NCBI RefSeq assembly: GCF_030814815.1
Contig: NZ_JAUSVR010000008.1
Location: 1 to 64,000 of the forward strand
DNA length: 64,000 nucleotides
Reading direction: 5' to 3'
DNA from: Ancylobacter amanitiformis
GTDB lineage: Bacteria > Pseudomonadota > Alphaproteobacteria > Rhizobiales > Xanthobacteraceae
The position numbers and the translations under genes were made by a program. Shown in pieces: positions 1 to 64,000 of this stretch (position 1 is its first letter; each line of letters begins with the position of its first letter). The notes beneath the pieces were generated by a model. It worked only from the letters and a program-made list of their open reading frames with translations, was not told where the DNA came from and did no database searches.

Positions 1-111
1 GCGGGCTATGCCGGGGTGGAGAACGAACTGTTCTTCCGCGACAACACCATGATGCTCTTCGCCGACGCCAAGAAAATGGTCGAGGACATCGTCAAGAACC
101 TCGGGCATTGA
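1..111 (+). CDS. pntB: NAD(P) transhydrogenase subunit beta, C-terminal end
   Basis: Frame 1 is open from the window edge and encodes 36 residues, ending ...[17 protein letters not shown]... before TGA at 109-111. This is the conserved end of the NADP-binding domain III of the membrane-bound proton-translocating transhydrogenase, which couples hydride transfer from NADH to NADP+ with proton flow and supplies NADPH. The NTMMLF.DAKK signature is typical of PntB; the rest of the gene lies upstream of the window. A rho-independent terminator follows 24 bases after the stop, so this is the last gene of its operon. Identification is by remembered family sequence only. Confidence 0.85.
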
Positions 112-135
112 TCGGCCGGGGGTGTTCCACGACAA

Positions 136-160
136 GGCCGGGTGAAAGCCCGGCCTTTTT
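136..160 (+). terminator. Rho-independent terminator after pntB
   Basis: GGCCGGG (136-142) and CCCGGCC (149-155) form a perfect 7-bp stem with a 6-base loop, followed directly by TTTTT (156-160). It lies just after the pntB stop and before the CBS gene. Confidence 0.85.
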
Positions 161-229
161 CATGGGAGCGCGCCTGCGCAGCGCTCGCCCCATGCTGCGC
201 TGCCGCGACTCTTTTGATTGACGACAGGT

Positions 230-240
230 GTATTGCATAC
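230..240. promoter_or_regulatory. Short palindrome upstream of the CBS gene
   Basis: GTAT-TGC-ATAC is a perfect palindrome with 4-bp arms, 65 bases before the CBS-protein start. A TTGACG hexamer at 218-223 could be a -35 element. The palindrome resembles GntR-type half sites, but its short length makes chance occurrence likely. Confidence 0.2.
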
Positions 241-304
241 CAGACTTCGACCAAAGGCTAAGAAGACGTGACGGCGCCCGTTCCACTCAGGTCGAGGAAA
301 CGCC

Positions 305-787
305 ATGCTTAACGCCATGCTTGTCGCCGATCTCATGACGCTGAAAAGCGCCCGCGTGCCCACCATCCGCATGACCGAAACCGTCGAAATGGCGGCAACG
401 CTGCTCAACCGCGAGCGTATCGGTGCGGTGGTGGTGAAGGATGCCTGCGGCTCGGAGGGCGATACGGTCGTCGGCATTTTTTCCGAGCGCGACCTTGTGC
501 GTGCCATCGCCGATCGCGGCATCGCCTCGTTGCGCGCGCCGGTCGCCGAACTGATGTCGCGCAACATGATTTCCTGCGCCATGCAGGACACGGTGGATCA
601 TGTGCGCGCGCTGATGGACGAGCACCATGTGCGTCACCTTCCCGTGCTGCAGGATCACCAGCTCGTCGGCGTGCTGAGCATTCGCGACGTGCTCGCCCAT
701 GATGTGCGCCTGGCGGCGCGGGCTGCCGCGGCTTTGGGATCGGTGGCGGGCGGGATGCAGGCGCCAGCGCCCTCCCTGCCATCCTGA
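305..787 (+). CDS. CBS-domain-pair protein
   Basis: A 160-residue soluble protein made almost entirely of two CBS domains (about residues 9-70 and 80-135), each with the usual ending (GIFSERDLVRAI and GVLSIRDVLAHD). CBS pairs bind adenine nucleotides such as AMP, ATP, NAD or SAM and act as energy or redox sensors; stand-alone pairs of this size are common in alphaproteobacteria and usually have no assigned partner. The ATG at 305 follows a GAGGAAA ribosome site (about 293-299); a second ATG at 317 is possible. The C-terminal 25 residues are Ala/Pro-rich and probably disordered. It stands alone between the pntB terminator and the convergent rpoH gene, so its partner cannot be read from context. 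Confidence 0.85.
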   Translation: MLNAMLVADLMTLKSARVPTIRMTETVEMAATLLNRERIGAVVVKDACGSEGDTVVGIFSERDLVRAIADRGIASLRAPVAELMSRNMISCAMQDTVDHVRALMDEHHVRHLPVLQDHQLVGVLSIRDVLAHDVRLAARAAAALGSVAGGMQAPAPSLPS

Positions 788-802
788 GGCCTTCGGCGAC
801 GC

Positions 803-843
803 TTCAAAAAATGAGAAACCCGCGCGAGGGCCCCCGCGCGGGT
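803..843 (-). terminator. Rho-independent terminator of rpoH
   Basis: A 9-bp GC-rich stem (818-826 pairing with 835-843, ACCCGCGCG/CGCGCGGGT) is followed on the minus strand by TTTCTCATTTTTT. The T tract is on the rpoH (minus) side, so it ends rpoH transcription; it may also slow readthrough from the convergent CBS gene. Confidence 0.75.
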
Positions 844-959
844 CTGTTCGTCTGGATCGCGCTCGCAAGCGCCACGCGGATTGCGATGTCGTCAATCGCG
901 TCCGCTCCGTCAGATGTGCCACGCCCGACACGCCGTGCGGCGCGCCAGCCTTCATGGCC

Positions 960-1871
960 TCACAGCGCCGGGGAGGTCTCGCGCCGAACGGGAGCGGTCT
1001 CCAGCTGGTGCACACGGTCGATAACCGCCTTCTGCACCTTCTCGAAGGCACGCACCTCGATCTGCCGAACGCGCTCGCGCGACACGCCGAACTCGGTGGC
1101 GAGGTCCTCCAGCGTCATCGGATCGTCGGTGAGCCGGCGTGCCTCGAAGATGCGGCGCTCGCGCTCGTTGAGCACCGAGAGGGCGCCCGCCAGCGCGCTG
1201 CGCCGGTTGTCCAGTTCCTCCACCTCGACCAGCGAGGATTCCTGGCTCTCGCGGTCATCGGCCAGCCAGTCCTGCCACTCGCCGCCGCCCTCGGCATCGC
1301 CGCGCAGCGGCGCGTTCAGCGACGCGTCGCCGCCGAGACGGCGGTTCATGTCGATGACGTCCTGCTCGGTGACGCCGAGCTTGGTGGCGATCTGCTGCAC
1401 CTGATCGGGGCGCAGGTCGCCCTCCTCGAGCGCGGAAATCTGGCTCTTCACCTTGCGCAGGTTGAAGAACAGCTTCTTCTGCGCCGCCGTGGTGCCCATC
1501 TTCACGAGGCTCCACGAGCGCAGGATGTATTCCTGGATCGAGGCCTTGATCCACCACATCGCATAGGTTGCGAGGCGGAAGCCCTTGTCGGGCTCGAAGC
1601 GCTTCACCGCCTGCATGAGGCCGACATTGCCTTCGGAGATGACTTCCGAGATCGGCAGCCCATAGCCGCGATAGCCCATGGCGATCTTGGCCACGAGGCG
1701 CAGATGGCTGGTGACGAGGCGATGCGCGGCTTCCGGATCCTCGTGCTCGCGCCAGCGCTTGGCGAGCATATATTCTTCCTGCGGCTCCAGCATGGGGAAC
1801 CGGCGAATCTCCGCGAGATAGCGGCTGAGGCCGCCTTCGGCAGACGGTAGATTCATGGCAGAACGGGCCAT
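960..1871 (-). CDS. rpoH: RNA polymerase sigma-32 factor (heat shock)
   Basis: A 303-residue sigma factor of the RpoH group. It directs RNA polymerase to heat-shock promoters. Region 2 contains the core-binding and -10 recognition helices (..EGNVGLMQAVKRFEP.., ..FRLATYAMWWIKASIQEYIL..); the RpoH-box-like stretch ..TAAQKKLFFNLRK.. follows, and region 4 ends with a helix-turn-helix (..LEDLATEFGVSRERVRQIE..). The length is normal for alphaproteobacterial RpoH (about 290-305). The ATG at 1871 has AAAGGG about 8 bases upstream; an internal ATG at 1859 is the alternative. A TATAGT-like -10 lies at 1948-1943 on the minus strand without a clear -35. The gene is next to rluD, as in many rhizobial relatives, and ends at its own terminator. 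Confidence 0.96.
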   Translation of the reverse strand: MARSAMNLPSAEGGLSRYLAEIRRFPMLEPQEEYMLAKRWREHEDPEAAHRLVTSHLRLVAKIAMGYRGYGLPISEVISEGNVGLMQAVKRFEPDKGFRLATYAMWWIKASIQEYILRSWSLVKMGTTAAQKKLFFNLRKVKSQISALEEGDLRPDQVQQIATKLGVTEQDVIDMNRRLGGDASLNAPLRGDAEGGGEWQDWLADDRESQESSLVEVEELDNRRSALAGALSVLNERERRIFEARRLTDDPMTLEDLATEFGVSRERVRQIEVRAFEKVQKAVIDRVHQLETAPVRRETSPAL

Positions 1872-2049
1872 GACAGAACCCTTTCTTTCTCGGCCCCCGA
1901 AATAGGGCGACCGGTGCGCGGCCGCTGATCGCCGACCGCTGGACTATACTAGCAGCAACCGATTTATTTTGCGAAAGCGCAAGACGTTACGGGGTCACGA
2001 AGCGTTGACCGGGTACGGGCGCACCCTGCCGCGCGGCCTCTCGTCCGGG

Positions 2050-3099
2050 TCAGCGTCCGCTGGCGAGCGCCTGTTCCAACGCCTGCAGATCGGGTGGAAG
2101 CTCGCTCTCGAACAGCAGGAACTCGCCCGTGGCGGGATGTTCGAAGCCCAGCCGCGCCGCATGCAGCGCCTGCCGGCCGAACCCCTCCACCATGGCGCGC
2201 GTCTGCGGCCCGAGCCGGGTTGCCCGCGTGCGCTGGCTGCTGCCGTAAAGCGCATCGCCGATCAGGGCATGGCCGATATGCGCCATGTGCACGCGGATCT
2301 GGTGGGTGCGGCCGGTTTCCAGCTGGCATTCGACCATCGCCGCGATCGGGCGGCCCTGCTCGTCCTCGAACGAGGCGAGCCGCGACCAGTGCGTAATGGC
2401 AAAACGCCCCTCGCGGCGCACCGCGATCTTCTCGCGCGAGGTGGAATGCCGGGCGAGGGCGACGTCGACCGTGCCGCTGGGCAGTTCCGGGGTTCCCCAG
2501 ACGAAGGCGACATAGGCCCGCTCCAGCGGCCCGGTGCGGCCATGGTCGGCGAACTGCGCGGCGAGGCGCTTGTGGGCGCGGTCGTTCTTGGCCACGACGA
2601 GAAGGCCCGACGTGTCCTTGTCCAGCCGATGCACGATGCCGGGCCGGCGCACGCCGCCAATGCCGGAAAGGCTTGCCCCGCAATGGTGCAGCAGCGCGTT
2701 GACCAGCGTGCCGTCGGCATTGCCCGGAGCGGGATGCACCACGAGCCCGGCCGGCTTGTCGACGACGATGAGATGATCGTCCTCGTAGACGATGACGAGC
2801 GGAATGTCCTGCGCCACCGGCTCGGCAGCCTCCGGCGGCGGCAGATCCAGGGTGAAGTGCGTGCCCGCCGTGATCTTGGCCGAACCATTGGTGACGGCCA
2901 CGCCCTCGCGCGCCAGCCGCCCCTCGGTGATCAGCGCCTGCAGGCGGGTGCGGCTGAGCTCGGGCAGATGCCGCGCCAGCGCCCGATCGAGCCGCAGGCC
3001 TTCATCCTCGGGCGCGGTGATGATATCGACGCGCAGCGCGCCCTCTTCGGCGGCGATCTCGTCCACCTCATCCAGCGGTTCATCCGGCGGTGCCTGCAT
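2050..3099 (-). CDS. RluD-type 23S rRNA pseudouridine synthase
   Basis: A 349-residue RluA/RluD-family enzyme that isomerises specific uridines of ribosomal RNA to pseudouridine. It has an N-terminal S4 RNA-binding domain (about 36-90) and a catalytic domain with the motif HRLDKDTSG, in which Asp160 is the catalytic aspartate; ETGRTHQIRVHMAHIGH further on is also diagnostic. The reading frame stays open another 237 bases upstream, but this runs antisense through the divergent small membrane gene, and the ATG at 3099 has GGGAGA 5-10 bases before it, so this start is preferred. The start codon overlaps the divergent start at 3098 within one CATG. RluD, rather than RluA or RluC, is favoured by the acidic N-terminus and the S4 domain, but this is not certain. 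Confidence 0.88.
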   Translation of the reverse strand: MQAPPDEPLDEVDEIAAEEGALRVDIITAPEDEGLRLDRALARHLPELSRTRLQALITEGRLAREGVAVTNGSAKITAGTHFTLDLPPPEAAEPVAQDIPLVIVYEDDHLIVVDKPAGLVVHPAPGNADGTLVNALLHHCGASLSGIGGVRRPGIVHRLDKDTSGLLVVAKNDRAHKRLAAQFADHGRTGPLERAYVAFVWGTPELPSGTVDVALARHSTSREKIAVRREGRFAITHWSRLASFEDEQGRPIAAMVECQLETGRTHQIRVHMAHIGHALIGDALYGSSQRTRATRLGPQTRAMVEGFGRQALHAARLGFEHPATGEFLLFESELPPDLQALEQALASGR

Positions 3100-3436
3100 G
3101 ACTTCTCCCGATTCCGATGGCGACAGGCTGAGCCCCGCGCAGGAGCGCGTGCTGCGCAAGGTACGCCGTTTCGCAGCCTTTTCCGGCTTGATCATGCTGC
3201 TCGGCTTCATCGCCGTGTTTGGTGCCATCGCATACAAGCTCATGGGCGCAAGGAAAAGCGCCGCCGACATCAGCGGCACGATCCAGCTGCCAAAGGGGGC
3301 GAGCGTGCGCTCCGCGCTGGTGGCGGGCGATCTCATCGCGGTGACGGTGGAGCGCGGCGGCGTGGTGGAGACGCGGCTGTTCGACCTCGCGACACGGGCG
3401 CCGCGCGGCGTCCTGACCTTCGCCAGCGAGCCGTGA
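3098..3436 (+). CDS. Small single-pass membrane protein (DUF6476-like)
   Basis: A 112-residue protein. Residues 11-24 are basic (ERVLRKVRRFAAFS), followed by one transmembrane helix (about 27-48, LIMLLGFIAVFGAIAYKL), then a C-terminal domain of about 60 residues rich in beta strands (DLIAVTVERGGVVETRLFDL). The charge distribution predicts a cytoplasmic N-terminus and periplasmic C-terminus. Proteins of this size and pattern sit divergently from rluD in many alphaproteobacteria and, from memory, correspond to DUF6476; their function is unknown. The ATG at 3098 overlaps the rluD-like start codon on the other strand; GGCGG lies about 7 bases upstream. Confidence 0.75.
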   Translation: MTSPDSDGDRLSPAQERVLRKVRRFAAFSGLIMLLGFIAVFGAIAYKLMGARKSAADISGTIQLPKGASVRSALVAGDLIAVTVERGGVVETRLFDLATRAPRGVLTFASEP

Positions 3437-3568
3437 GGCTTGCCGGGGCAATCCCCCGCGGGCGGAGCCCCGCCAAGGATGAGGCCATGGCTGTGAAAAA
3501 CCCGGCGGATGATGTGCGGCGGCCTTGACCGGTCGGGGGCTTGTCTCTAAGAGACGCGGCTACCGCAC

Positions 3569-3643
3569 GCGCCCATCGTCTAGCGGTTAGGACGTCGCCC
3601 TCTCACGGCGAAAACCGGGGTTCGATTCCCCGTGGGCGCGCCA
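3569..3643 (+). tRNA. tRNA-Glu (anticodon CTC)
   Basis: A complete cloverleaf: acceptor GCGCCCA (3569-3575) pairs with TGGGCGC, discriminator G at 3640, encoded CCA at 3641-3643; the D arm contains TAGCGGTTAG; the anticodon loop has CTC as in other tRNA-Glu genes (CCCTCTCACGG); the T arm is CGGGGTTCGATTCCCCG. It reads GAG codons. It is the last core-type gene before the accessory catabolic region. Confidence 0.96.
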
Positions 3644-4157
3644 CTTCCGTACAAAACCGCGAACACCCGGATGGGTGGCGTGGTCGGCGAGTGGCCCCCT
3701 TTCCGGCACCATCCTTGATCCATGGCGCAGCGCGCTGCGTGCTGGTCGCCACGGCATCGATCCGCGAGTGCGGACCGGTCTTGTGCACGGCACCCTCGGG
3801 GATGTTCACGGACTGATCAGCCCGAAGCGGGCCTGCCTGTCCGGACTGAGCGACGTGCGGCCGGACTTTGATTTTCGATCCGCTCCAGCTCCAGATCCAG
3901 CTCCAGCTCCAGCGTGGTGCGCGCGATCCTCGTCGGCTCTGCGCTTCGCGATATGTTCCTTGAGCCTGTCATCGGGTTCGGCAATGCCGTCGGCGACGCG
4001 TTGACACGGCCCCCGCAGCCTGCGGCCGGGCGGTTGTCGTGTCGCGGGACAGTCAATCGATCCTTGCCCTGACCGGAGCTTCCGCCTCACCCCGCGCGTC
4101 GGCGACGAATGGGCGCGCCGCCTCCCGTCGCTCGGGCATCCGCGTCAGCAGGCTCTC
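3644..4157. other. Gene-free stretch between tRNA-Glu and the GntR gene
   Basis: About 510 bases with no reading frame that looks protein-coding in composition or start context. It contains a short 6-bp tandem repeat (3883-3912) and a weak GTCCGG/CCGGAC inverted pair (3839-3866). No integrase, att-like copy of the tRNA 3' end or insertion sequence was seen. Confidence 0.5.
3883..3912. repeat. Five copies of a 6-bp tandem repeat
   Basis: CTCCAG repeated five times in a row (third copy ATCCAG). It lies in the gene-free stretch after tRNA-Glu. Confidence 0.8.
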
Positions 4158-4186
4158 TTGACTTGTATGGTAGTATGCAAGATGGT
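4158..4186 (+). promoter_or_regulatory. Promoter-operator of the GntR/TRAP operon
   Basis: TTGACT at 4158-4163 is a good -35 hexamer. It overlaps an inverted repeat, CTTGTAT (4162-4168) and ATGCAAG (4175-4181), 6 of 7 positions complementary with a 6-base spacer, 29 bases before the GntR start. This is the size and symmetry expected for a FadR/UxuR-type GntR operator, so autoregulation by the adjacent regulator is likely. The -10 element is not clear. Confidence 0.55.
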
Positions 4187-4209
4187 GCGCACGGGTAGGG
4201 AATACGCAG

Positions 4210-4899
4210 ATGCAACTCGCCGGATTGGATGCCGCATCGCTCAAGACGGTACGCGTGAGCGTCGTCGATCAGCTCTATGCGACCCTGCGCGGCGCCATCA
4301 TCGACAATGATCTCAGCCCCGGCGCGCGGATCTCCGAGACGGAAATCGCGCAGCATTACGGCGTCAGTCGCCAGCCGGTTCGCGAAGCGTTCATCAAGCT
4401 CGCCAATGAGGGGCTCCTCGAAATTCGCCCGCAGCGCGGCACCTTCGTCGCGAAAATCTCCCGGCCCGCCGTCATGGATGCCCGCTTCGTGCGCGAGGCC
4501 GTCGAAGCCGACATCGTCAAGCTGCTGGCACAGGCGCCCGAGCCGACGCTGATCGCGGATCTGCGCGGCCACCTTGTCCGCCAGCGCGAGATTATCGGCG
4601 GCTCGGCCCGGGACTTCATGGAGGCTGACGAGGCCTTTCATCACACGCTTGCCGCCGGTGCCGGCAAGGAGAACGCCTGGCGGGTGATCGTCGAGATGAA
4701 GGCGCAGATGGACCGTGTGCGCTTCCTGTCCAGCATGCACTTCTCGGTCGCCCGCCTGGTCGATCAACACACGCAACTGGTCGATGCGATTGCGGCGGGC
4801 GATGCCGTGGGCGCCGAGCAGGCCATCCGTTCTCACCTGCGGGGCATCCTTCAGGACCTGCCGATCATCGAGCAGGAGCACCCCGAGTATTTCCGCTGA
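4210..4899 (+). CDS. GntR-family regulator, FadR/FCD subfamily
   Basis: A 229-residue regulator with an N-terminal winged helix (about 17-82, including ..ISETEIAQHYGVSRQPVREAF..) and a C-terminal all-helical FCD domain (about 90-215). FCD domains bind small organic acids, often through a metal held by Asp/His side chains; here EADEAFHHTLAAGAG and the later histidines (MHFS, DQHTQL, RSHLRG) fit that pattern. It is the first gene of the sugar-acid operon, 43 bases before the TRAP binding-protein gene, and probably represses that operon until a hexuronate or hexonate is present. The ligand is inferred from the neighbours UxuA, UxuB and KdgK. The palindrome at 4162-4181 is the likely operator. 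Confidence 0.92.
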   Translation: MQLAGLDAASLKTVRVSVVDQLYATLRGAIIDNDLSPGARISETEIAQHYGVSRQPVREAFIKLANEGLLEIRPQRGTFVAKISRPAVMDARFVREAVEADIVKLLAQAPEPTLIADLRGHLVRQREIIGGSARDFMEADEAFHHTLAAGAGKENAWRVIVEMKAQMDRVRFLSSMHFSVARLVDQHTQLVDAIAAGDAVGAEQAIRSHLRGILQDLPIIEQEHPEYFR

Positions 4900-4942
4900 C
4901 CCTCCGGCTGATGGCCGGAAATCAAAAAACGAGGAGGAAACC

Positions 4943-5917
4943 ATGATGTTCAAGACAATCACGCGACTTGCGGCCACGTGTGCCGCCCTCACGCTGCTCG
5001 GCAGCGCCGCCATGGCGGATGTCACCCTCAAGCTCGGCCACCTCGCCAATGAGGAAAACATCTGGCACAAGGCCGCGCTGAAGTTCGGCGAAGAAGTTCA
5101 GGCCCTCTCCGATGGCCGCGTGAAGGTTCAGGTCTATCCCAACGAGTCGCTCGGCAAGGAGATGGACCTCATCAACGGCATGCAACTCGGCACCGCCGAC
5201 ATGACGATCACGGGCGAGAGCCTGCAGAACTGGGCGCCCAAGGCGGCGCTGCTGGCGCTGCCTTATGGTTATCGCTCGCTGGAGCACATGGACAAGGTCG
5301 CCTCCGGCGAGATCGGCAAGCAGATCGAGGCCGAGATCATCGAGAAGGCAAGTGTGCGTCCGCTCACCTATTTCGCGCGCGGCCCGCGCAACCTTTCCGC
5401 CAACAAGGAAATCAAGACGCCGGACGAACTGAAGGGCTTCAAGCTGCGCGTCCCGAATGTGCCGATCTTCGTCGCGGCCTGGCAGGCCATGGGTGCCAAT
5501 CCGACCCCGATGGCCTTCTCCGAAGTGTTCACCTCGCTGCAGAACGGCACCATCAACGGCCAGGAGAACCCGCTCGCCCTGTTCAAGTCGGGCGGCTTCT
5601 ACGAGGTGCAGAAGGTCATCAACAAGACCGAGCATGTCCGGTCCTGGATCTACCTCGTCATCTCCGAGCGGACCTGGAACAAGCTGTCGGACCCGGACAA
5701 GGCGGCCGTCACGGAAGCCGCCAAGCGTACGCAGGTCTATGAGCGCGCGCTGTTCCTCGCCGACGAGGCGGCGCTGGTGAAGGATCTGGAAGGTCGCGGC
5801 GTGAAATTTGTCGATGTCGACAAGGAAGCGTTTGCCGCCAAGGCTCGCGATGCCGTGATCAAGGCGGTGCCCGCCTCCATTCGCCCGCTCGCCGAGCAGA
5901 TCTTCAACAGCAACTGA
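4943..5917 (+). CDS. TRAP transporter substrate-binding protein (DctP family)
   Basis: A 324-residue periplasmic binding protein. A signal peptide covers about residues 1-25 (cleavage after ..GSAAMA). The mature part follows the DctP fold: KLGHL...HKAALKFGEEV at the start, the ..ELKGFKLRVPNVP.. segment containing the arginine that normally ion-pairs with a substrate carboxylate, and ..FTSLQNGTINGQENPL... It delivers an organic or sugar acid to the DctQM permease encoded next. The ATG at 4943 follows a strong GAGGAGG site; ATG at 4946 is equally possible. The nearby mannonate pathway suggests a hexuronate/hexonate ligand. Confidence 0.93.
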   Translation: MMFKTITRLAATCAALTLLGSAAMADVTLKLGHLANEENIWHKAALKFGEEVQALSDGRVKVQVYPNESLGKEMDLINGMQLGTADMTITGESLQNWAPKAALLALPYGYRSLEHMDKVASGEIGKQIEAEIIEKASVRPLTYFARGPRNLSANKEIKTPDELKGFKLRVPNVPIFVAAWQAMGANPTPMAFSEVFTSLQNGTINGQENPLALFKSGGFYEVQKVINKTEHVRSWIYLVISERTWNKLSDPDKAAVTEAAKRTQVYERALFLADEAALVKDLEGRGVKFVDVDKEAFAAKARDAVIKAVPASIRPLAEQIFNSN

Positions 5918-5975
5918 CACGCCCGTGCCGGCCGGCTCCACCGGTGAGCCGGCCGGTCCGCGCGCGGAGGCATTC

Positions 5976-6476
5976 ATGACACGTTTGTTCAAAGGGCTGG
6001 AGGGGCTGTGCCGCCTCCTGATCCTGGCGGCATTCCTCGTGCTGTCGGGCTCGGTGCTGCTGCAGGTATTTGCCCGAACCTTCCTTGCCTCCGCCCCTGT
6101 GTGGACCGAGGAACTGACCCGGTTCTGCCTGATCTATATCGGCGCCCTCGGTGCCGGTCTGGCGCTTCGCAGCGGCGACCTGGTCAATGTCGACCTTCTC
6201 TGCGAGAGCATGCCGGGTCGTCAGCCCTGGATGTTGCGGTTTCTCTGCGCGCTGCTCACCGCCGGTTTCGCCCTGGTTCTCATCCCCGCGGCCTGGGACT
6301 ACACCTCGATCGGCATGCGTCAGACCGCTCCTTCGCTCGGTTGGCGCATGGATTTCATCCACGCCGCCATGCTGGTCCTGTTCGTCACCCTCGCGCTGTG
6401 GGCGCTGATGCGCGTCTACGAGATGCTGTCCCGTCGCCATGACGGTCGCCCAATTCCGATGTCAGGGGACGAATGA
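5976..6476 (+). CDS. TRAP transporter small membrane subunit (DctQ family)
   Basis: A 166-residue protein with four predicted transmembrane helices (about 12-35, 45-70, 85-108, 128-150) and the DctQ feature of polar residues between helices 2 and 3 (..WTEELTRFCLIYIGALGAGLALRSG..). It joins the large subunit to form the sodium-driven TRAP permease. The ATG at 5976 is chosen because GCGGAGG lies 6-12 bases upstream; the in-frame upstream extension has no ribosome site. The stop overlaps the DctM start by four bases (ATGA), indicating coupled translation. Confidence 0.92.
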   Translation: MTRLFKGLEGLCRLLILAAFLVLSGSVLLQVFARTFLASAPVWTEELTRFCLIYIGALGAGLALRSGDLVNVDLLCESMPGRQPWMLRFLCALLTAGFALVLIPAAWDYTSIGMRQTAPSLGWRMDFIHAAMLVLFVTLALWALMRVYEMLSRRHDGRPIPMSGDE

Positions 6477-7753
6477 TGGGCCTCACACTGCTGCTTTGCA
6501 CCTTCGTGATCGGGCTTGCCATTGGCCTGCCGGTCGCGGTCACGCTCGGCATCTCCTCGATGGCCTATCTCGTCTTCGCGGACATCCCCCTCGTGGTGAT
6601 TCCGCAGAAGATGTATGCCGGCATGGACAGCTTCGTGCTGCTCTGCATCCCCGGCTTCATCCTGGCCGGCAATCTCATGAATTCCGGCGGCATTACCGAA
6701 CGCATCATCCGCTTCGCCAACGCGCTGGTCGGCTGGATGCGCGGCGGCCTTGCGCAGGCGAATATCGCCGCCTCGATGCTGTTCGGCGGCATTTCGGGTA
6801 CCGCGGTTGCAGACGTCGCCTCGGTCGGCGGCATGATGATTCCCGGCATGAAAAAGGCGGGGTACCCCGCCGCCTTCTCGGCGGCGGTCACGGCGGCCTC
6901 CTCGACCGTCGGCCCGATGATCCCGCCGAGCGTGCCGATGATCATCGTCGGCTCGCTGTCCGGTCTTTCGGTCGGCAAGCTGTTCCTGGCCGGCGCGGTG
7001 CCCGGTGTGCTGATGGGGCTGGCCATGATGGTCACCACCTATTTCCTCGCGAAGAAGCACGCCTTCCCGCGCGAGCCGTTCAAGGGCCTGCGCGAACTGT
7101 TCACCTCCTTCGCAGGGGCGATCTGGGCCATCGCGATGACGGTTCTGATCGTCGGCGGCCTGCTGCTCGGCATCACCACGCCGACCGAGACGGCCATCGT
7201 CGCCTGTCTCTACGCGGTCGTTGTGGGGCTCTTCGTCTATCGCGAACTGCCCGTCAGCCGGATTCCGAAGATCATCATCGACAGCGCCATCAGTTCGGCG
7301 GGAATCCTCGTGCTGGTCGGCACCGCCAATGTGTTCGGCTGGATCCTGGTGGCCGAGCGTATCCCGCAGATGCTGGCCGATACCGTGCTGTCGATCACCG
7401 ACAACAAGTTCGTCGTCATCCTGCTGATCAACATCCTGCTGCTGTTCGTCGGCATGTTCATGGAGACGATCGCGGCGCTGATCATCCTGTTCGTGCCGCT
7501 GCTCACGCTGGCGACCGCGGTCGGCATCGATCCGCTGCACTTCGCCTGTTTCGCCGTGCTGAACCTGATGATCGGCCTGACGACGCCGCCCGTCGGCGTG
7601 TGCCTGTTCGTGGCGGCCAATATCGCGCGGCTGCCGCTCTCCCCGGTCATCAAGGCCATCGTGCCCTACATCATCACCAACATCATCGTCCTTCTGATGG
7701 TCAGCTATTTCGCCCCGCTCGCGACCTGGCTGCCCAACCTGCTGATGCCGTGA
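6473..7753 (+). CDS. TRAP transporter large permease subunit (DctM family)
   Basis: A 426-residue integral membrane protein with about 12 hydrophobic segments, the expected length for DctM. Typical features include ..GIPGFILAGNLMNSGGIT..-type helices near residue 55, GGISGTAVADVASVG and the conserved TTPPVGVCLFVAANIA near the C-terminus. It carries the ion and substrate path of the TRAP transporter. It overlaps DctQ by four bases and is followed after 8 bases by the zinc dehydrogenase gene, so transporter and enzymes are one transcript. Confidence 0.94.
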   Translation: MMGLTLLLCTFVIGLAIGLPVAVTLGISSMAYLVFADIPLVVIPQKMYAGMDSFVLLCIPGFILAGNLMNSGGITERIIRFANALVGWMRGGLAQANIAASMLFGGISGTAVADVASVGGMMIPGMKKAGYPAAFSAAVTAASSTVGPMIPPSVPMIIVGSLSGLSVGKLFLAGAVPGVLMGLAMMVTTYFLAKKHAFPREPFKGLRELFTSFAGAIWAIAMTVLIVGGLLLGITTPTETAIVACLYAVVVGLFVYRELPVSRIPKIIIDSAISSAGILVLVGTANVFGWILVAERIPQMLADTVLSITDNKFVVILLINILLLFVGMFMETIAALIILFVPLLTLATAVGIDPLHFACFAVLNLMIGLTTPPVGVCLFVAANIARLPLSPVIKAIVPYIITNIIVLLMVSYFAPLATWLPNLLMP

Positions 7754-7761
7754 GGTCTGTC

Positions 7762-8832
7762 ATGAGCGATGAAATTCCCAACCGCGTGGTCTGCCTCCAT
7801 GCGCAGGACGATCTGCGGATCGAAACCCTGCCGGTCGCCGAGCCTCTCGCCGGCGAGGTGCGCGTGGCCGTGCTGGCCGGCGGCATCTGCGGCTCGGACC
7901 TGCATTACTGGCACGAGGGCGGCATCGGCACGATCCGCGTGCGCGAGCCGATCATTCTCGGCCATGAGGTGGCCGGCCGCATCGAGGCGCTGGGCTTCGG
8001 CGTGGAGGGGCTCAAGGTCGGCCAGCTTGTGGCGGTCAACCCCTCGCACCCCTGCGGGGAATGCGAGTTCTGCCGCAAGGGCCTGCCGCGCCACTGCATG
8101 AACATGCGCTTCAAGGGCTCGGCCATGTACCTGCCCCATGAACAGGGCATGTTCCGCGATCGCCTCGTCATCGGCGCCGCCCAGTGCTTCCCGATGCCGG
8201 AGGGCGTCTCGCCCGGCGCCGCCGCGTGCAGCGAGCCGCTCGCGGTGTGCCTGCACGCCGCCAATCGCGGCGAGGCGGTTTCGGGGAGCCTGAAGGGCAA
8301 GACCGTGCTGGTGACGGGTGCCGGGCCGATCGGCGCGCTGTGCGTCGCGGTCGCCCGCCAGCGTGGCGCGGCCGAGATCCTCGTCACCGATATTCAGGAC
8401 GCGACGCTCGCCATTGCCCGGAAGATGGGCGCGGACCACATCGTCAACACCGCCCGCGAGCCGGAAGGGCTTGCCCGCTGGCAGGAAGGCAAGGGCAAGG
8501 TCGACCTGGTGTTCGAGTGCTCGGCGGCGGCGGCGGCGATCCGCGATGCGGTCAGCGTGCTGCGTCCGCTCGGCACGCTGGTGCAGGTCGGCGTCGCCGG
8601 CCCGACGCCCCTGCCGCTCAACGTGATGGTGGGCAAGGAAATCCTGTTCGTCGGCTCGCAGCGCTTCGACAGCGAGTTCGCCGAGGCGGCTGAATTGATC
8701 GGATCCGGCGCCATTGATCCGCGCCCGATCATCACCTCGACCTATCCGATCGATGAAGCGCTTGCGGCCTTCCATGCGGCCTCCGACCGCTCGGCCTCGG
8801 TCAAAGTGCAACTTGCCTTCGCTGCCAGCTGA
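7762..8832 (+). CDS. Zinc alcohol dehydrogenase, L-idonate/L-gulonate 5-dehydrogenase-like
   Basis: A 356-residue medium-chain dehydrogenase. Catalytic zinc ligands are seen in GGICGSDLHYW and GHEVAGRIE, and the structural zinc lobe is complete (CGECEFCRKGLPRHC). The Rossmann motif is VTGAGPIGALC, and the Asp of TDIQD suggests NAD rather than NADP. The family is that of L-idonate 5-dehydrogenase (IdnD) and the related RspB-type L-gulonate 5-dehydrogenase. Because UxuB, UxuA and KDG kinase follow, oxidation of L-gulonate to D-fructuronate would feed directly into the pathway; idonate oxidation to 5-ketogluconate would not. The choice between them is inference from context. Start ATG at 7762 after TGAGGT. 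Confidence 0.85.
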   Translation: MSDEIPNRVVCLHAQDDLRIETLPVAEPLAGEVRVAVLAGGICGSDLHYWHEGGIGTIRVREPIILGHEVAGRIEALGFGVEGLKVGQLVAVNPSHPCGECEFCRKGLPRHCMNMRFKGSAMYLPHEQGMFRDRLVIGAAQCFPMPEGVSPGAAACSEPLAVCLHAANRGEAVSGSLKGKTVLVTGAGPIGALCVAVARQRGAAEILVTDIQDATLAIARKMGADHIVNTAREPEGLARWQEGKGKVDLVFECSAAAAAIRDAVSVLRPLGTLVQVGVAGPTPLPLNVMVGKEILFVGSQRFDSEFAEAAELIGSGAIDPRPIITSTYPIDEALAAFHAASDRSASVKVQLAFAAS

Positions 8833-8867
8833 CGGCACGTTCGACCCGAAAAACGAAAGACGACCTC

Positions 8868-10085
8868 ATGAGACAAACCTGGCGCTGGTTCGGCCCCAAG
8901 GACCTCTGCTCCATCGACGACATGCGGCAGGCGGATGTGGAAGGCGTGGTGTCGGCCCTTCATCATGTGCCGACCGGGGCGGTGTGGATGCCGGAAGAGA
9001 TTGCCCGGCGTCAGGCCGAGATCGCCACCATGACGGATGGCGCGCCCTCCACGCTCACATGGGATGTGGTCGAGAGCCTTCCGGTTTCCGAGGACATCAA
9101 GCGGCAAAGCGGCGAATGGCGCGACCATATCGCCAACTGGAAGACCTCGATGCGCCACCTGCGCGCGGCCGGCATCGAGGTGATCTGCTATAATTTCATG
9201 CCGATCCTCGACTGGACGCGCACCGATCTCGCCTATCGCCTGCCGAATGGCGCGACCTGCATGCGTTTCGATGCCGTCGACTTCGCGGCGTTCGACCTGT
9301 TCATCCTGGAGCGGGCCGGGGCGATGGAGGGCTATTCGCCTGACATCGTCGAGGCCGCGCGCGAGCGGTTCGCCGCCATGTCGGACGGCCGCAAGGCCGA
9401 GCTTGCCGGCAATGTCGTGTTTGGCCTGCCCGGTTCGGCCGAGGCGATGTCGATGGACGACGTGAAGCGCCATCTCGCGCGCTATGACCGCATTTCGCCG
9501 GCCACGCTGCGCCAGCATCTGGTCGACTTCCTCGCCGAGGTGAGCCCACTGGCCGAGGAGATCGGCATGCGGCTGTGCTGCCATCCCGACGACCCACCGT
9601 TCCCGCTGCTCGGCCTGCCGCGCATCATGTCGACCGAGGCCGATTACCGTGCGGTGATCGAGGCCGTGGACATTCCCGCCAACGGCATCACCCTGTGCAC
9701 CGGCTCGCTGGGCGCGCGCGCCGACAATGATCTGCCGGGCATGATGGACCGGCTCGGCAGCCGGGTGCACTTCCTTCACCTGCGCAATGTCGCGCTGGAG
9801 GAGCGTCATCTCGGCGGCTCGTTCCATGAGGCGGCGCATCTTGAAGGCAATACCGACATGGTGGCGATGATCGCCGCCATTCTCGCGGAGGAGAGCCGCC
9901 GCAAGGCTGCCGGGCGCGCCGACTGGAACCTTCCGTTCCGCCCCGACCACGGCCAGAACATCCTCGACGATCTCAACCGGGGCGGCCAGCCGGGTTATCC
10001 CTCGATCGGCCGGCTCAAGGGCCTTGCCGAATTGCGCGGGATCATGACCGCGCTCTCGCATCCGCTCGCCAGGGCCGCGCAATGA
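8868..10085 (+). CDS. uxuA: D-mannonate dehydratase
   Basis: A 405-residue TIM-barrel enzyme that removes water from D-mannonate to give 2-keto-3-deoxy-D-gluconate, using a divalent metal. The start (MRQTWRWFGPKD), ..EVICYNFMPILDWTRTDL.. and the metal-binding CCHPDDPPFPLLGLPRI are hallmarks of UxuA, and the end (RPDHG..) carries another conserved metal-site histidine. The length is normal. The stop overlaps the next gene by four bases (ATGA). Together with UxuB it converts fructuronate to KDG. Confidence 0.96.
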   Translation: MRQTWRWFGPKDLCSIDDMRQADVEGVVSALHHVPTGAVWMPEEIARRQAEIATMTDGAPSTLTWDVVESLPVSEDIKRQSGEWRDHIANWKTSMRHLRAAGIEVICYNFMPILDWTRTDLAYRLPNGATCMRFDAVDFAAFDLFILERAGAMEGYSPDIVEAARERFAAMSDGRKAELAGNVVFGLPGSAEAMSMDDVKRHLARYDRISPATLRQHLVDFLAEVSPLAEEIGMRLCCHPDDPPFPLLGLPRIMSTEADYRAVIEAVDIPANGITLCTGSLGARADNDLPGMMDRLGSRVHFLHLRNVALEERHLGGSFHEAAHLEGNTDMVAMIAAILAEESRRKAAGRADWNLPFRPDHGQNILDDLNRGGQPGYPSIGRLKGLAELRGIMTALSHPLARAAQ

Positions 10086-11551
10086 ACCGTCTATCAGCCA
10101 CCGCGTTTCCCGCCGGAACCGCCGAATGGCCCCGCTACCGGCCGGAGGAGTACCGGGCAGGCATCGTGCATCTCGGGCTTGGCAATTTCGCCCGGGCGCA
10201 TCTGCTGGCCTATACCGATGAGGTTCTGGCCAAACAGGGCGGCGACTGGCGGGCGATCGGCGTGTCGCTGCGCGGCACCGCCGTCGCCGAGGCGCTGAAT
10301 CCGCAGGATGGGCGCTACACGCTGATCATTCGCGGGCAGCAGACGCATGCCCGCGTCATCGGGGCGCTGAAACATGTCATTGCCGGCACGCAGATGGCAG
10401 GTTGCGCGCTGACGGCGATGGCCCGCCCAACCTGCCGGATCGTCAGCATCACGGTGACGGAGAAGGGCTACGGCATCACCAGCGAGGGTCATCTCGACCG
10501 CGCGCATCCGGCGATCCGCGCCGATCTCGCGCGCCCCGAGGCGCCGACGGGCGTCATCGGGCTCATCGTGGCGGCGCTGGCGCAGCGGCGCGCGATGGGA
10601 GTGCCGCCCTTCACGGTGCTGAGTTGCGACAATCTCTCGCATAACGGGCAAAAGCTGAAACGCGCGGTGCTGGAATTCGCGACCGAGGCGTATGGCGAGG
10701 AAATCGCCGGCTGGATTCTGGAACAGGTGCGCTTTCCCTCCACCATGGTCGACCGCATCACCCCGGCCTCGACAGCGGAGACCCTTGCCACCGCCGCCAC
10801 GCTGACCGGGCATGAAGATGCCGCCGCCGTCGAGACCGAGCCTTTTCGCCAATGGGTGATCGAGGACGATTTCAGCGCCGGCCGGCCCGCCTGGGAGCTT
10901 GCGGGCGCGCTCTTCGTGCGGGATGTCGGCCCCTATGAGCACATGAAGCTACGCATGCTCAACGGCGCGCATTCCATGCTCGCCTATAGCGGGCAACTCT
11001 CCGGCAGGGCCTATGTGCGGGATGTGATGGCCGACCCCGCCCATGCCGCTCTCGTGCGTCGCCACCTCAAAGCCGCCGCCGCCACCGTGCGCGGCCTGGC
11101 GATCGATCTCGATGCCTATGCCGCGGCGCTTGCCGAGCGCTTCGCCAACCCTTCCATCGCCCACGCCACCGCGCAGATCGCGATGGATGGCACGCAGAAG
11201 CTGCCCCAGCGCATCACCGCCCCCGCATTGGAGGCGCTGGAAGCCGGAACTCCGGTTCGTCCGTTCGCCTTCGCGCTGGCGAGCTGGGTTGCCTATCTCG
11301 CGCGCCGCGATGCACGCGGTGCTCCGATCCGTGTCGATGACCCGCGTGCCGATGTGCTTCTCGCGGCGGTCTCCGGCGCAACGGATGCGGCGACGCTGCT
11401 GCCGGCCATCGCCGCCGCGTGCCCCGACATTCTGCCGGACGCCCTGCGTACCGGGGCCTTCGGCGCGACGCTGGCGGAACTGGTTGATGCGATCCTGCGC
11501 GAGGGCATGGCGGCGGTGATCGTCCGCGAAGCCGAGCTTGACGGAGAGTAA
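10082..11551 (+). CDS. uxuB: Mannitol dehydrogenase family protein, fructuronate reductase
   Basis: A 489-residue long-chain dehydrogenase of the mannitol dehydrogenase family. The N-terminal nucleotide domain starts ..IVHLGLGNFARAHLLAYTDE.., and the catalytic lysine motif K-x4-N-x2-H is present (HMKLRMLNGAHSMLAY). In this position it most likely reduces D-fructuronate to D-mannonate with NADH (UxuB/RspD role). It overlaps uxuA by four bases and ends 4 bases before the kinase start. Mannitol or arabitol dehydrogenase would be the alternatives, but UxuA next door argues against them. Confidence 0.9.
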   Translation: MNRLSATAFPAGTAEWPRYRPEEYRAGIVHLGLGNFARAHLLAYTDEVLAKQGGDWRAIGVSLRGTAVAEALNPQDGRYTLIIRGQQTHARVIGALKHVIAGTQMAGCALTAMARPTCRIVSITVTEKGYGITSEGHLDRAHPAIRADLARPEAPTGVIGLIVAALAQRRAMGVPPFTVLSCDNLSHNGQKLKRAVLEFATEAYGEEIAGWILEQVRFPSTMVDRITPASTAETLATAATLTGHEDAAAVETEPFRQWVIEDDFSAGRPAWELAGALFVRDVGPYEHMKLRMLNGAHSMLAYSGQLSGRAYVRDVMADPAHAALVRRHLKAAAATVRGLAIDLDAYAAALAERFANPSIAHATAQIAMDGTQKLPQRITAPALEALEAGTPVRPFAFALASWVAYLARRDARGAPIRVDDPRADVLLAAVSGATDAATLLPAIAAACPDILPDALRTGAFGATLAELVDAILREGMAAVIVREAELDGE

Positions 11552-11555
11552 GGCG

Positions 11556-12437
11556 GTGCGCTTTCTCTCCATCGGCGAGGCGATGCTGGAGCTTTCCGAG
11601 CAGCAGGCGCCGCTCTGGGCGATGAACGTGGCGGGCGACACGCTGAACACCGCCTGGCACCTCAAGCGCCTGGCCGGCGAGGCGGCCGAGGTCGCCTATT
11701 TCACCGCGCTCGGCAGCGATCCGTTCTCGGCGCGGATCGAGGATTTCATCGCGGATGCGGGGATCGACACCCGCTTCATTCGCCACCAGGCGTCGCGGGG
11801 GCCGGGTCTCTACGCCATTTCGCTGCGCGATGGGGAGCGCAGCTTCACCTATTGGCGCGACCGCTCCGCGGCGAAGCTGCTGGCCGATGACGGGGCGACG
11901 CTGGCGGCGGCCTTCGGCTGGGCCGACATGGCCTATCTCAGCGGTATCACGCTCGCCATTCTCGCGCCCGAGGCACGCGAGCGGCTGCTGGCGGCTCTGG
12001 CTGTCGCGCGTGACGAGGGCGTGACGATCGCCTTCGATCCCAATATTCGCCCCCGCCTCTGGGAGAGCGCCGAGATCATGCGCGCCACCCTCCTGCGCGC
12101 GGCGAAGGTGGCGGACATCATCCTGCCCAGCTTCGAGGACGAGGCACAGCATTTCGGCGATGCCAGCCTCGAAGACTGTGCCCGGCGCTACGACACGGAT
12201 GGCAGCCGCGAGGTCGTCGTCAAGAATGGCGGGCGGGATGTGGCGGTCGCCATGGGAGGCCGGTGCAGCCACCATGCGATGAGGCCGATCGAGCCGGTGG
12301 ATACGACAGGTGCCGGGGATGCCTTCAACGCCGGCTGGCTGTTCGGCCGGATCAGCGGGAACTCGCCGGAGAAAAGTCTGGCACGCGCCCACGCGCTGGC
12401 GACGCATGTCATTTCGCACAAGGGTGCGCTCGTCTGA
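11556..12437 (+). CDS. kdgK: 2-keto-3-deoxygluconate kinase (PfkB family)
   Basis: A 293-residue ribokinase-fold sugar kinase. The N-terminal ..FLSIGEAMLELS.. and the C-terminal DTTGAGDAFNAG, which holds the anion hole and the catalytic aspartate, are intact. It phosphorylates KDG to KDPG for cleavage by an aldolase not encoded here. The GTG at 11556 is chosen because GGAGAG lies 7 bases upstream; the frame also opens at a TTG at 11538 inside uxuB, which lacks such a site. It is the last gene of the operon and is followed by a long hairpin. Confidence 0.9.
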   Translation: MRFLSIGEAMLELSEQQAPLWAMNVAGDTLNTAWHLKRLAGEAAEVAYFTALGSDPFSARIEDFIADAGIDTRFIRHQASRGPGLYAISLRDGERSFTYWRDRSAAKLLADDGATLAAAFGWADMAYLSGITLAILAPEARERLLAALAVARDEGVTIAFDPNIRPRLWESAEIMRATLLRAAKVADIILPSFEDEAQHFGDASLEDCARRYDTDGSREVVVKNGGRDVAVAMGGRCSHHAMRPIEPVDTTGAGDAFNAGWLFGRISGNSPEKSLARAHALATHVISHKGALV

Positions 12438-12457
12438 TCTGCCGGGTGATGGCCGGG

Positions 12458-12498
12458 GCGACCTGCCGGCTTCCTCGCAATGGAGCCGGGCAGGTCGC
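12458..12498. terminator. Hairpin between convergent operons
   Basis: GCGACCTGCC (12458-12467) pairs perfectly with GGCAGGTCGC (12489-12498), and the interior continues as GGCT/AGCC plus CC/GG with one bulge. There is no T tract. It lies between the convergent kdgK and flavin-monooxygenase genes, so a bidirectional terminator role is likely. Confidence 0.55.
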
Positions 12499-12564
12499 GC
12501 GATATCGTCTTCCGGGTCTGGCCGCGGCGGGACGGTCCTTTGACGGATGTCGTTGGGCGGCCGC

Positions 12565-12590
12565 AGTGCCCTTTAGGAGTGCCCTTTAGG
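12565..12590. repeat. 13-bp tandem duplication at the monooxygenase stop
   Basis: AGTGCCCTTTAGG occurs twice in a row (12565-12577 and 12578-12590). The minus-strand stop codon TAA of the next gene lies inside the second copy. Confidence 0.9.
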
Positions 12591-13920
12591 CGGGGATATT
12601 CATCGTCCTGCCGGTTGCAGCCGCCGGGTGCGCCGGCCGGGGGAGGCCGAGATGTTCCCTGAGCGTGCTGCCGGTATAGTCGGAGCGGAACAGGCCGCGC
12701 TCGACGAGAAGCGGGACAACCTCGTCGACAAAGCGCTCCGCCGGGCCGGGCAGGTGGGTGGACATGATGGCGAAACCGTCCGCAGCACCGCTGCGGAACC
12801 AGTCTTCCAGATCGTCGGCCACCTGCTCGGCGGTGCCGACCAGCAGTCGATGCCCCGAACTCACGGCAGCATAGTCGCGCAGCTGGCGCAGCGTCATCTT
12901 CTTGCGCCGGGCGATGGCGGTCAGCTGGATGGCGTGGCCCTGCATCATCCCGGACGGGGGAAGATCCGGGACCGGCTCGTCGAGCGGGAACGCGTTCATG
13001 TCGTGGCCGAGGCGGTCGGAGAGCACCCGCATCGCCGCCTTGGTGTCCATCATCGAGGCAAGCTCGGCGACGATCTCCTTCGCCTCCTCCTCGGTGCGGC
13101 CGACAACCGGGGAAACGCCGCAGACAACCTTCACAGCATCGCGCGGCCGGCCTGCGGCCTCGGCCTTGTCGCGCAGCCTGTTGGCGAAGGACAGGGCCTC
13201 TTCCTGGATCTGCTGCGCGGCAAAGACGACTTCGGCGGTGGCTCCGGCGAAATCGAGGCCGCGATCGGAGGCGCCGGCCTGGAAGATGACGGGATAGCCC
13301 TGCGGCGGGCGCGTGATGTTCAGCGGGCCTTTCACGCTGAAATGGGGGCCCACGTGATCGAGGACATGCATCTTCGCCGGATCGACGAAGATGCCCTTTT
13401 CCTTGTCGCCGACGAGCGCGCCTTCCTGCCAGCTGTCCCAGAGGCCCTTCGCGATCGCGACATATTCCTCGGCGATCGCGTAGCGCTCCTCGTGCGGGGG
13501 GTGCTTGTCCCGGCTGAAATTCGCCGCGGCGTCCGGGCTCGATCCGGTGACGACGTTCCAGCCCGCGCGACCCTGGCTCAGATGGTCGATCGAGGCAAAG
13601 GCGCGGGCAATGTTGTAGGGCTCCGAATAGGTCGTCGAGACGGTCGCCACCAGCCCGATGCGCGAGGTGCTCATCGCCAGCGCCGCCAGCAGCGTCAGCG
13701 GCTCGAAGCGGAGCATCATGCCGGGATGGGCGTCGAGGCCGGTATTCACCGCGTCGGCGAAGAACACGAAGTCGAGCTTGCCCGCTTCCGCCTTCTGCAC
13801 CACGCGCTGGAGCAGAGGCAGGTTCTGCGATCCGAACTGCGCGTCCGGCATTCGCCATCCCGCGACATGGCTACCGGTGCCCAGCAGAATCATGCCGAGA
13901 TGCATGGTCTTGCCCATCAT
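12586..13920 (-). CDS. Flavin-dependent monooxygenase, NtaA/SnaA/DszA family
   Basis: A 444-residue enzyme of the luciferase-like superfamily, nitrilotriacetate/desulfurisation monooxygenase branch. It uses FMNH2 supplied by a separate reductase to oxidise C-N or C-S bonds. Characteristic segments are HLGMILLGTGSHVAGWRMP, ..LVATVSTTYSEPYNIARAFASIDHLSQGRAGWNVVT.. in part, and ..VIFQAGASDRGLDFA... The length matches the family (430-460). The ATG at 13920 overlaps the upstream hydrolase stop (ATGA), though the next ATG at 13917 is better spaced from GGAGA. No flavin reductase gene is adjacent. The substrate is unknown; the amino-acid-type importer in the same operon suggests a small amine or amino-acid-like compound. 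Confidence 0.88.
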   Translation of the reverse strand: MMGKTMHLGMILLGTGSHVAGWRMPDAQFGSQNLPLLQRVVQKAEAGKLDFVFFADAVNTGLDAHPGMMLRFEPLTLLAALAMSTSRIGLVATVSTTYSEPYNIARAFASIDHLSQGRAGWNVVTGSSPDAAANFSRDKHPPHEERYAIAEEYVAIAKGLWDSWQEGALVGDKEKGIFVDPAKMHVLDHVGPHFSVKGPLNITRPPQGYPVIFQAGASDRGLDFAGATAEVVFAAQQIQEEALSFANRLRDKAEAAGRPRDAVKVVCGVSPVVGRTEEEAKEIVAELASMMDTKAAMRVLSDRLGHDMNAFPLDEPVPDLPPSGMMQGHAIQLTAIARRKKMTLRQLRDYAAVSSGHRLLVGTAEQVADDLEDWFRSGAADGFAIMSTHLPGPAERFVDEVVPLLVERGLFRSDYTGSTLREHLGLPRPAHPAAATGRTMNIPA

Positions 13921-14495
13921 GTCTCTCCACTTCTCAGCAACGCCTGATGTCTGCGTTCCGCCTCCTCGGCGGCGGTCACGATCGACAGCTGCGGCGCGCG
14001 CGAGGCCATGATCGCCAGCGCGTTCTCGTGAACGTCCCGGCTTTTCGCCGCGCAGGCATCGGCGACGATCCGGACATGGGCCCCCGCATCCACGGCGGCG
14101 AAGGCGGTGGCCAGCACGCAACAATCCGTCGAGATGCCGCACATGACGATCTCGTCCTCCGGCGCGAAGATCGCCCGCGCGTCCGCGGTCCATTTCGAGA
14201 AAGTATCGCTGGAGATGCTGCGCTGCTCGCGCCAGGGCTCGTCGACCTCCCAGAGCCAGTCCGAGCCTTCGGCATGGGCGAAGGACCACTTGTCGTAATA
14301 GGGAATCCAGCTGCCGCCCGGCACAGCGGGCGGCACGAAGCGCGTGAAGACCACGCGCTCGCCAAAGAGCGGCACCAGCGAGGCCACTTTCGGCGTCGAG
14401 TGCGCCGCCGCCGGCGTGAACCACGCGCTCGCGGGGTGGGTGAAGGCCGGCTGATGGTCGATGACCATGAGCCAGCTGCGGCGAAGGTCGCTCAT
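13917..14495 (-). CDS. Isochorismatase-family cysteine hydrolase
   Basis: A 192-residue enzyme with the complete Asp-Lys-Cys triad of this family: Asp13 (MVIDHQPAF), Lys101 (DTFSKW) and Cys126 (GISTDCCVLATA). Members cleave amides, ureides or vinyl ethers through a cysteine acyl intermediate. The start at 14495 is chosen because the further upstream frame is antisense to the ATPase gene and lacks a ribosome site. It ends in a four-base overlap with the flavin monooxygenase, a pairing like RutA-RutB in pyrimidine breakdown but with a different monooxygenase branch. It may hydrolyse the product of that enzyme. The specific substrate is not known. Confidence 0.86.
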   Translation of the reverse strand: MSDLRRSWLMVIDHQPAFTHPASAWFTPAAAHSTPKVASLVPLFGERVVFTRFVPPAVPGGSWIPYYDKWSFAHAEGSDWLWEVDEPWREQRSISSDTFSKWTADARAIFAPEDEIVMCGISTDCCVLATAFAAVDAGAHVRIVADACAAKSRDVHENALAIMASRAPQLSIVTAAEEAERRHQALLRSGET

Positions 14496-14499
14496 GCTG

Positions 14500-15348
14500 C
14501 TAGACTGCCTGCCGCTGTGGGTCCGGAAGGGAACGCGCGAGGAAGGTCTTGGTGCGCGGGTCGGTGGGCCGCGAGAGCACGTCCCTGGCCGGCCCCATTT
14601 CAATGATCGCCCCGTCGCTCATCACCGCGGCGGTATCGGCGACGTCGCGGGCGAACTGGATCTCATGGGTGACGATGATCATCGTCATGCCGGTTGCGGC
14701 GAGCCCCTTGATGACGTCGAGCACTTCGTCCGTCAGGTGGGGATCGAGCGCCGATGTCGGCTCGTCGAACAGCATGAGCTTGGGCTGCATGGCCAGCGCG
14801 CGGGCGATGGCGATGCGCTGCTGCTGGCCGCCGGACAGATGACGCGGATAGGCGCCGGCCTTGTCCAGCAGGCCGACCTTGCGCAGGAGTTCGTGCGCAC
14901 GATGGGTCGCCGCCGCGCGCGTTTCTCGCCGGATGCGCATCGGCGCGTCGATGATGTTGCTCAGCACCGACATATGCGGGAACAGGTTGAAGTTCTGGAA
15001 GACCATGCCGATGTCGGCGCGCTGACGGCTCAGCTGGCTCTCGGTCAGACGGACATGGCTGCCGTTGCGCAGGGCGCAGCCGATCGGCACTCCATCGACA
15101 TGGACGAGCCCGCGATCCGCCAGCTCGATGGCGTTGATACAGCGGAGCAGGGTGCTCTTGCCGGCCCCGGATGGCCCGAGAAGGCAGACGACCTCGCCCT
15201 TGCGGGCCTGGAGATTGACGCCCTTCAGGACCAGATTCCGTCCGCGCGTCTTCCAGATGTTTTCGCATCGGACGAGCGGCTCGTCGGTCTTCGCTGCGGT
15301 CATGGTCGAGGCCCGGTATTCGTTGAGGGGATGCTGTTCATGCCTCAT
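14500..15348 (-). CDS. Amino-acid-type ABC transporter ATP-binding protein
   Basis: A 282-residue GlnQ/HisP-type ATPase. Walker A is GPSGAGKST, the Q-loop is [14 protein letters not shown], the signature is LSGGQQQR, Walker B is [13 protein letters not shown] and the switch His is in [10 protein letters not shown]. It powers import through the adjacent permease. The start at 15348 overlaps the permease stop (ATGA); an alternative start is the ATG at 15303. It lies 4 bases before the hydrolase gene, tying uptake to the two enzymes. Confidence 0.93.
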
Positions 15349-16241
15349 GCGCCCCGATCATCCTGCCCCTGCCAGCCCTTCGAGTAGTGTTTCTCGATGA
15401 AATACTGGATGACCGACAGGATGCTCACCAGAAAGAGATACCAGAGGGCGGCAACGATCAGCAGCGGCACGATCTCGAAATTCCGTGAATAGATCAGCTC
15501 GACCGAATGCATCAGTTCGTAAAGCGCAACCACGCTGGCGATCGAGGTATATTTGAGCATCCCGATCACCTGGTTGCCCGTCGGCGGCACGATCGCCTTC
15601 ATCGCCTGCGGCAGCACGACGACCCAGAAAGTATGCCAGGGCTTGTGGCCGAGCGCCTTGGAGGCTTCGCTCTGTCCGTTGTCGACCGACATCAGGCCCG
15701 CGCGGATGATCTCCGCCATATAGGCTCCCTCGTTCAGGCCGAGGCCGAGCAGGGCGGCGGTGAAGGACGAAATGGCGACGGTGGCCGGAATCTCGAAGAA
15801 TTTCGGCCCGCCGAACGGAATGCCGATTTCGATGGCAGGGAAGAGCGCCGCCAGATTGTACCAAAATACCAGCTGGACCAGCACGGGTGTTCCCCGGAAG
15901 AACCAGACGAAGGCGTGGGCGCAGAAGATGAGCAGAGGATCGCCCGACATGCGCATCACCGCCACGACGATGCCGATGAGCAGCCCGACGATCATCACGA
16001 TCGCGGTGAGCTGCAGCGTCATCGCGACGCCTTTCAGAACGCCGACATCCAGGAGGTATCGGCCAACGACATCCCATTGAAAGCCCGGATTGGTCAGGGC
16101 CTGATAAACGATCCAGGCCATCACCGTGCCGACCAGGATGACACCTATCCAGCGTCCGAGGCGGGGCGGGTTGATGATCTCCGGCGCCTTCGACATGTCC
16201 GTCGACGTTTCCGCCGTGTCCAGTGCGAGATGTGCGCTCAT
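15345..16241 (-). CDS. Amino-acid-type ABC transporter permease
   Basis: A 298-residue HisM/GlnP-type permease. The N-terminal 30 residues are soluble, followed by about six membrane helices; the coupling-loop motif is seen as ..EASKALGHKPWHTFWVVVLPQAMKAIVPP.., with the typical RGTPVLVQLVFWY. Only one permease gene is present, so it probably works as a homodimer. It is separated from the upstream binding-protein gene by 289 bases that contain a strong hairpin. Confidence 0.93.
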   Translation of the reverse strand: MSAHLALDTAETSTDMSKAPEIINPPRLGRWIGVILVGTVMAWIVYQALTNPGFQWDVVGRYLLDVGVLKGVAMTLQLTAIVMIVGLLIGIVVAVMRMSGDPLLIFCAHAFVWFFRGTPVLVQLVFWYNLAALFPAIEIGIPFGGPKFFEIPATVAISSFTAALLGLGLNEGAYMAEIIRAGLMSVDNGQSEASKALGHKPWHTFWVVVLPQAMKAIVPPTGNQVIGMLKYTSIASVVALYELMHSVELIYSRNFEIVPLLIVAALWYLFLVSILSVIQYFIEKHYSKGWQGQDDRGA

Positions 16242-16302
16242 GACTGCTCCCGAAGTCGTGCCGGTGTCGGCGCGCGCGGCGACGCACCGGCGAAGCCATT
16301 GG

Positions 16303-16329
16303 GTGGTTCGATCACCTTGATCGAACCAC
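16303..16329. promoter_or_regulatory. Perfect 12-bp inverted repeat between binding-protein and permease genes
   Basis: GTGGTTCGATCA (16303-16314) and TGATCGAACCAC (16318-16329) are perfectly complementary, loop CCT. In the minus-strand transcript it falls after the binding-protein gene and before the permease. It lacks a T tract, so stabilisation of the upstream mRNA or partial termination is more likely than a full terminator. Confidence 0.75.
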
Positions 16330-16530
16330 GATTCCCGAAGCCGATTGGGTGGGAAGCGTTGGCGCGTTTTCCGCGAACGCTGATCGACTTTCGCGATTTG
16401 AGAACGCTCCAGCTTGGTGAATCGGGAGCACTTTCCTATCGATCAGCTCCACCGGATCGGCAAGGGCTCCAACGCGCTTCCAGGCTCATCGTGGCGAGCG
16501 TCGGGAGACAGGGCTATTGTCGGATCTGCG

Positions 16531-17394
16531 CTATTTTCGGATCTGTTCGAGGGTCAGCGCGCCATCGGCGACGCCGAACGTGTCGAGGACAGCCTTATAG
16601 GAGCCATCGGCGACGGCGCTTTCCAGAGCCAGCAGCAGGGCCTTGTAAAGCCCTTCATTGGACTTTCCGACGACGATGCCGGAGATCGAATCCAGGTTCG
16701 CGAGCGCACCCGGCGCAACGTCCAGTTTCGGGTTGCTCTTGGCGATATAGACGCCGACGGCGCGAGCCGTCAGGAAGCCATCGCCGCGGCCATTGGCGAC
16801 GGCGAGATAGGTGTCGGCGCTGTCGGGGTAGAAGGTCATCTCGATCTTGGGCTTGTTCGCCGCGACGCAGGCGGCGGACAGCTTCTCGGCAATGGCGATC
16901 TGCGCGCTGCCCTGGGTCAGGGCCAGGGTCTTCCCGCACAGATCGTTCACGTCGATAGCCGTGGCGCCCTTGCGCACCAGAAGGCCGTAGCCGGAGTTGA
17001 AATAGGGCAGCAGGTTGACGATCTTCTTGCGCTCGTCGGTGACGCCGAACTGGTTGACGCCGACATCGTAGCGTCCCGCCTGCACGCCCGGGATGATGGC
17101 CGGGAACTTGATATCCTCAAATTCCGGCTTGAGCCCCAGTTTCGCGGCAAGCAGCTTCATGAGGCTGATGTCGATGCCTGTCGGCTCGCCGCTTTCCGAC
17201 GCATAGTCGAACGGCGCCCACTGCAACGAGGTGGCCACCTTGAGCACGCCGGATTGCCGCGTGGCCTCGGGCAGGGCGGCCCGCGCCGCGTCCACCACGC
17301 CCTGAGCGCTTGCGTGGCCGGTCAGGCCGAACGCCGCAAGTCCGAAGAGGGCCAGCCCGGTCAGCCGGGCACGCATTGCTGTCATTCGCTTCAT
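16531..17394 (-). CDS. Amino-acid-type ABC transporter substrate-binding protein
   Basis: A 287-residue periplasmic protein of family 3 (HisJ/GlnH fold). A signal peptide covers about residues 1-30 (cleavage after ..TGHASA). The body has SGVLKVATSLQWAPFDY, GIDISLMKLLAAKLGLKPEF, GRYDVGVNQFGVTDERKK and GDGFLTARAVGVYIA, the usual order for this family. It captures the substrate for the permease and ATPase downstream. The ATG at 17394 directly precedes the basic KRMTAMRAR region; longer in-frame starts lie in the non-coding leader. The gene is the first of its operon. Confidence 0.93.
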   Translation of the reverse strand: MKRMTAMRARLTGLALFGLAAFGLTGHASAQGVVDAARAALPEATRQSGVLKVATSLQWAPFDYASESGEPTGIDISLMKLLAAKLGLKPEFEDIKFPAIIPGVQAGRYDVGVNQFGVTDERKKIVNLLPYFNSGYGLLVRKGATAIDVNDLCGKTLALTQGSAQIAIAEKLSAACVAANKPKIEMTFYPDSADTYLAVANGRGDGFLTARAVGVYIAKSNPKLDVAPGALANLDSISGIVVGKSNEGLYKALLLALESAVADGSYKAVLDTFGVADGALTLEQIRK

Positions 17395-17843
17395 GGTGCT
17401 GTCTTCCACTCTGGAGATGTTTTTGTTGCTGTTCCGCCTTGCCGCCGCGCCGCCGCAACTCGGGAGCCACCGAGCGACAGAGCGGCTCGAACCTGCCGGG
17501 AAAAGGGGCGGGGGTGAGGACGAAGCCGAAGCCGCCGCAGACTCCGGATTCGCAGAGATTCTGCAGAAGGTCGGCGATGAAGGAGGGCGGCCATTCTTGC
17601 GCAGCACGGGCGCGGGATCGCGATGCCGGGTCTGTCCATCCTCGCGGAGCCCGGCGTCGGAACTGTGCCGGCGGATATCGGGCAACTCAGGCAGATCGGC
17701 GAAGCGGTAGCCGTCGGACCCCGACGATTCGAGTGTGAACGCTATTTCAGGGGGGCGCTTGCCGGTGTGGGTGTTGTCGGCTGCGACATCAGGACGGCGC
17801 CATCGACCATCATGCCGGGCTGTTGGGCCGGTCTTGAGGGAAG

Positions 17844-17869
17844 TCACCAAATGCATTTGTCTTTGGTGA
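17844..17869. promoter_or_regulatory. Two nested palindromes, possible operator
   Basis: CAAATGCATTTG (17848-17859) is a perfect 12-bp palindrome. It overlaps a second inverted repeat, TCACCAAA (17844-17851) and TTTGGTGA (17862-17869), perfect with a 10-base spacer. The two structures are mutually exclusive in single strands. They lie 450 bases upstream of the binding-protein start in the leader region. Confidence 0.45.
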
Positions 17870-18208
17870 GTGGCGGGCAAGCCGGTGTTCCTTATCCCAT
17901 TCGCTGAAACCGGCGAGGCGGGTCGGCTGAACACCGTGAATCTATAGCGCATGCACTGTAACGCGCAATGTGTTCCGTACGGGAAAATGCTTAAGTGGCT
18001 GTAAATATCCAGTAATCGAGCGAAAAATGTGCAGTTGGTCAGGAATCGGTCAACCGCATGCTGCAAATTTATAATGTACAGACTATTTCTAGGATGTAGG
18101 CGCGCGGCGGTCGCTCGGCAGGATTGCACCGTGGCACCGTCGCTGCGTGTGACGCGTCAATGGTGCCTGCGCTGCGTTGGACGCGAGGATCGAAGCTCCG
18201 GCCACGCC

Positions 18209-18276
18209 GGAAATGTCCGAGACCTGGAAATGTGCGAGGCCTAGAAGTGTCCGAGACCTGGAAATGTCCGGGGCCT
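18209..18276. repeat. Four tandem copies of a 17-bp repeat
   Basis: Copies at 18209, 18226, 18243 and 18260 have the consensus GGAAATGTCCGAGACCT; copies differ at one to three positions. The unit length and head-to-tail order resemble iterons or a multi-site operator, but no replication gene is near. It lies 69 bases beyond the 3' end of the PhnD-like gene. Confidence 0.9.
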
Positions 18277-18344
18277 ATCCGTGAACCGTGCTCACTTCCT
18301 ATGTCCCCGTCCGAAGGTCGTCCTCCGAATTCCCGTGGGTTCCG

Positions 18345-19157
18345 TCATCCGGGCTCGACATATCCCGCGGCAAGAGCCCGCGCGTCCCAATCGTCGAGGA
18401 GACCATAGGCCGAGGTTTCGACCGGGACGAACCGTTCAAGGAGAAGCCGGTCGAGAAGGGGGCGGGCTGCATCGTCATCCGCGCTGGCCAGGAGGGCCGC
18501 CCGCAGCGCGTGGGCTGTGCTGGCGTCGATCCCGGGCGACGCGACGAGGAAAGGGAGGGGCGCCGGCTCGGTATCCGCGACGACACGCAGCCCATGGGCC
18601 GGGTCGGCGGGATCCTGCAGCATCAGGTCGAGCGCGTAGGAATCGAGCGGACCGATATCGATTTCGTCGGCGAGGAGCGCCTTCACCACGGCGCGCGGCG
18701 TATGGAGCGGACCGACGCTCTCGCGATAGAGGAGCGGCCGCTCGGGCGTGCGCCATGGAAGCAGATGGAAGCGTGGTGCGTTGAAGCCGGACTGGCTTTC
18801 CTCGATCGTATAGCCGAACCGTCCGCCGAAACTGTCCGCGAGGCTATGGATCGGCCCGTCGCGCCGGACGGCAAGACGGGTCCAGTAGCGCGGCCGTCCC
18901 TTATAGGCCGGCGGCGCGGGAACCGGTGCGGCAAGCGGCACCGGCCTTGGTTCCGCGCGCCGCCATGGCCGGCCGCACATGAAGACGCAGCCGAGATCGT
19001 CGCGCTGCCAAAGCTCGGCCATGGGCCTGGGAAAGCCATGGGAGATCACCTGAAGCTCGACGCCACTCGCCCGCGACAGCCAGGCGAAGAACGCGTCCCA
19101 TGCCGCCGCCGCATCGGCGGTGGCGGCATACATCCGGGCATTGGCGACGAGGCTCAT
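18345..19157 (-). CDS. PhnD/SsuA-like binding protein without signal peptide
   Basis: A 270-residue protein of the phosphate/phosphonate-type periplasmic binding fold (PhnD/SsuA/transferrin group): SLVANARMYAATADA at the start, WRTPERPLLYRESVGPLHTPRAVVKALLADEIDIGPLDSYA across residues 135-175 in part, and a C-terminal helical region. No signal peptide or membrane segment is present; the fold begins at residue 2, so the protein should be cytoplasmic. It is the last gene of the long minus-strand operon, 14 bases after the ornithine-cyclodeaminase-family gene. Its role there is unknown; ligand sensing or carrying is possible. Confidence 0.75.
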   Translation of the reverse strand: MSLVANARMYAATADAAAAWDAFFAWLSRASGVELQVISHGFPRPMAELWQRDDLGCVFMCGRPWRRAEPRPVPLAAPVPAPPAYKGRPRYWTRLAVRRDGPIHSLADSFGGRFGYTIEESQSGFNAPRFHLLPWRTPERPLLYRESVGPLHTPRAVVKALLADEIDIGPLDSYALDLMLQDPADPAHGLRVVADTEPAPLPFLVASPGIDASTAHALRAALLASADDDAARPLLDRLLLERFVPVETSAYGLLDDWDARALAAGYVEPG

Positions 19158-19171
19158 GGCCGAGTGTCTCC

Positions 19172-20173
19172 TCAGGCGTAGCGCAGGCGCTGGCCGATCC
19201 CCAGCCTGCGCGCCTTGGTCAGCATGGCATGGCCGAGCGCGATGTCGGAGAGCGACAGGCCGCGATGCCAGAACAGATTGGTTTCCGCCTCACTCTGCCG
19301 GCCGGGCTTCAGGCCGGCGACAATCTGGCCGAGTTCGGCATATAATGTGTCCGCCGAGAGCTTGCCGCTCTCGACATGGGCGCGCAGGCTGCCGAACTTG
19401 CCACCCTTGCACTGGCCCCAGTCGTCGACCACCAGCTTGTCCATGATATCGGTGAGCGAGAGTTCGATCGCGCTCATCGTGCCATAGGGCACGACGAAGG
19501 CGCCCTTCTTGATCCAGCTGGTCTTCAGCACCGGCGTCGGCGCGTCGAGGCGGGAGGCTTCGACGACGATGTCCGCGCCCTCGACGCAGGACTGCCAGTC
19601 CTCTGTCACCACGACCGGCTTGCCGAGATCGCGACTGAGCCGTTCGGCGAAGCCATTGCGGCTTTCGGGCCGGCGGGAATGGACGCGGATTTCGTCGAAA
19701 TCGAAGAGATGGTTCAGCAGGCGGACGTTCCAGTAGGCCGTGCCGCGCGCGCCGACATGGCCGAGGATCTTCGAATCCTTGCGGGCAAGGTATTTCGCGC
19801 CGATGGCTGTGACCGCGCCGGTGCGCATGTCGGTGATCGCGCTGGCGTCGAGGAACGCCCTGGGCACGCCGGTGCGCGGGTCGAACAGCAGGAGGCTCGC
19901 CAGTTCCGAGGGGAGGCCGAGCTTGTAATTGTCCACGAAGTCGCCGACCACCTTCACGCCGGCGGAGTCGATCGGTTCCTTCAGCGCGCCGCGCAGCACG
20001 TTGAAATGCCCGTTCGCCACGCCGGGCTCCAGATGAACGCGGGGCTCGATCACGGCCTCGCCACGCCCCTGCGTCGCCAGGCTGGTTTCGGTCGCCTCCA
20101 GGATCTCGGCATCGGTCATGGCGAGAGCCTCGATGTCGAGGCGGTTGAGGTAATCCATATAGATCGGTTGCAT
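19172..20173 (-). CDS. Ornithine cyclodeaminase / mu-crystallin family protein
   Basis: A 333-residue NAD(P)-dependent enzyme. Features are the N-terminal helix pair, the ..LLFDPRTGVPRAFLDASAITDMRTGAVTAIGAKYLA.. core in part, the glycine-rich GHVGARGTAYWNV and IRVHSRRPESR, where the usual acidic end of beta 2 is replaced by His-Ser-Arg-Arg, suggesting NADP(H). Members include ornithine cyclodeaminase, Delta1-pyrroline-2-carboxylate reductase and alanine or opine-type dehydrogenases. Start ATG 20173 follows GAGGGAG. With the Ldh-family reductase in the same operon, a cyclic imino acid or other unusual amino acid is a plausible substrate. Confidence 0.85.
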   Translation of the reverse strand: MQPIYMDYLNRLDIEALAMTDAEILEATETSLATQGRGEAVIEPRVHLEPGVANGHFNVLRGALKEPIDSAGVKVVGDFVDNYKLGLPSELASLLLFDPRTGVPRAFLDASAITDMRTGAVTAIGAKYLARKDSKILGHVGARGTAYWNVRLLNHLFDFDEIRVHSRRPESRNGFAERLSRDLGKPVVVTEDWQSCVEGADIVVEASRLDAPTPVLKTSWIKKGAFVVPYGTMSAIELSLTDIMDKLVVDDWGQCKGGKFGSLRAHVESGKLSADTLYAELGQIVAGLKPGRQSEAETNLFWHRGLSLSDIALGHAMLTKARRLGIGQRLRYA

Positions 20174-20227
20174 TGCACTCCCTCTGGAACTGGCTTCATG
20201 GCGCCGCTCTGCGTGACGCGCGGCATC

Positions 20228-20271
20228 GGGCGCGGCGTGGGGCGCGGCGTGGCATGGCGTGGCATGGCGTG
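20228..20271. repeat. Two adjoining short tandem repeats
   Basis: GGGCGCGGCGTG occurs twice (20228-20251), followed by GCATGGCGTG twice (20252-20271). They fill part of the 178-base spacer between the enolase-family and cyclodeaminase-family genes. Confidence 0.85.
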
Positions 20272-20351
20272 TCGCCGCGATCGGCGCCGTGCCGGAGAAC
20301 GGACACTCGACGCTCCACGGTTTCCCGAGCCGCGCCCGGGTCGTCGTGCCG

Positions 20352-21536
20352 CTATGCCAGCGGCAATCTCCTGAACACGCCCGGCCGGTCCGGATCGTGG
20401 AACTTGTTGAACGGGCCATGCTCGACGAAATGCCGGTGGCAGAAGGCGAGCTTGTCCGGCGACAGGGTCACGCCGATTCCGGGACCGGTCGGCACGCGCA
20501 CGACATTGTCGCGCGGGCGAAGCGGGCCTTCCTCGACGACGTCGAAAGGCTGCATGTGAAACAGGGACTGCGAGGGCTCGCGAATGTGCTCATGCGCGGC
20601 CGCCAGGTGCAGGTAGACCGTGCTCGCAATGCCGGAATCGCCGGAATAGCACCAGAAATCGAGCCCCATCAGCTCGCATGCCGCAATGAACTTCAGCGCG
20701 CGGCCAATGCCGCCATGGACGTTGACGTCCGTGCAGAACGCGTCGGGCACGCCCAGGGCAACCGCGCGGCGCAAGTCCGGCGTGTGCGCCGAAAACCGTA
20801 TCGCGGTGTGCTGCCGAAGCTTCGCCATGTCCTCGAAGCTGGAGACCGGGTCCTCCCAGGCGCGAATGTCGAGGGGATCGATCGCCTTGGCGATGCGTAT
20901 GGCGGCGCTGAGGGAGTAGGCCTTGTTCGAATCGATGCGCAGTATCGCCTCATCGCCCAGTCCCTCGCGCAACCGTTCCAGCGTGCGGATGGACGGGCCC
21001 GGGTCGGCGGTCGAGAGCTTGCCCTCGAACATGGTGGTGCCGAAATTCTCCCGCTGGCGCAGGCAGTAGTCGAGAACGGCCTGCGGGTCGCTTTCGCCGC
21101 CAATGCCGTCCTTTTCCTCGCGAAAGGAAAAATAGTCGGTGAAGGCGACGGTATCGCGCACCCGTCCGCCGAAGAGATCGTGGAGCGGGCGGCCCCAGGC
21201 CTTCCCGCGCAGGTCCCAAAGTGCCATCTCGACCGCCCCGAAGGCGCGGATGCTGGCGAAATCGACGTCGGTATAGACGCCGCGCCAGGATGGCAGGCAC
21301 AGGCGCTCGCAGGCCTCGATATCGATGGGATCCTGCCCGATCAGGCGCGGCGCGAACATGTTCAGGATGGTGGCGGCATTGGCGGGGGAAGGGCCCTCAC
21401 CAAGACCCACCAGCCCGTCGGTGGTTTCGACCTCGACGATGGTCTTCGAGAACCCCGCCAGCGAGCCGTAGGACCAGAGATAGGGGGCCTCAAGCGGAAT
21501 ATTGACCGGCGTGGCGCGGATGGCGGCGATCTTCAT
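20352..21536 (-). CDS. Enolase-superfamily enzyme with altered active site
   Basis: A 394-residue mandelate racemase/enolase-superfamily protein: N-terminal capping domain (1-125) and TIM barrel. Visible active-site positions are Lys173 (FEGKLS), Asp202 (RIDSNKAY), Glu228 (AWEDPV) and Asp270 (CTDVNVHGG). Where glucarate-dehydratase-like members have the catalytic His of the His-Asp dyad, this protein has FWCYSGDSG (Tyr297). The third metal position falls in FSAHTPD instead of an Asn/Glu motif. So the chemistry is unlikely to be standard sugar-acid dehydration. It overlaps the Ldh-family gene by four bases and probably acts on the compound imported by the operon's ABC system. Confidence 0.82.
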   Translation of the reverse strand: MKIAAIRATPVNIPLEAPYLWSYGSLAGFSKTIVEVETTDGLVGLGEGPSPANAATILNMFAPRLIGQDPIDIEACERLCLPSWRGVYTDVDFASIRAFGAVEMALWDLRGKAWGRPLHDLFGGRVRDTVAFTDYFSFREEKDGIGGESDPQAVLDYCLRQRENFGTTMFEGKLSTADPGPSIRTLERLREGLGDEAILRIDSNKAYSLSAAIRIAKAIDPLDIRAWEDPVSSFEDMAKLRQHTAIRFSAHTPDLRRAVALGVPDAFCTDVNVHGGIGRALKFIAACELMGLDFWCYSGDSGIASTVYLHLAAAHEHIREPSQSLFHMQPFDVVEEGPLRPRDNVVRVPTGPGIGVTLSPDKLAFCHRHFVEHGPFNKFHDPDRPGVFRRLPLA

Positions 21537-22531
21537 GCGAATCTGATTTTCTCGATGTGGGTGAGCAGGGCGGCATCAACCTCGACGCCCCGTGTCTGCG
21601 AGGCCTCGCGGGCCGCCAGCCGACGTGCGCCCGGCAGCCGGGCTCCTTCCTGCGCATGGATGGCGCCGATCAGGTCCTCGATGCGCTCGGCAAAACCGTC
21701 TGCAAAGGCCGATGGATCGAAGGCGACGATGCACTGGCCGACGCCGGGCGGAGGTCCATCCGTCCGCGCATAGGCCGAGGCATCCTTTGAGAAGTTCGCC
21801 CCTGTCAGGCCGGCCGCGAGTATTTCGACGATCAGCGCGACGGCGGCGCCCTTCGCCCCGCCGAACGGCGCCATGGACCCCGAGAGTGCCGCAGCAGGGT
21901 CGGTCGTCGGTTGCCCCTCGGCATCCAGGGCCCAGCCCTCCGGAAGAGGCGTGCCGGCCTTCGCCGCGGCCACCAGCGACACCTTTGTCACCTGGCTCGT
22001 CGCGAGGTCGATGACGATCGGGGGCCCCGCCCTGCGCGGTGCGGCGAAGGCAAGCGGATTGGTTCCGAAAAGCGGCTTTCGGCCGCCCCATGGCGCGATG
22101 TTCGGCGGTGAGTTGGTAAAGGCCAGGGCGATGAGCCCCGCTTCCGCGAGATCCTCGACCGGATGGCCGACAACCCCGATGGAGTAGGATCGTCGGATCG
22201 CCAGCGTTGCCGTCCCCGCATCCTGCGCGGCCTCGACCAGCACCGGGCGGGCGAGGTCGAAGGCCGGATGCGCGAAGCCATGGCGTGCATCGGCGAGCAC
22301 GGCGCCGGCGCGGGCGCGGTTCACGCGTGGCTCCGCCCGCCCGTCGACCTTTCCGCTCTTCAGGTGGGCGAGATAGGTGCCGAGGTAGCCAAGCCCGACG
22401 CTGCCGATGCCGTCGGCCTCGGCGCGACGTACCGAGCGTGACACGGAGGCGGCGACGGGCGCGCTAGCGCCGCAGTCCGTCAGCGCGTCGCGCGCGAATG
22501 TCTCGATCTCATCCAGGGTGAGCAGGGGCAT
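21533..22531 (-). CDS. Ldh-family NAD(P)H oxidoreductase (YlbC/DpkA type)
   Basis: A 332-residue member of the malate/L-lactate/sulfolactate dehydrogenase family, which does not use a Rossmann fold. Signs are ..RAEADGIGSVGLGYLGTYLAHLKSG.., the conserved NSPPNIAPWGG and GTNPLAFAAP, and GGAKGAAVALIVEILAAGLTGA. The family includes ureidoglycolate, 2,3-diketogulonate and Delta1-piperideine-2-carboxylate reductases. Start at 22531 shares one base with the upstream ATPase stop. Beside a cyclodeaminase-family gene an imino-acid reductase role is plausible, but other 2-oxo acids fit equally. Confidence 0.86.
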   Translation of the reverse strand: MPLLTLDEIETFARDALTDCGASAPVAASVSRSVRRAEADGIGSVGLGYLGTYLAHLKSGKVDGRAEPRVNRARAGAVLADARHGFAHPAFDLARPVLVEAAQDAGTATLAIRRSYSIGVVGHPVEDLAEAGLIALAFTNSPPNIAPWGGRKPLFGTNPLAFAAPRRAGPPIVIDLATSQVTKVSLVAAAKAGTPLPEGWALDAEGQPTTDPAAALSGSMAPFGGAKGAAVALIVEILAAGLTGANFSKDASAYARTDGPPPGVGQCIVAFDPSAFADGFAERIEDLIGAIHAQEGARLPGARRLAAREASQTRGVEVDAALLTHIEKIRFA

Positions 22532-23496
22532 CAGGCCATACCCGCGGTTTCGGCCAGGGGAAAGTGGCAGCGCACCTTGCGGCCATCGGCCAGCGCCCGC
22601 AGATCCGGCATGTCCTGTCGGCAGCGCGGTTGCACGTGGGGGCAGCGCGTATGGAAACGACAGCCGCTCGGGACGTTGATCGGGCTGGGAATCTCTCCCC
22701 GCAGCACGATGCGCACGCGCCGCTTGCCCGGATCGACCACCGGGTTGGTGGAGAGCAGCGCTGCCGTATAGGGATGGGCGGGCGCGCGGAACAGCGCTGC
22801 GGTTGGCGCTTCTTCCACGATCTGGCCGAGATACATGACCACGCTGCGTGTCGTGATGCGGCGAACGACATTCAGGTTATGACTGACGATCAGGTAGGTC
22901 AGCCTGAACTCGGCGTGCAGGTCCAGCATCAGGTTCAGCAACTCGCCCTGCACCGAGACGTCGAGCCCTGCCGTGGGTTCGTCGGCGACGATGACCTGTG
23001 GTTGCAGTATCAGGGCACGCAGGATGGCGACACGCCGGGCCTGCCCGCCGGAAAGCTGGTGCGGGAACTTCTCCAGCGCGCTTTCGGGCAGGCCGAGGCG
23101 CTTGAGCAGGGTCAGAATACGCGCGCGCCCCGCCGCGAGCGGCAGGCGATGCACGTGGAGCGGCTCCTCCACGAGCCGGCGCGCGCGCATGCGCGGCGAG
23201 AGAGAGGCCACGGCATCCTGAAGCAGCATCTGCACTTCGCGGCGGAACCCGAGCCGGTCCCGATCCAGGCGGTCCGCCAATGGCTCGCCATCGATGCGGA
23301 CCGTGCCGGAGGTCGCCTCGCCAAGCCCCATCAACGTGCGGCACAGCGTGCTTTTGCCGGAGCCGGATTCGCCGACGAGACCGACAATCTCCCCGCGCGC
23401 GATGTTCAAGGACACATCGTCAAGCGCGCGGACCTTGTCGCCGAAGGCGACGCTCACCGAATCCATGGACAGGATGGGGGTACGCCCGGCGTTCAC
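22531..23496 (-). CDS. Oligopeptide-type ABC transporter ATP-binding protein (second)
   Basis: A 321-residue DppF/OppF-type ATPase. Walker A is GESGSGKST, signature LSGGQARR, Walker B VIVADEPTAGLD, switch His in VSHNLNVV. The C-terminal oligopeptide domain has the cysteine cluster expected for an iron-sulfur site (CRFHTRCPHVQPRCRQ). The start is a GTG at 23496, supported by GGGAGG 7 bases upstream and a four-base GTGA overlap with the preceding ATPase gene; longer frames are antisense artefacts. Confidence 0.92.
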   Translation of the reverse strand: MNAGRTPILSMDSVSVAFGDKVRALDDVSLNIARGEIVGLVGESGSGKSTLCRTLMGLGEATSGTVRIDGEPLADRLDRDRLGFRREVQMLLQDAVASLSPRMRARRLVEEPLHVHRLPLAAGRARILTLLKRLGLPESALEKFPHQLSGGQARRVAILRALILQPQVIVADEPTAGLDVSVQGELLNLMLDLHAEFRLTYLIVSHNLNVVRRITTRSVVMYLGQIVEEAPTAALFRAPAHPYTAALLSTNPVVDPGKRRVRIVLRGEIPSPINVPSGCRFHTRCPHVQPRCRQDMPDLRALADGRKVRCHFPLAETAGMA

Positions 23497-24476
23497 GGCA
23501 GAACCTCCCGCGAGCGTTTGCAGGCGGCCTTGTGGCCGATGGCGACCGTCTCCAGCGCTGTCGGCCCCGTGCGGCAGATATCGGCGACATGGGCGCAGCG
23601 GCTGGCGAAGATGCAGGCATCCATGGCCCAGGTCGCGCTCGGCACCTCGCCCGGTATGGTGGCGAGCCGCCCCCCATGGTCGTCTTCTATCTCGCAGTCG
23701 AGCAGGGCGCGGGTATAGGGATGGCGCGGCCGGGCCAGCACCTCGGCGACAGGGCCGGTCTCCACGATCGTTCCGCCATACATGACGCAAAGGTCGTCGC
23801 AGAGCTCGGCAACGAGGCCGAGATGATGCGAGATGAAGACGATCGAGCCTGAAAAATCCTGCCGGAGCTGGTCGAACAGATCGACGATCTGTGCCTCGAC
23901 CGTGGCGTCCAGAGCCGTGGTGGGCTCGTCCGCGAGCAACAGGTCCGGCTCGACCAGAAGTGCCATCGCGATCACGATACGCTGGCGCATGCCGCCGGAG
24001 AGTTGGTGAGGATAGGCGTCAAGCCGGGCGGAAGCGTCGGAAATGCCGACCTTGGTCAACATGGCAAGGCTGCGCTCGCGGGCCTCGCGCGCGGAGATCT
24101 GCGGAAATCGCCGTTTCAGTACGTCCCTGAGATGCGTGTTGATCGTGAAGAGCGGGTTGAGGGCCGTCATCGGGTCCTGGAACACCATGGCGATCTTGCG
24201 TCCCCGCCAGTCGTTCATGTCCGATGGGGAGAGCTTGAGGAGGTCGATCCCGTCGAACAGGATCTCGCCCTCCAGCCGCTCGATGTTGCTCGGCAGCAGC
24301 CGCAACAGGCAGGACACGAGGGTCGACTTTCCCGACCCGGACTCGCCCACCACGCCGACAATGCGTCCGCGCCCGAATCCGAGATCAATGCCGCGCAGGA
24401 TGTGCGCCGGCCCGTGCTCGGTGCGGGCGTCGAGCTTGAGGTTGCGGATCGCGATCATGGGGAGATCGGGGTTCAT
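23493..24476 (-). CDS. Oligopeptide-type ABC transporter ATP-binding protein (first)
   Basis: A 327-residue DppD/OppD-type ATPase. Walker A GESGSGKST, Q-loop MVFQDPMTALNPL, signature LSGGMRQR, Walker B LLLADEPTTALD, switch His in ISHHLGLVAE, and a C-terminal domain with four spaced cysteines (CIFASRCAHVADIC...C). It pairs with the following ATPase to drive the DppBC-type permease. The start at 24476 comes one base after the permease stop. Longer frames read into the permease gene. Confidence 0.92.
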   Translation of the reverse strand: MNPDLPMIAIRNLKLDARTEHGPAHILRGIDLGFGRGRIVGVVGESGSGKSTLVSCLLRLLPSNIERLEGEILFDGIDLLKLSPSDMNDWRGRKIAMVFQDPMTALNPLFTINTHLRDVLKRRFPQISAREARERSLAMLTKVGISDASARLDAYPHQLSGGMRQRIVIAMALLVEPDLLLADEPTTALDATVEAQIVDLFDQLRQDFSGSIVFISHHLGLVAELCDDLCVMYGGTIVETGPVAEVLARPRHPYTRALLDCEIEDDHGGRLATIPGEVPSATWAMDACIFASRCAHVADICRTGPTALETVAIGHKAACKRSREVLP

Positions 24477-24477
24477 C

Positions 24478-25335
24478 TCAACGTCCCTCTCGATCGAGCC
24501 GGGGATCGACCGCGTCGCGCAAGGCTTCGCCGAAAAGGGTGAAGCCCAGCGTCGCGATGGCGAGAGCCGCGCTGGCGACGATGACCGGAACCCTGGAATC
24601 CGACAGGTAGGCATAGCCGTCATAGATCAGCGTGCCCCAGCTCGCGAGCGGCGGCCGCACACCCAGGCCGATGAAGGACAGACCGGCCTCAATGGTGATG
24701 ACGACCGGAATATCGATGCTGGCGAGCACCACGAGCGGGCCGGCAATGTTCGGCAGGATATGCGACAGCGCGATACGCACGGGTGAGGCGCCGATGAGCC
24801 GCTCCGCCTCGATGAACGGGGCGTGGCGCAGGGTGAGCATCTGCGCGCGGGCAACCCGCCCGAAATGCGGCATCAGCGTCACCGCCACGATCGCCGTGAC
24901 CAGTGCGGTCGACGGGCCGAACACGGCGACCACGGCAAGCGCCAGCACGAGGCTGGGAAAGGACGAGATGATGTCGAAGACGATCAGCAGCAGGCGCTCC
25001 CCGCGCGCGTTCAGCGATGCGGCGAGCATGCCGAGCAGTGTTCCCACCACCAGCGCCGAGCCGATGGCAAACAGCGCCACCATCATCGCGACGCGCGCCC
25101 CGTAGACGAGGCGGCTGTAGAGATCGCGCCCGAGATTGTCGGTGCCGAGCCAGTGCGCCGCGGACGGGCCGGAGAAGCGGTTGAGGATATCCAGCGCATC
25201 GGGGTCGTGCGTGACGACCAGAGGCGCGAATATCGCCGACCCGACGACGAGGACGATGATGACCGTGCCTACGATACCGCCGGGACCGGACAGGATGCGG
25301 GCGAAGGTCGCCCTTGTGGCGGCAAAGGCTGTCAT
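24478..25335 (-). CDS. Oligopeptide-type ABC transporter permease (DppC type)
   Basis: A 285-residue permease with six membrane helices and an N-terminal OppC-like segment. The family motifs HWLGTDNLGRDLYSRLVYGA and the coupling loop ..EAERLIGASPVRIALSHILPN.. are clear. It forms the channel with the DppB-type permease. The start at 25335 overlaps that gene's stop (ATGA); the longer open frame upstream is antisense noise. Confidence 0.93.
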   Translation of the reverse strand: MTAFAATRATFARILSGPGGIVGTVIIVLVVGSAIFAPLVVTHDPDALDILNRFSGPSAAHWLGTDNLGRDLYSRLVYGARVAMMVALFAIGSALVVGTLLGMLAASLNARGERLLLIVFDIISSFPSLVLALAVVAVFGPSTALVTAIVAVTLMPHFGRVARAQMLTLRHAPFIEAERLIGASPVRIALSHILPNIAGPLVVLASIDIPVVITIEAGLSFIGLGVRPPLASWGTLIYDGYAYLSDSRVPVIVASAALAIATLGFTLFGEALRDAVDPRLDREGR

Positions 25336-26291
25336 CGGGATCCCTGACGGCGAATGCGCGGGTCGATGGCCGCATAGCTGAGATCGACCAGCAGGTTCGT
25401 CAGTACGAAGATGAGAACGACCACCAGCACGGTGCCCTGCAGAACGGGGAAGTTGCGCGTCGAGATCGCATCGAACATGAGCCGGCCCAGACCGGGCCGG
25501 GAGAACACGATCTCGACCAGGACCGCGCCGCCGAGCAGGCGCCCAACCCCCATGCCGAGCACCGCGAGGGTCGGAATGCAGGCGTTCTTGAGCGCGTATT
25601 TGTAGGTGATGAGACGGTTGGAAAGTCCGTAGGCTCGCGACAGCCGGATGAAGTTCTCCCCCATGGTCTCCAGCATGGAACTGCGGACCAGCCGGGCGAT
25701 GAACCCGATCCAGCCGACGCTGAGCGCGATCGTCGGCAGGATCAGGCGCTGGGCCTGATCGAGCCAGTTTCCCGCCTCGCCCGCACCCATGACCGGAAGC
25801 CAGTCCAGCCAGATCGCGAAGATGAGCAGAAGAAAGATCGCTATCACGAAGGACGGGATAGCGATGAACGCCACGCTGACGAAGGCAAGCAGATGGTCGA
25901 GCAGCGAGCCGCGATGCGTGGCGGCATAGCACCCGAGCGGCACGCCGAAGGCGACGGCCAGGCCGATGGAGGTGAAGGTGAGGATGAACGTGTAGGGCAG
26001 CACATTGGCAATGATCTGCGTGACGGGCTGCCCCGACAGCACGTCCGTTCCGAGGTTTCCGACGAACACGTTCGCCATGAAGCTGAACAGCCGGCGATAC
26101 CACGGCTGGTCCAGCCCCATCTCCTGGATGAAGCGCTGCACATATTCGGGCGTCGCCGCCGGCCCCAGCAGGGCGGTGGCGGGATCGCCGGGTACCAGCG
26201 CCGAGAGGGCGAAGAGCAGGATCATCGCACCCAGGACAATCAGGAACGTCGTCGCCAATCGACTGGCAACGTAACGGAGCGTTTCGCGCAT
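25332..26291 (-). CDS. Oligopeptide-type ABC transporter permease (DppB type)
   Basis: A 319-residue permease with six helices and the DppB pattern: first helix, a periplasmic loop of about 70 residues with GLDQPWYRRLFSFM, then ..IGLAVAFGVPLGCYAA.. and the coupling loop ..FIRLSRAYGLSNRLITYKYALKN... It lies 30 bases after the binding-protein stop. The cargo may be a peptide, but many DppBC systems carry opines, modified amino acids or glutathione-like compounds. Confidence 0.93.
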   Translation of the reverse strand: MRETLRYVASRLATTFLIVLGAMILLFALSALVPGDPATALLGPAATPEYVQRFIQEMGLDQPWYRRLFSFMANVFVGNLGTDVLSGQPVTQIIANVLPYTFILTFTSIGLAVAFGVPLGCYAATHRGSLLDHLLAFVSVAFIAIPSFVIAIFLLLIFAIWLDWLPVMGAGEAGNWLDQAQRLILPTIALSVGWIGFIARLVRSSMLETMGENFIRLSRAYGLSNRLITYKYALKNACIPTLAVLGMGVGRLLGGAVLVEIVFSRPGLGRLMFDAISTRNFPVLQGTVLVVVLIFVLTNLLVDLSYAAIDPRIRRQGSR

Positions 26292-26321
26292 GCGGCAGCA
26301 ACTCCCCTTTGGATTGCTGCG

Positions 26322-27869
26322 TCAGGCCGGGGTGAACTTGTCGAGCTGCCAGTCGATCGCCCCCGGCAGGAATGCCGGCTTGACGCTGGTGCGCCGCACG
26401 ACATAGGCGACATCGTTGGTCAGCCAGACGAACGCGGCCGACTTGTCCATTTCCTGCTGGGCCTTGATGGCGATCTCGGCGCGCTTGGCGGGGTCGAGTT
26501 CGCGGATCGCCTGCTGGGCGAGCTGGTCATATTCCGGGCTGGCGAAGCGTTGCCAGTTCCACAGGCCGATCTGGCTCGACGTGAACCATTGCATCAGGAA
26601 GCTGGGATCGAGCTTTCCGTTGAAGCGCATCAGGAACATGTCGATGTTCTTGCCGGCCTCGCCCTTTCCGGCGTCCCAGTAGGTTCCGCCCTCCTGAACA
26701 TCGACTTCGGCGCTGATGCCCACTTCCTGCAGCAGGGCGCGGGCAACCAGGGCCATGCTCTGGTAAGCCGGCTGATTGAGAATGGTGATGCGCGTCTTGA
26801 TCGAGGTCTGGCCGGCTTCAGCCAGGAGCCGGCGGGCTTCCGCGACGTTGCGCTTGTAGATCGGGGCGTCCTTCCAGTACCCAAGCACGGGCGGCATCAC
26901 CAGAGCATTGAGGCGCGGCGCCTTGCCATTGAAGCCGGCAAGCAGGATCTGGTCGACGTCGAGCGCGAGCCGCACGGCCTGGCGCACGCGCACGTCGGTG
27001 AAGGGCGCCTTCTGCATGTTGATGCCCAGCCAGATATAGGCGAGGCCGGGATAGTTCTCGACGCTGAGGCCGCTCGCGCCGCGCATCGGCTCGGCGATGG
27101 AGGGGGGCAGAACCGCGAAGTCGAGCTCACCGGAGCGCAACGCGAGTTCGGTGGTCTTCGGATCCTGGATGAAGTTGACGCGGATTTCTTCGAATGCCGG
27201 CCTGGCACCCTTATAGTCCGGGTTGCGACGCAGGACCGCGCCGCGCTGCTTCTCTACGGAAGCGACCTGATAGGCCCCCGAGCCGACCGGATGGGTGTTG
27301 TGCTCCGCCCCGCGCTCCAGAACCGCCTTCTTCGAAACGATGCAACCCGAACAGTCGCCGATCGCGATCGTCATCAGTCCGGCATTGGGAGCCGACAGCT
27401 TGATGCGGCCGGTATAGGTTCCCGTGACTTCAACCTCGGTCAGCCCCGCCCAATCGGCCTTGTAGGGCGATACCTTGCCGTCGACCGGCGCCACGGCGAA
27501 ACGCTCGAAGGAAAACTTGACGTCCTCGGCGGTCATCTCGCCGAAGCCGTCGGTGAACATCTGTCCGGGCTTGAGGGTGAACTCGATGAGCGTCGGATCG
27601 ACCTGCTTCAGTTCGGCCGCGGCATCGAGTTCGAGGCCTGATCCGTCGACCTTCAGCGCCGCCAGCCTCTGGAACACCGCTCGCACGACGTTCGCGTCAT
27701 GGGGGCCGCCGCGGAAGGCCGGGTCCAGCGCCGTGATGTCGCGGTCGATCCGGACGGTGATGGTGCTTTTGGGCTGGGCCGAGACCGAGGAGCTTGCGCC
27801 CATGGCTAGCGTGAGCGCGGCCGCCGATGCTCCGACGAACGCTCGACGCGACATGAAATGATCCATCAT
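26322..27869 (-). CDS. Oligopeptide-type ABC substrate-binding protein, Tat-like signal
   Basis: A 515-residue family 5 binding protein (DppA/OppA). The N-terminus has MSRRAFVGASAAALTLA, a twin-arginine-like leader, ending near ..SVSAQP. Body motifs are ..ALDPAFRGG.., LIEFTLKPGQMFTDGFGEMTAEDVKFSFER in part, ..HNTHPVGSGAYQV.. and a C-terminal ..AFVWLTNDVAYVVRR... It presents the substrate to the permease. Two adjacent ATGs (27869, 27866) precede the basic region; AAGGGA spacing favours the second. It is the first transporter gene of the operon; a possible operator lies about 180 bases upstream. Confidence 0.93.
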   Translation of the reverse strand: MMDHFMSRRAFVGASAAALTLAMGASSSVSAQPKSTITVRIDRDITALDPAFRGGPHDANVVRAVFQRLAALKVDGSGLELDAAAELKQVDPTLIEFTLKPGQMFTDGFGEMTAEDVKFSFERFAVAPVDGKVSPYKADWAGLTEVEVTGTYTGRIKLSAPNAGLMTIAIGDCSGCIVSKKAVLERGAEHNTHPVGSGAYQVASVEKQRGAVLRRNPDYKGARPAFEEIRVNFIQDPKTTELALRSGELDFAVLPPSIAEPMRGASGLSVENYPGLAYIWLGINMQKAPFTDVRVRQAVRLALDVDQILLAGFNGKAPRLNALVMPPVLGYWKDAPIYKRNVAEARRLLAEAGQTSIKTRITILNQPAYQSMALVARALLQEVGISAEVDVQEGGTYWDAGKGEAGKNIDMFLMRFNGKLDPSFLMQWFTSSQIGLWNWQRFASPEYDQLAQQAIRELDPAKRAEIAIKAQQEMDKSAAFVWLTNDVAYVVRRTSVKPAFLPGAIDWQLDKFTPA

Positions 27870-27964
27870 GTTCCCTTGTGTTCTCTGGAAAACGCGGGAC
27901 TTTGCCCGTTCTTTGAAAGCGATCCTTTCGCAGAAAGCCGGGGGCGTAAAGTCAGGCGCTGAAA

Positions 27965-27978
27965 TTTGTATAGACAAA
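27965..27978. promoter_or_regulatory. Small inverted repeat in the binding-protein promoter region
   Basis: TTTGT-ATAG-ACAAA is an inverted repeat with 5-bp arms, 96 bases before the minus-strand binding-protein start, within an AT-rich segment. It is a possible operator or part of the promoter; the evidence is composition and symmetry only. Confidence 0.3.
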
Positions 27979-28046
27979 AAATAGGGTGCGCCGCAAAGGC
28001 GATACAACGGTAATATCCAGGCGCCGAAAAGTGCGCTTAGTATTTT

Positions 28047-28067
28047 ATCGTTCATATTGTAAACGAT
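28047..28067. promoter_or_regulatory. Inverted repeat between XRE regulator and importer operon
   Basis: ATCGTT (28047-28052) and AACGAT (28062-28067) are perfect arms around a 9-base AT-rich spacer. It lies 60 bases after the XRE gene stop and 178 bases before the binding-protein start, a plausible position for an operator of the neighbouring regulator. Confidence 0.35.
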
Positions 28068-28126
28068 CATGTGCCGATCGAACCGGCCCGTCGCGATCTG
28101 CGACCGTGGCGGAAGCCGGGAAAGCC

Positions 28127-29032
28127 CTAGGCGAGTTCGCTGAGAATGTCCCCGAGAGTATCCGTCACCTGATTGGGCTGTACCACGGCAAGCTTGATCA
28201 GCTCATCGAACCGCCGGCTGAAAAGCCGGACATGTTCGATGCTGTTGAGCAGGAGGAAGCTGGTGCCCAGGAACAAGGCCACGCGCTGGGGCCCGAATAC
28301 CGTGAAGGGATTGGAATAGGTTTCCGTAAGAGTGTACAAATATATGCGGAGACTTGGATAAAGCTCCGAATAGAGCTGGGCGAAATGCTCAAGCTGCCGG
28401 CGGCGCACGGACTTGCTGAGACCTTCCCACTTGCCCTCTCCCTTGGCCATCATGGTGATGGCCTGGACCGACGTGCAGACTTCAAGCTCGCTCTCGGGTC
28501 GGCGCATCAGGGCGAGGCGCGTCTCCACGATATCGAGCGAACCCACGATCTTGTTGAAGGCCGAGCCCTGATATTCGAAGCGAAGGACGTCTTCGGTCTT
28601 CAGGAAATCGGGAAAGCTCTCGGGCACGGTGCGCACACGATAACCCTCCGCCTCGCGCAGCCATTCCACGAACCGCTCATCGATGGGTGAGCGCGTGTGG
28701 GCCTGAATCTGCATGACCGAGTCGATGATCTGCGTGCCGACCTCCTCATGGGTGGTCAGGCCGAGCAGCCAATCGACCGAGACGTGACAGGCGCCGGCGA
28801 GCGCGACGAGCGTGTCCGCGCGCGGCATTCGCGCGCCATCCGCCGAGAGAAGCTGTGACAGCGTCGAGCGGTCGATCGTCGTCATGCGGGCAAAGGCCGC
28901 CTGATTGAGTCCCGAGCGGTCGATCAGGGATTGCAGGCGTCGGCGAAAGGTGGCGGCAGCATCGATCGCGTTCACTTTCACACCTGTTGCATCAATCAGT
29001 TTACGGTTTTTACTATTCAAATCAAATGACAA
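28127..29032 (-). CDS. XRE-family helix-turn-helix regulator with C-terminal sensor-like domain
   Basis: A 301-residue DNA-binding protein. The XRE helix-turn-helix covers about residues 28-88 (..SGLNQAAFARMTTIDRSTLSQLLS..). The remaining 200 residues contain no motif I can name; they are predicted soluble alpha/beta (..YRVRTVPESFPDFLKTEDVLRFEYQG.., ..RIYLYTLTETYSNPFTVFGPQRVALFLG.., the latter suggesting a small-molecule-binding fold). It sits divergently from the Rieske gene and upstream of the importer operon, so it may control either or both. The start at 29032 has a weak ribosome site; a GTG at 28978 (VNAIDAAATF...) is an alternative. Confidence 0.8.
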   Translation of the reverse strand: MSFDLNSKNRKLIDATGVKVNAIDAAATFRRRLQSLIDRSGLNQAAFARMTTIDRSTLSQLLSADGARMPRADTLVALAGACHVSVDWLLGLTTHEEVGTQIIDSVMQIQAHTRSPIDERFVEWLREAEGYRVRTVPESFPDFLKTEDVLRFEYQGSAFNKIVGSLDIVETRLALMRRPESELEVCTSVQAITMMAKGEGKWEGLSKSVRRRQLEHFAQLYSELYPSLRIYLYTLTETYSNPFTVFGPQRVALFLGTSFLLLNSIEHVRLFSRRFDELIKLAVVQPNQVTDTLGDILSELA

Positions 29033-29128
29033 CCAAATACCGCCAATGTCAACAAATATAACATCCGCATCCTTGGCCTGTAATATTCCTCGGGCGTATC
29101 ACCCGATAAAACCGGGGAAATACAGGCG
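29033..29128. promoter_or_regulatory. Divergent promoter region of XRE regulator and Rieske gene
   Basis: These 96 AT-rich bases separate two divergent starts. TCGGG (29090-29094) and CCCGA (29102-29106) form an inverted repeat around 7 bases, 23 bases before the Rieske ATG. No confident -35/-10 pair could be assigned. Confidence 0.45.
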
Positions 29129-30385
29129 ATGGATGGCGATCTGTTTGAAGTAACTGGGTCCGACGCGAGTGCTCGGGAGAGGATGGCGCAACTATTGCGC
29201 GCGCGGTCCCCGCACACCTCGTTGCCGAGGCCTTTCTATACCGATCCCGAATTCTTCCGGCTGGACATGCAGGCCGTCTTTGAAGCGCGCTGGATCTTCG
29301 CCGGCCTTTCCTGCCAGATTCGCGAGCCCGGCGACTTCTTCTCCTTCGAGATCGGCGAGACCTCCGTCATCGTCTGCCGCGATCGCGAACGGCAGGTACG
29401 TGCGTTCTTCAACACATGCCGCCATCGCGGTTCGATCGTCGTCGACCAGCCGTGCGGGCACAAATCGTCTTTTGTCTGCCCCTATCATCACTGGACCTAT
29501 GATCTGGGCGGGCGGCTTGTGCGCGCGCCGAACCTCGACCCCGCCGCCGACAAGTCGCGGCTCGGCCTGCGCCCCGTCCACATTCGCGACATTGCGGGGC
29601 TGATCTATGTCTGCCTCGCGGACGCGGCGCCCGATATCGAGCCGCTCGCCGCGGTGCTGGCACCCGCGGCGGCACCGCACGCGCTGGCCAATGGCAAGGT
29701 CGTGCATTCGGTGACCCTGCATGAGCGGGGCAACTGGAAGCTCGTCATGGAAAATGCCCGCGAATGCGACCATTGCCAGGCCGGCCACCCTGAACTGATG
29801 AACACATTGTTGATTTTCGACTTCGCCGATCCCTGGAGCGATCCGTACATCGCCTCGTTCTGGCAGCGCTGCGAAGCCGCCGGCCTGCCGAGCGTCACCC
29901 GGGACGGCGCCGATTTCCGCGTCGGCCGCATGCCCTTCAAAGAGGGAAATCTCTCGATCACGATGGATGGGCAGCCGGCCGTCGCCAGGCGCCTAGGCGA
30001 CAGGCCGGAGCAGGATATCGGCTCGCTGCGCTTCACCCACTATCCCAGCATGTTCGGCCATATCCACGCCGACTACGCCATTGTCGTGCAGATGCTGCCG
30101 AAATCGGCCGAGGAGACGACCGTTACCTGCCATTGGGTCGTCCATTCCGAGGCGGTCGAAGGCGTGGACTACGATCTGGAACGGCTCGTCCAGGTCTGGC
30201 GCGAGACCAACGACCAGGACCGGCGGCTTGTCGAGCGCAATCAGCGCGGCGTCCGCTCCGTCGGCTACCGCCCCGGCCCCTATGCCGAGGCCTCCGAACA
30301 CGGCGTCTGGACCTTCGTGGAATGGTATGCCCGCACGATGCAGGAATTCGCGGCCCCGGCCGCCTGTCCCGCCGCCGCCCGATAG
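29129..30385 (+). CDS. Rieske non-haem iron oxygenase, betaine/carnitine demethylase-like
   Basis: A 418-residue oxygenase alpha subunit. The Rieske [2Fe-2S] ligands are Cys97-His99 (FNTCRHRG) and Cys117-His120 (VCPYHHW). The mononuclear iron site has His215 and His220 in RECDHCQAGHPEL, with a C-terminal Asp in RETNDQD. The order and the ending ..ERNQRGVRSVGYRPGPY.. match the GbcA/Stc2/CntA group, which oxidise N-methyl groups or the C-N bond of quaternary amines. The required flavin/ferredoxin reductase is not adjacent. The MIO-less lyase gene follows after 70 bases, suggesting joint action on a betaine-like compound. Confidence 0.88.
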   Translation: MDGDLFEVTGSDASARERMAQLLRARSPHTSLPRPFYTDPEFFRLDMQAVFEARWIFAGLSCQIREPGDFFSFEIGETSVIVCRDRERQVRAFFNTCRHRGSIVVDQPCGHKSSFVCPYHHWTYDLGGRLVRAPNLDPAADKSRLGLRPVHIRDIAGLIYVCLADAAPDIEPLAAVLAPAAAPHALANGKVVHSVTLHERGNWKLVMENARECDHCQAGHPELMNTLLIFDFADPWSDPYIASFWQRCEAAGLPSVTRDGADFRVGRMPFKEGNLSITMDGQPAVARRLGDRPEQDIGSLRFTHYPSMFGHIHADYAIVVQMLPKSAEETTVTCHWVVHSEAVEGVDYDLERLVQVWRETNDQDRRLVERNQRGVRSVGYRPGPYAEASEHGVWTFVEWYARTMQEFAAPAACPAAAR

Positions 30386-30455
30386 TGTCGCATGCCCAGC
30401 TGCTGCCCCACCTGCCGCCCCACCTGCCGCTTCGACCATTGAAAAGGAAACGCGC

Positions 30456-31994
30456 GTGAGTCTCATGCAACTGGGTTCGACGACCGTCAGTCTCGGCACC
30501 ATCCTGTCGCTTGTCGAACCGGGAAGCCAGATCGCGCTCGATCCCGCCGCTGTCGCGCGCGTGGCGGCCGCGCGTGCGGTGGTGGATCGCTATGCGGCCG
30601 GCGACGAGCCGATCTACGGGCTCAACACCGGCCTTGGCGGGAATGTCGGCTACCGGATTCCGCCGGAGGAGATCGAGGCTTTCCAGGTCAAGATGGTTCG
30701 CGGGCGCTGCATCGGCGTCGGCGAGGCGTTCCCGGAGCGGGCGGGCAGGGCGATGCTGCTGTGCCGTATCATCGGCATGGCGCAGGGTGGTTCGGGCATC
30801 ACGCCCGCGGTGCTCGACCTCATGGTCTCCATGTTCAACGCGGGCATCACCCCCGTGGTGCCGGGACGGGGCTCCATCGGCGGGGGCGATCTGGGTCTGT
30901 GTGCCCATATTGGCGCGACGCTGATCGGACTGGGCGAGGTCTACGTGCAGGGGCGCCGCCAGCCTGCCGGCGAGGCGCTTCGCGCCGCGGGCCTGGCGCC
31001 GGCGAGGCTCGGCCCCAAGGATGGGCTGGCCATCCTCAACGCGAGCGCCGTCTCGTGCGGCTATGCCTCGCTCGTGCTGGCGGAACTTTCCGACGTGCTG
31101 GTCGCGTCCATGGCGGTCGCGGCGCTCGCGGGAGAGGGCTATGGCGCCAATCCCCGGATTTTCGACGCCCGCCTCGCCGCGGCCCGTCCCGCGCGGGGAC
31201 AGGAGGCGGCGGCAGGCGCCTTCCGTGCCGCCCTCAGCGGCAGCTATCTCCATGACGCGGGCGCGGCGCGCTCGATTCAGGATGCGCTGTGCTTCCGCGT
31301 GCTGTCGCAAATATATGGCCCGGCTCTCGCGAGCTTCGAAACGGCCGTTGGCAGTGTGCGGACGGAAATCAACGCCGCCGCCGACAACCCGCTCGTCATG
31401 GCCGACGACGACCTGATTCTGTCGACGGCCAATTTCCACACGCCCGACATCGCCCTCAGCTTCGACACGATGGCGATCGTCAATACGCAGCTCGCCACCG
31501 CCTCGGCCTATCGCACCATCAAGATGATGAACGCGCAATTGTCGGGCCTGCCCAAATATCTATCCCCGCTCGGGGGGGCGTCGAACGGCTACAACTCCAT
31601 GCAGAAGACGGTATCCGCCCTGCAGGGGGAAGTGCGCCTGAAAGCCTTCCCGGCCAGCACGGATTCGATCCCCGTGTCGGAATCCGTCGAGGATCATGCG
31701 CCGCAGACGCCGCTGACCATCCGCAAGCTGGAGGAGCAGATCCTGCCGCTGCGGCTGATCTTCGCGATCGAGGCGCTTGTGGCCACGCAGGCCGTGGATC
31801 TGCGGGGCACGCCGCGTCTCGCCCCGACGACCGGCGCCCTCTACGAGGCGATCCGCGCCGAAATTCCGATGCTGGAGGACGATCGGGAAAATGGTCCTGA
31901 CGCCGACCGTGTCGACGCGATCCTGCACGACGCCCCCCTGCTGCGGACCCTGCGCGCTGGACTGGCGGACGAGACGCTGTTCTCGCTGGGCTGA
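30456..31994 (+). CDS. Ammonia-lyase (HAL/PAL) homologue lacking the MIO residues
   Basis: A 512-residue protein of the histidine/aromatic ammonia-lyase family, normal in length. Conserved are Tyr54 (IYGLNTGLGG), the Asn of LAILNASAVS, AAADNPLVM, the ANFH segment and the Glu of VEDHAPQTPL. However, the segment that forms the electrophilic MIO group, GSVGASGDLAPLAH in HAL, reads GSIGGGDLGLCAH here (139-151): the Ala-Ser-Gly is gone and one residue is missing. It should therefore not deaminate histidine. Ergothionase-like removal of trimethylamine from a histidine betaine needs no MIO and is a fair alternative. The GTG at 30456 has AAGGA 7 bases upstream; ATG 30465 is another choice. Confidence 0.85.
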   Translation: MSLMQLGSTTVSLGTILSLVEPGSQIALDPAAVARVAAARAVVDRYAAGDEPIYGLNTGLGGNVGYRIPPEEIEAFQVKMVRGRCIGVGEAFPERAGRAMLLCRIIGMAQGGSGITPAVLDLMVSMFNAGITPVVPGRGSIGGGDLGLCAHIGATLIGLGEVYVQGRRQPAGEALRAAGLAPARLGPKDGLAILNASAVSCGYASLVLAELSDVLVASMAVAALAGEGYGANPRIFDARLAAARPARGQEAAAGAFRAALSGSYLHDAGAARSIQDALCFRVLSQIYGPALASFETAVGSVRTEINAAADNPLVMADDDLILSTANFHTPDIALSFDTMAIVNTQLATASAYRTIKMMNAQLSGLPKYLSPLGGASNGYNSMQKTVSALQGEVRLKAFPASTDSIPVSESVEDHAPQTPLTIRKLEEQILPLRLIFAIEALVATQAVDLRGTPRLAPTTGALYEAIRAEIPMLEDDRENGPDADRVDAILHDAPLLRTLRAGLADETLFSLG

Positions 31995-32397
31995 CGCGAG
32001 GGGCCGGCTGTCGAGGTCACCTTCATCAAGGTCGGTGGACCGCGCGGCCGGCTGTCCCGGGTTTCAACGAGGCGCGCCGATCGGGCGCGGGCATAGTGGC
32101 GTCCCTGGCATTCCGGCCCGACCCGCGCACCTTCCTGTTCGGTAATACTCGCCTGCACGGCCGTCGGAGCCGTCTGGCTGCGTCTGGCCACCCGCTCCGC
32201 CCTGTCCCCAACCCGCTCGCCAATCATTCCGGGCGGGTTCTCGCCGACCGCGCGGGGGGCTCGTCCGGCAGGCGCTCCGATCGCGTGGCGGCATGCTTGC
32301 TCGCCCGGTCGAGAGGGGGCCGATTTGATGTTCGCCTATGGCGAGCGGGGCGATGCGTCGGCGGCGGAAGAGCCCTCTTCTGGGGCGGGACGATCTG

Positions 32398-32420
32398 TGA
32401 AAATGCTCGTAGCATTTTCA
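32398..32420. promoter_or_regulatory. Perfect 10-bp hairpin
   Basis: TGAAAATGCT (32398-32407) and AGCATTTTCA (32411-32420) are fully complementary with loop CGT. No T tract follows on either strand, so it is not a standard terminator. It lies midway in the spacer between the lyase gene and the importer operon. Confidence 0.7.
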
Positions 32421-32473
32421 TGAAGAAAGCGCTCTCCTTTCGCTGGATCCTGCATATCGGCATCGCCATGGAT

Positions 32474-32524
32474 GCCCGCTTTGCCCGCTTTGCCCGCTTT
32501 GCCCGCTTTGCCCGCCTTGCCCGC
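32474..32524. repeat. 9-bp tandem repeat, 5.7 copies
   Basis: GCCCGCTTT is repeated four times exactly, then GCCCGCCTT and a partial GCCCGC. It is in the gene-free spacer. Confidence 0.92.
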
Positions 32525-32695
32525 GTGGATGCGCGCGCGGGCAAGGCATCGCCTTCGCGCGGGCCTTGCGTGCGATGCCATCTCCCATTCCCCGCCGGTT
32601 CGAGGTGGGGCGCGCTCAGCCCGCCGCGGAAATCGCGCTTGACACATTCATAAAAATGAAAAAATCTTCACCTGTTTCATGTCAATGGAGCGGTG

Positions 32696-33574
32696 ATGGC
32701 CGATCTCGGCACTTCTGGACAGCCCCAACGACCCGGTTCGGCCTTCCGCGTGGCGCTGATGCTGCCGGGATCGGTCGTCACGCTCGGGTTGATCCTGTTC
32801 GCGCTCGGCCTGCTCGCCATCCTCGCGTTCCGCTTCAATGACGGGTCCTTGTTCGGGGCCGGTTTCACGCTCGGCAATTTCAGGATCCTCGCCAGCGAGC
32901 CGCTCTATGGGCTGGTCATCCTGCGCTCGCTGACGATTGCCGGTCTCGTGACGGCGGCGACCGTGGTCACCGCCTATCCCGTGGCGTACTACCTGTCCTT
33001 CCATGCGCGGTCGCGCGCGCTCATCCTGTTCCTGGTCACGCTGCCGTTCTGGACCAGCTACCTGCTGCGGGTCTTCGCCTGGAAGATCGTGCTGGCCTAT
33101 AATGGCGTGCTCAATTCCGGCCTCATCGCCGCCGGCATCTGGAGCGAGCCGTCGACCGCGCTGCTCAACACGCCGGCCGCCGTGGTGCTGACGCTGGCGC
33201 ATGCCTATGCGCCCTTCGCCATCCTGCCGATCCTCGTGTCGCTGGATGCCATTCCCCGCTCGCTGGCCGAGGCGGCGGCCGATCTCGGCGCCACGCCGTT
33301 CACCGTGTTCCGGCGGGTGATCCTGCCCAATTCGATGCCGGGCGTGCTGGCGGGCGCGGTGGTCGTGTTCGTGCCGACAGTGGGCGATTACGTCACCCCC
33401 GCGCTGGTCGGCGGGCCCAGCAGCACGATGATCGGCAGCCTGATCCAGGCGCAGTTCGGCAAGGCGCAGGACTGGCCGTTCGGGGCGGCTCTCGCCCTTG
33501 TCGTCATGCTGGTGATCCTTGCCGTGATCCTCCTCGTCCGCCGCGCCGACCATCGCTTCGGGAGCCGCCTGTGA
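32696..33574 (+). CDS. Spermidine/putrescine-type ABC permease (PotB type)
   Basis: A 292-residue permease with six helices. It shows the PotB/PotH pattern: a large first periplasmic loop, ..LVTLPFWTSYLLRVFAWKIVLAYNGVLN.. in part, and the coupling loop ..SLAEAAADLGATPFTVFRRVILPNSMPGVLAG... The ATG at 32696 follows GGAG by 5 bases. The stop overlaps the next permease gene (GTGA). The cargo class is polyamines and related cationic amines, but members also carry betaines. Confidence 0.92.
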   Translation: MADLGTSGQPQRPGSAFRVALMLPGSVVTLGLILFALGLLAILAFRFNDGSLFGAGFTLGNFRILASEPLYGLVILRSLTIAGLVTAATVVTAYPVAYYLSFHARSRALILFLVTLPFWTSYLLRVFAWKIVLAYNGVLNSGLIAAGIWSEPSTALLNTPAAVVLTLAHAYAPFAILPILVSLDAIPRSLAEAAADLGATPFTVFRRVILPNSMPGVLAGAVVVFVPTVGDYVTPALVGGPSSTMIGSLIQAQFGKAQDWPFGAALALVVMLVILAVILLVRRADHRFGSRL

Positions 33575-34392
33575 GCCCCGCCGCCGCTCCCGCTCCCTCG
33601 GCGCCCGGCCGGCCGCGCTGGCTCGGCGTCTACCTCGTCGCCTATCTCGTCTTCCTCTATCTGCCGATCGTGCTGATCCCGCTGTTCTCGTTCAACGATT
33701 CCGTGCAGGCGGCGTTTCCGCTGAAGGGTTTCACGCTGGACTGGTATCGTGGTCTCGCCGGCAACGCGGCGCTGAAGGCGGCGCTGATGACCAGCCTCGG
33801 CATCGGGGTCTGCGCGGCGTTTCTCGCCACGCTGTGCGGCATGACCATCGCCTATGCCGAACTCACCCTGCGCTCGCGGCTGTCCCGGCTGATCGCGGGC
33901 CTGGCGCGCATGCCGATCCTCATTCCCGGCGTGGTGGTGGGCATTTCGCTGCTCATCGCGGTCAATCTCGTCGGGCTGGGGCCCTCCCGGCTGGCGATCG
34001 TGCTGGGCCATGTGCTGGTCGCGCTGCCGACCACGGTCATCATCATCCGCGGCAGCCTCGCCGCGGTGCCGCGCAGCCTTCCCGAGGCGGCGCAGGACCT
34101 GGGGGCGAGCGATGCCATCGTGTTCCGGCGCGTGATGCTGCCGCTGGCGCTGCCCGCCGCCGTCTCCGCCTTCATGCTGGCCTTCCTGACCAGCTTCGAC
34201 GAGTTCATCGTCGCCTTCTTCCTCGCGGGCACGCAGCCGACCTTGCCGCTCTACATCTGGAGCCAGCTGCGCTTTCCCAAATCCCTGCCGACGGTCATGG
34301 CGCTTGGCACGGCGATCCTCGTTTCCTCGATCCTCATCGCCGGCGCGGCCGAACTGCTGCGCCGGCGCGGCCTGCGACGCCTGCCCCTGTGA
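33571..34392 (+). CDS. Spermidine/putrescine-type ABC permease (PotC type)
   Basis: A 273-residue permease starting with GTG inside the PotB-type stop (four-base overlap). It has six helices, the early LPIVLIPLFSFND segment typical of PotC/PotI, and the coupling loop ..SLPEAAQDLGASDAIVFRRVMLPLALPAAVSAF... It forms the heterodimeric channel with the previous gene product. Confidence 0.92.
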   Translation: MSPAAAPAPSAPGRPRWLGVYLVAYLVFLYLPIVLIPLFSFNDSVQAAFPLKGFTLDWYRGLAGNAALKAALMTSLGIGVCAAFLATLCGMTIAYAELTLRSRLSRLIAGLARMPILIPGVVVGISLLIAVNLVGLGPSRLAIVLGHVLVALPTTVIIIRGSLAAVPRSLPEAAQDLGASDAIVFRRVMLPLALPAAVSAFMLAFLTSFDEFIVAFFLAGTQPTLPLYIWSQLRFPKSLPTVMALGTAILVSSILIAGAAELLRRRGLRRLPL

Positions 34393-34471
34393 TTGCCTGA
34401 CCTCCTGAATGCCTGACCTCCCGACCCCTTCCAGAAGAACGCCATCGAGCGTCGACCAACGGAGAACCGAC

Positions 34472-35542
34472 ATGTCCCAGAAGACGCCGAGAACGATCCT
34501 GTCCAGCCTCCTCGCCGCCGCGCTCGCCTGCGCCACGGCACTGTCGCCGGTCGCGGCGTCGGCGGGCGACAAGCTCACCTATTTCACCTGGTCCGGCTAC
34601 GAACTGCCCGAGTTCGACGCCACCTACCTCAAGGCGCATGCCGACGGGGTCGACACCTCGACCTTCGGCGACGACGACGATGCCTTCACCAAGGTGAAGG
34701 CCGGCTTCCGGCCGGACCTGGCGCATCCCTGCTACGACAAGGTCGCGCGCTGGAGCCGGGAGGGGCTGATCGAGCCCATCGAGACATCGCGGATCAAGAA
34801 CTGGGACAAGATCTTCCCGGTATTCCGCGACCTGCCGGACCTGCAGGCCGGACCGGGCAAGGTGTGGATGGTGCCGTGGGACTGGGGCAACACCTCGATC
34901 CTCTACCGCACCGATCTGGTGAAGGATCCCGAGGCCAGCTGGAACCTGCTGTGGGACAAGGCCTATAGCGGGCGCCTCGCCACCATCGACGCGGTGCACG
35001 ACACCCCGGTCGTCGCCGCCCTGCTGACCGGGGTCAGCCCGTTCGACATGACCCCGGCGCAGATCGACATCGTGGCCGCCAAGCTGCGCGAGCAGCGCCC
35101 GCTGCTGTCGAGCTACACCACCGACATGACCTCGGTGGAGCAGGCGCTTGCCAGCGGCCAACTGGTGGCGGCGATGACGTGGAATGCCTCGGCGGTGGCG
35201 CTGAAGAAGCAGAACGTGCCGGTGGCGTTCATGAAGCCGAAGGAGGGCATGCTCACCTGGGCCTGCGGCTTCGTCCTGCTCAAGGGCAGCCCGCATGCCG
35301 ATCTCGCCTATGACTTCATCAACAGCCGGCTGGAAGCCAGTTCCGGTCAGAAGCTGATCGAGGATTACGGCTATGGCGCCTCCACCACGAGCGCCTTCGA
35401 TGCCGTGCCGAAAGCGACGCTGGAAAGCCTGCAGCTGCCCGCCGACCCGAATGTGGCGCTGAAGACCACCATCTTCACCGGGCCGATGAAGCAGGCCGAC
35501 GATCTCGCCAAGATGTTCGAGAAGGTGAAGGCGGGCGGCTGA
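34472..35542 (+). CDS. Spermidine/putrescine-type substrate-binding protein (PotD family)
   Basis: A 356-residue periplasmic protein with a signal peptide of about 31 residues (..SPVAASA/GD). The mature start KLTYFTWSGYELPEF and ..GKVWMVPWDWGNTSILYRTDLV.. follow the PotD/PotF pattern; the acidic segment DDDDAFTKVKAGFRPDLAHP contributes to the substrate cleft in relatives. The aromatic and acidic residues fit a cationic amine ligand, though the exact one cannot be read. ATG 34472 follows GGAGAA by 6 bases. It lies 79 bases after the permease pair. Confidence 0.92.
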   Translation: MSQKTPRTILSSLLAAALACATALSPVAASAGDKLTYFTWSGYELPEFDATYLKAHADGVDTSTFGDDDDAFTKVKAGFRPDLAHPCYDKVARWSREGLIEPIETSRIKNWDKIFPVFRDLPDLQAGPGKVWMVPWDWGNTSILYRTDLVKDPEASWNLLWDKAYSGRLATIDAVHDTPVVAALLTGVSPFDMTPAQIDIVAAKLREQRPLLSSYTTDMTSVEQALASGQLVAAMTWNASAVALKKQNVPVAFMKPKEGMLTWACGFVLLKGSPHADLAYDFINSRLEASSGQKLIEDYGYGASTTSAFDAVPKATLESLQLPADPNVALKTTIFTGPMKQADDLAKMFEKVKAGG

Positions 35543-35643
35543 TCCGCCGGTATGTTCGACGAGACCACCACGGGCGGCCTGCGCTGCCCGTGTTCCCGGC
35601 CATCACCTTTGCCGGCCGGGAAGCCGATGACAGGGACGGATGG

Positions 35644-36258
35644 ATGAGTGACGCTGCAGATGTGACGGAGCGGGCCGGCCGCGATGCCGACGAGGCCGAT
35701 ATCCGCGTGGGGCGGCGCGTGCGGGCGCTGCGGCTCGCCCGCAACCTCTCGCTCGCCGATCTCGCGGCGCGGGCCGGCATCTCCATCGGCGCGCTCAGCC
35801 AGATCGAGCGTGGCATGACCTCGCTGCGGGTGCGGGTGATCTGGCCGCTGGCCGCGGCGCTCGACGTCGAACCCTCCGCGCTGATCGTGGATGATGACGA
35901 GGCGGAGAGCGATCTCTACTGCGTGCGCGCGGCCAGGCGGCGCCCGCTGCCCGTTCAGTCGGAGGGGATCTCCAAGGATCTGCTGTCGCCCCCCGGTGCG
36001 GTGCTCACCGGGATGATGGTGGTCGTCGAACCGGGCGGGGGAACCGATGCCTATTCCCATTCCGGCCACGAATTCGGTTTCGTTGCCGAAGGAGAGATCG
36101 AGTTGACGGTGGATTCCACGCGCTATGTGCTGAAGGCGGGCGACAGCTTCGCCTTCAAGAGCACGCTGCTGCACGCCTTCCGCAACACCCGGCCCGAGCG
36201 TTGCAGCATCGTGTGGGTGAACAGCCAGAAGGCGAAGGAGCCGCGCGATGGCGAATGA
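35644..36258 (+). CDS. XRE-family regulator with cupin domain
   Basis: A 204-residue regulator: helix-turn-helix at about 20-75 (..LSLADLAARAGISIGALSQIERG..) and a cupin barrel at about 125-190 (..SHSGHEFGFVAEGEIELTVD.., ..HAFRNTRPERC..). This is the PuuR/SutR arrangement; PuuR represses putrescine use. The position inside a polyamine-type importer operon supports such a role. ATG 35644 is preferred; a GTG at 35590 opens the same frame. The last 11 bases overlap the ATPase gene, so regulator and transporter ATPase are translated together. Confidence 0.9.
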   Translation: MSDAADVTERAGRDADEADIRVGRRVRALRLARNLSLADLAARAGISIGALSQIERGMTSLRVRVIWPLAAALDVEPSALIVDDDEAESDLYCVRAARRRPLPVQSEGISKDLLSPPGAVLTGMMVVVEPGGGTDAYSHSGHEFGFVAEGEIELTVDSTRYVLKAGDSFAFKSTLLHAFRNTRPERCSIVWVNSQKAKEPRDGE

Positions 36259-37342
36259 GGCACTGCTGCGGCTGGAGCGGGTGAGCAAGCGCTTTGACGG
36301 CGGTGTCGTCGGCATGGACGATATCAGCCTCGACATCGCCGAGGGTGAATTCCTCAGCCTGCTCGGCCCGTCCGGTTGCGGCAAGACCACCACGCTGCGG
36401 GTGATCGCCGGCTTCGAAACGCCCACTGCCGGCCGCCTGCTGATCGACGGCCGCGACATCACCGCGCTGCGTCCCTTCGCGCGGCCGGTGAACACCGTGT
36501 TCCAGGATTACGCGCTGTTTCCCCACATGAACGTGGCGGAGAATGTCGGCTTCGGCCTGTCGCTGCGCCCGATGGCGGGGGCCGAGCGGGCGCGCCGCGT
36601 CGCGCAGGCGCTGGCCCTGGTCGGCCTCTCCGACAAGGCGGGCCAGCGCGTGCAGGCGTTGTCCGGCGGGCAGAGGCAGCGCGTGGCGCTGGCGCGCGCG
36701 CTGGTCTGCCAGCCGCGGCTTCTTCTGCTCGACGAGCCGCTGTCGGCGCTCGACGCCAATCTGCGCGAGCAGATGCAGCTGGAATTGAAGCGGCTGCAGC
36801 GCGAGCTTGGCACCACCTTCGTGATGGTCACGCATGACCAGACCGAGGCGCTGTCGATCTCGGACCGCATCGTGGTGATGAATCGCGGCCGCATCGAGCA
36901 GGTCGCCTCGCCGGCAACGCTTTATGACGGGCCCGCCACCCGTTTCGTCGCCAGCTTCATCGGCGCGATGAACCTGCTGCCGGCGCGGATCGGCGCGACC
37001 GGCGATGCCGGCGCCACCCTTGTCGCCGGGGGCATGACCTTCCAGGTGCCGCTGGCCGGGCGTGCCGCGATGACGCCCCTGCCCGACATGCTCGTCGGCA
37101 TCCGGCCGGAGGATGTCGTGCTGGAGCTTGGCGAGGGCCCGGCCGGCGCGGCGTCCGGCATCGTGGAAGGCACCTCGTTCCAGGGGCGCAGCCTGCGCGT
37201 TCATCTGCGTCTCGCCAGCGGCCCCGCTCTCATGGCCGATGTCGCGCGCGGTGCCTTGCCCGCCGCGGTGGGCCAGGGCGACCGGCTGTCCGTCTCGGTC
37301 CGGGCCGGGGCGGCGTGCGCGCTGCTGCCGGCCGATGGCTGA
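36248..37342 (+). CDS. Spermidine/putrescine-type ABC ATP-binding protein (PotA type)
   Basis: A 364-residue ATPase. Walker A GPSGCGKTT, Q-loop TVFQDYALFPHMNV, signature LSGGQRQR, Walker B LLLLDEPLSALD, switch His in VTHDQTEALS, followed by a C-terminal TOBE regulatory domain (about 240-360, GIRPEDVVLEL). It energises the PotBC-type permease. It starts within the end of the XRE-cupin gene. With both permeases, PotD-type protein and this ATPase the importer is complete. Confidence 0.93.
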   Translation: MANEALLRLERVSKRFDGGVVGMDDISLDIAEGEFLSLLGPSGCGKTTTLRVIAGFETPTAGRLLIDGRDITALRPFARPVNTVFQDYALFPHMNVAENVGFGLSLRPMAGAERARRVAQALALVGLSDKAGQRVQALSGGQRQRVALARALVCQPRLLLLDEPLSALDANLREQMQLELKRLQRELGTTFVMVTHDQTEALSISDRIVVMNRGRIEQVASPATLYDGPATRFVASFIGAMNLLPARIGATGDAGATLVAGGMTFQVPLAGRAAMTPLPDMLVGIRPEDVVLELGEGPAGAASGIVEGTSFQGRSLRVHLRLASGPALMADVARGALPAAVGQGDRLSVSVRAGAACALLPADG

Positions 37343-37386
37343 TTTTCGCGCTGCCAGCCGCTCCGTCAAAAGACGGACGTGCAGGA

Positions 37387-37425
37387 ACCGCCCGCTGCAA
37401 CCGTCCGCTGCAACCGCCCGCTGCG
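37387..37425. repeat. Three tandem copies of a 13-bp repeat
   Basis: ACCGCCCGCTGCA, ACCGTCCGCTGCA and ACCGCCCGCTGCG follow each other directly in the spacer between the ATPase and the FAD oxidoreductase genes. Confidence 0.88.
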
Positions 37426-37510
37426 ATTTCCCCGCGATGCACACGGGGCGGACTATCCTGCGGGGCGCCCTGCGCGCCGCCGCCGAACGTTCAGCTGGAG
37501 ACTTTCCGCG

Positions 37511-38851
37511 ATGACATTGAATGCCGGGAATGCCGGGAACCGCGCCGGGGCCGGCGCTCATGTGCACGATGCCGACTCCGTCTATGCCCTCACCGCCGGC
37601 CCCGACGTGCCGGGCGAGAGGCTGGACGGTGACTTACTGGGCGGCGACCTGCGGGTCGATGTCGCCGTGGTCGGCGGGGGCATTACCGGGCTCTCCGCCG
37701 CCTATCACCTCGCCAAGGCCGGCGTCAGCGTCGCGCTGGTGGACGCGCGCGGCTTCGGCTGGGGGGCGTCGGGTCGCAATGGCGGGCAGGTCAATCCGGG
37801 CCTCAAGCACGAGCCGGCCGCGATCGAGAAGGCCTTCGGGCCGGAGCTGGGCGCGCGCATGGTCGCCTTCGCCTTCACCGCGCCGGACAAGGTATTCCAG
37901 CTGGTAAGCGAGGCCGGCATCGCCTGCGAGGCCCAGCGCACCGGCACCGTCCGCGCGGCCTTCAGCGCGGGCTCGGTCGGCTTTCTCGAACGGGCCACGG
38001 CGGAGTTGCAGCGGCGCGGCATGCCGGTGGAGTGGCTGGACCGCGCGGCGGTGGCGCAGGCCACCGGCACCGCCCGCTACACGGCGGCGGCGCTGGACCG
38101 GCGCGGCGGCTCGCTCAATCCGCTCGCCTATAGCCGGGGCCTCGCCCGCGCGGCGGCGGGGGCGGGGGCCCGCCTGTTCCCCCACACGCCGGCGCTCTCG
38201 CTGGCGCGAATGGCGGATGGCTGGATCCTCGCCACCCCCACCGGGCAGATCCGCGCGGCGCGCGTCATCCTTGGCACCAATGGCTATACCGATGATCTCT
38301 GGCCCGGGCTGAAGCGCGCGGTGGTGCCGGTGTTCAGCGGCATCATCGCCTCCGAGCCGCTGGCGGAGCGGGACGCGGCGCGCATCCTGCCGGGGCGCCA
38401 TGTGCTGTACGAGCACGAATCGATCACCGTCTATTACCGGCTGGATGCGGATAACCGGCTGCTCATGGGCGGGCGCAGCCGGCTGCGGCCGTTGCACGGC
38501 CCCGCGCCGTTCCCGGACCTCAGGCGCTACACGCAACGGCTCTGGCCGTTTCTCGCCGATGTCAGGTGGAGCCATGGCTGGAATGGCCAGCTCGGCATTA
38601 CCACGGACCATTATCCCGTCATCGCCGCGCCCGCGCCGGGACTTGTCGCCTGCATCGGCTATAATGGACGGGGCGTCGCCATGGCGACGGCGATGGGCGG
38701 GGAACTGGCGCGCTGGGCCACCGGCACGCCCGAGCCCGCGCTGGACATGCCGGTACGCCCGTTCACGACCTATCCGTTCCACGGCCTCTGGCCGATCGGC
38801 GCGGCCATCCGCATCGCCTATGGTCGCGCGCGCAACGCGCTCGGCATCTGA
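37511..38851 (+). CDS. FAD-dependent amine oxidoreductase (PuuB/DAO family)
   Basis: A 446-residue D-amino-acid-oxidase-fold enzyme. The FAD motif is VAVVGGGITGLSAAYHLAKAG (residues about 52-72), followed by GWGASGRNGGQVNPG, which is typical of gamma-glutamylputrescine oxidase (PuuB) and related amine oxidases, and ends with IGYNGRGVAMATAMGG. It probably oxidises an imported amine to an aldehyde and H2O2 or reduced acceptor. The aldehyde dehydrogenase gene follows after 35 bases. ATG 37511 is chosen as the first ATG; the frame is also open from a GTG at 37379 through a repeat-containing spacer. Confidence 0.88.
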   Translation: MTLNAGNAGNRAGAGAHVHDADSVYALTAGPDVPGERLDGDLLGGDLRVDVAVVGGGITGLSAAYHLAKAGVSVALVDARGFGWGASGRNGGQVNPGLKHEPAAIEKAFGPELGARMVAFAFTAPDKVFQLVSEAGIACEAQRTGTVRAAFSAGSVGFLERATAELQRRGMPVEWLDRAAVAQATGTARYTAAALDRRGGSLNPLAYSRGLARAAAGAGARLFPHTPALSLARMADGWILATPTGQIRAARVILGTNGYTDDLWPGLKRAVVPVFSGIIASEPLAERDAARILPGRHVLYEHESITVYYRLDADNRLLMGGRSRLRPLHGPAPFPDLRRYTQRLWPFLADVRWSHGWNGQLGITTDHYPVIAAPAPGLVACIGYNGRGVAMATAMGGELARWATGTPEPALDMPVRPFTTYPFHGLWPIGAAIRIAYGRARNALGI

Positions 38852-38886
38852 CCCACGCCTTCCTCGCGACAAGAAACGAGATCCGC

Positions 38887-40317
38887 ATGACCCCCAATAT
38901 GCAGAAATTCTATATTGACGGCGCCTTCGTCGACCCGATCGAGAGCCGGCCGCTCGGCGTCGTCGATCCCGCGACGGAACAGGTGTTCGCCACCATTTCG
39001 CTCGGCACGCAGGCGGATGTCGACCGTGCGGTGGCGGCGGCCCGCGCGGCGTTCGCGAGCTTCCAGTTCACCTCCAAGGAGGAGCGCCTCGCGCTTCTGG
39101 AGCGCCTGCTGGAGGTCTATGAACGCCGCTACGAGGATGTCGCCCAGGCGATCAGCCGCGAAATGGGCTCGCCCATCGCCCGCGCCCGCGACTCGCAGGC
39201 CTATGCCGGCCTCGGCCATCTGAAGGCGACCATCGAGGCCTTCCGGCGCTTCGAATTCGACGAGACGCGCGGCACCACCCGCGTCACCCATGAGCCGGTC
39301 GGCGTGGTCGGGCTGATCACCCCGTGGAACTGGCCGCTCAACCAGATCATGTGCAAGGTGGCGCCCGCCATCGCCGCCGGTTGCACCATGGTGCTGAAGC
39401 CGTCCGAGATCGCCCCGGTCTCCGGCATCGTCTTCGCCGAGATCCTGCATGAGATCGGCCTGCCGAAGGGCGTGTTCAATCTTGTCAACGGCACCGGGCC
39501 GGAAGTGGGCGCCGCGCTGTCCTCGCATCCCGATATCGACATGGTGTCCTTCACCGGCTCCACCCGCGCCGGCATCGATGTGGCGCGCAACGCCGCCGCG
39601 ACGGTGAAGCGCGTCGCGCAGGAGCTGGGCGGCAAGTCGGCCAATATCGTGCTTCCCGATGCGGACCTCGAGGTCGCGGTGTCGGAGGGGGTGAAGGCCT
39701 GCTTCTCCAATACCGGTCAGTCCTGCGACGCGCCGACCCGCATGCTGGTGCCGGCCGATCGCCAGGCGGAAGCGCTCGCCATCGCGCGGCGCACCGCCGA
39801 GCCGCTGCGCGTCGGCGCGCCGACCGATGTGGAGACGCAGATCGGCCCGCTGGTCAGCGACGTGCAGTTCGCCAAGGTGCAGGGCCTGATCCAGGCCGGC
39901 ATCGACGAAGGCGCGACGCTGGTGATCGGTGGCACGGGCAAGCCGGAAGGGCTGGAGACCGGCTATTACGTGAAGCCCACCGTGTTCGGCGACGTGAAGC
40001 CCGGTATGCGCATCGAGCGCGAGGAGATCTTCGGCCCGGTGCTGGCGATCATTCCTTACGACACGCTCGACCAGGCCATCGCGATCGCCAATGACACGCC
40101 CTATGGCCTCGCCGCCTATGTGCAGGGCACGGATATCGCCGAAGCGCGCCGCGTCGCGCGCAAGCTGCGGGCCGGCTCGGTCTATCTGAACTATCCGGAC
40201 TGGGACCTGTTCGCGCCGTTCGGCGGTTACAAGCAGTCCGGCAACGGGCGCGAATATGCCGATTTCGGCCTGCACGACTTCCTCGAGATCAAGGGCATTG
40301 TCGGCTACGGCGACTGA
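38887..40317 (+). CDS. NAD-dependent aldehyde dehydrogenase
   Basis: A 476-residue aldehyde dehydrogenase with PWNWPLNQI (cofactor pocket), the general base Glu in AQELGGKSAN and the catalytic Cys in NTGQSCDAP. It ends FGGYKQSGNGREYADFGLHDF. It would oxidise the amino-aldehyde made by the preceding oxidoreductase to an amino acid. The family member is of the broad betaine/gamma-aminobutyraldehyde type. ATG at 38887 follows AACGAGA. It ends the operon; a hairpin follows. Confidence 0.93.
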   Translation: MTPNMQKFYIDGAFVDPIESRPLGVVDPATEQVFATISLGTQADVDRAVAAARAAFASFQFTSKEERLALLERLLEVYERRYEDVAQAISREMGSPIARARDSQAYAGLGHLKATIEAFRRFEFDETRGTTRVTHEPVGVVGLITPWNWPLNQIMCKVAPAIAAGCTMVLKPSEIAPVSGIVFAEILHEIGLPKGVFNLVNGTGPEVGAALSSHPDIDMVSFTGSTRAGIDVARNAAATVKRVAQELGGKSANIVLPDADLEVAVSEGVKACFSNTGQSCDAPTRMLVPADRQAEALAIARRTAEPLRVGAPTDVETQIGPLVSDVQFAKVQGLIQAGIDEGATLVIGGTGKPEGLETGYYVKPTVFGDVKPGMRIEREEIFGPVLAIIPYDTLDQAIAIANDTPYGLAAYVQGTDIAEARRVARKLRAGSVYLNYPDWDLFAPFGGYKQSGNGREYADFGLHDFLEIKGIVGYGD

Positions 40318-40330
40318 TCCGGACCCTCGC

Positions 40331-40363
40331 ACCAGCCGGCGACAGCGATCGCCGCCGGCTGGT
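40331..40363 (+). terminator. Hairpin after the aldehyde dehydrogenase gene
   Basis: ACCAGCCGGCG (40331-40341) and CGCCGGCTGGT (40353-40363) are fully complementary (11 bp), followed by ATTCTCC rather than a clean T tract. Position 13 bases after the stop supports a terminator role. The remaining spacer to 40635 is GC-rich with a TTCAATTGAA palindrome near 40590 that may belong to the next promoter. Confidence 0.6.
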
Positions 40364-40635
40364 ATTCTCCACTCTCCACTCTCCGCGCGAGGCCGAGGCC
40401 GGCCGCGCCCGCCGCCCCGGGCGGGCCTGTTCCGGGCACGGGCCGTCTTGCCTGCCCGGCTGCCGCTTTTCCCGGATTCCCGATTCAGTGCGGGCGCCCG
40501 CAACGGGCAGCGCTCGGCGGTGATGGCCCACGGGAGGGCGCGCGCCCCCGCCGGCTCGACATCTGGCGCCACGGCGATGAAGCCGCTATCAATTCAATTG
40601 AAACATTCCAGCCAGACGCCGGCAGCGGGACGGTC

Positions 40636-41364
40636 ATGCCAGATAGTTTCTCCATCGCCTATTGCGGACCCGCCGCCGTTCCGGACGACCTGCTGGCACG
40701 GTGGAATCTCGATCCTGTTCTGCTGGCGGTGCTTGCCGCGCTGGCCGTGGCGCTGGCCGGCGGGCGCAGCACCAATGCTCGCGCCGGCTGGGCGGCGCTG
40801 GCGCTGATGGTGGTGATCTTCGTATCCCCGCTCTGCGCGCTGTCCTCGGCGCTGTTCTCGGCGCGGGTGCTGCATCATGTGCTGCTGATTGCCGCCGTGG
40901 CGCCGCTGCTGGCGCTGGCGTTCCCGCTGCGCCGCCTGCCGTCGCCGCCGCTCTCACTGCTCGTCGGCCTGCAGGGCGTGGTGCTGTGGGTCTGGCATAT
41001 GCCGATTCCCTATGAATGGGGGCTCGCCACCGTGCCGACCTATTGGCTGATGCAGATCTCGCTGCTGGGCAGCGCCTTCCTGCTCTGGCGGGCGGTTCTC
41101 GCGCCGGCGACACCGGCGGGTTCGGCGCTGGTCGCGCTGGTGGGGACCGTCGCGCAGATGGGTCTTCTGGCCGCGCTCATCGTGTTCGCGCCGCGCGCGC
41201 TCTACGATGTCCATGTCGCCAGCACGCAGGCCTGGGGGATGAGCCCCCTCGCCGACCAGCAACTGGCCGGGCTGCTCATGTGGGTGCCGGCCTCGCTGCC
41301 CTATCTGGGTGTCGGCCTCTGGCTGGCCTGGTCGAGCCTGCGGCCGGTCGGGCCGGTGGCATGA
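40636..41364 (+). CDS. CtaG-type cytochrome c oxidase assembly protein (caa3_CtaG family)
   Basis: A 242-residue membrane protein with six to seven hydrophobic helices. Conserved histidines are in ARVLHHVLLIA and VLWVWHMPIPYEW, which mark the caa3_CtaG family; these proteins assist copper or haem insertion into certain oxidases and are unrelated to the Cox11-type CtaG. The ATG at 40636 starts MPDSFSIAYCGPA. The stop overlaps the next gene by four bases. It is the first gene of the oxidase cluster. Confidence 0.85.
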   Translation: MPDSFSIAYCGPAAVPDDLLARWNLDPVLLAVLAALAVALAGGRSTNARAGWAALALMVVIFVSPLCALSSALFSARVLHHVLLIAAVAPLLALAFPLRRLPSPPLSLLVGLQGVVLWVWHMPIPYEWGLATVPTYWLMQISLLGSAFLLWRAVLAPATPAGSALVALVGTVAQMGLLAALIVFAPRALYDVHVASTQAWGMSPLADQQLAGLLMWVPASLPYLGVGLWLAWSSLRPVGPVA

Positions 41365-41861
41365 CGACGCTGCTCAAGTTCATCCACCTCGCCACGATCG
41401 CGATCTGGTCGGCCGGATTGATCGTGCTGCCTTTCCTGTTCTGGCAGCGGCGCGGCCTCGAGCCCGGGCCGGAGCTGGACCGGCTGCACCGCTTCACCCG
41501 CTTCATCTATGTCGAAATCACCTCGCCAGCGGCGTTCATCGCCATCGGCACCGGGACCGCGCTCATCTTCCTGCAGACCACCTTCCTGGAATGGTTCTCG
41601 CTGAAAATGGTGCTGGTCGGGCTCATGGCGATGCTGCACGTCGTCGCCGGGCTGGTGCTCGGGCATCTGTTCGAGCCGGGCCGGCGCTTCGGGCGCGTCG
41701 CCTTCGTGTCGCTCACGCTCTCCTATCTCGTGCTGATCACGGCCATCCTCTGGGTGGTGCTCGCCAAGCCGCCGATCGATTCCAACCAGTTCGCGACGGA
41801 ACTGTTCTCGCCCGGCGGGCTCGGTCACTTCTTCGCCGACACCAGAATTCCGATGCCATGA
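41361..41861 (+). CDS. CopD/HemJ-like membrane protein
   Basis: A 166-residue protein with four helices. The N-terminal KFIHLATIAIWSAGLIVLP carries the His-x-x-x-x-x-x-x-x-Ala pattern of CopD and HemJ haem-binding membrane proteins, and a second His lies in LMAMLHVVAGLVLG. It may hold haem or assist copper delivery to the oxidase. It overlaps the CtaG-like gene by four bases, and its last 37 bases overlap the convergent DUF2231 gene. Confidence 0.75.
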   Translation: MTTLLKFIHLATIAIWSAGLIVLPFLFWQRRGLEPGPELDRLHRFTRFIYVEITSPAAFIAIGTGTALIFLQTTFLEWFSLKMVLVGLMAMLHVVAGLVLGHLFEPGRRFGRVAFVSLTLSYLVLITAILWVVLAKPPIDSNQFATELFSPGGLGHFFADTRIPMP

Positions 41862-42334
41862 TCGAAGACCAGCTTGCCGCCATGCCAGCCCGCGAAGCCC
41901 GCCATCGCCGCGGCGAGTGCCGAGAGGGCGAGCCCGTGCGGCAGGACGGATTGCGGATAGTCCAGCCGCAGGCCCCAGTTCGCCCCGGACATGGCGACCA
42001 GCGTCATGGCCGCGATGGCATGGGACCAGCTGGCCTCCCGCGCGCGGATGCCCCGCACCAGCAGCAATTCACCGGTGCCGGCAAGGCTGGCCGCAATGCC
42101 GGTCCAGAAGGTGACGCCGGCCGACCACACGCCGGCCCGCAGCCAGAAATCATCCCCCGACCACCAGTAGACGACATCGATGCCCAGGGTCGCGATGACG
42201 AAGGCCACCGGAAAATGGACCATCATCACATGGATCGGGTGGCCGACCAGCGCGACGGCCGAGCCGGTGTCGAGTTCCAGCAGTTCGAGCATGACGGGGC
42301 TCTTGCGCGGCGCGGCGCGCTTTTTCCGGTTCAT
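41825..42334 (-). CDS. DUF2231-type membrane protein
   Basis: A 169-residue protein with four predicted membrane helices and the DUF2231 hallmark near residue 30 (LVGHPIHVMMVHFPVAF). Function is unknown; relatives often lie near oxidases or cytochromes. It is on the strand opposite to the oxidase cluster, between the CopD-like and subunit II genes, and its 3' end overlaps the CopD-like gene. ATG 42334 (MNRKKRAAP) is chosen; the start is uncertain because no good ribosome site is visible. Confidence 0.7.
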   Translation of the reverse strand: MNRKKRAAPRKSPVMLELLELDTGSAVALVGHPIHVMMVHFPVAFVIATLGIDVVYWWSGDDFWLRAGVWSAGVTFWTGIAASLAGTGELLLVRGIRAREASWSHAIAAMTLVAMSGANWGLRLDYPQSVLPHGLALSALAAAMAGFAGWHGGKLVFDHGIGILVSAKK

Positions 42335-42421
42335 TGCCACGCCGCCCGCTCCCCTGACCCAAGGCCGATCATTCCGCGCGATCATAACCCGCGGCGCCCG
42401 GCCGTCCATGGCCGGATCCGC

Positions 42422-43099
42422 ATGCTGAGCCTGCCCGCGATGGCGGGAATGCTGGCCGGCTGTACCGGCCCGCTGTCCACGCTCGCCCCTGCCGGCCCGG
42501 CGGCCGGCTCCATCGCCAGCCTGTGGTGGGTCATGCTGGCCGGTGCCACCGCGCTGTTCGCGCTGGTCATGGGGCTGTTCGCCCTGGTGATGCTGCGTCC
42601 CGACTGGGCGCGCCGGATATCGCCGGCGCGCTGGATCGTGCTGGGCGGCCTGGTCCTGCCGGCGATCGTGCTGACGCCGCTCCTCGTCTTCGCGCTGCTG
42701 ACCGGCGAGCGGCTGCTCCCGCGCCTCGCGGCCGATCCGATGCGGATCGAGGCGGAGGCCCGGCAGTGGGAATGGACCTTCCGCTATCCCGACGGCGGCG
42801 GCGCGGAAACCCCGGGCGTGCTGCACCTTCCGGCCGGCACGCCGGTGGATGTGGTCGTGACCAGCGCGGATGTCATCCACGCCTTCTGGATTCCCCGGCT
42901 GGCCGGCAAGATCGACGCCGTGCCCGGCCATGCCAATGTGCTGAGCATCGAGGCGGACCGGCCCGGCACCTATCAGGGCCTGTGCAACGAGTTCTGCGGC
43001 CTGGGCCATACCGGCATGCGCTTCGACGTGATCGTTCATCCGGCAGCGGAGTTCCCGGCCGCCCTCGCCGCGGCCGCCGCCGGGAAGGTGCAGCCATGA
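42422..43099 (+). CDS. Cytochrome c oxidase subunit II, lipoprotein type
   Basis: A 225-residue subunit II. The lipobox LAGC puts the lipidated Cys at residue 14; two helices follow (about 32-57, 71-93). The CuA ligands are all present: His153 (DVIHAFW), Cys188, Glu190 and Cys192 (CNEFC), His196 and Met199 (GHTGM). The aromatic patch for electron entry is QWEWTF. There is no fused cytochrome c domain. It receives electrons from cytochrome c and passes them to subunit I. The stop overlaps the subunit I start (ATGA). Confidence 0.95.
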   Translation: MLSLPAMAGMLAGCTGPLSTLAPAGPAAGSIASLWWVMLAGATALFALVMGLFALVMLRPDWARRISPARWIVLGGLVLPAIVLTPLLVFALLTGERLLPRLAADPMRIEAEARQWEWTFRYPDGGGAETPGVLHLPAGTPVDVVVTSADVIHAFWIPRLAGKIDAVPGHANVLSIEADRPGTYQGLCNEFCGLGHTGMRFDVIVHPAAEFPAALAAAAAGKVQP

Positions 43100-45660
43100 G
43101 TTCCTCGCAGGATGACACCGCGACCTCCGGCGCCTCGCCGCCCGCCGCTTCGGCCGGCGCGGCGCTGAGCCTGCACCGGCAGCTCACCGAGATCTGGAAG
43201 ACCGGCCCCGGATGGCAGCGGCTGGCGGCGGTGAACCATTCGGTGCTCGGCATCCGCTTCATGGTGACGGCGCTGGTCTTCTTCGCGATCGGCGGCGTGC
43301 TCGGCATGCTGACGCGGGTCCAACTGGCGACGCCGATGGCGACCTTCATGGAGCCGGGGACCTATAATCAGGTCTTCACCATGCATGGCTCGATCATGCT
43401 GTTCCTGTTCGCCATTCCGATGCTGGAGGGAATCGCGGTCTATCTCACGCCGAAAATCCTCGGCACGCGCGACTTCGCCTTCCCCCGGCTGACCGCCTAT
43501 GGCTACTGGTGCTACCTGTTCGGTGGCACCATCCTCACGGTGTCGCTGCTGGCCGGCGTGGCGCCCGACAGCGGCTGGTTCATGTACACGCCGCTCTCCT
43601 CGAACGTGTACACGCCCGGCATCAATGCCGATGTCTGGCTGCTGGGCGTGACCTTCGTCGAGATATCGGCGTTGACGCTGGCGGTGGAGATCATCGTTTC
43701 CATCCTCATCATGCGCGCGCCGGGCATGTCGCTGGACCGGATGCCGATCTTCGGCTGGTACATGCTCGTCACCGCGCTGATGATGATCCTCGCCTTCCCG
43801 CCGCTGATCCTCGGCTCGATCCTGCTGGAGAGCGAGCGGGCCTTCGGCCTGCCGTTCTTCGATCCGACGCGCGGGGGCGACCCGCTGCTGTGGCAGCACC
43901 TGTTCTGGCTGTTCGGCCACCCGGACGTCTACATCATCTTCCTGCCCATGGCCGGGTTGCTGTCGACCATGATCCCGGTGCTCGCCGGCACGGTGCTGGT
44001 CGGCTACCGCGCCATCGTGGTGGCGATCATCGGCCTCGCCTTCGCCAGTTTCGGCATCTGGGTGCACCACATGTTCACGGTGGGCATTCCCCATCTGGCG
44101 CTCGCCTTCTTTTCCACCGGATCGGCGATTGTCGCGGTGCCGACGGCGGTGCAGATCTTCGCCTGGCTGGCCACGCTGGCGCAGGGCAAGCCGCGCTGGA
44201 ACGTGCCGATGCTCTATGTCTTCGGCTTCTTCTCCACCTTCGTGATGGGCGGGCTCACCGGGGTGATGCTGGCCATCGTGCCGTTCGACTGGCAGGCGCA
44301 CGACACCTATTTCGTCGTCGCGCATTTCCATTACGTCATGGCGGGCTCCATCGCCTTCCCGCTGTTCGGCGCGCTCTATTACTGGCTGCCGCTGCTCACC
44401 GGGCGGGTGGCGGTGTACCGGCTGTCGGTGCCGGCCTTCTGGCTGATCTTCGTCGGCTTCAACATGACGTTCTTCCTGATGCATCTGGTCGGCCTGCTCG
44501 GCATGCCCCGGCGCATCTACACCTACCCCGATGTCGAGAGCTGGACCTGGCTCAACCTGCTCTCCTCGGTGGGCGGCTTCATCATGACCATCGGCTTCGC
44601 GCTGGCGGTGATCGACCTCCTCGCGCAGATCCGCTTCGGCCGCCGCGTGCGCCGCGACCCCTGGAAGGCCGCGACGCTGGAATGGGCGATGCCGATTCCG
44701 CCGGCGCCCTATGGCTTCGCCTCGATCCCGCATGTCGAGACCCGGGCCGACCGCGTCGCGGTGGGCGAGGTCGCCCCGGCGCTGGCGCGCGGCGAGGGCT
44801 ATCTCGGCTTCACCCGCCATGGCTGGCAGGAGACGCTGGGCGTGCACATGACGACCGGCGAGCCGGAACAGCTCATCGTGCTGCCGCGGACGACCTACCT
44901 GCCGCTGTGGACGGCACTCGCCACGGCGGCGGCCGTGCTGTCCATGCTGGCCAAGCTCTATTGGCTGACCGCCCTCATGGCGGCGGTGACGATCGCCCTG
45001 TTCGTCCTCGCCGCCCGCATGGCGGGTTTTGACCGGGATTACGGGCGGCTGCCCATCGGCCGCGGCGTGAGCCTGCCGGTGCACACGGAAGCCGCCCATC
45101 CGCCGGCCTGGTGGGCGCTGGTCTTCACGCTGGTGGCCGATGCCACGCTGTTCACCTCGCTGGTGTTCGGGCTGCTGTTTCTCTGGATCTCCGCGCCGAA
45201 CTGGCCGCCCGATGCGGTGCCCGATACCGATCTCGCGCTGGCGCTGGCCGCCATGGCCGTGCTTGGCATCTCGGCGCTGTTCGCCCGCGCCGCCCTGCAT
45301 GCGCTTGTCGGCCGACGCGCGCCGCGTCTGTGGATGGCGCTGGCGGCCCTCGCGCTGCTGGCGGTCATCGGCGCGATGGTGGTGCTGATCGCCGGCCTCG
45401 CGCCGCACCCGACCGCGCACGCGCTGGGCGCGACGGCGGCGGCCTTGCTGACCTTCGTGGTCGTTCACGCCGGAATCGGGCTGCTCTTCCTGCTCACCGC
45501 CACCCTGCGGCTGGCCTCCGGCCATGCCTCGCCCCGGCGCGCGATCGACCTGCACCTGACCCGGCTGTGGATCGACTACACCGCGATCACCGGCGCGCTG
45601 GCGATCGGCCTTGTGCTGGCGCTGCCGGCGCTGGTGACGATGCTGGGGATGCGGCCGTGA
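43096..45660 (+). CDS. Cytochrome c oxidase, fused subunits I and III
   Basis: An 854-residue protein. Residues 1 to about 600 are subunit I with all metal ligands: His97 (MHGSIM) for low-spin haem, GHPDVY (275-279, His-Tyr pair of the CuB centre), VHHMF for CuB, and HFHYV for both haems. The position of the proton-channel glutamate of A-type oxidases (GHPEVY) is Asp277, and the RMNN motif near the D channel is RLTA. Residues about 640-854 form a subunit III-like five-helix domain (..LHLTRLWIDYTAITG..). It is the catalytic, proton-pumping part of an alternative aa3-like oxidase. Confidence 0.94.
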   Translation: MSSSQDDTATSGASPPAASAGAALSLHRQLTEIWKTGPGWQRLAAVNHSVLGIRFMVTALVFFAIGGVLGMLTRVQLATPMATFMEPGTYNQVFTMHGSIMLFLFAIPMLEGIAVYLTPKILGTRDFAFPRLTAYGYWCYLFGGTILTVSLLAGVAPDSGWFMYTPLSSNVYTPGINADVWLLGVTFVEISALTLAVEIIVSILIMRAPGMSLDRMPIFGWYMLVTALMMILAFPPLILGSILLESERAFGLPFFDPTRGGDPLLWQHLFWLFGHPDVYIIFLPMAGLLSTMIPVLAGTVLVGYRAIVVAIIGLAFASFGIWVHHMFTVGIPHLALAFFSTGSAIVAVPTAVQIFAWLATLAQGKPRWNVPMLYVFGFFSTFVMGGLTGVMLAIVPFDWQAHDTYFVVAHFHYVMAGSIAFPLFGALYYWLPLLTGRVAVYRLSVPAFWLIFVGFNMTFFLMHLVGLLGMPRRIYTYPDVESWTWLNLLSSVGGFIMTIGFALAVIDLLAQIRFGRRVRRDPWKAATLEWAMPIPPAPYGFASIPHVETRADRVAVGEVAPALARGEGYLGFTRHGWQETLGVHMTTGEPEQLIVLPRTTYLPLWTALATAAAVLSMLAKLYWLTALMAAVTIALFVLAARMAGFDRDYGRLPIGRGVSLPVHTEAAHPPAWWALVFTLVADATLFTSLVFGLLFLWISAPNWPPDAVPDTDLALALAAMAVLGISALFARAALHALVGRRAPRLWMALAALALLAVIGAMVVLIAGLAPHPTAHALGATAAALLTFVVVHAGIGLLFLLTATLRLASGHASPRRAIDLHLTRLWIDYTAITGALAIGLVLALPALVTMLGMRP

Positions 45661-46073
45661 CGACAGGCTCTTCACGCGAGACGTCTGCCGAGGGCAAAAC
45701 GCCTGTGGGGAGCAAAACGCCTGTGGGGGGCGAGACGGGCGCTCGCCGCGCGCCGGCCCGCCAGATCCTGTGGCTGGCGCCGGGCTTCTGCCTCTGGTTC
45801 AGCGCGCTGGTGGTCGTCTACGTGCTCCATTCCGTGGGCTGCGCCTTCGGCTGGAGCGCCGGCACCCTCCGCCTGAGCCTTGCTGCGGCGCTGATCATCC
45901 ATATCGCGGCGATCGCCGGGCTATGGCGCGTGCAGGCCCTGCGCGGGCCCAACCCGTCCTTCGGCCGTACCGGCGTCTTCCTGCACTGGATCATCATCGG
46001 CACGCTGGTCTCCGCGCTGGCGAAGATCGTGCTCACGCTCGGGCCGACGCTGTTCCTGAGCGCGTGCACCTGA
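45657..46073 (+). CDS. Small membrane protein of the oxidase cluster
   Basis: A 138-residue protein with GTG start in a four-base overlap with the oxidase stop. The N-terminal 35 residues are hydrophilic and contain an in-frame 18-bp direct repeat (45694-45729) giving KTPVGSKTPVGG; three helices follow (about 38-60, 66-88, 103-130). No motif is recognised. Its coupling to the oxidase gene suggests an accessory or small structural subunit. Confidence 0.75.
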   Translation: MTTGSSRETSAEGKTPVGSKTPVGGETGARRAPARQILWLAPGFCLWFSALVVVYVLHSVGCAFGWSAGTLRLSLAAALIIHIAAIAGLWRVQALRGPNPSFGRTGVFLHWIIIGTLVSALAKIVLTLGPTLFLSACT

Positions 46074-46164
46074 GCGCATGCACCTGAGGGCGCGCGCGAT
46101 GGCTGTTTACTCGTTCACTTGTTCCGAAGCCCCCACCATGCGTTCCCTCGCCGTCGCCCCGGCC

Positions 46165-46200
46165 CTTGGCCTCGCTCTTGGCCTCGCTCTTGGCCTTGCC
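46165..46200. repeat. Three tandem copies of a 12-bp repeat
   Basis: CTTGGCCTCGCT twice, then CTTGGCCTTGCC. In one frame it reads as Leu-Gly-Leu-Ala inside a 40-residue hydrophobic frame (46138-46260) that has no clear ribosome site, so it is kept as a repeat and not a gene. Confidence 0.85.
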
Positions 46201-46345
46201 CTCGCGGCCGCGCTGCTATCCGCCGCGCCGGAGACGATAGGCGACCGCCCGCCATGGTGATGTTTCGCTCGCTTGAGCCGTCGCATGGCATCGATCCGGG
46301 CGTGACCGCGGCCGGCATGTGGCTCCTGCCGCTGCCGCGCGTCTG

Positions 46346-47248
46346 TCATTCTTCCGCCGCCAGTTCGGCGCGCGCCGCGGCGAGCTGCTGTTGCAGCAGC
46401 GCGGGAGCGACGGGATAGGCAAGGTCCAGCTTGTCGATCGCCTCGACGATGGCCGCGGCGACGATGAGGCGGGTGAACCATTTACTGTCCGCCGGCACCA
46501 CGTACCACGGCGCCGCCTTGGAGGCCGTGGCGCGGATGGCCTCCTCATAGGCGTGCATGTAATCGTCCCAGTAGCGGCGTTCGGCAATGTCGGAGGGCGA
46601 GAATTTCCAGTTCTTCTCCGGGTTGTCGAGCCGCTCCAGGAAGCGCTTCTTCTGCTCGGCGGGCGACAGGTTGAGGAAGAACTTGAGGACGAGAACGCCC
46701 TGTCGCGTCCAGTAATCCTCGAAGCGGGCAATATCGGCCAGTCGCTCGTCCCAGATGCGCTTGCCGACGAATTCGGGCGGCAGCTTCTGCTTTTCAAGCA
46801 GGGCCTCGTGCACGCGCACGACCAGCGTTTCCTCGTAATAGGAGCGGTTGAAGATGCCGATCCGCCCGCGCGCCGGCACATGCGTCGCGTAGCGCCACAT
46901 GAAATCATGCGAGAGTTCTTCGGCCGAAGGCTGCTTGAACGAGACGACGTCGCAGCCCTGCGGATTGATCCGCGACATGACGTGCTTGATCGTGCTGTCC
47001 TTGCCGGCCGCGTCCATGGCCTGGAACAGGATCAGCACCGAGCGATTGCCCTGCGCGTAGAGCATCTCCTGCTCCTTCGCGAGCCATTCGGAGCCGGTCG
47101 CCAGCAACTCGGCGGCCTCCGACTTGTCCATCTTGAGGCCCAGGGTTTCGCCGGGATCGTGGTCCTTGAGGCGAAAGTCCGCGCCCTTGGTGATGCGAAA
47201 CGGATCGACGTATCGGGTAATGTTCTTGCCGATATCACCACGCAGCAT
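46346..47248 (-). CDS. ppk2: Polyphosphate kinase 2 family protein
   Basis: A 300-residue PPK2 enzyme, which uses polyphosphate to phosphorylate nucleoside diphosphates or monophosphates. Walker A is FQAMDAAGKDSTIKHV, the following ..NPQGCDVVSFKQPSAEEL.. and GIFNRSYYEE (Walker B region) and ..ERRYWDDYMHAYE.. are typical of class I one-domain PPK2. The ATG at 47248 has GGAGG about 9 bases upstream; a TTG 30 bases earlier is less likely. It is convergent with the oxidase cluster, with a 270-base spacer between. Confidence 0.92.
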   Translation of the reverse strand: MLRGDIGKNITRYVDPFRITKGADFRLKDHDPGETLGLKMDKSEAAELLATGSEWLAKEQEMLYAQGNRSVLILFQAMDAAGKDSTIKHVMSRINPQGCDVVSFKQPSAEELSHDFMWRYATHVPARGRIGIFNRSYYEETLVVRVHEALLEKQKLPPEFVGKRIWDERLADIARFEDYWTRQGVLVLKFFLNLSPAEQKKRFLERLDNPEKNWKFSPSDIAERRYWDDYMHAYEEAIRATASKAAPWYVVPADSKWFTRLIVAAAIVEAIDKLDLAYPVAPALLQQQLAAARAELAAEE

Positions 47249-47593
47249 GCCACCTGTCCTCCCAGTGTCGTCAGACAAGGTCGCATATGGCGGGCGACAC
47301 TTCTCTGCTCTTCGTCATCATTCGGTTCACGTCCCCTCGTGGGGAACCCGCCTCACGGTGCCGGCGCGTTGCCAAGCTTGCGTTGCCAGGCTTGCGTTGC
47401 CAGGCCTGCACTGCCGGCAAACAAGCCGGGAAGCGCCGGATAGCCGCCGGATAGCCGCGCCGCATCCTGCCGCGTCGTCCCCCTGCGGCCGGATGCGGCC
47501 ACGCGCCGCCGGACGTTTCCCGTTTCCCGTTCCCAGCCGACAGCCCCATCCACCACCCCGCCGCGGAAAAATCAGCGGGACGGGAATGGCGCG
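47249..47593. other. Spacer between PPK2 and the fusion-regulator promoter
   Basis: About 345 bases with no supported gene. It contains the 14-bp tandem repeat at 47366-47407; the PPK2 promoter should also lie here, but no clear hexamers were found. Confidence 0.5.
47366..47407. repeat. Three tandem copies of a 14-bp repeat
   Basis: GCGTTGCCAAGCTT, GCGTTGCCAGGCTT and GCGTTGCCAGGCCT follow each other directly. Confidence 0.9.
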
Positions 47594-47659
47594 TTGACGT
47601 GTTCAATAAATCGACATATCGTCCACATATGTTCGTGATTTCTACAACTCATATGTAGA
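47594..47659 (+). promoter_or_regulatory. Promoter and operators of the fusion regulator
   Basis: TTGACG (47594-47599) and TATCGT (47617-47622) are 17 bases apart. Downstream lie the palindrome ACATATGT (47625-47632) and the inverted repeat TCTACA-7-TGTAGA (47641-47659), which ends 6 bases before the start codon. The 19-bp span fits a dyad site for a MerR- or XRE-type dimer, so autoregulation is likely. Confidence 0.55.
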
Positions 47660-47665
47660 TTGAGA

Positions 47666-49555
47666 ATGGCCAAGACAGCCGATAATCGCTTTCCCTTCTC
47701 GATCGGTCATGTGGCGAAGGTCACGGGCATTCCGGTCTCGACGCTGCGCTCGTGGGAAGGCCAGGGGCTGCTGTCGCCGCAGAAATCGGAGAGCGGCCAC
47801 CGCTCCTATGGCGAGGCGCATATCGACCGGGTGCGGCGCATCGACCGCATGCGCCGGGTCGACGGGCAAAGCCTGTCGGTCATCCGCCGGCTGCTCGACA
47901 GCGAGGAAGAACAGGCGCCCCCCGCCGCGGCGGACGAGGAGGCGGCATCCGTCGTCGCCTTCAACAATCTGGGCGCACGGGTGCGCAGCCTGCGGCAGGA
48001 GGCCGGGCTCTCGCTGCGCGAAGTGTCGGAGCGCACGGACATCGCCACCTCGCATCTGAGCATGTTCGAGCGTGGCGTCGCCTTTCTCTCGCCGGCCCGG
48101 CTGAACGCGCTGGCGGAAGTGTTCGGCCGCACGCTGGCCGAGCTTCTGGGCGGCACCAAGGGGCGCGATTTTCCCGTGGTTCGGCGCGGCCAGGGGCGCA
48201 TCGTCGGCTCGTTCGGGCCGGGCGTGGCGATCGAGCAGCTCACCGTCTCGCAGCGCCTGATGGACGCCGAGGTCTGGACGATCGATCCCGACCGCGAGAG
48301 CGACGGTTTCTATGCCCATGAGGGCGAGGAACTCATCTACGTGCTGGAAGGCGCGCTCGAACTGGCGCTGGCCGATCGGGACGTCGAGGTGCTGGGTCCG
48401 GGCGACGGGGCTTATTTCAACAGCCGCATCGCCCATCGCTGGCGCAACCCCGGCACCGTGCCGGCCAAGGTCTTGTGGATCAACACCGATAGCAGCCGCC
48501 TCTCGGCCATGAGCTTCGAGAAGAGCGACCGTCGGCTGGGTCTCGGCGCCGGGCTGGGGGAGGGCGCGCTGAGCCTCGAACTGCCCGAGGGTGCACGCAC
48601 CTTCCGGGTGATCGAGACCCATACCGAGGGCCATCCCACCCATATCCTGATCGAGCCGCTGGAAGGGCTCGATGCCGAGACCGTCGCCGGCAAGGCGCGC
48701 CAGTTCGCGGAGCGCTACGACGCGCTGCGCCCCATGCTGCTGCATGAGCCGCGCGGCCATTCCGGCGCCTTCGGCCTGGTGCCGGTGTCGTCCACGGCGG
48801 CCGATTTCGGCGCGTTCTTCATTTCGTCCTATGGCTATCCCGGCTTCTGCGGCCACGCGGTGATGGGCTACACCGCCGCGCTGCGGGCGCTCGGGCGGCT
48901 CTCCCACACCCCCCGCTTCACCATCGAGGTGCCCGACAGCATCCTCACCGTGCAGGTGGGCGTGGAGGGCGATGCCGAGGCGATCGCGCTCGACATGCCC
49001 CCGGCCATCGTCGTCGAGCCGGGCCGCGCGGTCGTGCTGGGCGGGCGCGTGTTCAACGTCGCCATCGTGCTGTGCGGCGGCTGCTATGCGCTGATCGACG
49101 CCGAGGCCGATGGCGTGGCGCTCACGGTTCATGAGATCGAGAGCCTGCTCGCCATCGGCGCGGGGCTGCGCAGCCAGCTCAACGAGACCCTGCCGCGCCG
49201 GCATGGGATGCAGCCGGCCGTCGAGTCCGTCCTGTTCTTTGGGCCGGACGAGGCCGGCATGTCGCGCCAGTTCCTGGCGATCGACCGCCAGAAGTTCGAC
49301 CGTTCGCCCGGTGTTGCCGGCCTCGCCTGCCTGCTCGCGCTCAACACGGCGCGGGGTAAGGCGGCGCCCGGCACGCGGCTCGACGCCGTCAGCCTGTTCG
49401 GCGGGCGGCTCACCGGCGAGGTTTCCGCCGCGACCCACGGCGCCGGTGGTGCCGTGGCCGTCACGACCCGGATCACCGGACGCGCGCATCTCAAGGGCAT
49501 GGCCACGCTCATTCAGGAAGCGGGCGACCCCCTGGGCAGCGGCTTCCTGCGATAG
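47666..49555 (+). CDS. MerR-XRE-cupin-proline racemase fusion regulator
   Basis: A 629-residue protein with four domains. 10-78 is a MerR-type winged helix (FSIGHVAKVTGIPVSTLRSW..). 101-162 is an XRE helix-turn-helix (LSLREVSERTDIATSHLSMFERG). 195-275 is a cupin (HEGEELIYVLEGALEL, GDGAYFNSRIAHRW). 310-629 is a proline-racemase fold with ETHTEGHPTH, LLHEPRGHSGAFG and GFCGHAVMG (Cys395). The second catalytic site, DRSPCGTG in active enzymes, reads DRSPGVAG (Gly549), so racemisation is not expected. The last domain most resembles the enzyme at 57352-58347. It heads the importer operon by 91 bases and probably senses a pathway metabolite. One uninterrupted frame with no sign of frameshift supports a true fusion. 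Confidence 0.9.
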   Translation: MAKTADNRFPFSIGHVAKVTGIPVSTLRSWEGQGLLSPQKSESGHRSYGEAHIDRVRRIDRMRRVDGQSLSVIRRLLDSEEEQAPPAAADEEAASVVAFNNLGARVRSLRQEAGLSLREVSERTDIATSHLSMFERGVAFLSPARLNALAEVFGRTLAELLGGTKGRDFPVVRRGQGRIVGSFGPGVAIEQLTVSQRLMDAEVWTIDPDRESDGFYAHEGEELIYVLEGALELALADRDVEVLGPGDGAYFNSRIAHRWRNPGTVPAKVLWINTDSSRLSAMSFEKSDRRLGLGAGLGEGALSLELPEGARTFRVIETHTEGHPTHILIEPLEGLDAETVAGKARQFAERYDALRPMLLHEPRGHSGAFGLVPVSSTAADFGAFFISSYGYPGFCGHAVMGYTAALRALGRLSHTPRFTIEVPDSILTVQVGVEGDAEAIALDMPPAIVVEPGRAVVLGGRVFNVAIVLCGGCYALIDAEADGVALTVHEIESLLAIGAGLRSQLNETLPRRHGMQPAVESVLFFGPDEAGMSRQFLAIDRQKFDRSPGVAGLACLLALNTARGKAAPGTRLDAVSLFGGRLTGEVSAATHGAGGAVAVTTRITGRAHLKGMATLIQEAGDPLGSGFLR

Positions 49556-49564
49556 GGGGCCGCG

Positions 49565-49614
49565 CCCCCGCGACTTTTCGACCCCCGCGACTTTTCGACC
49601 CCCGAACGTCTCGA
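49565..49614. repeat. 17-bp tandem repeat, two exact and one diverged copy
   Basis: CCCCCGCGACTTTTCGA occurs at 49565 and 49582, followed by CCCCCGAACGTCTCGA at 49599. It fills most of the spacer between the regulator and the binding-protein gene. Confidence 0.9.
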
Positions 49615-49646
49615 CCCCCAAGAAACCGACAAACCAGGGAACACCG

Positions 49647-50519
49647 ATGCTCAGCCTCGCAACTGTCCGGCCGCAATCGACGGCCCGCTTCTCGCTTCAT
49701 CGCCTCGTCATGGCGGTGGCGGCTTTCGTGATCATGGCGCTGTCGAGCTACCAGGCCATGGCCGCCGATCCCAATCTGGTGCTCGACCGCATCCGCAAGA
49801 GCGGCGAACTGCGCGTGCCGGTCATGGTGGGCGAGGAGCCCGGCTATATCCGTGATCGCGCGACCGGCGCCTGGGGCGGGTTCTACATGGAATGGGCCAA
49901 CGACATCGCCACCATTCTCGGCGTGAAGGCGGTTCCGGTGGAAACCACCTGGGGCAACCTCGCCGCCGACTTCCAGGCCAACAAGATCGACATCGCCTTC
50001 GGCCTCAACCCCAATCCCAAGCGCGGGCTCGTGGTCGACTATCTCAGCGTGCCGCTGTTCACGGATGCCTGGGCGATCGTCACCAAGCCGGGCTTCACCA
50101 AGACCACCTGGAAGGAGCTCAACGACCCGTCGGTACGCATTGTCGTGCAGAAGGGCGGCACCATGCAAGTCGTGGCGGAAGCGCTGACCCCGAAGGCCAC
50201 CATCACCCCGGTCGAGGATCGTCCGCTCGGCGTGATGGAACTGCAGTCCGGCCGCGCCGACGTGATGATCGTCGCCGTCTTCGACGCCGTCGAGATCGCC
50301 AAGCAGATCAAGGGCCAGATCACGCTGCCTACCCCGATGCTGCGCAACCCCGCCACGATCGGCGTGCGCCGCGAGGAGGGCAATGAGGGCTACGAGAACT
50401 GGCTGACCAACTGGGTCAACCAGCAGCGCGCCCTCGGCCTTGCCCAGGGCAAGCTGCAGCAGGCCTTCGAGAAGCACGGCATCGACCTGTCCATGCTGCC
50501 GCCCGAATTCAGCTTCTGA
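49647..50519 (+). CDS. Amino-acid-type ABC transporter substrate-binding protein
   Basis: A 290-residue family 3 binding protein. The signal peptide is long (about 1-39, ..SYQAMA/AD). Then ..RIRKSGELRVPVMVGEEPGYIRD.., ..NLAADFQANKIDIAFGLNPNPKR.. and ..RREEGNEGYENWLTNWVNQQR.. follow the HisJ-type pattern. ATG 49647 follows AGGGA by 6 bases. It brings an amino acid to the permease and ATPase encoded after the terminator hairpin; the enzymes downstream suggest a proline- or hydroxyproline-like ligand. Confidence 0.92.
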   Translation: MLSLATVRPQSTARFSLHRLVMAVAAFVIMALSSYQAMAADPNLVLDRIRKSGELRVPVMVGEEPGYIRDRATGAWGGFYMEWANDIATILGVKAVPVETTWGNLAADFQANKIDIAFGLNPNPKRGLVVDYLSVPLFTDAWAIVTKPGFTKTTWKELNDPSVRIVVQKGGTMQVVAEALTPKATITPVEDRPLGVMELQSGRADVMIVAVFDAVEIAKQIKGQITLPTPMLRNPATIGVRREEGNEGYENWLTNWVNQQRALGLAQGKLQQAFEKHGIDLSMLPPEFSF

Positions 50520-50527
50520 CGCCGACG

Positions 50528-50566
50528 GCCGGGCGCGGCCCCTGACGACGCCGCGCCCGGCTTTTT
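50528..50566 (+). terminator. Intrinsic terminator inside the importer operon
   Basis: GCCGGGCGCGG (50528-50538) and CCGCGCCCGGC (50551-50561) form a perfect 11-bp stem with a 12-base loop, followed by TTTTT (50562-50566). It lies between the binding-protein and permease genes, so partial termination would give more binding protein than membrane components. Confidence 0.88.
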
Positions 50567-50596
50567 CTCCCGTCCGATCCAGAAGGTCCCATCACC

Positions 50597-51244
50597 GTGT
50601 TCGACTGGTCAGTTATCACCCAGAATCTCGATCTGCTCGGCTGGGGACTGCTCGTCACCCTGCGCTATACGGTGATTGCCTGCCTGTTGGGGCTCGTCAT
50701 CGGTCTGGTGATCGCGCTGGCCCAGCTCTCGCCGCTGCGCGTCACGCGGATGGCCGGGATGCTGTTCGTCGAGTTCTTCCGCAACGTGCCGCTCTTGGTC
50801 TGGCTGCTGTGGAGCTACTACGCCCTGCCGATCTTCGCCGGGATCCGGATCAGCCGCGAGGCGGCCGGCATCCTCGCGCTCAGCCTCTATGGCGCGGCCT
50901 ATTATGCCGAGATCCTGCGGGCGGGCATTCAGGCGCTCGACCACGGGCAGGGGGATGCGGCCAAGGCGCTGGGCATGTCGCCGCTGCAGGCCATGTATCG
51001 CATCATCCTGCCGCAGGCCTTCCGCCAGATGATCCCGCCGCTGGCCGGGCAGACCATCATCCAGATGAAGAACACGACGCTCCTGTCGGTCATCACCATT
51101 CCGGATCTGCTTTATCAGGCGAGCTACATCTCGTCCTTCACGTACCGGCCGATGGAAGTCTACACGGCGGTCGGCATCATCTTCCTGATCATCCTGGTGC
51201 CGTCGAACTATCTCGCCCGCCGGCTCGAACTGCGCAACCACTGA
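50597..51244 (+). CDS. Amino-acid-type ABC transporter permease
   Basis: A 215-residue HisM/GlnP-type permease with five helices. ..EFFRNVPLLVWLLWSYYALP.. and the coupling loop ..GDAAKALGMSPLQAMYRIILPQAFRQMIPP.. in part are conserved. The GTG at 50597 starts MFDWSVITQN, the usual N-terminus of this family. It is the only permease in the operon and probably acts as a homodimer. It lies just after the terminator hairpin. Confidence 0.92.
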   Translation: MFDWSVITQNLDLLGWGLLVTLRYTVIACLLGLVIGLVIALAQLSPLRVTRMAGMLFVEFFRNVPLLVWLLWSYYALPIFAGIRISREAAGILALSLYGAAYYAEILRAGIQALDHGQGDAAKALGMSPLQAMYRIILPQAFRQMIPPLAGQTIIQMKNTTLLSVITIPDLLYQASYISSFTYRPMEVYTAVGIIFLIILVPSNYLARRLELRNH

Positions 51245-51259
51245 GAAGGGCCCCGCGAC

Positions 51260-52081
51260 ATGATCCCCGTTCAGTCCACCGCAGACCCGCTCGTCGAACT
51301 CCGCGATATCCGCAAGTGCTTCGGCTCGCATGAGGTGCTCAAGGGCATCGACCTTGACGTGCGCCCGGGCGAGGTGGTGGCGCTGCTCGGCTCCTCCGGC
51401 TCGGGCAAGACCACGCTGCTGCGCTGCGTCAACCTGCTCGACCAGCCGACCTCGGGCCGCATCGCCATTGCCGGGGAGCCGATCTTCGACCGCACGCCGG
51501 ACGGGCGCGACAATGCCCGTCTCAAGGGTCGCGACATCTGGGCGATGCGCAGCCGCGTGGGCATGGTGTTCCAGCAGTTCAACCTGTTTCCGCACATGAA
51601 CGTGCTCGCCAATGTGATGGAGGGGCCGCGCACGGTGCTGGGCGAGGACGAGCGCACCAACCGGGAGCGGGCGATGGACCTGCTGGCGAAGGTCGGCATG
51701 GCCGATTTCGCCGACCGCATGCCGACCCGGCTCTCGGGCGGGCAGAAACAGCGCGTCTCGATCGCCCGCGCGCTCAACATGCGCCCCGCCATGATGCTGT
51801 TCGACGAGCCGACCTCGGCGCTCGATCCCGAGCTGGTCGGCGAGGTGCTGAACACCATGATCACGCTCGCCCGCGAGGGCATGACCATGCTGGTGGTGAC
51901 GCACGAACTGGGTTTCGCGCTCGAAGTCGCCACGCGGGTCGTGTTCCTCGACCAGGGCGCCATCGCCGCGCAGGGCACGCCGCAGCAAGTGCTGCTTCAT
52001 CCGGAAAACGAGCGGGTGCGCACCTTCGTGAACCGCTTCCACGCCACGGCCGAACTCATGCGGCCGCTGCTGTCAACCTGA
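51260..52081 (+). CDS. Amino-acid-type ABC transporter ATP-binding protein
   Basis: A 273-residue GlnQ/HisP-type ATPase. Walker [11 protein letters not shown]-loop [14 protein letters not shown], signature LSGGQKQR, Walker [14 protein letters not shown], switch His in [10 protein letters not shown]. It completes the importer. It follows the permease by 15 bases, and a perfect 7-bp hairpin follows its stop. Confidence 0.94.
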
Positions 52082-52087
52082 CGCTAC

Positions 52088-52108
52088 CGGCCGGACGAGA
52101 GCCGGCCG
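52088..52108 (+). terminator. Hairpin after the importer ATPase
   Basis: CGGCCGG (52088-52094) and CCGGCCG (52102-52108) are fully complementary with a 7-base loop, 6 bases after the ATPase stop. No T tract follows, so termination may be weak. Confidence 0.45.
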
Positions 52109-52209
52109 CGATCCACGCAGGACCCGCCTTTCCGCGCGCGCGCCTCTCGCGGCGTCCGCGCCACGGCCCGGTCCATCCGCACTTCACGCTTCAACCGCTG
52201 AGACGAGAC

Positions 52210-53118
52210 ATGACGAAGACCAGTTGGCAGGGCATTCACAGCGTCCTGGTTACCCCCTTCCTGCCCGAGGGCGCGATCGACTTTCCCCGCTTCGAGGCGC
52301 TCGCCGACGCCAATATCGCCAGCGGCGCCGATGGTCTCATCGTGTGCGGCTCGACCGGCGAATTCTACGCCATGAGCGTCGCGGAGCGGGTGAAGCTGTT
52401 CGAGGCCACGGTGAAGGTGGCCGCCGGCCGCGTGCCCGTGCTGGCGGGCGTCTCCGACCTGCAGACGGACGTGGTGCTGCAGCTGATCAAGGCCGCCGAG
52501 GCCACGGGATGCGACGGTATCCTCGCGCTGCCGCCGGTCTATGCCAAGCCGGACCTGCGCGAGGCCGAGCATTTCTACCGCCGCCTCTGCGCCGCCACCG
52601 GCCTGCCGGTGATGCTGTACAACAGCCCGGCGCGCATCGGCGTCAACATCACGCCGGACCTCGTCGCGCGCCTCGCCGAGGTGCCGAACGTCGTCGCCAT
52701 CAAGGATTCCTCGGCCGACATCCAGCAGGTGGCCGAGCTGTGCCAGAAGGTGAAGGGCGAACTGGCGGTCTTCGTCGGCTATGAGACGATGATCCGCTCC
52801 TCGCTGCCGCTCGGCGTCGTCGGCGTCGTCGCCATGGCGCACCAGCTCTCCGGCCGCCTTGTGCGCCGCTATTTCGACGCCTGCGCGAGCGGCGACGGCG
52901 CCACGGCGGATGCTCTGGAGCCGGCTCTGTTCGCCATCTATCGCTGCTTCAAGACCGGCAGCTTCTATGCCGGCATCAAGGCGACGATGAACAGCCTCGG
53001 CCAGCCGGTCGGCCTGCCGCGCGAGCCGCTGCTGCCCTTCACCGATGCGCAGATGGCCAGCGTGGCGAAGATCCTCACGGAGGCCGATGTCGCCGCCGCC
53101 ATCCAGAAGGTTGCGTGA
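52210..53118 (+). CDS. DapA-family lyase/deaminase
   Basis: A 302-residue TIM-barrel enzyme of the dihydrodipicolinate synthase/N-acetylneuraminate lyase family. The Schiff-base Lys165 lies in VVAIKDSS, the catalytic Tyr137 in MLYNSP and the carboxylate-binding GSTGE at 47-51. In hydroxyproline breakdown a member of this family (LhpC) deaminates pyrroline-4-hydroxy-2-carboxylate to 2-oxoglutarate semialdehyde; the proline-racemase-type gene 3 bases later and the aldehyde dehydrogenase next support that role. Other 2-oxo acid aldolase/dehydratase activities cannot be excluded. ATG 52210 follows GAGACGAGAC. Confidence 0.88.
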   Translation: MTKTSWQGIHSVLVTPFLPEGAIDFPRFEALADANIASGADGLIVCGSTGEFYAMSVAERVKLFEATVKVAAGRVPVLAGVSDLQTDVVLQLIKAAEATGCDGILALPPVYAKPDLREAEHFYRRLCAATGLPVMLYNSPARIGVNITPDLVARLAEVPNVVAIKDSSADIQQVAELCQKVKGELAVFVGYETMIRSSLPLGVVGVVAMAHQLSGRLVRRYFDACASGDGATADALEPALFAIYRCFKTGSFYAGIKATMNSLGQPVGLPREPLLPFTDAQMASVAKILTEADVAAAIQKVA

Positions 53119-53121
53119 ACC

Positions 53122-54129
53122 ATGCGTTCCACCCGTATCATCCAGGGCATCGATTCCCACACGGCCGGCTGCCCGCTCCGCCTCATCACCTCCGGCTTCG
53201 GTCCGATCCGCGGCAAGACCATGGTGGAGAAGCGCGCCGACCTGATGAGCCGCGACTGGCTGCGCCAGCTCGTGCTGTTCGAGCCGCGCGGCTCGTTCAA
53301 CATGCCGGCCGCCGTGCTCACCGAGGCCTGCTCGCCGGATGCCGATATCGGCATGCTCATTCTTGAGCCGGATACCTATCCCCCCATGTGCGGCCACTGC
53401 GCCATGGCGGTCGCCACCATCGCGGTGGAAGCCGGCTACATCACCGCGCAGGAAGGCGAGACGCTGGTGCGCCTCGACACGCCGGCCGGCGTGGTGCCGG
53501 CGCGGGTGAAGGTGGAGAACGGCCGCGCCGTCTCCGTGACGCTGGAGATGCCGCTCAGCTTCCTCTACCAGCGCGACGTGATGGTGGAGACGAAAAGCTT
53601 CGGCACCGTGCGCGCCGACATCGCCTTCGGCGGCGATTTCTACCTCATCGTCAAGGGCCCGGACCTCGGCCTCGACCTCACCACCGACAATGCCTGGGCG
53701 CTGGTGAGCGCGGCCGCGGAACTGCGCGCCGGCCTCAAGGACATCCCGGTCCAGCACCCCACGCTGGCGCATGTGAACGAGATCTACCAGATCGAGATCA
53801 TCGGCGAGGGCGATGGCGTGCGCTTCGACGGCAAGAATGTCGTGGTCTGCCCGCCGACCGTGATCGACCGCTCGCCCTGCGGCACCGGCACCGCCTCGCG
53901 CATGGCGATGCTGCACGGCAAGGGCGAGCTGAACGTGGGCGACACGTTCCGCCATGCCGGCATTCTCGACACGGTGTTCACCGGCGAGATCCATGGCGAG
54001 GCCAGTGTCGGCGACCTGCCGGCGATCCGCTGCACCGTCACCGGCTCGGCCTACCTCACCGGCAGCTTCAACTTCTTCCTCGATCCCAACGACCCGTTCC
54101 AGCAGGGCTTCCGCCTCACCGGCGTCTGA
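53122..54129 (+). CDS. Proline racemase family, hydroxyproline epimerase-like (first)
   Basis: A 335-residue enzyme with both catalytic cysteines: Cys90 (PPMCGHCAM) and Cys253 (DRSPCGTGTASR). The N-terminal DSHTAGCPLR and LFEPRGSFNMPAAVL are typical. Two-cysteine members epimerise 4-hydroxyproline or racemise proline; trans-3-hydroxyproline dehydratases have Thr at the second position and are excluded. It would convert trans-4-hydroxy-L-proline to the cis-D isomer for oxidation. It lies between the DapA-family and aldehyde dehydrogenase genes. Confidence 0.9.
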   Translation: MRSTRIIQGIDSHTAGCPLRLITSGFGPIRGKTMVEKRADLMSRDWLRQLVLFEPRGSFNMPAAVLTEACSPDADIGMLILEPDTYPPMCGHCAMAVATIAVEAGYITAQEGETLVRLDTPAGVVPARVKVENGRAVSVTLEMPLSFLYQRDVMVETKSFGTVRADIAFGGDFYLIVKGPDLGLDLTTDNAWALVSAAAELRAGLKDIPVQHPTLAHVNEIYQIEIIGEGDGVRFDGKNVVVCPPTVIDRSPCGTGTASRMAMLHGKGELNVGDTFRHAGILDTVFTGEIHGEASVGDLPAIRCTVTGSAYLTGSFNFFLDPNDPFQQGFRLTGV

Positions 54130-54155
54130 GGATCCGCGTTCAGGAGAGGGCTAAC

Positions 54156-55631
54156 ATGTCCCATGATTTCGACCCGAACGGCGTTGCCGCCATCACCGAT
54201 CACCTGATCGGCGGGCGGCGCGTCGCTGGCGACGGCGCGGCCATCGCGCTGGTGCGGCCCTCCGACGGGGCGCCGATCGGCACCATCCGCGCGGGCGACG
54301 CGGCGCTGGTGGACGAGGCGGTGCGCCTCGCCGCCACCACCCGCACCGCCTCCGGCTGGGCCGGCGCCACGCCGACCGAGCGGGCGCGGGTGTTGAAGGC
54401 GTGGGCCGACCTCATCGACGCGCGGCGCCTCGACCTCGCCCGGCTCGAAGCGGCGACCACGACCCGGCCGATCGCCGACGTCGTGACCCGCGATCTGGTC
54501 CGGGCGGCGGGCGCCGTGCGCTATTTCGCCGAATGGGCCGACAAGATCGAGGGCACGCTCATTGCCGGCGCCAATAGCGGCACGACCTTTCTGAAGCCCG
54601 AGCCCTATGGCGTCATCGCCTCCATCGCGCCGTTCAACTTCCCGGCGATCAACGCCATCTGGAAGTCCGCTCCGGCGCTCGTCACCGGCAACGCCGTGGT
54701 GCTCAAGCCTTCCGAACTCACCCCGTCCTCGGCGGTGATGATCGCGGAACTGGCGATCGAGGCGGGCCTGCCGGCCGGCCTGTTCAACGTGGTGCAGGGC
54801 GCCGGCGAGACCGGTTCAGTGCTGGTGCGCCATCCCTTGATCGGAAAGATCACCTTCACCGGCTCCTCCGCGACAGGTGCGCGGGTGATGGCGGATGCCG
54901 CCATGACCGGCACCAAGCCGCTGACGCTGGAGCTGGGCGGCAAGACGCCCCAGCTGGTGATGGACGACGCGCACGATCTCGACGCGCTCGCGGCCACCAT
55001 TGCCGGCGGCTTCCTCGCCAATGCCGGGCAGGTCTGCACCGCCGGCACCCGCCTCATCGCGCCGCGCCGCATCTTCGACGATTTGACCGAGCGCGTGGTG
55101 GCGCTGGCGCAGGCCCGCGTGCCGGGCCCCACCTGGGACAGCCGCGCCACGCTGCCGCCGATCATCAGTGAAAAGCAGGCGGCGCGGATCGACCGCATGG
55201 TCGAACAGACGGTTGCCGATGGCGCACGCGTGCTGACGGGTGGCTCGCGCTATGCCGGGCTCAACCGCGGCGCCTATTTCGAGCCGACCGTGCTGGCCGG
55301 CGTGCCCGACAGTTCGGTCGGCTTCCGCGAGGAATTCTTCGGCCCGGTCCTGTCCGTCCATGCCTATGACGACGAGGACGAGGCCATCGCCATGGCCAAC
55401 CATCCCAGCTATGCGCTGGCCGCCAGCGTTTATACCACCAGCGCCGCCAAGGCGATGGCGCTGCCCTCCCGTCTCATCGCCGGCACGGTGTGGGTCAACG
55501 GCCATGGCCGCCAGCCCGACTTCGCCACCCCGCAGGGCGGCTTTGCCGGCTCGGGTTTCGGCAAGGAGATGGGCCGCGCCGGGCTTGAGGGCTTCCTGCG
55601 CTTCAAGACCGTCTGGCTCAATCACGGCTGA
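54156..55631 (+). CDS. Aldehyde dehydrogenase (first of the racemase locus)
   Basis: A 491-residue aldehyde dehydrogenase with PFNFPAINAIWK (cofactor/substrate pocket), the general base Glu in LELGGKTPQ and catalytic Cys in NAGQVCTAG. The family ending ..GFAGSGFGKEMGRAGLEGFLRFKTVW.. is present. A likely substrate is 2-oxoglutarate semialdehyde or another amino-acid-derived aldehyde. ATG 54156 follows AGGAGAGGG by about 6 bases. It lies 26 bases after the racemase gene. Confidence 0.92.
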   Translation: MSHDFDPNGVAAITDHLIGGRRVAGDGAAIALVRPSDGAPIGTIRAGDAALVDEAVRLAATTRTASGWAGATPTERARVLKAWADLIDARRLDLARLEAATTTRPIADVVTRDLVRAAGAVRYFAEWADKIEGTLIAGANSGTTFLKPEPYGVIASIAPFNFPAINAIWKSAPALVTGNAVVLKPSELTPSSAVMIAELAIEAGLPAGLFNVVQGAGETGSVLVRHPLIGKITFTGSSATGARVMADAAMTGTKPLTLELGGKTPQLVMDDAHDLDALAATIAGGFLANAGQVCTAGTRLIAPRRIFDDLTERVVALAQARVPGPTWDSRATLPPIISEKQAARIDRMVEQTVADGARVLTGGSRYAGLNRGAYFEPTVLAGVPDSSVGFREEFFGPVLSVHAYDDEDEAIAMANHPSYALAASVYTTSAAKAMALPSRLIAGTVWVNGHGRQPDFATPQGGFAGSGFGKEMGRAGLEGFLRFKTVWLNHG

Positions 55632-55639
55632 CCGAGAAC

Positions 55640-57337
55640 ATGTCCCAGCATTCCTTTGACTATATCGTCGTCGGCGGCGGCGCGGCCGGTGCCGTGCTGG
55701 CCAGCCGGCTTTCCGAGGCGTCCAACCTCAAGGTGGCGCTGGTGGAGGCCGGCAAGGACACGCCGCCCGGCGCCGAGCCGGCCGATACGCTCGATGCCTA
55801 TCCGATCGTCGCCTATTTCAACCGCTTCTATCACTGGCAGAACCTGAAGGTTCACCTCTCCGACCCGCAGCCGGGCGCGGAAGGGCGACGCTACGAGCAG
55901 GCGCGGGTGATGGGCGGAGGAACCTCCATCAACGGTCAGTTCGCCGTCCGCGGCGTGCCGTGGGACTATGATCACTGGCGCGAGGATGGCGCGGAAGGCT
56001 GGGGCTGGGACGATGTCCTGCCCTATTTCCGCAAGCTGGAGACCGATCGCGATTTCGGCGACAGCCAGCTGCACGGCAGCCACGGCCCGCTGCCGGTGCG
56101 CCGCATCGCGGAAAAGGACTGGTCGCCCTTCGCCAGGACGGTCGCGAAGGTGCTGGACAGGCAGGGCGTGCGCAACATCGCCGACCATAATGGCGTGTTC
56201 GACGACGGCTACTTCCCGATGACCATCAACAATGTCGATGGCCAGCGCGTCTCCACCGCCCGCGCCTATCTTACCCGCGAGGTGCGCGCGAGGGCGAACC
56301 TCACCATCTTCGCCGAGACCGAGCTGACCGAACTGCTGTTCGAAGGCCGCCGCGTGGTGGGGCTGGAGGCGGTGGGTCCGCGCGGGCCGATGACCTTGAG
56401 GGCGCGCGAGGTGATCCTCTCCACCGGCGCCCTGCAGACCCCGGCGCAGCTGATGCGCGCGGGCATCGGGCCGGCCGGGCACCTGAAGGAATTCGGCATC
56501 GAGGTGCGGGCCGACCGGCCGGGGGTCGGGCAGAACCTGCAGGACCACCCGATGGTGGCCTTCGCCGCCTATCTACCCAAATCCGCCCGCCTGCCGGCCA
56601 GCCAGCGCCGGCATATCCAGATGGGCTATCGCTACACGTCCGGCCTGCCGGAGACGACGCCGGGCGACATGTTCGTGCTGCCCTCCAACCGCGCCGCCTG
56701 GCATCCGCTCGGCCGGCGGCTCGCCTCCATCATCGTCTGCGTCAACCGGCCCTATTCCACCGGCGAGGTGCGGCTGGCCGGCGCGTCGGCGCAGACGGCG
56801 CCCTTCGTCAATTTCCGCCAGCTGTCGGACGAGCGCGACCTTGCGCGGCTGGAGGACGGCATGCACCGGCTGTGGCGCATGGTGAACGACCCGGCGATGG
56901 ACGGGGTGATCGAGAACATCTTCCCCGCCACCTTCTCCGAGCGCGTGCGCAAACTCGGCGCGGTCAGCCGCGCCAACTGGTTCATGACGCTGATGGCCGC
57001 CGGCATCATGGGCACCGGTCCGCTGTCGCGCAAACTGATGATCGAGAAAATCATCACCCCCGGTCTGAAGGCGAGCGAGATGATGGGCGACCGCGGGCAA
57101 CTGCGCGCGTGGATCCGCGAGAATGCCTGCGGCAGCTGGCACGCCTCCGGCACCTGCCGGATCGGCCGTGTCGACGATCCACGCGCCGTGGTCGACAGCC
57201 GCGCCCGCGTCATCGGCGTCGAGGGGCTGCGCGTGGTCGATGCCTCGATCATGCCCTCGGTCATCAGCGGCAACACCATGCTCACCACCGTGATGGCCGG
57301 CGAGAAGATCGCCGACGCCATCAAGGCCGGGCAGTGA
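55640..57337 (+). CDS. GMC-family FAD oxidoreductase
   Basis: A 565-residue glucose-methanol-choline oxidoreductase. The FAD motif is IVVGGGAAGAVLASRLSE, the signature GGGTSINGQ lies near residue 95, and the C-terminal active site has GSWHASGTCRIG with SGNTMLTT. GMC enzymes oxidise primary or secondary alcohols. It is 8 bases after the first aldehyde dehydrogenase gene and 14 bases before the second racemase-family gene. It may oxidise the alcohol of a hydroxylated substrate; a D-hydroxyproline dehydrogenase of the usual amine-oxidase type is missing in this locus. Confidence 0.9.
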   Translation: MSQHSFDYIVVGGGAAGAVLASRLSEASNLKVALVEAGKDTPPGAEPADTLDAYPIVAYFNRFYHWQNLKVHLSDPQPGAEGRRYEQARVMGGGTSINGQFAVRGVPWDYDHWREDGAEGWGWDDVLPYFRKLETDRDFGDSQLHGSHGPLPVRRIAEKDWSPFARTVAKVLDRQGVRNIADHNGVFDDGYFPMTINNVDGQRVSTARAYLTREVRARANLTIFAETELTELLFEGRRVVGLEAVGPRGPMTLRAREVILSTGALQTPAQLMRAGIGPAGHLKEFGIEVRADRPGVGQNLQDHPMVAFAAYLPKSARLPASQRRHIQMGYRYTSGLPETTPGDMFVLPSNRAAWHPLGRRLASIIVCVNRPYSTGEVRLAGASAQTAPFVNFRQLSDERDLARLEDGMHRLWRMVNDPAMDGVIENIFPATFSERVRKLGAVSRANWFMTLMAAGIMGTGPLSRKLMIEKIITPGLKASEMMGDRGQLRAWIRENACGSWHASGTCRIGRVDDPRAVVDSRARVIGVEGLRVVDASIMPSVISGNTMLTTVMAGEKIADAIKAGQ

Positions 57338-57351
57338 GGGGGAGCGAGGCC

Positions 57352-58347
57352 ATGGCCGAGCGGCGCTGGATCGCCACGATCGACAGCCACACCGCGGGGC
57401 ACCCGACCCGCGTCGTCACCGGCGGTGTGCCGGTGCTGCACGGCGAGAGCGTCGCGGCGCGGCGGGATGATTTCCGCGCCCGTTTCGATCCGCTGCGCAC
57501 CTTCCTCCTGCATGAGCCGCGCGGCCATGCGGCGATGGTCGGCGTGGTCATGACCGAGAGCCGGGTGGCCGATTTCGGCGCCTTCTTCCTCGGCAGCTAC
57601 AAATATCTCGAAATGTGCGGCCACGCGACGATCGGCCTCGCCGTCACGCTCGACCATATGGGACTGATCGGCCCGTCCGGGCAGCGCGAGAGCCGCTTCA
57701 CGCTGGAGGTGCCGGCCGGGATCGTCACCGTGCATGTCACCCGCCGGGGCGGTACCGTGGCCGCCGTGACATTCGAGAACGTGCCGGCGCGCGTGGTCGC
57801 GACCGATGTCACGGTTTCGGCCGGCGGCCTCGCCGTGTCGGCGGATGTCGTCTGGGGCGGCAACTGGTACGGGCTGGTGCCGGCCGAGGCGGCGGGCATC
57901 GTGCTGGAGCCGCGCGGCGTCTCCCATGCGATGGCGATCGGGGCGGCGCTCAAGGCGCGGCTCAACGCGATGATCGCGGCCGGCGAGGTGCCGGGCGCGG
58001 TGGAGCCGATCGACAGCATCCTGTTCCACGCGACGCAGCAGGACGCGGATGGCCTCGTCAGCCGCCAGCTCGTGGTGCTGGAGGCCAACAAGTTCGACCG
58101 CTCGCCCTGCGGCACCGGCTCGTCCGCCCGGCTCGCCCAGCTGGTGGCGCGCGGGGTGATCGCGCCCGGCGAGACCATCCGCACCCGCAACATTCTCGAT
58201 GTCGATTTCACCGCCACGGCGATGGCGATCGAGGGCCGGGGCGATGCCATCCGCCCGCACATCGTGGGCCTCGCCCACATCACCGGCGAGCATCGCTTCG
58301 GGCTCGCCGCCGACGATCCGCTGCCCGACGGCTTCCTCTGCCGCTGA
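57352..58347 (+). CDS. Proline racemase family enzyme (second)
   Basis: A 331-residue enzyme with both cysteines intact: Cys89 (LEMCGHATIG) and Cys254 (DRSPCGTGSSAR). The start is IDSHTAGHPTRVV. It differs clearly from the first racemase-family gene product; in the stretch LLHEPRGHAAM...DFGAFFLGSY it closely matches the last domain of the fusion regulator. The pathway may thus use two stereochemical steps, or one enzyme may act on a different isomer. ATG 57352 follows GGGGGAGCGAG. It is 43 bases before the next aldehyde dehydrogenase gene. Confidence 0.9.
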   Translation: MAERRWIATIDSHTAGHPTRVVTGGVPVLHGESVAARRDDFRARFDPLRTFLLHEPRGHAAMVGVVMTESRVADFGAFFLGSYKYLEMCGHATIGLAVTLDHMGLIGPSGQRESRFTLEVPAGIVTVHVTRRGGTVAAVTFENVPARVVATDVTVSAGGLAVSADVVWGGNWYGLVPAEAAGIVLEPRGVSHAMAIGAALKARLNAMIAAGEVPGAVEPIDSILFHATQQDADGLVSRQLVVLEANKFDRSPCGTGSSARLAQLVARGVIAPGETIRTRNILDVDFTATAMAIEGRGDAIRPHIVGLAHITGEHRFGLAADDPLPDGFLCR

Positions 58348-58390
58348 CGACCATAATCGGCCCTCTCCGAGGGGCCTTCAGGAGATGACG

Positions 58391-59845
58391 ATGAGCGTAT
58401 CCGCGCTTTACGACGAGACGATCGAGCTGCTGATCGACGGCGAATGGTGCCAGGGTTCCGACGGCGCGAGCGAGGTGCTGGAAAATCCGGCGACCGGCGA
58501 GGCGCTCGGCACCGTGCCGCATGCCTCGGACGCCGATCTCGCCCGCGCGCTGGAGGCCGCCCAGCGCGGCTTCAAGGTGTGGAAGTCGATGACCGCGCAG
58601 GCGCGCTACGTCATCATGATGAAGGCGGCGGAACTGATCGAGGCGCGCAAGCAGCAGATCGGGCGGCTGCTCACGCTGGAGAACGGCAAGCCGCTGGCCG
58701 AGGCGGTGCCGGAAGTGCAGTTCGCGGCCGACGCCACGCGCTGGTATGCCGAGGAGGGCAAGCGCGCCTATGGCCGCGTGGTGCCGGCCCGCATGCCGAA
58801 TGTGCGCCAGCTGGTGCTGAAGGAGCCGGTGGGCCCGGTCGCGGCCTTCGCGGCATGGAACTTCCCGGCGTCCAACGTGATCCGCAAGATTTCCGGCGCG
58901 CTTGGCGCGGGCTGCTCAATCATCATCAAGCCGGCCGAGGAAACCCCCGGCACGGCGGTGGCGATGGCCCGCTGCTTCCAGGAGGCCGGGCTGCCCGCCG
59001 GCGTGCTCAATGTCGTGTTCGGCGTGCCCGCCCATGTCAGCGAGGTGCTGCTGGCTTCGCCCATCCCGAAGGCGGTGACGCTGACCGGCTCGACCGCCGT
59101 GGGCAAGGTGCTGCAGGGCCTCGCCGCGCGCACGCTCAAGCGCTGCACCATGGAACTGGGTGGTCACGCGCCGGTCATCGTCCATGGCGACGCCGATCTC
59201 GATCTGGCCACGCGGACGCTGGTCGCCTTCAAGTTCCGCAATGCCGGGCAGGTCTGCACCTCGCCGACGCGGTTCTTCGTGCACGAATCGCTCTACCGCC
59301 CCTTCGTCGAGCGTTTCGTCGAGCTTGCCTCGGTGCTCAAGGTAGGCAACGGCCTGGAGGCCGGCATCCAGATGGGCCCGATGATCGCCCGCCGCCGGCT
59401 GGCGGTGATGGAGGAACTGGTCGGCGATGCCGTGGCCAAGGGTGCCGAACTGAAGCTCGGCGGCCGTCGCATCGGCAATCAGGGGCATTTCTTCACCCCG
59501 ACCGTGCTGGCCGACGTGCCGGCCGACGCCGCGATCCTGTCCACCGAGCCGTTCGGCCCGATCGCGCCGATCACCCCGTTCGCCGATTTCGACGACGTCG
59601 TCGCGCGGGCGAACGCGCTGCCCTACGGGCTGGCCTCGTTCGTCTTCACCCGCTCCGGCGCGCTCGCCGCCCGCACCGAGGAGGCGCTCGACGCCGGCCT
59701 GGTGGGGGTGAACCACATGGCGGTGTCCACGCCGGAGACGCCGTTCGGCGGCGTCAATGAATCCGGCTACGGCTCGGAAAGCGGCATCGAGGGCCTCGAC
59801 GCCTTCCTGCGCACCAAGTTCGTCACCGAACTGGCCGCGCTCTGA
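58391..59845 (+). CDS. Aldehyde dehydrogenase, succinate-semialdehyde type
   Basis: A 484-residue aldehyde dehydrogenase. AAWNFPASNVIRK, the Glu of MELGGHAPV and the Cys of NAGQVCTSPTRF resemble succinate-semialdehyde and alpha-ketoglutarate-semialdehyde dehydrogenases. ATG 58391 is chosen because AGGAG lies 6 bases upstream; ATG 58385 overlaps that site. It is the last plus-strand gene of the locus, and a GC-rich hairpin follows. Confidence 0.92.
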   Translation: MSVSALYDETIELLIDGEWCQGSDGASEVLENPATGEALGTVPHASDADLARALEAAQRGFKVWKSMTAQARYVIMMKAAELIEARKQQIGRLLTLENGKPLAEAVPEVQFAADATRWYAEEGKRAYGRVVPARMPNVRQLVLKEPVGPVAAFAAWNFPASNVIRKISGALGAGCSIIIKPAEETPGTAVAMARCFQEAGLPAGVLNVVFGVPAHVSEVLLASPIPKAVTLTGSTAVGKVLQGLAARTLKRCTMELGGHAPVIVHGDADLDLATRTLVAFKFRNAGQVCTSPTRFFVHESLYRPFVERFVELASVLKVGNGLEAGIQMGPMIARRRLAVMEELVGDAVAKGAELKLGGRRIGNQGHFFTPTVLADVPADAAILSTEPFGPIAPITPFADFDDVVARANALPYGLASFVFTRSGALAARTEEALDAGLVGVNHMAVSTPETPFGGVNESGYGSESGIEGLDAFLRTKFVTELAAL

Positions 59846-59854
59846 GCGACGACA

Positions 59855-59884
59855 CGGAGGCGCGTCGCCCGGGCCGCGCCTCCG
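59855..59884. terminator. Hairpin between convergent aldehyde dehydrogenase genes
   Basis: CGGAGGCGCG (59855-59864) and CGCGCCTCCG (59875-59884) are fully complementary (10 bp) with a 10-base loop. It lies in a 51-base spacer between two convergent genes and has no T tract; it probably serves both. Confidence 0.6.
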
Positions 59885-59896
59885 ATCCGCCGCCGT

Positions 59897-61420
59897 TCAG
59901 CGCAGGCGGGCGACGATGCTCTTGGTGCGGCAATAGCTGCGCAGGCCTTCCATGCCCTTTTCACGGCCGAAGCCGGACTTGCGGTTGCCGCCGAACGGGA
60001 CTTCGATGCCCCCGGCGAAATATTCGTTGATGTAGACCTGCCCCGCGTCCACACGCCGGGCGAAGCGCTGCGCCTTGTCGAAGCTCGCGGTGTAGATGCC
60101 GGCCACCAGCGCGAATTCGGTGGCGTTGGCGACATGAATGGCTTCGTCGAGATCACCGACGACCTGCACCGCCAGCACGGGGCCGAAAATCTCCTCGGTC
60201 ACGATCGGGTCCTCGACGCCGCGCGCGGCGACGATGGTGGGCGCGAAGAACCAGCCGCCTTCCGCGCCGGCCGGGTGAACGATGCCGCCGCCGGCGAGGA
60301 TCGCGTTGCCGGCTGCCTCGGCGCGCCGCACATGCGCGTCGATGCGCGCCAGCTGCAGCGCCGAATTGACCGGGCCGACATCGACGCCATCCAGCCCATG
60401 GCCAAGCCGCAGCGCGCGCACCCGCGTCACCAGCCGACAAAGGAATTCGTCGGCGATCGAGCGTTCCAGCACGAGCCGCGAGCCGGCCGAACAGATCTGT
60501 CCGGCATTCTCGTAGATCGCCTCCAGCACGCCCTCCAGCGCGATGTCGAGATCGGCGTCGGCCAGCACCACCAGCGGCGACTTGCCGCCCAGTTCCAGCA
60601 CCAGCCGGGTGACGTTCTGCGCCGCCGCCTGCATCACCGCGATGCCGGTCGGTACCGAGCCGGTGAAGGTGATGTGATGTATGCCGGGATGGGCGACGAG
60701 CGGCGCGCCGGCCCGCGCGCCCGTGCCGGTGACGACGTTCAGCGCGCCGTCCGGCAGGCCGGCGCGGGTGGCGAGTTCAGCCAGCATCAGCGCGGTGAAG
60801 GGGGTCTGCTCGGCCGGCTTGGCGACGATCGCGCAGCCGGCCGCCAGCGCCGGGGCAATGCCGCGCGCGGCGGTGGAGAGCGGGTAGTTCCACGGGATGA
60901 CCTGCGCGCACACGCCGACCGGCTCGTCGAGGGTGAAGCCGAGATAGTTCCGGCCGAGCGGCAGGCTGGCGCCTTCCAGCTTGTCGGCGGCGCCGGCGTA
61001 ATATTCGAAGGCGCGGATGACGCCGCGCACATCGCCCTGCGCCTCGCTGAGCCGCTTGCCGCTGTCGAGGCATTCGACCAGCGCGAAACGGTCCGCCTCC
61101 GCGCGCAGCAGGCTCGCCATGCGCTGGAGCACGCGGCCGCGCTCGGCCGGGGTGGCCTCGCCCCACGCCCCGGTGAAGGCGGCGCGGGCCGCGGCGACGG
61201 CGCGGTCCACATCCTGCGCATCGCCATTGGCGAAGGCGGCGAAGGGCGCGCCGCGGCCGGGATCGGCGCTGTCCATGCGCGCGCCGCTGGCGGGCGGGGT
61301 CCAGCGGCCGGCGATGAAATGATCGCGCGGCAGGCCCTTGAGCGTGCCGGTGGCGCGGATCTCGGCGATGCCATCGGCGAGGGCGACGCCGGCAGGGAGC
61401 ACGTTCGCGGATGTGCTCAT
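59897..61420 (-). CDS. Aldehyde dehydrogenase (betaine-aldehyde/phenylacetaldehyde-like)
   Basis: A 507-residue aldehyde dehydrogenase with a 30-residue N-terminal extension. [12 protein letters not shown], the Glu of [11 protein letters not shown] and the Cys of [11 protein letters not shown] are complete; [24 protein letters not shown] at the end is typical of the broad betaine aldehyde dehydrogenase class. The start at 61420 overlaps the stop of the enolase-family gene (ATGA), so the two are coupled. The pair is divergent from the MocR-type gene at 62671. Confidence 0.92.
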
Positions 61421-62523
61421 GCCTCCACCTCGCTCACCTGATAGGTGGCGGCGTCCAGCCAGGCGGGCTCGATCTCCAGCCCCCAGCCGGGCCCGGCGGG
61501 GATATCGACCTTGCCGTCCTTGGCCTGCAAGGGGTTGCGCAGCACGCCGACTTCCCAGGGGTAGTAATCCTCGCCCTCGATGGAGAATTCGACATAGGGG
61601 CCGGCATTGGCCAGCGCGCCCATGATGTGGAGGGTGAAGCAGGTGACCATGAGCTGGTTGGCGGAATGCGGCGTCACCTGGATACCGGCCTCGGCCGCCA
61701 TCTGCGCCACCATCCGCATGCGCTCGACGCCGCCAATATAGCTCACATCCGGCTGCACCACGTCGACCACGCGATTCTCGATCATGTAGCGCCACAGCAT
61801 CAGGTCGCAATCCTGCTCGCCGCCGGTCACGTCGAGGTCCAGCGCGGCGGTGACTTCCCGCGTCCAGTGGTGCTGCCAGTACGGGCAGGGCTCCTCGAAA
61901 TGGACGACGCCGTGATCCTGCAAAAAGTGGCCGACCGCGATCGCCTTGGCCGGCGAATAGGCGCTGTTGCCGTCCACCAGCAGGCGGGCCCCGTCGCCGA
62001 GCGCCTTGCGCACCATCGGCACGATCGCGTCGGTGCGGCCCGGCCATTCGTCGAGGTCGTGGCCGCATTCCCGGCCGACGCGGAACTTGAAGGCGGTGTA
62101 GCCGAACTCGCCCTGCAGCCGCTTCAGCCGCTCGGCCTCGGCCTCGGGGGTGATCTCGCCGCGCTTCATGCTGGAGGCATAGACCGGGAAGGCGCGCGGC
62201 GTGCCGCCGAGCAGCTCGCACACGCTCTTGCCCGCGACCTTGCCGCGCAGGTCCCACAGCGCCGTGTCGAGCCCGCCGAGCGCGCGGAACAGGTAGGAAC
62301 AGGGGAATTTATGCTCGCGCTCGGGGATCCGCTCCACCAGCCCGCGAATGTCGTCGGCCTCCGCGCCCAGCGCGTGGGGGGCGATCTGGCGGTGGAAAAC
62401 CTGGGCCGTGATGTCGGCATTGTAGGTCGACATCTGCCCCCAGCCCTGACGGCCGTCCTCGCGCGTCACCCGCACGAAGCCGACGGCGCGATTGGAGAAG
62501 GTTTCCAGACGTTTGATCTTCAT
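61417..62523 (-). CDS. Mandelate racemase-type enolase-superfamily enzyme
   Basis: A 368-residue enolase-superfamily enzyme with a complete mandelate-racemase-type site: Lys146 (AFKFRVG), metal ligands Asp184 (LVDGNSAY), Glu210 ([10 protein letters not shown]) and Glu236 (GGEQDCD), and the Asp259-His286 dyad ([16 protein letters not shown]). These residues suit abstraction of a proton next to a carboxylate, as in sugar-acid dehydratases and racemases. FKF-R replaces the K-x-K of mandelate racemase. The substrate is unassigned; the coupled aldehyde dehydrogenase suggests dehydration to a product that yields an aldehyde. Start ATG 62523. Confidence 0.87.
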
Positions 62524-62592
62524 GAGGCTGACGCTTTCCCGCGATGGTTCACCTTGGCAAAGCCGAAGGCGTGGGGGATATTCGGCCGGAAA

Positions 62593-62634
62593 TGGTCTGG
62601 AGCTAAGGGCCATTCTGAATATTGGGGCAGACCA
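62593..62634. promoter_or_regulatory. Candidate operator between the enolase-family operon and the MocR gene
   Basis: TGGTCTG (62593-62599) and CAGACCA (62628-62634) are perfect 7-bp inverted arms with a 28-base spacer, in the 147-base divergent region. Widely spaced paired sites with a GGT/ACC core are usual for MocR regulators. Confidence 0.45.
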
Positions 62635-62670
62635 CTTGAGCGCGGCGACAGCCGGCGCGGGAGCCGCGTG

Positions 62671-64000
62671 ATGGTGAAATGGGCTGAGGGCGTGCTGCTG
62701 CAGGCGATCCCGATCGACCGCGACAGCGAGCCGCCGCTGACCCTGCAGATCGCTGCCGGCCTGCGCGAGATGATCCTCGGCGGGGCGCTGAAGCCCGGTG
62801 AGCGGCTGCCCGCCACGCGCACGCTTGCCGAGGAACTGTGCGTGGCGCGGGCGACCATCGTCGAGAGCTTCGAGCGGCTGGTGGCGGAGGGGCTGCTGGA
62901 GACGCGGATCGGCTCGGGCACCTTTGTCAGCCTGGTGGTGGATGCCGAGCGGCCGACCCCGCCGCCGCGCGCGCCACAGGTGCCGATCCAGAGCGCGCGG
63001 CTCGCCCGCTCGATGACGCTGGCCGCCGAGCGCTTCGTCGCCCGGCTGCCGCACGAGCCGCGCCCCTTCACCACGGCGCTGCCGGCCTATGATGCCTTCC
63101 CGATGGGGGAATGGACGCGGCTGGCCGCGCGGCACTGGCGCAATCCGCGCCATCAGGTGCTCGGCTATCCCGACCCCAGCGGCTATCGTCCGCTGCGCGA
63201 GGCGATCGCCGCGCATCTGCGCACCAATCGCGGCATTCACTGCGACTGGAACTGCATCTTCATCGTCGCCGGCGCGCAGCACGCCTTCCAGCTGATCGCC
63301 GGGGCGCTGATCGACCCGGGCGACACGGTGTGGTTCGAGGATCCCGGCGCCATCGGCGCGCGCAACTCGCTGGTCATGCAGGGGGCGGGGCTGGTGCCGG
63401 TGCCGGTGGATGACGCCGGGCTGAACGTGGAACGGGGGCTGGAACTGGCGCCGCATTTCGCGCTGGCCTTCGTCACCCCCTCGCACCAGCAGCCGCTCGG
63501 CGCCAAGCTCAGCCTGGAGCGGCGCTTCGCCCTGCTCAAGGCGGCCGCCGCCTCCAGCGCCTTCGTCATCGAGGATGACTGGGACGGCGAGTTCTGTTTC
63601 GAGGGCCAGCCGCTGCCGACGCTGAAGGGCGTGGATGCCGCCGAGCGGGTGATCTATGTCGGCACCTTCTCGAAATCGCTGTTTCCCGCGCTGCGGCTCG
63701 GCTACCTGCTGGCACCGCCCTCGCTGGTGCCGACCTTCGAATCCAGCCTGGCCGCCACCTCTCCCGGCGTGCCGACCGCGCTGCAGGCGACGGTGGCCGA
63801 TTTCATCGCCGAGGGCCATTTCGCCACCCATGTGCGGCGCATGCGGCGGCTCTATGCCGAGCGCTACCAGACGCTGGTCGAGACGGCGCAGACGCTGCTG
63901 GGCGACTGGCTGGACATCGTGCCGACCACGACCGGCATGCACACGGTCGGCTTCTTCAAGCAGGGGCTCGATGCCGAGCGCGTGTGCGCGGAAGCCGCGC
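62671..64000 (+). CDS. MocR/PdxR-type regulator (GntR wHTH plus aminotransferase domain), 3' end missing
   Basis: 443 complete codons are visible before the window ends. Residues about 15-85 form a GntR-type winged helix ([31 protein letters not shown] in part), then a linker, then a fold-type I aminotransferase domain from about 110. The pyridoxal phosphate Lys is in [15 protein letters not shown], and IEDDWDGEF has the Asp that binds the pyridine nitrogen. MocR regulators sense amino acids or vitamin B6 compounds through this domain. It is divergent from the enolase/aldehyde dehydrogenase pair and likely controls it. ATG 62671 follows GGGAG by 7 bases. Confidence 0.9.

Follow-up and report, generated by a model that had tools for sequence, protein, structure and literature searches.

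We analyzed a 64,000-nucleotide stretch of contig NZ_JAUSVR010000008.1 of Ancylobacter amanitiformis (the window) and found, at the head of an operon of transport and catabolic genes, a reading frame (REG) that joins two DNA-binding domains and a cupin to a nearly complete proline-racemase fold with one of its two catalytic cysteines replaced. We consider it probable that REG is the local autoregulator of this operon, with the racemase-fold domain serving as an enzyme-derived effector sensor, and that the fusion preceded the loss of the cysteine.

Domain architecture and distribution of REG

The translated frame consists of 629 residues and a terminal stop (Table 1). An earlier note on this DNA, made from the letters alone, had read four domains in it and proposed a domain search of the whole protein; Pfam recovered all four, MerR, XRE, cupin and Pro_racemase, the last match being full length and spanning profile positions 1–324 of 325. 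REG thus has the N-terminal winged HTH of the MerR family, the XRE HTH followed by a cupin that is typical of XRE–cupin regulators and the full-length profile and fold of the PF05544 superfamily. The catalytic motifs had also been read correctly. CGH starts at residue 395 and DRSPGVAG at residue 545, where Cys/Cys enzymes read DRSPCGTG; this puts Gly549 at the second catalytic position, with one catalytic cysteine lost. Racemases and epimerases use a pair of opposed acid/base residues (Cys/Cys or Ser/Cys), and trans-3-hydroxyproline dehydratases combine a Cys or Ser with a Thr in the second position. With Cys395 and Gly549, REG has neither combination, and it scores below the NCBIfam cut-offs for trans-3-hydroxyproline dehydratase.

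Table 1. Features of the REG operon, with window coordinates
Feature	Position	Strand	Basis or detail
Predicted promoter with built-in conserved element	47594..47622	+	-35 TTGACG 47594-47599, -10 TATCGT 47617-47622 (TAnnnT)
Second, degenerate element copy (TTC...C...A), 30 bases downstream of the first	47632..47646	+	14 of 19 genomes compared
Four-domain regulator REG, 629 aa	47666..49555	+	Translation, Pfam, full-length relatives
MerR-type HTH, residues 11-79	47696..47902	+	Pfam MerR_1 PF13411, E 2.1e-19
XRE-type HTH, residues 106-160	47981..48145	+	Pfam HTH_3 PF01381, E 1.1e-11
Cupin, residues 203-272	48272..48481	+	Pfam Cupin_2 PF07883, E 4.2e-17
Proline-racemase-fold domain, probable sensor, residues 315-627	48608..49546	+	Pfam Pro_racemase PF05544, E 1.5e-46
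Cys395 codon, first catalytic Cys	48848..48850	+	Kept in 19/19 fusions
Gly549 codon, in place of second catalytic Cys	49310..49312	+	Gly in 17/19, Cys in 2/19 fusions
ABC transporter solute-binding protein, family 3 (SBP)	49647..50519	+	PF00497
ABC permease (PERM)	50597..51244	+	Frame, by eye, conserved operon place
ABC ATPase, amino-acid uptake type	51260..52081	+	PF00005; best NCBIfam TcyN, GlnQ, EhuA, all below cut-offs
Dihydrodipicolinate-synthase family enzyme (DHDPS)	52210..53118	+	PF00701
PR1, proline-racemase family, both Cys kept	53122..54129	+	PF05544
Aldehyde dehydrogenase 1 (ALDH1)	54156..55631	+	PF00171
GMC oxidoreductase	55640..57337	+	PF00732/PF05199
PR2, proline-racemase family, both Cys kept	57352..58347	+	Pfam; closest to REG domain in genome
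Aldehyde dehydrogenase 2	58385..59845	+	PF00171

In the AlphaFold2 model of REG, residues 311–610 form 30 ten-residue blocks, of which 25 reached a pLDDT of at least 80, and we took the racemase domain to be well modelled; the N-terminal half was poor and the model weak outside that domain (mean pLDDT 69.9, pTM 0.53). The two facing helices of the domain start at residues 396 and 550. Among the best 50 Foldseek matches listed, the first 38 were racemase-superfamily structures, with TMt up to 0.89 (4jci, 4j9w), and the remainder diaminopimelate epimerases, O-ureidoserine racemase and PhzF. For a solved 4-hydroxyproline epimerase, the available part of PMC4113996 gives Cys88, His90 and Asp232, names the latter two as contacts of the prolyl nitrogen and has the carboxylate bridging the starts of two facing helices; C395, H397 and D545 of REG correspond to these three residues by motif.

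REG was found at full length in 19 distinct genomes, 10 of them Ancylobacter (of 30 Ancylobacter genomes) and 9 others (G081, G094, G115, G120, G122, G150, G376, UR115 and Hoeflea). Even draws recovered it from nine of 397 genomes at the order level, two of 385 at the class level and two of 398 at the phylum level, counts that each include the own genome and come from scoring the best few candidates per genome. Besides Ancylobacter species, the hosts known by name are Xanthobacteraceae bacterium 501b, Hyphomicrobiales bacterium UR115 and Hoeflea sp. YIM 152468; in the named-genome search, two of nine loci were short cupin-region matches. Among 72,556 plasmid records, none covered 80% of REG and 770 matched part of it. 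A sequencing or assembly error merging two genes, for which the earlier note had proposed looking for stops or frameshifts in relatives, is so improbable that we rejected it: the 19 genomes carry the protein at full length, with identities ranging down to about 50%, and a translation check found no stop codon in any of the 19 frames.

The earlier note had also held MerR and XRE in one chain to be unusual. The MerR–XRE–cupin part was matched at E 1e-28 or better in 19 of the 397 order genomes, nine being the fusions and ten having no racemase (frames of 270–372 residues, two with a TGA inside the matched stretch), and Pfam confirmed MerR, XRE and cupin in two rhizobial plasmid proteins; the combination recurs and we rejected it as new. 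The rhizobial proteins L062 and L063, annotated as MerR family, agree with REG in their three N-terminal domains and in the order of these, at 37–38% identity, but lack the racemase domain and lie in different neighbourhoods. Over residues 102–270, REG matches the PuuR type of XRE–cupin protein (NCBIfam NF007408, E 5.2e-10, well below the cut-off). PuuR-type regulators have neither a MerR nor a racemase domain.

Operon context and the order of events

REG lies directly upstream of the transporter gene in all 19 genomes, and the gene order REG-SBP-PERM-ATPase-DHDPS-PR1-ALDH1-GMC is the same in 19 of 19, with the locus end clipping part of it in some. PR2 follows GMC in 18 genomes, clipped by the locus end in several. 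The exception is G122, where a search of the whole genome for a PR2-type racemase returned only the fused domain (47%) and then matches of 36% and lower; the same query found PR2 at 58–66% in six other genomes. Upstream of REG, the window carries a divergent PPK2 polyphosphate kinase gene (46346–47278, minus strand, PF03976), which is present at two of the 19 REG loci compared, those of the window and of A. tetraedralis. By eye, a convergent minus-strand pair at 59897–62523 comprises an aldehyde dehydrogenase-like (59897–61420) and an enolase-superfamily-like (61417–62523) frame.

According to the available part of PMC4113996, the hydroxyproline route uses the racemase superfamily, the DHDPS family, an aldehyde dehydrogenase and an oxidase of the D-amino-acid-oxidase (DAO) type. 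The operon resembles this route except for a GMC oxidoreductase at the oxidase step. Elsewhere in the same genome (L005, contig C5), we noted by eye a Cys/Cys racemase beside a frame resembling a DAO-type oxidoreductase, and a small divergent MerR-type gene; this locus is perhaps the ordinary hydroxyproline route of the genome. Because GMC replaces the usual oxidase and because of the L005 pair, trans-4-hydroxyproline is not assured as the substrate of the operon. The nearest solved structures to the solute-binding protein in a sequence search were cyclohexadienyl dehydratases and amino-acid binding proteins, and that search indicated no ligand. Given the enzyme families of the operon, the ligand of REG is probably proline- or hydroxyproline-like.

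The first catalytic cysteine is kept in all 19 fusions. At the second motif, 17 read Gly-Val, DRSPGV(A/G/T), while two, from the genomes G120 and G122 of two different families, retain both cysteines and DRSPCGTG. The Pfam racemase model scored 251 and 249 bits for these intact fusions and 159 for REG of the window. In G120 (L052), the first motif reads MCAHG instead of MCGHG. A separate PR2 accompanies all 17 Cys-less fusions and is also present in G120, which means that PR2 is not replaced in every genome with an intact fusion.

The earlier note had proposed a phylogeny of the domain with both racemases of the locus. In a tree of 57 racemase rows rooted on PR1, the REG domains formed one clade (100/99), apart from PR2 and PR1; within it, the 17 Cys-less rows grouped together (100/100), with G120 and G122 placed beside them. 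The same branching order was obtained after removal of the motif columns and eight far rows, although PR2 then formed a single clade with only 63/40 and the position of G094 within the 17 was unsure; both racemase trees carry long-branch warnings and the PR1 root is distant. A tree of residues 1–300, rooted on three MerR–XRE–cupin proteins without racemase, again gave this order, with key branches below 95 (88/94 for the 17 rows and 80/66 for the intact two).

As the trees set the two intact fusions beside the 17, the fusion appears to have come first and the loss of the second cysteine later. The plain reading is a single fusion to a working enzyme followed by a single loss in the ancestor of the 17. 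We rejected independent fusions in G120 and G122 as unlikely, since both halves of the protein cluster with those of the remaining 17 fusions and all share the promoter element (below). The Cys-less copy of G081, from the same family as G120, is 81% identical to REG of the window, which suggests that the operon may also move between lineages.

PR2, at 38% identity over residues 308–628, is the nearest relative of the domain within its own genome. The earlier note was right in singling it out but put the likeness too strongly in calling it close, as REG and PR2 fall in separate clades. Its proposal that a pathway enzyme was duplicated holds insofar as the ancestor was an enzyme of the pathway type; the same identity and separate clades led us to reject a recent copy of PR2 made within the locus. 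A possible source is suggested by G022, an Ancylobacter without REG, and Rhizobium sp. ACO-34A, where a related operon begins with the gene of a GntR-FCD regulator and a stand-alone Cys/Cys racemase immediately precedes the binding protein (L058 and L060, respectively). The fusion could have arisen from such an arrangement, in which a regulator gene adjoins a racemase gene.

Selection on the racemase domain

Among five close genomes, mean dN/dS was 0.22 for the racemase domain of REG and 0.22 for PR2, compared with 0.06 for PR1, 0.07 for MerR, 0.13 for XRE and 0.045 for the cupin. Purifying selection equal to that on PR2 indicates that the domain is maintained and not decaying. Within it, the C-terminal part (0.28) evolves faster than both the N-terminal part (0.15) and the three other domains of REG. 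We further considered the 73 alignment columns that do not vary across 25 Cys/Cys rows (PR2, related racemases and the two intact fusions). In all 17 Cys-less fusions, 42 of these are unchanged, including Cys395, His397, Asp545 and Arg363, while 31 are altered in at least one; Cys549, Gly550 and Asp317 (to Glu) are altered in all 17 and Thr551 in 13. The altered columns and the faster C-terminal part suggest that specificity may have shifted.

The same data bear on two other explanations. If the domain were still an enzyme, using one-base chemistry by Cys395 such as dehydration or exchange, REG would be bifunctional in all 19 genomes. The retention of Cys395 throughout and the PR2-like selection would fit, and superfamily dehydratases, according to the available part of PMC4113996, place just one Cys, or a Ser, opposite Thr. 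The dehydratase row L069, however, keeps Thr and a small turn (DRSPTGSG) where the 17 fusions have Gly-Val, 31 of the 73 enzyme-invariant columns are altered in at least one of them and each of the 17 genomes has its own PR2; we regard continued catalysis as quite unlikely. Alternatively, the domain could be a tail for structure or dimerisation, with true sensing left to the cupin, as presumably in the MerR–XRE–cupin regulators without racemase. Their occurrence in 10 of 397 genomes and the position of the cupin as the slowest-evolving part of REG agree with this, but all 17 retain the pocket residues C395, H397, D545 and R363, a conservation for which a mere scaffold would have no need, and each of the 19 fusions stands first in an operon that also encodes a racemase of this superfamily. 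We hold this explanation to be unlikely and prefer the domain as a sensor derived from an enzyme.

Promoter element, proposed mechanism and known systems

The predicted REG promoter has a 17-base spacer that contains TTCAAnAnATC. In 14 of the 19 genomes, compared column by column, TTGAC, TTCAA, A, ATC, TA and T with the following C are identical, making 18 of the 30 positions of 47594–47623; mean pairwise identity was 0.64–0.77 in the two 20-base bins of 47586–47625, against 0.11–0.33 in the seven preceding bins. In the degenerate copy downstream, T47632, C47634, C47642 and A47646 are identical in the same comparison of 14 of 19 genomes. In close Ancylobacter genomes, 47600–47660 also appears by eye to hold an inverted half-site copy (ATCxACATAyc ... 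rTATGTAGAT) besides the direct repeat.

The exact pattern TTGACNNNTTCAANANATC is found upstream of the fused gene in all 19 genomes. Across 101 loci, it occurs once each in 54, all upstream of the fused gene by coordinates and several from the same genome, and it is absent from those of the 101 without the fused gene, the GntR-type ones included. Allowing up to two mismatches, the window contains one match, against 0.03 expected. A longer form of the element has one perfect match in the whole own genome and two others with three mismatches. With this single perfect match, the main target of REG is most likely its own promoter. Operators of the MerR family sit in promoters with a lengthened spacer of 19–20 bases. 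The conserved spacer here reads as 17 bases, the length found in ordinary promoters, and MerR-type activation is not indicated.

We propose that REG binds the conserved element inside its own promoter and would thereby control itself and the downstream transport and catabolic genes. From its place at the element, it would block or tune the promoter, and we infer repression by default. A cyclic imino acid that resembles proline or hydroxyproline and is consumed or produced by the operon would bind between the two lobes of the racemase domain, and closure of the domain on this ligand may alter DNA binding via the cupin, relieving or changing the block. The loss of the second cysteine, and presumably of activity, would have let the domain bind its ligand without turnover. 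In evolutionary terms, a MerR–XRE–cupin regulator would have undergone one fusion with a working racemase, a state kept in G120 and G122, before the second cysteine was lost.

In a search of mainly open-access literature, we found no report joining MerR, cupin and proline racemase or describing the REG fusion, and no racemase-fold transcriptional sensor. To our knowledge, no transcriptional sensor of the racemase fold is known. With the superfamily of proline racemase, 4-hydroxyproline 2-epimerase and trans-3-hydroxyproline dehydratase (PF05544), as described in the available part of PMC4113996, REG shares the fold, Cys395, His397 and Asp545, and differs in having Gly as the second catalytic residue and in its fusion to DNA-binding domains. 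BzdR joins an XRE HTH to a shikimate-kinase-like domain with benzoyl-CoA, not shikimate, as inducer; in the part of that study available (PMC3602430), activity loss is described as essential and the authors built an active enzyme–regulator chimera as a plausible intermediate. As proposed here for REG, the effector domain of this HTH regulator derives from an enzyme that is no longer active, whereas REG involves another enzyme family, contains MerR and cupin domains and has natural fusions that keep both catalytic cysteines. The MocR/GabR regulators, in the material available on them, likewise combine an HTH, of the GntR type, with an enzyme-fold sensor and often act on catabolic genes; unlike REG, they have a pyridoxal-phosphate aminotransferase-like domain and form a widely distributed family. 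The principle of an enzyme turned regulator is known; its realisation with a racemase and the persistence of Cys/Cys fusions seem new.

The available part of PMC3602430 describes the derivation of regulators from enzymes that gained DNA-binding domains as a widespread view that has seldom been put to a direct experimental test. Here, a presumed intermediate appears to survive together with a promoter element, an operon and an intact paralogue, so that the evolutionary steps could be assayed on native proteins. The chances are about even that the surviving forms make up a series, from a separate PR2 through a working racemase fused to the regulator (G122 and G120) to a sensing-only, one-Cys pseudo-racemase in 17 genomes. 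If they do, the fusions of G122 and G120 would still be active and would both catalyse a pathway step and control the operon, in G122 without a separate PR2. If sensing holds, REG would be a racemase-fold transcriptional sensor and a candidate imino-acid biosensor.
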